A stretch of 26,149 nt of DNA from a virus. The DNA lies in the IMG/VR virus record IMGVR_UViG_3300042544_001153, positions 1 to 26,149 of that record. One strand, given 5' to 3'. The notes below the pieces were generated by a model, which was given only the letters and a program-made list of their open reading frames with translations, searched no databases and was not told the origin of the DNA. Position numbers and translations under genes: made by a program. Below, in pieces: positions 1 through 26,149 of the stretch (position 1 is its first letter; every line of letters starts with the position of its first letter).

Positions 1-415
1 CTGTTTCTACAACACCGTCAAGTGGCTGTATTCCATTTGCAATTAAGTTTGGAATACCACGAACATATGTAGAAACTCCTGGACTTGTTTTAATAATAAA
101 GTCTGGAATTAGACTTAATATTCCATGACCAAAATTAGTTGCAGTCATTTTAAAGTCTTCATTGCTACTTTCTGGAGGATTTATTACTGTTACTGAAAGG
201 TCTGACCCCAAAGGTCCACCGTTCCATTCTGCTGTAAAATCCATTGGACATAAAACATACCACCCATAGGTATTTCCAACATTTAATGGAGTACAACGAT
301 AAGCATTGTTGTGTGTTTCATCCATCCATGTTCTTTTTACTTTTGGATTTACTACTTTAAAAAGCTTGTTTTCTTTGTCAAAGTATCTTAACTCAATTGT
401 TTTTTCTGAATCCAT
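1..415 (-). CDS. DUF6065-family protein, 3' end cut by the window
   Basis: About 138 codons are present; the stop codon lies beyond base 1. The protein begins MDSEKTIELR and carries WMDET, AYRCTPLNVGN, GWYVLCPMDFTAEWNGG and, further on, ATNFGHGILSLIP. I recognise this pattern as DUF6065, a family of unknown function found in phages and bacteria; the assignment is from memory of the family. There is no signal peptide or membrane segment. The gene sits downstream of the terminase genes but is separated from the preceding gene by a promoter, so it can be expressed on its own. No Shine-Dalgarno sequence stands at a workable distance. The ATG lies about where transcription should begin, so a leaderless mRNA is likely. 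The function cannot be derived from the sequence. Confidence 0.75.
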   Translation of the reverse strand, partial: MDSEKTIELRYFDKENKLFKVVNPKVKRTWMDETHNNAYRCTPLNVGNTYGWYVLCPMDFTAEWNGGPLGSDLSVTVINPPESSNEDFKMTATNFGHGILSLIPDFIIKTSPGVSTYVRGIPNLIANGIQPLDGVVET

Positions 416-422
416 AGCCTCT

Positions 423-452
423 ATCTTACACTATTGGCACGACATTTGTCAA
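423..452 (-). promoter_or_regulatory. Sigma70-type promoter for the DUF6065 gene, probably leaderless
   Basis: The minus strand reads TTGACA (447-452, perfect -35), an 18-base spacer, then TAAGAT (423-428, 4 of 6 with TATAAT). Only seven bases separate the -10 box from the ATG at 415, so the expected start of transcription falls on or next to the start codon. The -35 also overlaps a short GACA-AA-TGTC dyad. The promoter lies in the 39-base gap after the 119-residue gene. Confidence 0.65.
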
Positions 453-454
453 GT

Positions 455-814
455 CTATTGGTCGTCTCTTTTTTTCATTTCGCTAAGCTCCCACAAAAGA
501 AGTCTTTCTTCTTTTGTAAGATTAGGAATTTCTTCATAGTTTAATGTAACATTAGTTGGGATGATTAGCCATTCTCCATCTTCTGTCATTGTCATTTCAA
601 CATATCCTTTTTGCCAGACAGAAAATAAAAGTTCGTTTGTAAACTCCATGTGGGCTTCAAAAATATCTGGGTAGTCCTCAATTAAATCTTGTGTCATTTT
701 GTAGATGGGCTCACCATCCTCATCAATGCCAACACTCTGTATGTAGTTATGCTTGATCATGTAGTCCATCATTTCATCATACTCTTCAATTGAGAAGTCA
801 TCTGGGATTTCCAC
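455..814 (-). CDS. Hypothetical acidic protein downstream of terminase
   Basis: 119 residues with a GTG start that overlaps the terminase stop in a TAGTG junction, so translation is probably coupled to the terminase. The protein is strongly acidic, rich in Glu, Asp and Met, and predicted helical. Segments such as EEYDEMMDYMIKHNY and LTKEERLLLWELSEMKKR suggest short helices, with a turn at GIDEDGEP. There is no zinc cluster, signal peptide or membrane segment. I do not recognise a family. Its position directly after the large terminase is compatible with an accessory packaging or head protein, but that rests on location only. Confidence 0.75.
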   Translation of the reverse strand: MEIPDDFSIEEYDEMMDYMIKHNYIQSVGIDEDGEPIYKMTQDLIEDYPDIFEAHMEFTNELLFSVWQKGYVEMTMTEDGEWLIIPTNVTLNYEEIPNLTKEERLLLWELSEMKKRDDQ

Positions 815-2604
815 TAAACCATTCCTATTCCATTTAAATATCTGAGAATATCATCTGGAGCCTGTCTATTTCTTTCAAGGTCTCTTTGTAGAATATTATC
901 CCATTCTTTTTGCTTGTTGTCAAGTGCTTGTTGCTTGTATGTGTGAACTTCTATTTCTCTTCCGCCTTGCCTTCTTGGGGTTAAAGCAATAGCATTATAT
1001 ATTGCACCACAGACAGCATCTGCAAGATCCTTAGATCCCTTTCTTGGGTGATCTACCTTGTCACGAATAATTCTTAACTGGAGCAGCTCTTCTACTAGCA
1101 ATCTAATTGCTGGACCCACTAATCTTTCTTCTGCTACAAGCATTTGCATATCTTCATAATGCTTTTTTGCAACAGACAAAGTTTCTGAGTTCATTCCACT
1201 TGCCTTTAACTCATTCATAATGTCAAGTGAGTTCCATCTATCAAATGTTACAAGTTTAATCTTAAACCCACGGTTTCTAAGATCTAAAATATAATTTTTT
1301 ACATCCTTAAAGTCTACAGTTTTATCTGCAGTTGGTGTCCACCATCTAACAGCATCAACAACAACTAATGGGTTAATTACATCATAGTCATTAAATGTTG
1401 TAATCTTTACAAACTTTTCAACGTGAGCCAAAGCAACTGCACAGTGGTCATGCTTTTGTGCAAGGTCAACGTGAATAAAATATTCTTTGTCATCGTCTGG
1501 TACAAACCACTCTGCAAATCTTCCGCTCTCATCTATTGCAAGTGATGGCTGATTAAAACATGCTTCAATTTTTTCCTTTGATCTAAAAAATGCATCTACA
1601 GCATCTGGAGGCATACATGCAAATCTTGACAAAGCATCTGTAGGATTTGTATAAAACTGAATTTTAAAATCTTCTATTTTTCTTGTTGGATTTATTTCCC
1701 ATGTTGGTCTGCGTAGGGCAAAGACTTTAGGAAACTTGTAGGCACTAATGTGATCTTCTTCCCACTGAATAGTAAACTCATTGTTTGAATCTTCAACTTC
1801 TAGTGTCTCATCTAATTTAAAAGTATGCTCACGAATAATTGTTTCTTTGGCTGCAATTACTGCATCATATCTTTGTTGGATATAGTCATTGCGGTATCTT
1901 GGGAATGATAGCAAAACTACTTTACCAAAATCTGGGAAACGAGAATCTACAGAGGCACGATACATATCATAAATTGCCTGACCAGTTTTTGCTTGATCAT
2001 GACCTGTTGTATTGTCAATAGCAAAACCAGAGATCTCATCAAGAATTACACAGAGAACGTTGTACCCTTCCCAAGATTCTCTTTCAGAGTGTCCTGAGTG
2101 GCAAGTAATTCCTTTATCAAAACTTACCGAACCTGCAGTGTAGGAATACTTTCCTTGAAACCAGGGAGACTTATCAATTCTATTTTTTAAACCTTTAAAG
2201 AAAACATTTTTTGCTTGCTCAGCGTTAATAGCAATATTGAGAATGTCAATGGAGTCACCTGGGGGCTTACCATAATACTTTGCAGGATCTTTTAAACATA
2301 AAAGAAGATATACCATATAAGAAACAGAAATGGTTGACATGTAGTCCTTACCAGAACCCTTACCAAGTTGCAATACTACTTCATTACAAGTTTGCTTTGA
2401 TATCTTTGTTCCCTCTTCTTGACCAAAAACATTAATCAAAGTTTCTTTTTTATAAATTTGACTCATTGCTTTAATTGCAGTGTACTGGTAATCAGAAAGG
2501 GGTGGTAGCCCAAGGTAATCTCTAGAGGTTACAAACTCTTCTAAGGTTACTGGCTTATCGTCAAATTCATCTCCGCCAAGAAGATCAATCATATCTTCAA
2601 ACAC
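814..2604 (-). CDS. terL: Terminase large subunit
   Basis: 596 residues, the usual size for the packaging motor that translocates DNA into the prohead and cuts concatemers. The N-terminal ATPase shows a P-loop variant GKGSGKD (residues 81-87), a Walker B VLCVILDE (183-190, catalytic Glu190) and a VLLSFPR coupling segment (230-236). The C-terminal RNase-H-like nuclease shows acidic residues in HVDLA (Asp380), VTFDRW (Asp455) and KDLADAV (Asp526 and Asp529). The start is GTG, overlapping the small-subunit stop in TAGTG. Both enzymatic halves look intact. The gene lies downstream of the replication module, rather than at the head of the structural genes as in many siphophages. Confidence 0.95.
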   Translation of the reverse strand: MFEDMIDLLGGDEFDDKPVTLEEFVTSRDYLGLPPLSDYQYTAIKAMSQIYKKETLINVFGQEEGTKISKQTCNEVVLQLGKGSGKDYMSTISVSYMVYLLLCLKDPAKYYGKPPGDSIDILNIAINAEQAKNVFFKGLKNRIDKSPWFQGKYSYTAGSVSFDKGITCHSGHSERESWEGYNVLCVILDEISGFAIDNTTGHDQAKTGQAIYDMYRASVDSRFPDFGKVVLLSFPRYRNDYIQQRYDAVIAAKETIIREHTFKLDETLEVEDSNNEFTIQWEEDHISAYKFPKVFALRRPTWEINPTRKIEDFKIQFYTNPTDALSRFACMPPDAVDAFFRSKEKIEACFNQPSLAIDESGRFAEWFVPDDDKEYFIHVDLAQKHDHCAVALAHVEKFVKITTFNDYDVINPLVVVDAVRWWTPTADKTVDFKDVKNYILDLRNRGFKIKLVTFDRWNSLDIMNELKASGMNSETLSVAKKHYEDMQMLVAEERLVGPAIRLLVEELLQLRIIRDKVDHPRKGSKDLADAVCGAIYNAIALTPRRQGGREIEVHTYKQQALDNKQKEWDNILQRDLERNRQAPDDILRYLNGIGMV

Positions 2605-3122
2605 TATAGTGCCTCTGCTTGTCCTGTTATCTTACTTAACCTTGAAGAAACTTGAGGCTTACATTTTTCACAAGAAGAAACAACATCTCTGATAATTTCA
2701 ACAAGCATCTGTTGCTTTTCTTCTGTTTCAATAATTTGTTCTGCTAGTTCGTTGTTATCTAGCACACCTGCTTTTTGCAGCATGTCCATTTGTTTTTGTT
2801 GAATATCAGCAATTAGTTTTAGGGCTGATGTTTTTTGTGGCAACTGTGCAGTAAGGTCTGCTTGTTCTACTACATCCCAGGCTTCCTTAATAAGCATTGA
2901 GTAATGTTGATCTGCACCTGCAAGAGCTTCTCTGGCTCGCATTTGAATTTGTCTATCACTTTGAATAACTGTACGCCACTCATTTAGGTACTCAGTTACT
3001 TGGGATCTTTTAAATCCAGTGACTGTAGCAATATCGTTAGGGTTTGTGTTTCCACGAAGGAACTCTTCAACAACCTTGTTGATTCTTTCCCAACGCTCTG
3101 CTAGCTCAATTTCCGCTGCCAT
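2604..3122 (-). CDS. terS: Probable terminase small subunit
   Basis: 172 residues. The small subunit recognises the packaging site and recruits the large subunit. An N-terminal helix-turn-helix is visible: ERINKVVEEFLRG, then NDIATVTGFKRSQVTEYLNEW (about residues 27-49). A long helical region follows with heptad-like spacing (about 75-150). The C-terminus has a CEKC pair (CxxC) and a basic tail. The call rests on the DNA-binding N-terminus, the size and the immediate TAGTG coupling to the large subunit; no small-terminase signature is strong enough alone. The ATG at 3122 overlaps the previous gene by 17 bases and has purine-rich AAGAAGA just upstream. Confidence 0.7.
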   Translation of the reverse strand: MAAEIELAERWERINKVVEEFLRGNTNPNDIATVTGFKRSQVTEYLNEWRTVIQSDRQIQMRAREALAGADQHYSMLIKEAWDVVEQADLTAQLPQKTSALKLIADIQQKQMDMLQKAGVLDNNELAEQIIETEEKQQMLVEIIRDVVSSCEKCKPQVSSRLSKITGQAEAL

Positions 3123-3384
3123 TCTTCTTAATCCTTTTCTTCTTAGGTTTAATTATACCCTTTAACTCCCACAAATAAAAGGACCTATATCCAGTAGGAC
3201 CAATAACATCAATCCATTCCATACCAGAATCGGTGTTTTTTACATACTTTTCAAACTTAAAGTCTCCACGAACATTCTTTATTTTAAGAGGTGTTCCTGG
3301 AACAATTAGGTCTTTGCCATGCTGGTGTTCAAACTTTACATCCCAGTTTGGATTATACTTAATTACAGTTTTTGTTTTAGCCAT
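3106..3384 (-). CDS. Small basic hypothetical protein before terminase
   Basis: 92 residues, start ATG at 3384 in a TAATG junction with the upstream zinc ribbon. The sequence contains alternating strands (NWDVKFEHQHG, LIVPGTPLKIKN, FKFEKYVKN, MEWIDVIGPTG, YRSFYLWELKG), which suggests a small beta-barrel or SH3-like fold. It ends in a very basic tail (KPKKKRIKKNG) that could bind nucleic acid. I do not recognise the family with confidence. The last 17 bases overlap the start of the small terminase gene, so the two are probably translated together. Confidence 0.75.
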   Translation of the reverse strand: MAKTKTVIKYNPNWDVKFEHQHGKDLIVPGTPLKIKNVRGDFKFEKYVKNTDSGMEWIDVIGPTGYRSFYLWELKGIIKPKKKRIKKNGSGN

Positions 3385-3557
3385 TATCTATAGCCACCAG
3401 CGGTTGGTGCCCACACAGAAACATTTCCAAGGGTCCAACTTCTAGTAAGAACATTTCCACACTCTTCACATTGCTGATGATCTCTATCGTCAACCCTTAC
3501 ATTTGGCTTTTCAATAGACTTATCACAAGTCACGCATGTATATTCATAAGTAGGCAT
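3384..3557 (-). CDS. FmdB-like zinc ribbon micro-protein
   Basis: 57 residues. The start MPTYEYTCVTC matches the opening of FmdB-type zinc ribbons, and the metal ligands are CxxC at 8/11 and CxxC at 30/33 (CEEC). The remainder is short and ends in GNVSVWAPTAGGYR. Both boundaries are coupled: its ATG overlaps the DUF3310 stop and its stop overlaps the next ATG, both as TAATG. Such ribbons are commonly nucleic-acid or protein-binding accessories; the specific role here is unknown. The gene was found by direct translation of the gap between its neighbours. Confidence 0.8.
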   Translation of the reverse strand: MPTYEYTCVTCDKSIEKPNVRVDDRDHQQCEECGNVLTRSWTLGNVSVWAPTAGGYR

Positions 3558-3799
3558 TATTTACCCTCTAGTCTATTAATCTCATCATTAATATAAAAGA
3601 TTGCCTTTTGCAAATCTTCTATTTGTTTTTTGTCATCTTTAAGTCCAGCTCTCCAAAGGTACTTGAAGGCATTGCCAATATTAAAGTTTCTGTGGCGTGT
3701 AATCTGAATACACTCAACACCAGATGGGTCAGTTGTGTAATGGAGAGGATGATTTACCTGATCTACTTCAATATGAAACTTATCTTCATACTCGTGCAT
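3557..3799 (-). CDS. DUF3310 family protein
   Basis: 80 residues. The pattern VNHPLHYTTDPSGVECIQI, then NIGNAFKYLWRAGLKDDK and the terminal YINDEINRLEG is characteristic of DUF3310, a small phage family to which I recall the T7 gp1.7 nucleotide-kinase group being related. Whether this short copy has kinase activity cannot be told, as no P-loop is present. It follows the sugar nucleotidyltransferase directly (stop TAA immediately before the ATG), so it belongs to the same transcript. A role in nucleotide metabolism is plausible from family knowledge, not from catalytic residues. Confidence 0.85.
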   Translation of the reverse strand: MHEYEDKFHIEVDQVNHPLHYTTDPSGVECIQITRHRNFNIGNAFKYLWRAGLKDDKKQIEDLQKAIFYINDEINRLEGK

Positions 3800-4468
3800 T
3801 TAATTTTCCATTCTTCTGTATAAGTCTTTTAACCCCTTTAGAGTTCCAATGTCCATATATTCTCCGTCATTTTTAACTGCCTGAACATCAAACCTAGATG
3901 TTACCCATTCTTGGATTTGTTCTCCTGGATGGTTTCTATTTGGGTCTATATATCTTATCATATTTTTGCGGAAAAGTAAAGTACCCCACAAATATTCATA
4001 GTCACAGTTATCTGTTTTATCTTTTGATGCTATTACTTTGTTACCAAGAGTAGCAATCTGACCAACCCTGCCTTTTAGTGAGTCTGGGCAATCCCAAATG
4101 CCTAAAACTAAATCTGCATTATTTGAGTTCTTTAAGAGTTCTGAGTAAATGTTCTTTGTTGAATTTAATATATAAGTATCAGGCATTCCGACTAGCACTG
4201 TGTCGTTATACTCACCTATCATAAATTTAACTGCCTCAGACATCGTTGAGGGCTCTCTAACGATAAGCTTTATATTCATGTCCATGTTTTGAACAATTGG
4301 AACCCACTCTGGTCTTGTTGCAACACGAACCTCATCGCATACTTCAAGCATTTGATTTACATGCCATTGCAATAAACATCTGTCATCACTAATTGGTAAA
4401 CAAAATTTTGGTATTCCACCAATCCTTGATGCCTTTCCTGATGCAGGAAGAACTCCAATTGTAGGCAT
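3800..4468 (-). CDS. Sugar-1-phosphate nucleotidyltransferase-like protein
   Basis: 222 residues. The N-terminus has the NTP-transferase signature in a variant form: PASGKASRIGGIPKFCLP (8-25), in which the usual GxGxRL appears as SGKASRI and the conserved Lys is Lys21. A metal-binding Asp lies in VGMPDTY (Asp97). EYMDIGTLKGL near the C-terminus matches the GxWxDxGT region of glucose-1-phosphate thymidylyl/uridylyltransferases. These enzymes make NDP-sugars. It is coupled by TAATG to the glycosyltransferase upstream, so the two probably supply and use an activated sugar. It is shorter than bacterial RmlA (about 290 residues), lacking the C-terminal dimer or allosteric region. The sugar and acceptor are unknown. 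Confidence 0.8.
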   Translation of the reverse strand: MPTIGVLPASGKASRIGGIPKFCLPISDDRCLLQWHVNQMLEVCDEVRVATRPEWVPIVQNMDMNIKLIVREPSTMSEAVKFMIGEYNDTVLVGMPDTYILNSTKNIYSELLKNSNNADLVLGIWDCPDSLKGRVGQIATLGNKVIASKDKTDNCDYEYLWGTLLFRKNMIRYIDPNRNHPGEQIQEWVTSRFDVQAVKNDGEYMDIGTLKGLKDLYRRMEN

Positions 4469-5226
4469 TATTCTTTCCAGTCTTTTGGATCGAACCCATC
4501 TTTATAAGATTGGTTTACTAGAGGATCAGCCTTCCAAGCAATGTATCCTTCTTTTCTTCCCGTATCCCCCCAGTATAAATGTTTTACATATTTATCAAGA
4601 AGGCATCTTGCCTTATCTCCAGAAAAAGCAAAAAATCTATTTTCTTGTGCTAACTGTGATTGATTATATTCATATGCCTTTACTCTTAAATCTCCTTCGT
4701 GTGGAGGAAGACCCATTGAGTTCATTAGACTATCTGTAAACATTGCAACATCGGTATAGTAGTGAACCATATTAGGAATGCTCCAGTCTCCAAGCTTTAC
4801 TCTTTCAACACATAAGTCCATTGCATCTTTTAAGAATGGATGACCTGACCTTGCTGCAATAACTTGTGTTGCATACCAAGGTGTGTCTCCTTCAATATCA
4901 ACTACCATTTCATATCCTTGTGGGAACCATCTAGAAATTTTACTAATACAGTTTGTATCTAGGTCTGCATACACTCCACCATAAGCATGTAAGATTGCAA
5001 ATCTCCAAAGTCCAGCCTTCATAACACCCATTGGCATTTTCATGTAAGTATCATAAACCTCTGTGCTGTATTCATATTTAAAAAAATGTTCTCTATCTTC
5101 TGCACTCATATAGTTGTGTTCCCAAGAAGGATTCTGAGTCACCCAAGAGTTTATTCCTTCTTGTGCATATGCTGGTAAATCTTCTTTTTTGCATTCATAT
5201 GTTTGCCAAATATTTTTTTCAATCAT
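4468..5226 (-). CDS. GT32-like glycosyltransferase (DXD type)
   Basis: 252 residues from the ATG at 5226, which overlaps the preceding HTH stop as ATGA; a GTG nine bases upstream is an alternative. The N-terminus MIEKNIWQTYECKK resembles the IPKxIHQ(T) strand of OCH1/TcdA-like enzymes. The core GLWRFAILHAYGGVYADLDTNC (about 72-93) contains the diagnostic DXD (Asp88 and Asp90), which binds the nucleotide-sugar through a divalent metal. No membrane segment is present, so a cytosolic enzyme is expected. Possible acceptors are virion proteins, modified phage DNA or host glycans. In actinophages, virion glycosylation is known, but the acceptor is not given by this sequence. Confidence 0.85.
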   Translation of the reverse strand: MIEKNIWQTYECKKEDLPAYAQEGINSWVTQNPSWEHNYMSAEDREHFFKYEYSTEVYDTYMKMPMGVMKAGLWRFAILHAYGGVYADLDTNCISKISRWFPQGYEMVVDIEGDTPWYATQVIAARSGHPFLKDAMDLCVERVKLGDWSIPNMVHYYTDVAMFTDSLMNSMGLPPHEGDLRVKAYEYNQSQLAQENRFFAFSGDKARCLLDKYVKHLYWGDTGRKEGYIAWKADPLVNQSYKDGFDPKDWKE

Positions 5227-5387
5227 CGTGACCACTTTCTTTGATTTCTAATTAAATCAAACTCTACCAAATATCTATATACTGTCTGATGACTAGTCTC
5301 ACATTCTTTAGCAATTTCTTCAATAGTTTTTCTATCAATAATGTATCTTTTTGTAAGCCAGGTTTTTGACTGATAAAGTTTTTTCAT
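5223..5387 (-). CDS. Helix-turn-helix micro-protein
   Basis: 54 residues: MKKLYQSKTWLTKRY, then RKTIEEIAKECETSHQTVYRYL, a clear helix-turn-helix with recognition helix SHQTVYRYLVEF (about 32-43), and a basic tail. It overlaps the RuvC-like stop as ATGA and itself ends in ATGA with the glycosyltransferase. GGAGAG stands just upstream of the ATG. It is essentially a lone DNA-binding domain; it could be a local regulator or the remnant of a homing-endonuclease-type HTH. No catalytic residues are present. Confidence 0.75.
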   Translation of the reverse strand: MKKLYQSKTWLTKRYIIDRKTIEEIAKECETSHQTVYRYLVEFDLIRNQRKWSR

Positions 5388-5953
5388 GATCTCTCCGTAA
5401 GTTTATTATATGCATAGTAGGCAATTCCAATAGCATCACCAGTGTCATTATCTGTAACACTTATGTTAAACTTATTATTAAAGTAGTCCATTGTTTTTTG
5501 CTTTCTATTCTCTCTTATTTTACCCTTATACCAACTATCAGTCTTGTCTGGGAACTGTAGTCTAATGTTAGCCTTATCTGCTTTAGTTGGATTGTTGTTT
5601 CCAATAAAGGACTGCCATTGAATTGGAGCAACAGTAATTACTTTTGTTTCAGGTTTTAGTAGTGCTGCCAATGAAGCACCAACAATCATAGCAATCTTTA
5701 GTCCTGCATCTGCTGACCTAACCATAATTGCAGATTCAACTGCAACGTAATCTGGATCCACCAGTGACGCAATAGCTTCCGACTTTCTATGAGCATCTTT
5801 AACCTTATCATAAATGTCAGCACCTACAATTGGCATCTTTCCAAATTTTACTGGCTTATCATTTTCAAACAAACAAAATGCTAGTGAGGCAGTTGAAGCA
5901 TCAATTCCTAAAACTTTATGAGCACTAGACTTTTTTAGTACTGCTAATGACAT
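5384..5953 (-). CDS. ruvC: RuvC-like Holliday junction resolvase
   Basis: 189 residues from the ATG at 5953, chosen because GGAGG lies nine bases upstream; an in-frame start at 6025 would overlap the zinc-protein gene by about 100 bases and add a non-conserved extension. RNase-H-fold catalytic acids are visible: VLGIDAST (Asp18), VAVESA (Glu73) and NDTGDAIGIA (Asp170 and Asp173). The family cleaves four-way junctions. In a phage the likely role is resolving recombination intermediates and branched concatemers before packaging, together with the RecA and Cas4-like nuclease encoded upstream. The length is close to bacterial RuvC (about 170). Confidence 0.88.
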   Translation of the reverse strand: MSLAVLKKSSAHKVLGIDASTASLAFCLFENDKPVKFGKMPIVGADIYDKVKDAHRKSEAIASLVDPDYVAVESAIMVRSADAGLKIAMIVGASLAALLKPETKVITVAPIQWQSFIGNNNPTKADKANIRLQFPDKTDSWYKGKIRENRKQKTMDYFNNKFNISVTDNDTGDAIGIAYYAYNKLTERS

Positions 5954-6215
5954 TTGACATTGCCTCCATCGCCAAGTATCTTTTATTTTTTTTGTTTTTA
6001 GAATCACATACTGAGCAAGTGTCATCAGAGTTGTATCTACTCAAAGTTGATCCGCAACCACAAAGTCTTTCAAGACCGTTTAGCCTTGCTTTTTTCTGGT
6101 AGTACTTTTCCATAATTCTTTTGTTTGTTGCAATGCGACAGCATTCTCCAGAACAATATTTTTGATTATGAGTTTTTGCATCAAACTTTAAGTTGCACTC
6201 TTTACACACTTTCAT
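5925..6215 (-). CDS. Double zinc-finger protein
   Basis: 96 residues. The first cluster is VCKECNLKFDAKTHNQKYCSG (Cys4, Cys7, Cys21, Cys25 or Cys26), typical of short treble-clef or rubredoxin-like zinc modules. The second is CGCGSTLSRYNSDDTCSVC (Cys52, Cys54, Cys67, Cys70). A basic linker (about 30-50) and a basic tail follow, compatible with nucleic-acid binding. ATGA coupling links it to the Cas4-like gene, and its 3' end overlaps the RuvC-like start by 29 bases. A recombination accessory is the simplest guess from context; there is no direct evidence. Confidence 0.8.
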   Translation of the reverse strand: MKVCKECNLKFDAKTHNQKYCSGECCRIATNKRIMEKYYQKKARLNGLERLCGCGSTLSRYNSDDTCSVCDSKNKKNKRYLAMEAMSNVISSTKKV

Positions 6216-6988
6216 GCTTGTCTAATTTCTAATGGAACAATCTTATGTCTTCCGTCAGGCTTTTCAAAACATACTTCCTTGACTGGGCAATAGGTGCATG
6301 GGGCTTTGTCTCCCTTAAATGGACGCTTAATGTTTTTCTTTTCTTCCCAAGCTGCACGAACTTCTTTCATCCAATCAAAAATGTAGTCTACATAATCTAA
6401 GTTTTCTGGAGACATTACCATTGGAATTACGGTAATCTCGTGAGTGTTCTTGTTCTCATACAAAAAGAATCCTTCTTCAGCACCAGTTACCTTCATGTAA
6501 ATAAGCAACTGAACAACATGGCTATCTGCACCAGTTGAGGTATCTTTTCTTAGGGTGTATTGGTCATCCTTAATTGTTTTGATCTCTCCAACAATTTCCT
6601 CACCCTCAACATCTAAGATTAAATCTATAAAACCACGAATTGGTGGACTGTCCAACTTAATTTCACGCTCTGACTCTTTCAGATATCCAGTCTTTGCAAT
6701 AACTTTTTCAAGCCTTGTATGTGCATCTGTGCCGTTGTCCATTGCAGCAACACCTTGGGCGTTAAATGTTTCCTTAAAGTCTGCACCATCAAAAGCAATT
6801 GACCAATATCTGGGACACTTACCGTGACCATATCCAACTGTAGATGGAGAAAAGGTGGTTTTCTTTCTATGAATATATCCAGTCTTTCCTTCTAAGTAAG
6901 CTTTTCCAATTGCAAGTCTAAATTTTTTTGCATCTAGTTTTGTATTTCTTGGCTTCTTAGTCAACGTTCCAATTAAATTTCTAGCCAT
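6212..6988 (-). CDS. Cas4/RecB-like PD-(D/E)XK nuclease with Fe-S cysteines
   Basis: 258 residues. RecB-family motifs occur in order: GTDAHTRLE (His90), IRGFIDLIL (Asp122), GEIKTI (Glu135 and Lys137) and QLLIYMKV (Gln160, Tyr164). Four cysteines placed as in Cas4 and AddB are present: Cys58 in GKCPRYW, and Cys231, Cys234 and Cys240 in CTYCPVKEVC, likely holding a [4Fe-4S] cluster. Such phage enzymes are exonucleases that resect DNA ends for recombination. There is no CRISPR array or cas1/cas2 nearby, so a replication/recombination role with RecA and the RuvC-like enzyme is the natural reading. The start is ATG at 6988 in a TAATG junction. Confidence 0.88.
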   Translation of the reverse strand: MARNLIGTLTKKPRNTKLDAKKFRLAIGKAYLEGKTGYIHRKKTTFSPSTVGYGHGKCPRYWSIAFDGADFKETFNAQGVAAMDNGTDAHTRLEKVIAKTGYLKESEREIKLDSPPIRGFIDLILDVEGEEIVGEIKTIKDDQYTLRKDTSTGADSHVVQLLIYMKVTGAEEGFFLYENKNTHEITVIPMVMSPENLDYVDYIFDWMKEVRAAWEEKKNIKRPFKGDKAPCTYCPVKEVCFEKPDGRHKIVPLEIRQA

Positions 6989-7317
6989 TAGGCACCAAGC
7001 CTTGCAATATATTTTAGAGAGTCTACAAGTTTATCTAATGAATCACGCATAGAGTAGTACACATGCTTTTTAGTATTGTTAATACTTCCAGACGGTCCTT
7101 TTTCTACAGTTGTATACCATGTGGCAAGCATTCCAAACTTTGCACTCATAGCTTGTAGCTTACTAATTAAAACAACTGCCTGAACAGATGGAATGTCTGG
7201 CTTCATCATAATCTTAACAACAATAGCCATTGCCTCATCAAGGTCTTTATCTTTCATAAACTCGTGAATATCATTAAACTCAGTTACCTGACTAATATAA
7301 TCAAGGGTTGATTCCAT
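6988..7317 (-). CDS. Hypothetical helical protein
   Basis: 109 residues; ATG at 7317 preceded by GGAGAG with a five-base gap. The first 16 bases of the coding region overlap the end of the upstream gene. The protein is predicted mostly helical, with hydrophobic stretches (AMAIVVKIMM, AVVLISKLQAM) that look like amphipathic helices rather than membrane spans. No cysteine cluster or catalytic motif is visible. I do not recognise the family. It lies between two nuclease-like genes, and its stop is coupled by TAATG to the Cas4-like gene, so a partner role in DNA processing is possible. Confidence 0.75.
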   Translation of the reverse strand: MESTLDYISQVTEFNDIHEFMKDKDLDEAMAIVVKIMMKPDIPSVQAVVLISKLQAMSAKFGMLATWYTTVEKGPSGSINNTKKHVYYSMRDSLDKLVDSLKYIARLGA

Positions 7318-7606
7318 TTGCTCTCTCCATTAAATCCTCTAGCATTGCCCATTCAATGACTGCCAGTCTTATCTTTTGTGTTTCTCCAATTGCCAACAGC
7401 AGTGCTGGAGACTTAGTATTATCAGTTCTTAGTGTATCAGTTACAATCTTTGCCCAAACATCTTGGTTTAGAGTAAAACTTTTTCCTGCTTCTTTTACGT
7501 CAACAATGAATTCGTCAAGTGATCCGTCACCTTTTTGATATTGACCACGACCAGAATTTTTATGTGCCTTAGCACCAATTCTTTTTAGTTCACCACGTTC
7601 GCTCAC
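7301..7606 (-). CDS. Possible small PD-(D/E)XK nuclease, Holliday-resolvase-like
   Basis: 101 residues. The N-terminus has SGRGQYQKGDGSLDEFIVDVK (about 18-38), which resembles the core of archaeal-type Holliday junction resolvases: a Gly-rich loop, an acidic residue (Asp27 or Asp31), then the strand IVDVK with Asp36 and Lys38 as the (D/E)XK pair. The conserved-looking EAGKSFTLNQDVWAKI follows, and later ALLLAIGETQ supplies a further strand. The start is GTG at 7606 in a GTGA junction. A nuclease role is inferred from this motif only; structural prediction would settle it. If correct, the phage carries two unrelated junction-processing enzymes. Confidence 0.5.
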   Translation of the reverse strand: MSERGELKRIGAKAHKNSGRGQYQKGDGSLDEFIVDVKEAGKSFTLNQDVWAKIVTDTLRTDNTKSPALLLAIGETQKIRLAVIEWAMLEDLMERANGINP

Positions 7607-7791
7607 AGTTTAATTTCGTTTCTGTGATTGCTAGAACAAACATAAACTATTACTAATTCATCTTCGTTAAGCTTTGCCTGTCTTAAATGCTCATCACAGT
7701 CCTGACACATAAATGTTCCAAAGATTGTGTCTACACCAATATCTGCTTGTCTTTCTGAAGACTTTATAAAATCTTCTGGGTTAATGCTCAT
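7603..7791 (-). CDS. Zinc-ribbon-like small protein
   Basis: 62 residues. A CxxC pair (Cys29, Cys32 in FMCQDCDEH) and a CxxxH pair (Cys52, His56 in VCSSNHRN) frame a short beta hairpin, which suggests a single zinc site. The N-terminal third is acidic and without a motif. It is coupled by ATGA to the RecA stop and by GTGA to the next gene, so it belongs to the recA-nuclease operon. The specific function is unknown. Confidence 0.7.
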   Translation of the reverse strand: MSINPEDFIKSSERQADIGVDTIFGTFMCQDCDEHLRQAKLNEDELVIVYVCSSNHRNEIKL

Positions 7792-8789
7792 AACTTGCTG
7801 TATACCATGCTTTCTAGAGTATCAAATACTGCTGGATTTTCTTTTACATAGTCAATAACTTTTGCACGACCCTGCAATCTTTGATCCATAATAGTATACC
7901 AGGCTCCACCACGTTCGATAATGCCCATCATTTCTGCAATGTCAACAAGGTCAGCTACCTTGTCTACTCCTACAGTATCTCCTTGGAAATAAAAATCATA
8001 GGATCCACCAATAAATTGTGGTCCTGTTTTATTATAGTCAATTGTCCAGTTTACTGGACGACCAACACGTTGTTCAATTAGCTTATCTCCAATGGCAATC
8101 TTGTCCTTAATAGAAGATGCTTCTGACTCAGATGACCATAGTTTAATAATTGTGCTTGAGAAAAACTTAACAGCCATTCCACCAGTTGGAATATGGGTTG
8201 CATGCATTCCTCCAAAACTATTACGTTGCTGTGAAATTAAAACAAGCAATGTATTTTTATTTGCATAGTTCATCATTTTTACTGCATGAGTCATATCTTT
8301 TGCTTCTGCACCAATTTGTTTAGTATTTTCAAGAGACTTTAACTCTTCACCATCTTTTTCAAAATAGATTGCAGGAAGCAGTGCTGAAATAGAGTCTACA
8401 ACAACAAGATCAACTCCTGCATTCATTAGGTCAACAACTACGTCTACCATGTCATTTACAGACTTTGCTGCAGAATAAATTAATTTACTTGAATCTACTC
8501 CAAGCTTTTCTGCCCACTCAGGTGAATACGATGCTTCAGAATCAATCCAGGCACAGGTCTTTCCTTCTTTTTGTGCTTCACCAATCATCTGTAAACAGAA
8601 AGAAGATTTACCTGCAGACTTATTCCCCCAAACTAAAACTTGACGACCATAACCAAGTCCACCCTTAAGCCCAACATTTAAGCTTAAACTTGGAGTAGGC
8701 TGTTTTTCAGTTTCCACTTCTGTTGCTTGCTGCACACGCTTTCTTGTCTTTGGATCTAGCCTTGATAAAATATCTTCCATTGTTGTCAT
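7788..8789 (-). CDS. recA: RecA/UvsX-like recombinase
   Basis: 333 residues from the ATG at 8789, chosen because GGAG stands seven bases upstream; an in-frame ATG at 8840 lies inside the MazG-like gene. The core ATPase has Walker A GNKSAGKSS (55-63), an IDSEASYSPEWAEKLGVD segment typical of RecA, Walker B LVVVD (128-132) and LVLISQQR. The protein forms filaments on single-stranded DNA and drives strand exchange. The C-terminal third is phage-specific, and the N-terminal helical region is short compared with bacterial RecA (about 350). It heads a run of recombination genes (zinc ribbon, resolvase-like, Cas4-like, RuvC-like). An extended -10 box lies just upstream. Confidence 0.92.
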   Translation of the reverse strand: MTTMEDILSRLDPKTRKRVQQATEVETEKQPTPSLSLNVGLKGGLGYGRQVLVWGNKSAGKSSFCLQMIGEAQKEGKTCAWIDSEASYSPEWAEKLGVDSSKLIYSAAKSVNDMVDVVVDLMNAGVDLVVVDSISALLPAIYFEKDGEELKSLENTKQIGAEAKDMTHAVKMMNYANKNTLLVLISQQRNSFGGMHATHIPTGGMAVKFFSSTIIKLWSSESEASSIKDKIAIGDKLIEQRVGRPVNWTIDYNKTGPQFIGGSYDFYFQGDTVGVDKVADLVDIAEMMGIIERGGAWYTIMDQRLQGRAKVIDYVKENPAVFDTLESMVYSKL

Positions 8790-8817
8790 TTTATATCTCC
8801 ATCTTGTATAAGCATCT

Positions 8818-8826
8818 ATTATATCA
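8818..8826 (-). promoter_or_regulatory. Extended -10 promoter candidate for recA
   Basis: The minus strand reads TGATATAAT, a perfect -10 with the upstream TG of extended -10 promoters, overlapping the MazG-like stop codon. No good -35 hexamer is present at 16-18 bases. The predicted start near 8811 would give a leader of about 20 bases that includes the recA ribosome site. It is a candidate only. Confidence 0.4.
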
Positions 8827-9168
8827 TCCCAATACGCCATGCATTTTAGGGCGTTGACTATTAATAATTGTCTTCTTTGTAACTACATCTTCAAGAGAAT
8901 CTTTGGCTTCTCCAGCCATCACAAGACCCTGATACAAGTCAACTACACGAATAATAATATCCGCTAGCTCTTCTACAACCTCTTGTTGTCCCTTTTGCTT
9001 TCTAAGTGCTTCCAAAACTTCTGTTGCTTCTGAGTGAATCATTGCAATTTGTTTTGCAAAGAAAATAAATGGATCTGCCTTTGGCTCTACATTTTCATAC
9101 ATGTAGTCCCAGAATCCTTTTTCTGTTGCATTGTGATGTACGCTTCTTGCTAAATTGTCTAAGTTCAT
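8824..9168 (-). CDS. MazG-like nucleotide pyrophosphohydrolase
   Basis: 114 residues, the size of the all-alpha NTP pyrophosphohydrolase superfamily. The metal-binding motifs are visible: IHSEATEVLEAL (ExxE type, about 45-56) and VVEELADIIIRVVDLY (ExxD type, about 64-79). These enzymes hydrolyse (d)NTPs to monophosphates and pyrophosphate; in phages they may adjust nucleotide pools or lower alarmone levels. It is coupled to dnaE by ATGA. Its end overlaps the recA promoter candidate. Confidence 0.85.
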   Translation of the reverse strand: MNLDNLARSVHHNATEKGFWDYMYENVEPKADPFIFFAKQIAMIHSEATEVLEALRKQKGQQEVVEELADIIIRVVDLYQGLVMAGEAKDSLEDVVTKKTIINSQRPKMHGVLG

Positions 9169-12100
9169 ACTCTTTCAAATCCTTTCACAGTGACTGAGCC
9201 ACTTGATGTTGTGTTTAATATTGGCTTGCAAACGCCACCAGGTTTCATCCTAACTAGCGATTCTGCATATGCTGTTGGAAATACGACAACACTATATAAA
9301 TCTTTGTCTTCATCTGCAAGAACTACGTTTGCCATCTTATCTCCCTTCTTTGTTTTTCTTGGAGTAAAGCTAATTACCATGTATTCTTTATCCCCAAGAC
9401 TCAATGTCCTTGACATTAAATATTTAATAAAAGGATTTGATGTGTCCTTTAAATCTTCTGGTGTAGCAAAGGCACCAATCCTATTGTCTGCAATTAAAAA
9501 GATGTACATTTTTCCAGCCTCAATAGTAGTTTCTGATCTATCAAAAACTCCAACGCTGCCTGTCTTATCTACAACTTCAATACGACTCCAGCCATCACCA
9601 CGCTTAATAGCCTTTACCATTCCAATTACAAGGAAGCAACCTTCTTCTTCATATTCTTCAATTGGTCTTGTGTATGCTTCAATCCATCTAGGAATGTCAG
9701 TATGAAATTCTGGGATGTTAAGGTACTCATAAAAGTTTTTATTCTCTTCTCCAGTACGTTGGTTATCATTAAATGCTGCTGCACCAACTCTATTTAACGC
9801 ATCAACAGCACGACTATTAATACCAGATCCCTTTTTTGTTGCGTGTTCCATAAACTCTGCATATGAATAAAATGGTCTTTGATCAATAATTTTCTTGCTA
9901 ATATTTTCAGAGATGTATTTTATATTGCCAAGACCAAACCTAATTGATTTTTCCTCAAGAGTAAAGTCAAGGTCAGATTCATTAATATGTGGCAACCTAA
10001 TTTTAATTCCCATACGCTTAGCTTCAATTAAGTAGTCTGTGCGAGTATCTTTATCTTTTTCATTCTTTAATAAAGAATACATAAACTCGTGTGGATAGTA
10101 ACGCTTAATCCAGGCTGACCAGTAAGAAAGCATTGAGTATGCTACAGCGTGAGACTTGTTAAAGGAATATCCAGCGTGTGCTTCAAAGTCATGCCATAGG
10201 GACTCTGCTTGCTTTTCTGTAATATGCTTAGAAGCCCCCTTAACAAACTGGTCCTTAAACTTATCAAATTCTTTAGCATCTTTTTTCTTACCAATAATTT
10301 TACGAACCTTGTCTGCTTCTGCCATAGACATTCCGCCCAAATGCACACAGGCAAGCATTACCTGTTCCTGATACAAGATACATCCATAAGTATCTTTTGT
10401 AAAATCTTTTACAATGTCGTGCAAATACTTTACTGGCTTCTTGCCCTTTTTGCGAGCAATATATTCTGCACCAATAGTATTCATAGCACCTGGACGAACT
10501 AAAGCATTTGAGGCAGCAAGTTCATCAAAGTTGTACACACCCATCTTTACAAGTAGGTTTGTATAGGGAGTTGTTTCTGCTTGGAATACACCTTTGGTAA
10601 ATCCTGCAGTTAAGTCTGCATATACTTCTCTGTCTGTTAAATCAATCTTTCTTAGATCCAATTTAACGCCCTGTCGCTCTTCAATCATATCCATAGCATC
10701 ATGGATTACAGTCAGTGTCTTTAGACCTAGTGCATCAATCTTAATTAGACCAATGTCTGCAGCCTGTTCCATGTCTACTGCTACTACTTGAACACGGTCA
10801 TCTGATTGAGTGTCCTTACGGGTTTCCATTGGAGCGTACTTTGAAATATTATCTTTAGCAGCCACAATACCAGCAGCATGCATTCCTGTTCCACGAATAC
10901 GCCCACGAAGTCTTTCTGCATACTTAACTACTTCTGGATACTTCTGTCTAAATTCAGCAGTGGACTTATCGCTAATAAAATCATCCCATGTTTCAACGCC
11001 CTTGAGTGCCTTATTAACTTCTGGCAAAGGAATATGAAAAACACGAGCAACGTCTCTTACAACACCCTTATCTTTGAATGTTAGGAATGTAGCAATAGAT
11101 GCAACGTGCTTGTACTGCTCAGCAAGGTAGTCCTTTACTTGACCACGCTTACGATCTTCATAGTCAGTATCAATGTCTGGGAAGTCGTTACGCTCTGGAT
11201 TAATAAATCGGAAGAACAGGAGTCCAAACTTAATTGGATCAACCTCGGTAATTTCTAGGGCATAACAAACCAAAGAACCTGCTGCAGAGCCACGACCAGG
11301 ACCAACAAAGATATTATTATTTTTTGACCAACCAATCATATCTGATACAACAAGAAAGTAAGAAGAAAAGTTTTTAGACTTAATAATTTCAAGTTCTTCT
11401 TTGAGCCTATCCAAATAAACTTTGTCTTCTCCAAACCCACGCTTTATCAAACCCTCCATAGCTAATCTTTCAAGCTCTGAGTTAGGGTCTTTGTGGTCAA
11501 CTGGAAGTAGGTCTAGATTTTCTTTTAAGTCATAGGAGCCAACTTTAGAACTAATCTCCATAGAGTTTTCATAAAGATCATCTCTATCAATTCCTTGGTC
11601 AATCATTTTGTCACGAACAGTTTTATGGTCCATTAAGAATATGTCTAGGTCCTTAAACGACATAAAGCGATCACCATATAGGTAGTCCAGTCTTTCAATT
11701 AAGTCTTTAATCTTTCTACTATCATCAAATGTCGCTTCCTTTAAAACCTTTGGGTGCGTTCCAAGAATAAGCATGATTTCTTCTGCAATCTTATCTTCTG
11801 GAGAAGCATAGTGACAGTCTAAAGTTACAGTACTTTTAACCCCCATATCATCTGCTAGTTTTAACATCTGTAAATTAAGCTCTGCAGGATTATGTGGCTG
11901 GAGCTCCATGTAAAAGTTATCTTTAAATACTTGCTTAAACCAATCTGTATGTCGTTTTGCTGCATCCATGTTGCCATTTTGAATTGCCTTAGCAATAATG
12001 CTATTCATACATCCAGACAAAACAATTAAATCTTTTGAGTTTTCTTGCAGCACTTCAAAGTCAATACGGGGCTTACTAAAGAATCCGTCATTCCATCCAA

Positions 12101-12428
12101 TCTCTGAAAGCTTTGACAGGTTCTGCAAACCATTTTCATTTTGTGCTAAAACAATTAAGTGATTGTAAATTTGATCCTCGTCTGCACGATCTTTTCTTGC
12201 TCTTTTGTCCAAACGATCTGTTGTAAAATATGCCTCTAATCCCAAAATAGGTTTTACAGAACTGTTCTTTGCAGCAACTAATAAATCTCTATGACCGCTT
12301 AAAGTACCATGATCAGTAATAGATATGGCACCCATACCAATCTCCTCTGCTCTTTTAAGCAGTTCTTCTGGAGAAGAGAAGCCGTCTAGTAGGCTGTAGT
12401 AAGAATGTGAATGATGATTGTGAAACAT
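9165..12428 (-). CDS. dnaE: DNA polymerase III alpha subunit (DnaE type) with PHP domain
   Basis: 1087 residues. The PHP domain at the N-terminus has a histidine-rich start (His3, His5, His6, His8 before SYYSLLDG), ITDHGTLSG (38-45), YNHLIVLAQNENG (88-100) and VTLDCHY (201-207), so its metal site looks largely intact and may support proofreading. The C-family polymerase core has GPGRGSAAGS (376-385), PDIDTDY with catalytic Asp418 and Asp420, and KIDALGL with Asp565. Fingers, an HhH region and an OB-fold C-terminus follow; the bacterial tau-binding tail is absent, which explains the shorter length (E. coli 1160). It replicates the phage genome with the helicase, primase and SSB encoded upstream. 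The ATG at 12428 has GGAG four bases before it. Confidence 0.95.
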   Translation of the reverse strand: MFHNHHSHSYYSLLDGFSSPEELLKRAEEIGMGAISITDHGTLSGHRDLLVAAKNSSVKPILGLEAYFTTDRLDKRARKDRADEDQIYNHLIVLAQNENGLQNLSKLSEIGWNDGFFSKPRIDFEVLQENSKDLIVLSGCMNSIIAKAIQNGNMDAAKRHTDWFKQVFKDNFYMELQPHNPAELNLQMLKLADDMGVKSTVTLDCHYASPEDKIAEEIMLILGTHPKVLKEATFDDSRKIKDLIERLDYLYGDRFMSFKDLDIFLMDHKTVRDKMIDQGIDRDDLYENSMEISSKVGSYDLKENLDLLPVDHKDPNSELERLAMEGLIKRGFGEDKVYLDRLKEELEIIKSKNFSSYFLVVSDMIGWSKNNNIFVGPGRGSAAGSLVCYALEITEVDPIKFGLLFFRFINPERNDFPDIDTDYEDRKRGQVKDYLAEQYKHVASIATFLTFKDKGVVRDVARVFHIPLPEVNKALKGVETWDDFISDKSTAEFRQKYPEVVKYAERLRGRIRGTGMHAAGIVAAKDNISKYAPMETRKDTQSDDRVQVVAVDMEQAADIGLIKIDALGLKTLTVIHDAMDMIEERQGVKLDLRKIDLTDREVYADLTAGFTKGVFQAETTPYTNLLVKMGVYNFDELAASNALVRPGAMNTIGAEYIARKKGKKPVKYLHDIVKDFTKDTYGCILYQEQVMLACVHLGGMSMAEADKVRKIIGKKKDAKEFDKFKDQFVKGASKHITEKQAESLWHDFEAHAGYSFNKSHAVAYSMLSYWSAWIKRYYPHEFMYSLLKNEKDKDTRTDYLIEAKRMGIKIRLPHINESDLDFTLEEKSIRFGLGNIKYISENISKKIIDQRPFYSYAEFMEHATKKGSGINSRAVDALNRVGAAAFNDNQRTGEENKNFYEYLNIPEFHTDIPRWIEAYTRPIEEYEEEGCFLVIGMVKAIKRGDGWSRIEVVDKTGSVGVFDRSETTIEAGKMYIFLIADNRIGAFATPEDLKDTSNPFIKYLMSRTLSLGDKEYMVISFTPRKTKKGDKMANVVLADEDKDLYSVVVFPTAYAESLVRMKPGGVCKPILNTTSSGSVTVKGFERV

Positions 12429-12444
12429 TTATCTCCAATAATAG

Positions 12445-12479
12445 TTGGGGGCAGTAAGATTATATCCTACTGCCCCCAA
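12445..12479. repeat. Perfect 12-bp inverted repeat over the dnaE promoter
   Basis: TTGGGGGCAGTA (12445-12456) and TACTGCCCCCAA (12468-12479) are exact reverse complements, separated by an 11-base loop. The -10 box of the dnaE promoter lies within that loop. It is GC-rich in an AT-rich genome. There is no T-tract on either side, so it is not a textbook intrinsic terminator. It could be a repressor operator, or a hairpin in read-through RNA from the SSB gene. Confidence 0.85.
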
Positions 12480-12488
12480 GTCTGTCAA
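12459..12488 (-). promoter_or_regulatory. Consensus promoter for dnaE
   Basis: The minus strand reads TTGACA (12483-12488), an 18-base spacer, then TATAAT (12459-12464); both hexamers match the sigma70 consensus. The predicted start near 12452 gives a leader of about 24 bases with the GGAG ribosome site. The -35 touches the SSB stop codon region. The spacer and the initial transcribed bases are the two arms of the inverted repeat. Confidence 0.8.
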
Positions 12489-12489
12489 A

Positions 12490-13146
12490 TTACCACTCAG
12501 AGGAGGTAGATACTGAATCGTCTGCATCTAGACCAGAGTAGAATGACTCTTGGTCTGCATACTTAACCGAACGAATTGCAGTTTTTTCTAATTCATATTG
12601 CTCAACGGATGACCAGTCAAATGCTGTTTCATCTACTACTAGTGGGAACAAGGCATAGCTTGTCTGAGTACCTGTACCTGAACGCTTTAAACGCCATGTA
12701 AGGTTACTGATAGCACCTGTATCACTTGCATATTCAATTAGTGTTTGTGTTGTTACTGACTTAGGACCAACGCCCTGTGACCAAATTGCGGTGTACTGTT
12801 CTCCAGTACCATCATCAACTAGTACGTTTGCATAAAGTCTTAGACGAGCCTTCCAGCCAGCCTTTGGATCTCTGCGGTGCATTTCGCAACCGTGACAGCG
12901 ACCTTCTTCTTCCATGCTACATACAGCCTTACGGCGATAGTCTTTTGGATTTGTGTGTTCTGCGACTACAATTGCTAATCCACGAGATGTGTCATAGTTC
13001 TTTGAGTCTGGATCAACTTCGTTAACAAAACGAAGCTTGATTGATTGTCCATCTTCTAGCTTTAGCCATCGGGCTTTTGGACCGTCAGATCCCTTTGGCT
13101 TGTCAATGTGACTCTTGATTGCATCAAGACCCTGAATGATACCCAT
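12490..13146 (-). CDS. ssb: gp32-like single-stranded DNA-binding protein
   Basis: 218 residues. The protein resembles T4 gp32-type phage SSBs: an N-terminal lead, an OB-fold core with aromatic and basic strands (RWLKLEDGQSIKLRFV, KARLRLYANVLVDD), an internal zinc site of pattern His64-Cys76-Cys84-Cys87 (VAEHTNPKDY, CSMEEEGRCHGCEMH), and an acidic, Ser-rich C-terminal tail (SGLDADDSVSTSSEW) of the kind that recruits replication partners. It coats template strands for the polymerase and helicase. The ATG at 13146 has AGGAG six bases upstream. It has its own strong promoter, as fits a protein needed in large amounts. Confidence 0.88.
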   Translation of the reverse strand: MGIIQGLDAIKSHIDKPKGSDGPKARWLKLEDGQSIKLRFVNEVDPDSKNYDTSRGLAIVVAEHTNPKDYRRKAVCSMEEEGRCHGCEMHRRDPKAGWKARLRLYANVLVDDGTGEQYTAIWSQGVGPKSVTTQTLIEYASDTGAISNLTWRLKRSGTGTQTSYALFPLVVDETAFDWSSVEQYELEKTAIRSVKYADQESFYSGLDADDSVSTSSEW

Positions 13147-13190
13147 ATATTTCTCCTAATATTTGATTCTATAAGTGAATCTGTTGTTTT

Positions 13191-13219
13191 ATTATATCAG
13201 AGTTGTAGAGCAATGTCAA
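13191..13219 (-). promoter_or_regulatory. Strong consensus promoter for the SSB gene
   Basis: The minus strand reads TTGACA (13214-13219), a 17-base spacer, then TATAAT (13191-13196) preceded by TGA, giving an extended -10. This is a perfect sigma70 match with optimal spacing. It overlaps the last codons of the primase gene. The start near 13184 gives a leader of about 38 bases that contains AGGAG and a small GATTC/GAATC dyad (13165-13181). Confidence 0.85.
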
Positions 13220-14147
13220 ACTCTGATAGCATTTTGTACGAACTTAATATTTGTTCGTCTGTCATATCTCCAATGTCTTTTACGCCATCTGGAAAACTCA
13301 TATTTGATGTTGGAATAGATACGTTGCTTGAAATATTTTTTCTTAACGTGCTTCCTGCATCGTCTTGGTCCATTGCTAAAATTAATCTAGAAACATACTT
13401 GTTAATTAATTGTATTTGCATCTTGCCAAGATTTGCACCTAGCGTTGCTACTGCTGGAATTCCTAATTGCCACAACCTAATTGCATCAAAGGATGACTCT
13501 ACAATTACAACCTCCTTATGTAAAACATTATTTAAGTTAAACAAGATCTTATTTCTTGGAGTTCCCGTAGAGTTCTTAAAAGTCTTTCCTTCAATTGATC
13601 TACCAACAAATCCAACACATATTCCAGTGTTAGAATAAACTGGGACAGTAACCATGTCTTGTTTTTCAGAGTACCCTAGCTTAAAATTTTTGATTGAATC
13701 TAAATTAATTTTTCTTGATTCAAAATATTCTATTGCACGAGTATTTTCTAGTAGTGTGGAGTGAAGTCTTTCAATTGTGTTTAAATCAAATTCAACAAAC
13801 TCTGGTTTTTCTTCTACTGCTTTATCAATTACATCTACAAAGTCTATAGATTTTTCTGCAGCAGAAATAACACGCATTGCTTCAAAGTAGTTTCTTGATG
13901 TTGTACGCATAATTAAATCTAATAGCGTTCCGTTTTCCCCACAAGAAAAACAGATGAACAATCCCTTTTCTTTATCTACTTCACATGCTGGAGTGTGTAC
14001 GTTGTAATGAAATGGGCAGTATACAAGAAAGTGAGTGTCTAACTCAGTTCCTATTGAGATTCCGCAGACTTTGACAATTTCTCTAATCTGGTCTTGCTGG
14101 TATGAATCGCTGGTATAAGCCTGTTTCCTAAAACTCCCTTGTAACAC
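13197..14147 (-). CDS. DnaG-type primase (zinc finger plus TOPRIM)
   Basis: 316 residues. The zinc-binding domain is YCPFHYNVHTPACEVDKEKG then FICFSCGENGTLLDL, with ligands Cys44, His47, Cys66 and Cys69. The TOPRIM catalytic core is VVIVESSFDAIRLWQLG (Glu217, Asp221), AVATLGANLG and LILAMDQDDAGS (Asp260, Asp262, Asp263). It synthesises RNA primers for DnaE. It is about half the length of bacterial DnaG, because the C-terminal helicase-binding domain is missing. The start is uncertain: GTG at 14147, preceded by AAGG, is the only good in-frame start before the zinc finger, and it overlaps the upstream gene by 97 bases. Confidence 0.9.
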   Translation of the reverse strand: MLQGSFRKQAYTSDSYQQDQIREIVKVCGISIGTELDTHFLVYCPFHYNVHTPACEVDKEKGLFICFSCGENGTLLDLIMRTTSRNYFEAMRVISAAEKSIDFVDVIDKAVEEKPEFVEFDLNTIERLHSTLLENTRAIEYFESRKINLDSIKNFKLGYSEKQDMVTVPVYSNTGICVGFVGRSIEGKTFKNSTGTPRNKILFNLNNVLHKEVVIVESSFDAIRLWQLGIPAVATLGANLGKMQIQLINKYVSRLILAMDQDDAGSTLRKNISSNVSIPTSNMSFPDGVKDIGDMTDEQILSSYKMLSEFDIALQL

Positions 14148-14386
14148 TTTGCCTTAGCCTTTCCTACATAAATTCCGTAACGAGTTATTTTAAAATCAAA
14201 CGATGTTCCATTATACGACAAAGAGAAGACACTTTCAAGTTCCAGGTGTGGAACATATCCTCTTTCCTTCATATAATGGTCTAACAGTATGTCATATTCT
14301 TTTCTTAGACGCATAGTATCTGACTCATCTGCGATGTTACCATCTAGAGAAAAGTCTTTAATTTTCTTGTGTCCAACGAAATCCAT
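14051..14386 (-). CDS. Hypothetical protein upstream of primase
   Basis: 111 residues. It opens with a helical, charged region (DESDTMRLRKEYDILLDHYMKER) and continues with strands (SVFSLSYNGTSFDFKITRYG) and a basic segment, YVGKAKAKCYKGVLGNRLIP, suggestive of nucleic-acid contact. The family was not recognised. Its 3' end overlaps the GTG start of the primase by 97 bases, an unusually long overlap for this window, which may mean the primase start is misplaced. A -10 box ends six bases before the ATG, so the gene may be translated from a leaderless mRNA. Confidence 0.7.
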   Translation of the reverse strand: MDFVGHKKIKDFSLDGNIADESDTMRLRKEYDILLDHYMKERGYVPHLELESVFSLSYNGTSFDFKITRYGIYVGKAKAKCYKGVLGNRLIPAIHTSKTRLEKLSKSAESQ

Positions 14387-14392
14387 ACCTCA

Positions 14393-14398
14393 ATTATA
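14393..14398 (-). promoter_or_regulatory. Leaderless promoter candidate (-10 box)
   Basis: TATAAT on the minus strand lies in the 14-base gap after the helicase gene, followed by six bases (TGAGGT) and then the ATG at 14386. No -35 close to TTGACA stands at 16-18 bases. The GAGG touches the start codon and is too close to act as a Shine-Dalgarno site, so initiation at a leaderless ATG is the simplest reading. Confidence 0.4.
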
Positions 14399-14400
14399 GA

Positions 14401-15636
14401 TTAGGTTGAGTCATCACTTGGGTCATATACTTCTGAAAACTTTCCTTTATCAAAGTCTGCTACCATTACGAAGTCTCCCAAAAATCCATGACGATTTTTT
14501 CTAAACGCCACTTCAAGAGCATCGCTATTTGCTTTACGACCCATTGCAAGAACCCAGTCAGCATCGTAAGCAATTTGTCGTGACCAAGCCACCTGACCAA
14601 GCTGTGGTACAGACTCCAAATCTGAGGCATCATCGGGCGTAGCAGAGGCGATTGCAACAACTGGTATCTGTTCTGAGATAGCCAATAATTTAAGCTCTCT
14701 AGATAGATTCTTTATTTTAACAGTCTCATTTTGAGAAGATCCAGAATTGTCTGTCATAAGTTGTAAGTAATCAATAAATACAATGTCTGGCTTATACTGG
14801 TCAATCTTGGCTCTTACAACATTTGGATTTACTTCGCTTCCACCATCATTAGAGATAATCTTAAATGGTGGTTTGCCTTCTAAGTTTTCTTTTGCCCAAG
14901 CCTTAAACTCATCTTGATTTACACGACCAGAACTTAAGGCACGATGTGACCATTTACCATCTCCAATAATTGCAAAAATTCTATTACGAACTTCCTGCTC
15001 TGTCATTTCTAAAGAAAGGATCATTGGGGTGCGACCATTCTTCCAAGCCTGAACAGCAAAATAAAGTGCTAACCAAGACTTACCAATTGCAGGATACGCA
15101 AGAAGAACTCCAAGTTGTCCCTTAGAAATTCCCATTGGAAGACAAACATCAAATGATGCAATGTTAGATCGAATACCTACATCACCATTCATTGCTGCTT
15201 CTCTTTGTTTATCAAAGTATGCGATAGCATCATCAACATCTGTTACATCAATGTCTCTTACCTTTGCAGTAATTCTTGAGAGAGAAGAAATATCTGAGTT
15301 AAGAGAAGACAGTGCTTTATTAGACTCATTGTCTTGTAAAAGTTGTGCAGCCTTCTTTACAGTTGATCTAAGGGATTCGTCAAGAAAGGTTTCCTTCAAT
15401 CTATTAACGTGATAAATCGTTGGTCCAGAATCATTAGACGGTTCAAAGTCTCTAAACCTAGTTGCAATAAGATTCTTGTCTGGAATTTGACGAGTCTCGT
15501 TATAGTATTCTTTTATAAAGTCCCAAACATCTGACGTGCTTTTAAGCATTGAGTCAATGTTGTTTTCAAATAGCACATGAATATCTTTATTCTTGCAAGC
15601 AGCTGTAATAACATCTACTTCCTCACGCATTCCCAT
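14401..15636 (-). CDS. dnaB: DnaB-like replicative helicase
   Basis: 411 residues. The RecA-fold C-terminal domain has a DnaB-type P-loop, AYPAIGKSW (180-188; Ala as first residue is normal for this family), SLEMTEQEVRNRI (208-220), Walker B IVFIDYLQLM (285-294) and a late KNRHG turn (380-384, arginine-finger region). The N-terminal 150 residues are helical. It is a hexameric 5'-3' helicase that opens the fork and recruits primase. It is slightly shorter than bacterial DnaB (about 470). The ATG at 15636 has GAGGAG seven bases upstream and overlaps the preceding gene by 14 bases. Confidence 0.93.
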   Translation of the reverse strand: MGMREEVDVITAACKNKDIHVLFENNIDSMLKSTSDVWDFIKEYYNETRQIPDKNLIATRFRDFEPSNDSGPTIYHVNRLKETFLDESLRSTVKKAAQLLQDNESNKALSSLNSDISSLSRITAKVRDIDVTDVDDAIAYFDKQREAAMNGDVGIRSNIASFDVCLPMGISKGQLGVLLAYPAIGKSWLALYFAVQAWKNGRTPMILSLEMTEQEVRNRIFAIIGDGKWSHRALSSGRVNQDEFKAWAKENLEGKPPFKIISNDGGSEVNPNVVRAKIDQYKPDIVFIDYLQLMTDNSGSSQNETVKIKNLSRELKLLAISEQIPVVAIASATPDDASDLESVPQLGQVAWSRQIAYDADWVLAMGRKANSDALEVAFRKNRHGFLGDFVMVADFDKGKFSEVYDPSDDST

Positions 15637-15958
15637 TTAGATACTCCTCACGCAATTTTGCTGTTTCTTTTCTACGCTCTAGTCTTAGGCGTTCGTCACG
15701 TTCTTTTTCTTTTAAAGTTGAAATAATGGTGTCTACATTGTTATAGAACCAAGCAAGAGGATGACCCTCTTTCTGTAAAGTAAAGTAGTATTCTAAAGCC
15801 TTGTCTATTTGGTCCAACTGGTAATCTTCAATAATTGAAACCGCTGCCCATTTTTCTTTGTACTTGTTTATGTTTGGCTTTATGTTATATTTGTTTTCAT
15901 ACAACTTTGCATAGTTGTTTAAGAAAATATATGCTAGCTTTGCTTTATCCGCTGTCAC
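15623..15958 (-). CDS. Hypothetical helical protein before the helicase
   Basis: 111 residues, GTG start in a GTGA junction. It is predicted almost entirely helical, with a Tyr/Asn-rich N-terminus (YIFLNNYAKLYENKYN), then DQIDKALEYYFTLQKEGHPLAWFYNNVDTI and a strongly charged C-terminal helix (KEKERDERLRLERRKETAKLREEY). The position directly before the DnaB-like gene, and the size, are compatible with a helicase loader or cofactor. No ATPase motif is present, so it is not a DnaC/DnaI-type loader. This functional suggestion rests on context alone. Confidence 0.75.
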   Translation of the reverse strand: MTADKAKLAYIFLNNYAKLYENKYNIKPNINKYKEKWAAVSIIEDYQLDQIDKALEYYFTLQKEGHPLAWFYNNVDTIISTLKEKERDERLRLERRKETAKLREEYLNGNA

Positions 15959-16167
15959 TTCTTAAGGTCCTGCTCTATCTCTTGAACCTTTTCCATTAAT
16001 TTATTTTCTACAAAAGAGTATACCCTGTTCATGGCTGAGTCAACGTTGCCATCTGTATCTCTTACAAAGTCTTCTACACCTAATTCAACATGTACGCTTT
16101 CATAGTTTCCCAAGTTCCTAACAAACTTAAGGTTAACTCTAACCGTTGTTGTTTCCTTTTGGCTCAT
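15955..16167 (-). CDS. Hypothetical small protein
   Basis: 70 residues from the ATG at 16167, chosen because GGGAG stands six bases upstream; a longer reading from 16197 would overlap its neighbour more. The sequence has two strands (TTVRVNLKFVRNLGNYESVHVELGVEDF) then a helix (DSAMNRVYSFVENKLMEKVQEIEQDL), an alpha/beta arrangement. I recall similar small proteins in other actinophages but not a function for them. Its stop overlaps the next GTG (GTGA). Confidence 0.75.
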   Translation of the reverse strand: MSQKETTTVRVNLKFVRNLGNYESVHVELGVEDFVRDTDGNVDSAMNRVYSFVENKLMEKVQEIEQDLKK

Positions 16168-16429
16168 TACTATCTCCCTGGCTACTTGTAAAACCAATCA
16201 TACCATATTTTGACGATTTGTCAAAATCCTTTTCTTCTGAAAGAAATCTAGAAAGTGTTAGCCAACCTTCAACTGCATTAATTAAAGAATCTACATCTTT
16301 CTTTTTTGTTGCAATCTTTGATGCTTGTGCTAATGTTTCTGCTGCACCAATCAATGCTGTATCTTCTGAAAGCTCAGAACCAATAAACTTTTCTAGTTCT
16401 GTCATTTTTATTTTTTTATGTCTAGCCAC
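16139..16429 (-). CDS. Hypothetical small helical protein
   Basis: 96 residues from the GTG at 16429, which overlaps the upstream stop as TAGTG and has AGGAG just upstream; an ATG at 16450 is possible but would begin inside the previous gene. The N-terminus is basic (ARHKKIKM), the middle helical and Ala/Leu-rich (ALIGAAETLAQASKIATKKKDVDSLI; LTLSRFLSEEKDF), and the C-terminus polar and disordered (SSQGDSNEPKGNNNG). The family was not recognised. Confidence 0.7.
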   Translation of the reverse strand: MARHKKIKMTELEKFIGSELSEDTALIGAAETLAQASKIATKKKDVDSLINAVEGWLTLSRFLSEEKDFDKSSKYGMIGFTSSQGDSNEPKGNNNG

Positions 16430-16929
16430 TAGAACTCCTCTGCTTTCCAAATAGGAACATAAGTTCCGTCTTCTTTTCTTACATAAAGCATTTGTCTAAG
16501 ATTTAATTTTGCTTCTAGTTCTTCACGACTTGGAACCCTTGAAGATATTATTATACCATCTTTTCTAGGTCTGCCTATGTGAACTCCAGCAAAATATTCT
16601 CTAAGTTCAAATATATTTTCTGTAGAAAAATAATATGTAGATTTGTTATTTGACCATATTAGTTTTGGCTTTGAAACAAGACCGTTCTTCATAGCAAACC
16701 TAAGTCTATCTGGATGCCTATTTAAAGATCTTGAAGCTTCGCCTATTCTGTAGCATGGTTTTTTAAATTCTTTATAGTCATGATAGGAAAATGTTGCTTG
16801 AGTTTTTGTTTCCATATTAAACAAATAAACAATACCTTTTGGTCTATCTATTCTAACAACATGGTGCACGTCACCATTTATAAAGCACTTTTTCTTAACA
16901 GGCTTTATTGTCCCATTGACGAGTACCAT
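16429..16929 (-). CDS. MerR/excisionase-like helix-turn-helix protein
   Basis: 166 residues. An N-terminal beta-rich part (about 1-55) precedes YRIGEASRSLNRHPDRLRFAM and NGLVSKPKL (about 60-90), which fits a MerR/Xis-type winged helix, with RIGEASRSL as first helix and HPDRLRFAMKNGLV as recognition helix. A strand pair (KSTYYFSTENIFELREYF) and a basic loop (HIGRPRKDG) follow. It is probably a sequence-specific DNA-binding regulator or architectural protein. It lies early in the replication module, so it could control the switch between modules. The first 25 bases overlap the upstream zinc-ribbon gene. Confidence 0.7.
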   Translation of the reverse strand: MVLVNGTIKPVKKKCFINGDVHHVVRIDRPKGIVYLFNMETKTQATFSYHDYKEFKKPCYRIGEASRSLNRHPDRLRFAMKNGLVSKPKLIWSNNKSTYYFSTENIFELREYFAGVHIGRPRKDGIIISSRVPSREELEAKLNLRQMLYVRKEDGTYVPIWKAEEF

Positions 16930-17096
16930 TTAAATTTCTTTTCCTTTTCTAAAAGCCATAAAGGAAATGTGCCATAATTTGCAGGGTTGTTAAATATCCA
17001 TCTTTTTCCACAGGAAAAACAGAACATCTCAATGTGAGAGTCAGTAGTAAATACTCTATCTACTAAGACTCTGCCACTGCATACCTTACACCACAT
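16905..17096 (-). CDS. Zinc-ribbon micro-protein
   Basis: 63 residues: MWCKVCSGRVLVDRVF then MFCFSCGKRWIFNNP, a classical two-CxxC ribbon (Cys3, Cys6, Cys26, Cys29), followed by an aromatic tail (FPLWLLEKEKKFKWYSSM). Function unknown. A -10 box ends six bases before the ATG, so it is a candidate for leaderless translation. No Shine-Dalgarno sequence is present. It begins the run of genes that leads to the HTH protein and the helicase. Confidence 0.75.
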   Translation of the reverse strand: MWCKVCSGRVLVDRVFTTDSHIEMFCFSCGKRWIFNNPANYGTFPLWLLEKEKKFKWYSSMGQ

Positions 17097-17102
17097 TATT
17101 AA

Positions 17103-17126
17103 ATTATAGCCTAAGGTTATACCTTA
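17103..17126 (-). promoter_or_regulatory. Leaderless promoter candidate with adjacent dyad
   Basis: TATAAT on the minus strand (17103-17108) is followed by six bases and the ATG at 17096. In place of a -35 there is a perfect dyad, TAAGG-TATAA-CCTTA (17112-17126), overlapping the metallophosphoesterase stop. The dyad could be an activator or repressor site. There is no TTGACA-like hexamer. Confidence 0.4.
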
Positions 17127-17926
17127 AAGAACTTGCCATCTACTACACAAGAGTAGTCAGGAGAGACGTGTACTAGTTGAATATGAGGGTAGTTTCCATT
17201 TTCAATATGTGCAATTGCAAAAGCCTTTTGCCAGTTATGATTATTTGTATACATCATTCCTGTAGACTTTTCATCACACATATGACCAATTTCGTATCCA
17301 CGCAAAGTTTCTCCTAGTCCACCGTTTCTTAACTCGTAGGTATTAAAGTAAACACCTGCACGATGGGAGTGACCACGAATAAGAGATACCCCAAAGTTAT
17401 CTACATCTTTACGAACAGACTCTCCTGCATTTTGCGAAATGGCATTTCCATGATGAACATGGATATCTCCAAAGCGATGAGCAGGTGGCTGATTGTAATA
17501 AATATAATCGTAACCAAGGCTGTCTAAATTCCATAGTGCCTCTGGAGTTGTTGCCTCTACATATTCTGGAAGCTTTTTATCAATGTATTCAAATACACGA
17601 ATGTCGTGGTTTCCAAGTGCTGAAAACAACTGTGCATTTTTTGCTACTTTTCGTGTCTTAGTATAAAAGTCTCTTGCTAGTTTTGCTTCATGTTGCATAA
17701 GGGGCATAATTGCATTTCCGTTATCATCCTTGTGCATCTTTAAAAACTCTGCTGAGCGACCTTCTGTGTACTTGCTATAGCAAGCTTGATCGTCTGTATC
17801 ACCTAGATAATCAACTACGTCTGGCTTAAACCATCTCATTACCTTAAACCATAGCTCAATCATCTTATCATCTTGATATGGGAATTGCTGGTCTGATGAC
17901 AGCATCCACTTCAAATCGTTTGTCAT
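17117..17926 (-). CDS. Calcineurin-like metallophosphoesterase
   Basis: 269 residues with the metallophosphoesterase motifs in order: SSDQQ (10-14, first metal Asp12), LGDTDD (41-46), ALGNHD (103-108), HVHHG (156-160) and RGHSH (184-188). The enzyme hydrolyses phosphodiesters or monoesters with a dinuclear metal site. The usual DxH at motif I is DxQ here (Gln14), which may alter metal affinity. Substrates in phages are not settled; nucleic-acid end processing or cyclic-nucleotide cleavage are possibilities. It is the first gene after the fibre block and has its own promoter and dyad. The start ATG at 17926 has only a weak purine-rich ribosome site. Confidence 0.88.
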   Translation of the reverse strand: MTNDLKWMLSSDQQFPYQDDKMIELWFKVMRWFKPDVVDYLGDTDDQACYSKYTEGRSAEFLKMHKDDNGNAIMPLMQHEAKLARDFYTKTRKVAKNAQLFSALGNHDIRVFEYIDKKLPEYVEATTPEALWNLDSLGYDYIYYNQPPAHRFGDIHVHHGNAISQNAGESVRKDVDNFGVSLIRGHSHRAGVYFNTYELRNGGLGETLRGYEIGHMCDEKSTGMMYTNNHNWQKAFAIAHIENGNYPHIQLVHVSPDYSCVVDGKFFKV

Positions 17927-17944
17927 TAAAAACTTTCTGTTTAG

Positions 17945-17962
17945 GCATAGATATGGCTATGC
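17945..17962 (-). repeat. Small leader hairpin before the metallophosphoesterase
   Basis: GCATAG (17945-17950) and CTATGC (17957-17962) form a 6-bp stem with a six-base loop inside the predicted 5' leader. It ends about 19 bases before the start codon and is not followed by a T-run. It may stabilise the mRNA or modulate translation. Confidence 0.45.
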
Positions 17963-17977
17963 TTGTATTAATAAAAA

Positions 17978-18006
17978 AGTATATCATGTTGACATGGCAA
18001 TGTCAA
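17978..18006 (-). promoter_or_regulatory. Consensus promoter at the fibre/replication boundary
   Basis: The minus strand reads TTGACA (18001-18006), a 17-base spacer, then TATACT (17978-17983) preceded by TGA (extended -10). The predicted start near 17971 gives a leader of about 45 bases. The promoter lies in the 87-base gap, the second largest in the window, between the last fibre gene and the metallophosphoesterase. Confidence 0.8.
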
Positions 18007-18007
18007 C
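17988..18007. promoter_or_regulatory. Palindromic operator candidate over the -35 box
   Basis: GTTGACAT and ATGTCAAC are perfect 8-bp inverted arms separated by four bases. The upstream arm contains the -35 hexamer and the other arm lies in the spacer, so a dimeric protein bound here would block polymerase. Confidence 0.6.
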
Positions 18008-18013
18008 TATTTG

Positions 18014-18469
18014 CTAGGACTTCTTTTTTCCAATTGCAATATAGTTTACGCTAACGGCTTTATCTGCACCAAATGTGTCTGTGTCCGTTACTAACATTAC
18101 CGTCATTTTAAATGAGCTAGCATTAACTCCAGCCACTGATGCGGTAGCTTTGTATGCTCTACCACTTGAGTCAGGGAAGGTTGGGGTAACAACAATAAAA
18201 ACATTATTGTCTGCAAATGGAATTGGAAAATTAACATTTGCTTCTATTGTTTTTTGTGCTGCAGGTGCAGTTGTTGAAAAGACTCCCGTTTGAACCTGCA
18301 CTGCTGTATTGCCTAAAAGACCTGGACCATAGAACTCAACAACTCTTTGTGCCACTCCAGTTGCTGAAGAAGAACCAGAAGAAGTATTTCTTAGCTCATT
18401 AATTTCTGTTACTAGCTGGTTTAACCATTCTGTTGTAATGGGCATTCCATCGCTAAGTCTAGTTGCCAT
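18014..18469 (-). CDS. Probable virion protein with lectin-like C-terminus
   Basis: 151 residues from the ATG at 18469, preceded by AAGGG; a GTG nine bases upstream is an alternative. The N-terminus (MATRLSDGMPITTEWLNQLVTEINELR) is helical, followed by a Ser/Gly linker and a beta-rich C-terminal half (VNFPIPFADNNVFIVVTPTF to VSVNYIAIGKKKS). That half resembles the H-type-lectin/fibre-tip fold, with the terminal strand pattern NYIAIG. Its start overlaps the end of the coiled-coil micro-gene by 11 bases. It is likely a small fibre or adhesion subunit at the virion tip. The lectin call is from pattern only. Confidence 0.6.
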   Translation of the reverse strand: MATRLSDGMPITTEWLNQLVTEINELRNTSSGSSSATGVAQRVVEFYGPGLLGNTAVQVQTGVFSTTAPAAQKTIEANVNFPIPFADNNVFIVVTPTFPDSSGRAYKATASVAGVNASSFKMTVMLVTDTDTFGADKAVSVNYIAIGKKKS

Positions 18470-18626
18470 TGCTTTCACCCTTTAGAGAAGCGATCTCTGC
18501 ATCTTTTGCAGCAAGTGCTTCTGTTGCTTGTGCCTTAAGCACAGCCATCTGTGTTTCGTACTGACTTGTAATTTGACCAATACGATTTTGTAGTTCTTGA
18601 ACTACTAGTTCCAAAGTTGTTGACAT
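18459..18626 (-). CDS. 55-residue coiled-coil micro-protein
   Basis: MSTTLELVVQELQNRIGQIT, then a helix with heptad-like spacing (SQYETQMAVLKAQATEAL, AAKDAEIASLKGESNGN). It is predicted to be a single continuous helix, probably an oligomerising coiled coil. AAGGAG lies five bases before the ATG at 18626, and a -10 box stands 24 bases before the start codon. The stop overlaps the next gene, so the two are translated together. Small coiled coils next to fibre genes can be trimerisation or assembly factors; that is inference. The gene fills what would otherwise be a 188-base gap. Confidence 0.75.
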   Translation of the reverse strand: MSTTLELVVQELQNRIGQITSQYETQMAVLKAQATEALAAKDAEIASLKGESNGN

Positions 18627-18650
18627 TATGTCTCCTTATGTTTGACTTCT

Positions 18651-18679
18651 ATTATAGCATCAAGTGCTATTTATTTCCA
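18651..18679 (-). promoter_or_regulatory. Promoter candidate for the coiled-coil gene
   Basis: The minus strand reads TGGAAA (18674-18679, 4 of 6), a 17-base spacer, then TATAAT (18651-18656) preceded by TGC, an extended -10. The start near 18644 gives a leader of about 18 bases containing AAGGAG. Confidence 0.5.
18654..18670. repeat. 6-bp dyad over the -10 box and preceding stop codon
   Basis: ATAGCA (18654-18659) and TGCTAT (18665-18670) are perfect inverted arms with a five-base loop. It covers the stop codon of the fibronectin-domain gene and half of the -10 box. It could be a weak terminator stem for the gene upstream or an operator. Confidence 0.45.
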
Positions 18680-20721
18680 GTTATGCTCATATCTATAGCA
18701 GATGTTATTGTATACGCTTCTTGAAGGGACCAGCCAACAATTAATCTTCCATCATCAAAGTTTGCAACGGCTCCAGTTCCAGTAAAAACAACAGAATTAA
18801 CATTAGATAGTTTTAAGTAATTATAATATGCTTTAGAAACAAAGCTTTTTGTTCCAGCTCCAGATACTGTTGTATTATCAAAATAGTATACTAGCTCTGG
18901 ATAAGTTGTTCCAATGTGAATAGTTATACCCTTTGAGGTAGAGGTATCCTTATAGAACCTAAAAGTTGCGTCATCAAGTCTGGCTGCTGCTGGAAGATCT
19001 GTTGAGCTTGTAATTGGAGTATAGAACACACCAAAGTATTGTTTAGTTGTTGTTTCTGTTACATTGTAGTTTACTCTTTCTGCTACATATCTTCCAGGTG
19101 TTCCAGGAACATATTCTCTTCTTGCAGGAACCCATCTTCTATTCCTTCCAGTACCAGTCCAGTATCCAGGAACAGTTATCCAATATCCTGGTCTTCCTGG
19201 CTGCCAAACATTTACAATTCTGCTCTTAGTTACGGTTGCAGTTGTAACAACTACTCCCACACCAGCCTTAGTGGTTGAGTAAGTGCTCCATCCATCAGTA
19301 GAGAATGTTCTTCTATCGTATGGGTCATAATAAGATACAGTGGTTCTAAGCCTTGTAGATTCTGTAGAGGTGTAATTTTTATCTGTCTGTGCCACCCATC
19401 TTTTTCCAGTTTCTGCTGCCCTGCCTGTTGAAACTGAAATTTCATTTGAATATTTACTTGTTCCACTATATATTGTGCCATCTGCACCTCTTGCCCTAAT
19501 TCTAATAGTGTAGTCTGTTTGATTTGCAAGATCTAAAGTATACTCAATTCTAGTTGCATCTGCTATAGTTGTTGTTGCTATTGATATATCATCGCTAAAG
19601 GTTCCATATGTTCCTCCAGAAATTTGAATAAAATATCTATCTGCATTTGCAACATCTGTCCATTGTAATTTAACGCTATTGTGGTCAACCGATACTCCCT
19701 TAAGAAAGATATTTCCAAGAGAAGGTTGAGTAAATTTAAAGCTTATTGAATTTGACTCGGCGGATTGCTGTGCTGTAGGAGGATCATTATCTGGCGGTAA
19801 GGTTAAAATATTGTTTTTTGCCACGACATAAATAGAATAATCTGAGGTGGTTCCATCTGTAAATGAAAAAGTTTCTTCCATGCCTCCACTTGGAGTAATT
19901 GTTCCAAATTTTACAAAAGTTCCTTCTCTATTTCTATAGATATCATATCCCGTTGCCCTTCTGTCTTTTGTCCAGGCAATTACCATAGTGCCTGTTGTAT
20001 CTACTGGAAATTTAACAGTTACTACTGGTGGATCTGGAACCCTAATTGGGGTTGCTCTAGTTAATTGAGGAGAAGATATTCCTGGATTGCTAGATGCGTC
20101 AAGGGAGTTGACAAAAAATTTATAATTTGCCTCTCTATTTGTTGCTATAGTTTTTGTATTTTTTTTGTAAACAGTAAAAGATGCTCCAGATGCATTTGAA
20201 AAAGTCCAGTCCGTGTACAAAGTTAGGCTAGTGTTACTCTCAATAGACTTTACCTTGCCAACATAGGTTTGAGTTCCTCCAATATTTGCAAACAAAATTT
20301 CATCTACAACTATTTGTGAAGTGAAGCTCGTGCCAGAACCAGAAACAATTGAAGACAAAATGTTTAATGATATTGTTCCAGTTCCACTGGTAGTAACTTT
20401 ATTTTGAGAAGATAAAAACTGAAAACCATTTGGTTGTTGAGTTACAACTGGATCTAAATATGTTCCTTGTGGAGTTTCAGATACAAAAACTGAATAAGTT
20501 TCTGCCGTAACGTTTGGATCCCACTCAAGAACTACCTCATCTGCAGTCTTGCTTTTAATCTTAAAGTTTTGAATTGTGTTTAATGCTGGGGAAAATACTT
20601 CTTTCCATTGCCCATTTACTTTTGCATAAGCAGACTTTACCTGCTTCCATTCACCATTTACTTTTGTGTATCCTGTCGAGATAGGAGCCCATGCATCCTT
20701 TACTCCAATGTATCCAGCCAT
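18667..20721 (-). CDS. Fibronectin type III tail-fibre/adhesion protein
   Basis: 684 residues from the ATG at 20721 (TAATG overlap; a TTG 18 bases upstream is less likely). The N-terminus begins MAGYIGVKDAWAP and has a tandem 14-residue repeat of the form GYTKVNGEWKQV / AYAKVNGQWKEV. Three fibronectin-III-like domains follow (about 45-220, 230-325 and 335-432). The first is interrupted by an inserted SGTGT-type beta module (about 107-189). A segment rich in Pro, Gly, Trp and Arg (about 503-548, with PGRPGYW and VPGYWTG) leads to a C-terminal beta domain. Exposed immunoglobulin-like domains on phage tails and capsids bind host surface carbohydrate. No enzymatic motif is present. Confidence 0.82.
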   Translation of the reverse strand: MAGYIGVKDAWAPISTGYTKVNGEWKQVKSAYAKVNGQWKEVFSPALNTIQNFKIKSKTADEVVLEWDPNVTAETYSVFVSETPQGTYLDPVVTQQPNGFQFLSSQNKVTTSGTGTISLNILSSIVSGSGTSFTSQIVVDEILFANIGGTQTYVGKVKSIESNTSLTLYTDWTFSNASGASFTVYKKNTKTIATNREANYKFFVNSLDASSNPGISSPQLTRATPIRVPDPPVVTVKFPVDTTGTMVIAWTKDRRATGYDIYRNREGTFVKFGTITPSGGMEETFSFTDGTTSDYSIYVVAKNNILTLPPDNDPPTAQQSAESNSISFKFTQPSLGNIFLKGVSVDHNSVKLQWTDVANADRYFIQISGGTYGTFSDDISIATTTIADATRIEYTLDLANQTDYTIRIRARGADGTIYSGTSKYSNEISVSTGRAAETGKRWVAQTDKNYTSTESTRLRTTVSYYDPYDRRTFSTDGWSTYSTTKAGVGVVVTTATVTKSRIVNVWQPGRPGYWITVPGYWTGTGRNRRWVPARREYVPGTPGRYVAERVNYNVTETTTKQYFGVFYTPITSSTDLPAAARLDDATFRFYKDTSTSKGITIHIGTTYPELVYYFDNTTVSGAGTKSFVSKAYYNYLKLSNVNSVVFTGTGAVANFDDGRLIVGWSLQEAYTITSAIDMSITGNK
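20596..20673 (-). repeat. Tandem 42-bp repeat coding for KVNGxWKxV
   Basis: Two adjacent 42-bp units encode GYTKVNGEWKQVKS and AYAKVNGQWKEVFS. The DNA is similar but not identical, so the duplication is old or under protein-level selection. It lies at the N-terminus of the fibronectin-domain protein. Confidence 0.75.
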
Positions 20722-21095
20722 TATTGATACACGAACCAAATATCACCATCTGCTCCATCTGCTGATAGTGGTGCCCTTTGAGAAATTGTTGTTCTTCTAA
20801 ATGCAGAAATAAGAGTATTTATTGAATTAGCCTTGTCAACGGTGCTAACTACAGTTGAGCTGGCTGAGGATATATCTAACCATGTAGGCTGTTTCCATTC
20901 AACAGTAAGTCCGTTATTTGTTAGATAGTATCCTGAATTATTTGAACTAATAGATAAACTATTTGTAAGACCAGATGCATCGTTTATAACAACCCCAGGA
21001 CTTTCAAAGCTAAGAATCTTAAACGGCTCTTGGCTTGTAATACTTGAGGTTCTAAGAGGAGTCTTAAATGAATGTATAATTTTGTCTGCAGACAT
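20721..21095 (-). CDS. Hypothetical virion accessory protein
   Basis: 124 residues; ATG at 21095 with AAGGAG five bases upstream. It is rich in Ser, Thr and Asn with short strands (KILSFESPGVVINDASG, YYLTNNGLTVEWKQP) and ends in SADGADGDIWFVYQ, a tip-like ending often seen in phage fibre proteins. No catalytic motif is present. It is sandwiched between two large fibre genes, so a fibre junction, cap or chaperone role is likely from context. The stop overlaps the next ATG as TAATG. Confidence 0.7.
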   Translation of the reverse strand: MSADKIIHSFKTPLRTSSITSQEPFKILSFESPGVVINDASGLTNSLSISSNNSGYYLTNNGLTVEWKQPTWLDISSASSTVVSTVDKANSINTLISAFRRTTISQRAPLSADGADGDIWFVYQ

Positions 21096-21104
21096 TTTTG
21101 CTCC

Positions 21105-24100
21105 TTATGCTTGGGATTCAGTCCACGAAAGCTTTGCGTTAATAAACTTGGAACCAGATGTTTCTAGGTTTGTTGCAACAATTGTTAAAACATCTGGACC
21201 ATTAGGGAATCCTGGAGTTGAAATACTTCCATTTCCACTAAGAATAGATGTTCCAAGCTCTCGTGTTGAACCAAGGTTATATGTAGAAATTCCATATCCA
21301 CTTCCTGAATTTTCTGTGTAGAAAGAGAATATGTTGTCTCCTCCAGTAATAGTTGCTGCTGTTCCATGATACAAAACTTGAGCTAAAGATCCAGAGCCTA
21401 CAGAAGTATATTCCCAGCTATCTGGATATGTTAGTGTTGATGATCCATTTGCTGAACTCCATCCAGAATCACTAATTGTAGATGGATTTAAAAACCCTTC
21501 TATAAGGAATCTACCATTTGCAGATGTTTGAATTTCTCTTAAAATTAATTGCATTGTATTAATAACGTCTCTCTTGCCAAAGTTTCTAGCAATTCCATTA
21601 TCAACAGATGGTGCTATTCTAATACTTAGTAGGGCATTTGATGCACCTGCAGCAACTGATAGTCCAGCACCTCTCATTCTAGCGTTAAGTTGGAAAGCCT
21701 TATCTTCATCAAATCTTCCATCCATAATTACTGAGGATCCCCAGTGGCTAAGAGAAGGAGCACAGGTTTGTGTAATTACCTGTACTGAAACTTGACCATC
21801 TGTTCCAGTTCCATTTTCAATAGATGAGTCTGGACTAAACGATACTGTGTTAGCAGTACCTGCCAAAGCAATTGTTGAAGATATGCTGTATCCAACAGTT
21901 TCAACTGTGTTGGTAGAAGTGAAACCATAAGGAACGTTAGTTCCATTTGAATCTTTATTCGGAGAAGTTGGAACGGTCCAAGTTTTTCCATTAAATGTGC
22001 TTGAAATTGTTAAGCTTTGTCCATCCGATGCAGGATTTGCAGCACCACCAAGTTCTAGAGAGGTTGCAACTCTTCCAAGCTTTGTTCCATCTGCAGCAAA
22101 AAGAACATTTCCTTGCTGAATTCCAGCAGTGTTAAAGTTTGTGCTTGCTCCAGCAAACAACTTCATTGTATCAACATAGGCTCCAGAAGTATATGTTCCA
22201 TTTCTAAATGATCCAACCCCTACACTTCCTTGGCTAGTAATAAACTGAGTTACTCTTCTTTGAATTGTAATTGGATATCCGCCAACTTTTGCGTTATATG
22301 AACCAACTGCTGTGTAGGAAACAATTTCAGAGTTTGTTTTATCACTAATTAAAATGTATCCAATAATATCTGTTGAGTTTCCAGATGGTGCAGTAGTTCT
22401 CCAACCTTCAATGTCTTTTACATACATTACAGTTTGGCTAGAATTTAAAGGTGTTCCTGGAACATCTGCTGCTGTAGGATTGCTTGTTTGTGCTAGTGGA
22501 GTTCCTGGAGAAGAAACCAAAACGGTTGTTGGACCAAAGTTGGACACTTCATATCTAGCAGGAAGGTTTCCAGAACGCATATAAGACTGACTGTTTAAAT
22601 TATTATTTGGAATTCTGTGGCAATAAACAATGTCTCCATTTGTTGCTCTTAGACCATAACGAATAAAGCCAGATCCATACCAAGAATAATCAATGTATAA
22701 CATTTGCATTTTTGTTGGGTCAATAATATATCCTGAAGGTCCTGTGCCATCTAGTCTGTCAATGTTAAATTCGTCTTGTGGGATTCTGACTTCTTGAACC
22801 TTGTATACCTTTACGTTTCCTCCAACAGTTTGTCCTCTATAAGCTGGAGAAATATGCATAGTTGTATCACTATCAATATTTACAACTCTATAGGTCATGC
22901 CCTTAATTACAATGTTTTGATTCTTTTCTATTTGTTTCAAAAATAGTGTTGAAGTTCCAGTTACAATAGAGCTATCTTTTGTTACAGACACTGTTCCAAA
23001 AATAGGCTTATTGGAAAATCTTCTACACGCAAATAGCTTTTGACCATCGTACTCAAAGTACATTCCGTTTTGATCGTTAAATAGTCCAAGTCTTGTTGAA
23101 GATCCTGCCCAATTTGTTACAGTAACAAGAGCATTGTCTCCACTTGGATTTTTATTTGTAGTGCTAATTGCTGTAGAAATTGTAGTTTCAAAACTAAAAG
23201 TATTTTCGTCAATAATACCAGTTACTAGGAAGCTACCGTTGTATGGATTTACATCAGTTCCCACGACCTGCACACCACTAATTGTTACTTTGGCATTTTC
23301 CTGAAGACCATGATCCTGTACAGTTTTAACAACAATTGTGGCATCCCCTACAGTTGTGTTTGAATAAATTTCAGTAATGTCGTAGCTTGGGGTCAGCTTG
23401 GTTCCAGTAGAAAACTGAATTGCTTTTCCTGATTGATACCTAAAGGTTCTTCTGGATTGTCTTACCTGCTGAACATTTACAACATTGTTTCCAGTTGCTA
23501 AAAGAACTCCACCGTTATATGCGGTGTGCTGAACATAAGCATCTGGCTTACAATAAAGCTTTGATCCAGATACTGTTGCTGCTGGGGAAATATTTGTTAC
23601 GTTGTCTCCAGTTACAGTAAAACTAAAGATTTTTGGAGTTGGCGTAGAAGATACTACCCAAGATCCGTTTAAGAATGTATTGGTAGTTGCACCATTAATA
23701 AGAACTGGGGTTCCTGGAACTAGTCCATGTGGATTTGGAGTTGTTACGGTTGCAACGGATCCTGCAACTTCAACCGTAAAGGAAGAAGACCCTGGAACAT
23801 TTGCTCCATCAAATAGGTCTCCACCATAAATGCTAGTAAGGTTGCTGTCTTTAATAGTATCATTTCCAACACGACCATTTGCAAGATATGTAAACATTTT
23901 GTTTACATCAACTGTTGGGGTTCCATTAGTAAACGTTGTAATTGCAGATCCTGCAATTGAAGTTGCTACCATAAATGAATTAGCTAAAACTGTCTTAACA
24001 TAGTAAACGGTGCTTGTTGATACTCCAGAAGTGCTTGCAGCACTAAATCTAATTGGTTGATTTGCTGAAAGTCCATGAGCAGTTGCTGTAAATACACCAG

Positions 24101-24743
24101 AAGCTACACCTGTAATTGATGGTGCAGATGGCTTTGTTACAATAAACGTTCCTTCGGCTGCATCATTTGTTGTTTCTTGAACGCTAACAACACTGTTTGA
24201 AACAAGACCATGGTCTGATTCAGTTAAAACATATACTTTTGATTTTCTTGCAGTTGTAGTTCCATCTCCAACAATGTCTGCTACAGCTAAAGAGTTTCCG
24301 CCAGTACCTTTTGAAAAGAAAGATGGGTAGTTGGCTACCAAGGAGACAGTTTCCCATTTAGAAGGTTGGGTTCCGTATTCGAAGTCTGTGTCAATTAAAG
24401 ACTGTGGGTTTGCAACACGCATCTTACCAACAGCATCAACTAGCAAGTCTGACGGTGTAATTTTTTCATCGTACTCTTCATAAACAATTTGAAGCTTGTC
24501 TTTAGAGTCCATCTCGTTACAGTTGTAATTTAATACAATTGTTGTTGTTGAGGAAGATGCTGATCCAGCAACGGTGTAAGATGTGGCATTTAAGTCTGGG
24601 TCTGAAAAATTATAAATTACCTGATTTGTTGTTACGTTTGTAATCAACATTAGGCTTTCTCTTTGAATTACTCTTGGGAGAATAATTTTATCCTCAGAAG
24701 GTATGAAAGTATAATACGTTTCCTGCATTACCTTTTTAGCCAT
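21105..24743 (-). CDS. Large modular virion structural protein
   Basis: 1212 residues; ATG at 24743 with AAGGTGG upstream. The N-terminus (KKVMQETYYTFIPSEDKIILP) is followed by a repeated beta module with the pattern HGL-x2-G-x2-V-x-I, then NG-x2-V and FSF (starting about 178, 222, 339 and 478). An RRTFRYQSGKAIQFSTG segment lies near 431, an SGTGT-like module at about 590-645 (VTGTSTLFLKQI, VNIDSDTTMHIS), DGTGPSGYIIDPTKMQ at about 665-680, and a C-terminal domain with ARNFGKRDVINTMQL. I recall this combination in structural proteins of marine and freshwater phages, cyanophages included. It is probably a baseplate-associated or fibre scaffold protein; the exact virion position is unknown. Confidence 0.8.
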   Translation of the reverse strand: MAKKVMQETYYTFIPSEDKIILPRVIQRESLMLITNVTTNQVIYNFSDPDLNATSYTVAGSASSSTTTIVLNYNCNEMDSKDKLQIVYEEYDEKITPSDLLVDAVGKMRVANPQSLIDTDFEYGTQPSKWETVSLVANYPSFFSKGTGGNSLAVADIVGDGTTTARKSKVYVLTESDHGLVSNSVVSVQETTNDAAEGTFIVTKPSAPSITGVASGVFTATAHGLSANQPIRFSAASTSGVSTSTVYYVKTVLANSFMVATSIAGSAITTFTNGTPTVDVNKMFTYLANGRVGNDTIKDSNLTSIYGGDLFDGANVPGSSSFTVEVAGSVATVTTPNPHGLVPGTPVLINGATTNTFLNGSWVVSSTPTPKIFSFTVTGDNVTNISPAATVSGSKLYCKPDAYVQHTAYNGGVLLATGNNVVNVQQVRQSRRTFRYQSGKAIQFSTGTKLTPSYDITEIYSNTTVGDATIVVKTVQDHGLQENAKVTISGVQVVGTDVNPYNGSFLVTGIIDENTFSFETTISTAISTTNKNPSGDNALVTVTNWAGSSTRLGLFNDQNGMYFEYDGQKLFACRRFSNKPIFGTVSVTKDSSIVTGTSTLFLKQIEKNQNIVIKGMTYRVVNIDSDTTMHISPAYRGQTVGGNVKVYKVQEVRIPQDEFNIDRLDGTGPSGYIIDPTKMQMLYIDYSWYGSGFIRYGLRATNGDIVYCHRIPNNNLNSQSYMRSGNLPARYEVSNFGPTTVLVSSPGTPLAQTSNPTAADVPGTPLNSSQTVMYVKDIEGWRTTAPSGNSTDIIGYILISDKTNSEIVSYTAVGSYNAKVGGYPITIQRRVTQFITSQGSVGVGSFRNGTYTSGAYVDTMKLFAGASTNFNTAGIQQGNVLFAADGTKLGRVATSLELGGAANPASDGQSLTISSTFNGKTWTVPTSPNKDSNGTNVPYGFTSTNTVETVGYSISSTIALAGTANTVSFSPDSSIENGTGTDGQVSVQVITQTCAPSLSHWGSSVIMDGRFDEDKAFQLNARMRGAGLSVAAGASNALLSIRIAPSVDNGIARNFGKRDVINTMQLILREIQTSANGRFLIEGFLNPSTISDSGWSSANGSSTLTYPDSWEYTSVGSGSLAQVLYHGTAATITGGDNIFSFYTENSGSGYGISTYNLGSTRELGTSILSGNGSISTPGFPNGPDVLTIVATNLETSGSKFINAKLSWTESQA

Positions 24744-24754
24744 TTATTTCCACC

Positions 24755-26149
24755 TTATCCTAATGCTACATCCGCTGCTTTGAACGGATATATCCTTGCT
24801 GTCTTATTTTTTACTGGTCCTGGAAAAACTCTTACATTAATAGTTGATCCAAGTGGAGGAGATTCAGAAAACTTTATTCTTCCATCTGTGTCTAGCGTAA
24901 ATCCTCTGTAAGACAAAAGACCAGACTGCCAGACATATTCTTTGTTTTGAATAAATCCTGACTGAATTACTCCATTCAATGAAACTACTAGGTTTAATGG
25001 GTTTTTAACAGTTACATCTTTGTAGTTATACTTGGGCGTAAATGTGTTTCTTCTACCATTAAAAGAACTAGAAAAATCATCTAGCTCAATTATATCAGAA
25101 TAAAATCCAATTACCTCTCCTGTAACTTCTAAATCTTTAACTTTTAGCTTATTTCCATATGGATCAATAGTAATTGGAGCTGTGTCTGGCTTTGAGGCTC
25201 CAATCCAAAGGGAATAGTTCTTGTCAAAGCTTATAATTTTTCCACTAGGGAAAGAATATGCAACTACTCCAGGATCTATAGATGTTGGTGGTTTGTCTGG
25301 GAACACCACCTGATAAGTAAATTGATTAGATGCTGGAACATCTATAATTTCAAATTCTCCAACAAAATCGTCTGATAGGTACGAGGTTTCTCTGAACCCT
25401 GTAACAGTTACTGTTTTTCCAACCACAAAGTTATGATTTGCACTTGTAGTAATTGTTACCTTATTGTCTGTTGCAGATAAGCTTGATACAACATAAGAAG
25501 TATAGGTTCTAGAAAAAGCTGATTCTGTTGGACTTGGCTCTGGAGTCTTAGGAGCATAGTTTAAATATCCATCTCCATATAATACAATTCCTGTTGCATC
25601 TTCTTTATCTTCTACAATATTTCTATCATTATCAACAAATCCAATAATTGGGAAGTACCCATCGTTTAATGGTTCAAAAAGTTTGTTATATTCTGTGCTT
25701 GTTGAATCTACTGGAATGTTTGATAGGTAGAGGTTTTCTCCAGTTACCATGTTTAGCAAAGAAAGTTTGGTTGAGTTTGTAGGGTAAATATAAACGTTGT
25801 AAAAATATTCTCCAGGATTTGATGCATCTTCAGAATAAGTTGTTTCAATCTTAGATATTTCAATAGCCGTACTATTTTCTTCTCCAACAAAAGTTGTAAG
25901 GTATGAAGAATTTTTAACATATGTTTTTGGCAAGTAGGTTGGAGTAACATATGTAACAGACCCACCATTAACAAACCCACCAATTTCATCAACGGTTCCG
26001 TCACCATTGGAGTCTGAGTTTTCTCCAAGTATTGGACCTGGAACAGAGTCCGTAAGTAACTCATAAGTATTTTCTGTTGTTCTTGGTAAAACTCTAGCCC
26101 CAAATGTAGCAAAGCCAGAAGTTTCTGAATCTTCAATAGAAAATATTGG
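24755..26149 (-). CDS. Tail-fibre-like structural protein, 5' end cut by the window
   Basis: 464 residues are visible; the frame is open to the right edge, and an internal TTG at 25933 should not be taken as the start. Near the visible N-terminus lies a calcium-loop-like DSNGDGTVDEIGG (about 46-58). A copy of the HGL-type beta module follows (ANHNFVVGKTVTVTGF, GEFEIIDV; about 231-282). The C-terminal module (SSSFNGRRNTFTP, LNLVVSLNGVIQ, GRIKFSESPPLGSTINVRVF; about 357-444) is the 'NGVIQ' beta module common in phage fibre proteins. It probably belongs to the adhesion apparatus with the 1212-residue protein, whose ATG lies 11 bases downstream. Confidence 0.78.
   Translation of the reverse strand, partial: PIFSIEDSETSGFATFGARVLPRTTENTYELLTDSVPGPILGENSDSNGDGTVDEIGGFVNGGSVTYVTPTYLPKTYVKNSSYLTTFVGEENSTAIEISKIETTYSEDASNPGEYFYNVYIYPTNSTKLSLLNMVTGENLYLSNIPVDSTSTEYNKLFEPLNDGYFPIIGFVDNDRNIVEDKEDATGIVLYGDGYLNYAPKTPEPSPTESAFSRTYTSYVVSSLSATDNKVTITTSANHNFVVGKTVTVTGFRETSYLSDDFVGEFEIIDVPASNQFTYQVVFPDKPPTSIDPGVVAYSFPSGKIISFDKNYSLWIGASKPDTAPITIDPYGNKLKVKDLEVTGEVIGFYSDIIELDDFSSSFNGRRNTFTPKYNYKDVTVKNPLNLVVSLNGVIQSGFIQNKEYVWQSGLLSYRGFTLDTDGRIKFSESPPLGSTINVRVFPGPVKNKTARIYPFKAADVALG

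Follow-up and report, generated by a model that had tools for sequence, protein, structure and literature searches.

At the boundary between the genes for a single-stranded DNA-binding protein (ssb) and a DNA polymerase III alpha-like protein (dnaE) of an uncultured phage, a consensus promoter and a strong RNA hairpin occupy the same bases. Comparison with relatives demonstrates, at the level of sequence, that the promoter is conserved as well as matched to consensus and that pairing of the hairpin is under selection in the sense RNA. At this actinobacteriophage gene boundary, the hairpin is probably a terminator or attenuator of the ssb transcript, overlapped by a promoter that would restart transcription for dnaE.

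Genomic context and likely hosts

The window (the whole 26-kb stretch of DNA that was analyzed) is a fragment of the genome of an uncultured freshwater phage, with 37% G+C and a minus-strand gene block in the order helicase-primase-ssb-dnaE-RecA-like. The same gene order is found in the Stanwilliamsviridae and in Rhodococcus phages, some of which have an HNH gene inserted before dnaE. A DNA-level search of the region against isolated phages gave no match, and relatives were therefore gathered via proteins. Two scans of viral contigs yielded ∼105 ssb-dnaE regions and later, with isolates included, 87 distinct gaps; in the clade of the window, SSB identities are 61 to 100%. Because the SSB relatives among isolated phages belong without exception to Streptomyces or Rhodococcus phages (136 records), and because WhiB genes are present in 8 of 12 related contigs, the hosts are likely to be actinobacteria. 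Rfam searches gave no match anywhere in the window, nor in 12380-13260 under permissive settings.

Table 1. Positions of ssb, dnaE, and the elements between and upstream of them
Feature	Position	Strand	Basis
dnaE, DNA polymerase III alpha-like, 1087 aa	9165..12428	-	ORF; phrog_405, 1049 bits
Shine-Dalgarno of dnaE (GGAG), not part of the hairpin	12433..12436	-	
T-rich tail CTATTATT, imperfect, interrupted, 5 T in 8	12437..12444	-	Flagged by terminator scan
3' arm TACTGCCCCCAA, spanning the predicted start (~12452, inferred)	12445..12456	-	Perfect 12-mer
Entire stem-loop, 16 RNA pairs	12445..12479	-	Fold and covariation
-10 hexamer TATAAT, between the hairpin arms, 18-bp spacer	12459..12464	-	6/6 consensus
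5' arm TTGGGGGCAGTA, within the promoter spacer	12468..12479	-	Perfect 12-mer
dnaE promoter -35, TTGACA, 1 bp past the ssb stop	12483..12488	-	6/6 consensus
ssb stop TAA	12492-12490	-	
ssb, single-stranded DNA-binding protein, 218 aa	12490..13146	-	ORF; phrog_9721 SSB, E 3.8e-48
ssb-leader hairpin GATTC-ACTTATA-GAATC, upstream of the Shine-Dalgarno	13165..13181	-	Covariation
ssb promoter TTGACA-17-TATAAT, TG ahead of the -10	13191..13219	-	-10 position conserved in relatives

A promoter nested in a hairpin

Past the ssb stop codon (12492-12490), the minus strand reads TTTGACAGACTTGGGGGCAGTAGGATATAATCTTACTGCCCCCAACTATTATTGGAGATAAATG. As the first-pass annotation had stated, both hexamers of the dnaE promoter are consensus, TTGACA and TATAAT matching at 6 of 6 positions each; together they give a 12/12 match to vegetative sigma (sigma-70/SigA) hexamers, at a distance within the usual 16 to 18 bp. 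The perfect 12-bp inverted repeat that it described, with the -10 between the arms, was likewise recovered (12479-12468 and 12456-12445), one arm filling the spacer and the other lying across the initially transcribed region, given a start near 12452 that was placed by its distance from the -10. The arms are separated by 11 nt that hold the -10 and can be extended to 16 nt with 94% complementarity, the sole mismatch being a G-U pair in RNA; the RNA stem thereby pairs into part of the -10 and leaves a loop of 3 nt. The hairpin begins 10 nt past the ssb stop and ends 16 bp ahead of dnaE.

As is typical of intrinsic terminators, this GC-rich stem-loop lies directly 3' of a gene, and its pairing is under selection in the transcript. 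It had been characterized as lacking a T-tract, which is correct insofar as the tract is imperfect, but the tail CTATTATTGG contains 5 T in 8 nt and the site is flagged by a terminator scan. The fold has a predicted energy of −30.2 kcal/mol (z = −4.65; equalled by 0 of 200 shuffles), and the stem-loop within the 63-nt segment from promoter to ATG reaches −27.8 kcal/mol. It is the only non-self-overlapping pair of arms of at least 12 bp in the window.

The proposal that the hairpin is an attenuator could apply to RNA arriving from ssb but not to the transcript of dnaE itself. An attenuator of the latter kind would have its promoter upstream of the whole hairpin, whereas the predicted start lies in the 3' arm, and RNA starting at 12452 shows no significant structure (z −0.08). 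Since dnaE RNA lacks the 5' arm, the hairpin would act only on RNA from ssb.

Conservation in homologous gaps

Both hexamers are strongly conserved: among 23 homologous gaps, the -35 reads TTGA in all and TTGACA in 18, and the -10 reads TATA[A/C]T in 22. The spacer is 18 bp long in 21 of these gaps and 17 in the other 2, even though flanking distances vary, a constancy which indicates that the promoter is held by selection. Every gap of the clade in which the -10 lies in the loop has a -35, a spacer of 17 to 18 bp, and a -10 of the form TATA[A/C]T or TATTCT, surrounded by a stem of 13 to 17 pairs.

The hairpin is preserved in a different manner. In an alignment of 18 distinct homologous gaps with a 15-pair helix, whose sequences are related so that counts do not represent independent events, 94.1% of the cells are paired (78.5 ± 1.6 in shuffles and 43 to 59% in slid controls), 42 cells are altered on both sides (13.8 in shuffles), and compensatory changes occur at 10 of the 15 pairs. 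The dnaE Shine-Dalgarno GGAG is invariant in all 18. Of the cells without a Watson-Crick pair, most (34) hold G-U as read on the sense RNA and only one holds A-C, which is what wobble on the other strand would look like; selection thus acts on the sense RNA rather than on a DNA dyad. Among gaps whose SSBs are 61 to 73% identical, arm sequences differ freely while pairing stays. Hence, of the two outcomes that the first-pass annotation had left for alignment to decide, the arms covary as RNA pairs, but their sequence is not conserved. Its predictions that read-through RNA from ssb would fold the hairpin and that dnaE could be controlled apart from ssb agree with the conservation, in these gaps, of the stem and of a separate promoter nested in it.

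Distribution among related phages

In most lineages the hairpin is located directly 3' of the ssb stop, including cases where a tRNA or a small ORF separates ssb from dnaE, and it is also present in isolates of Streptomyces and Rhodococcus phages. On this evidence, the hairpin belongs to the 3' end of ssb. Four registers were distinguished: the -10 in the loop (the clade of the window, L113-L115, L037, and L025), the -35 in the loop, with the promoter over the 3' half of the hairpin (Loccivirinae isolates and the L045 group), the promoter downstream of the hairpin (Boydwoodruffvirinae and L036), and a hairpin without a promoter (L122, L116, L021, the L024 group, and a tRNA group). On an SSB tree of 86 rows, with registers called partly by eye from the listed gaps, the minimum number of changes is 7 for presence of the hairpin, 9 for promoter-bearing versus promoter-less hairpins, and 13 for the four registers.

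In distant relatives whose ssb is immediately followed by dnaE (for example, L022, L023, L034, and L058), hairpin and promoter are both missing, whereas nearly all near relatives retain both, L122 and L116 having the hairpin only. The refuting condition named in the first-pass annotation, related phages of like gene order without repeat and promoter, thus has a mixed outcome. This distribution indicates that the element is not needed for the ssb-dnaE gene order but is maintained where present. Of 13 hairpin-only relatives, 12 lack a promoter of at least 9/12 in a stretch comprising the final 250 nt of ssb and the gap; dnaE would then need read-through in these phages, so that the hairpin there could not be a full terminator. 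In five relatives (L039, L041, L064, L069, and L080), a tRNA-like sequence stands right behind the ssb hairpin, which has a T-poor tail; perhaps ssb and the tRNA share a transcript that is cut at the tRNA.

The sequence behind the stem varies with the register. Tails of 9 nt contain on average 4.4 to 5.0 T in the overlapping registers, 2.2 behind promoter-less hairpins, and 1.4 before tRNAs. In about 6 of 7 pairs that are independent by phylogeny, T-richer tails go with a promoter (median sign-test p 0.03), although the association is partly confounded in the register with the -35 in the loop, where the tail is itself promoter sequence. Limited to hairpins with the -10 in the loop versus hairpin-only lineages, the comparison gives just 3:0, too small a subset.

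Proposed mechanism and alternatives

Where transcription starts, that the hairpin terminates or attenuates, and how strongly ssb and dnaE are expressed relative to each other are our inferences from sequence, and the following scheme is to be read accordingly. Polymerase coming from ssb would transcribe the full G-rich/C-rich stem and then the imperfect U-rich tail, whereupon the hairpin would terminate or attenuate the ssb transcript and the mRNA would keep a folded 3' end. Over the same hairpin, the vegetative-type sigma promoter TTGACA-18-TATAAT would re-initiate transcription for dnaE. With its start in the 3' arm, the dnaE RNA would contain half a stem, form no hairpin, and leave the Shine-Dalgarno exposed. 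Under this scheme, ssb RNA would be abundant, and dnaE would be expressed independently of it and probably at a lower level.

The main rival to the terminator/attenuator reading is 3'-end stabilization, in which ssb and dnaE share a read-through transcript and the hairpin acts mainly as a barrier that shields the ssb mRNA at its 3' end, or as a hairpin for processing. More ssb than dnaE would then be made without termination, and the promoter would merely add dnaE RNA. SSB is needed in greater quantity than polymerase, as this explanation would accommodate, and relatives with T-poor tails and no promoter must be read through if dnaE is to be expressed. The imperfect U-tract also counts against a terminator, and evidence on termination at mycobacterial hairpins without U-tracts is reported to be conflicting (PMC5335608). 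Conversely, tails are T-richer in the promoter-bearing lineages, as termination predicts, and we regard 3'-end protection as the main function as rather unlikely, though it is by far the strongest of the alternatives.

The other explanations fare much worse. The first-pass annotation had suggested an operator at which a dimeric repressor blocks polymerase at the dnaE promoter. A perfect dyad does overlap that promoter, but the half-sites drift in sequence while pairing persists, with G-U kept and A-C not, and the hairpin is retained without the promoter in L122, L116, and the L024 group. Moreover, no further arm copy within 1 mismatch occurs in a 93-kb near-twin contig, where the arm is single, and none above chance occurs elsewhere in the window; a repressor operator is accordingly very improbable. 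No more credible is a function as DNA, that is, a cruciform or folded single strand that serves replication or drives or inhibits transcription. A strong, perfect palindrome adjoining replication genes would suit such a role, but the 34 to 1 wobble bias toward the sense strand is unexpected for double-stranded DNA, and in a folded single strand the -10 would sit in the loop with an unpaired -35 beside the stem, so that the promoter duplex would be destroyed instead of formed. Least probable of all is a chance overlap of an ordinary hairpin with an accidental promoter match. Sites resembling a -10 are common in A+T-rich phage DNA, and at loose thresholds 25 promoter-like sites are seen against 31.6 expected, but perfect TTGACA-N16-18-TATAAT sites number 2 in the window against an expectation of 0.02, and the arrangement is kept in the 18 distinct homologous gaps and across the deep SSB tree. 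On the evidence of this conservation, the chance reading is refuted for the clade of the window, where functional irrelevance is its only possible form.

Promoter-hairpin overlap at other genes

Among 108 distinct post-stop hairpins in related DNA, a promoter matching at 10/12 positions or better is found near 36 in the sense direction versus 5 in the antisense direction, a signal that comes mostly from homologous ssb sites. Hairpin arms look the same from either strand, so antisense counts were taken as the control. The -10 lies mostly in the loop or 18 to 30 nt downstream. For 58 hairpins at genes other than ssb, a hexamer is inside the hairpin in 10 sense versus 2 antisense cases (promoters of at least 9/12). 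Examples of overlap are G001 64739-64762 (TTGACA-18-TATAAT) and a site before tRNA-Lys in phage Comrade (TTGACA-18-TATACT). Overlap of terminator-like hairpins with promoters recurs in related phages.

Several individual sites deserve mention. A hairpin at L168:1583-1610 (minus strand) may be an independent occurrence of the register with the -10 in the loop: it carries a TTGACA-17-TATATT promoter whose -10 is in the loop, and it lies just ahead of a tRNA-Thr gene. Four post-stop hairpins at non-ssb genes (L135:5039-5062, L139:18216-18243, L151:7495-7519, and L171:44759-44791) carry a -35 within the 5' arm or the loop, followed just downstream by a -10.

The ssb leader

A second hairpin is found in the ssb leader, usually 7 to 11 nt ahead of the Shine-Dalgarno. 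It consists of a 5-bp stem and a 7-nt loop (A-Y-N-U-A-U-A in most, with U-A at positions 4-5) and is present in 58 of 84 distinct leaders compared with 11.6 in shuffles. Covariation is seen at each of the 5 pairs in a set of 21 distinct copies, with 100% of cells paired, a percentage that is biased because the copies were chosen for pairing; the choice alone does not explain the excess of two-sided changes (35 versus 9.2 in shuffles). Among the long contigs scanned, 10 have one copy each that is followed by a start region, located at ssb, and 3 further matches bear no resemblance to the ssb-leader hairpin. Homologues are present in L134, L139, L145, L148, L154, L160, L164, L172, L177, and L180; Rfam has no match to the element.

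The leader hairpin is a candidate translational operator for SSB autoregulation. Gp32 of phage T4 represses its own mRNA via a folded leader element beside a less structured, A/U-rich initiation region (PMC535899), and the ssb leader is similarly laid out, with binding by SSB here only putative.

A 10-bp inverted repeat (TATCAGAGTT/AACTCTGATA; 13195-13228, minus strand) overlaps both hexamers of the ssb promoter and is largely kept in near-identical contigs. It was rejected as a candidate second operator because relatives ∼70% identical in SSB lack it; it is probably a strain-level feature or due to chance.

Known systems and significance

Streptomyces phage phiC31 is reported to have Rho-independent terminators that lack poly-U tails (Ingham, Hunter and Smith 1995, as cited in PMC5335608 and PMC8355165). 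Like these, as the citing papers describe them, and like mycobacterial "I-shaped" hairpins, the ssb-dnaE element is a GC-rich hairpin just past a stop codon with a weak or no U-tract; it is set apart from them, within those descriptions, by a near-consensus promoter inside the hairpin, with conservation of both. The extended start-associated sequences (ESAS) of Cluster K mycobacteriophages are also inverted repeats that lie in a short gap just ahead of the translation start of an actinophage gene, but each genome contains many of them, and RNA pairing found little support with the authors who described them (PMC3203893), whereas the dnaE-promoter hairpin is single in the genome and its pairing is strongly kept. 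Similarly, the intergenic dyads of Cluster O mycobacteriophages are 17-bp palindromes, invariant in sequence and present in >30 copies, as for a DNA-binding site (PMC4351075), while the ssb-dnaE hairpin drifts in sequence and keeps its pairing; many consensus copies per genome, as in ESAS and Cluster O, are not seen for it. A further likeness is to the Stanwilliamsviridae (Comrade, Gilson, Circinus, and Blueeyedbeauty), which share the gene order up to ssb, the post-ssb hairpin, and an overlapping promoter-like site; they differ in having the -35 rather than the -10 in the loop and an HNH endonuclease gene next, before dnaE. Literature searches for phrases on promoters inside terminators returned nothing relevant.

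A broader and more doubtful proposal is that ssb is an autoregulated cistron, repressed by SSB via the leader hairpin and closed by a 3' terminator that holds the dnaE restart promoter, and that such promoter-in-hairpin modules are general. If so, shut-off of ssb would not silence the polymerase, and these modules would separate neighboring genes while shifting among registers (-10 in the loop, -35 in the loop, or promoter downstream). The ssb-dnaE gap is a gene boundary at which a terminator-like hairpin and a promoter share bases, the RNA stem being selected, as its covariation shows, despite carrying the promoter, and it would make two adjacent replication genes separately expressible within ∼60 bp. 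Such terminator-promoter overlap may be overlooked in the annotation of actinophages, and the relatives, with hairpin and promoter, hairpin alone, or neither, form a natural series for following how the quality of U-tracts and restart promoters may coevolve.
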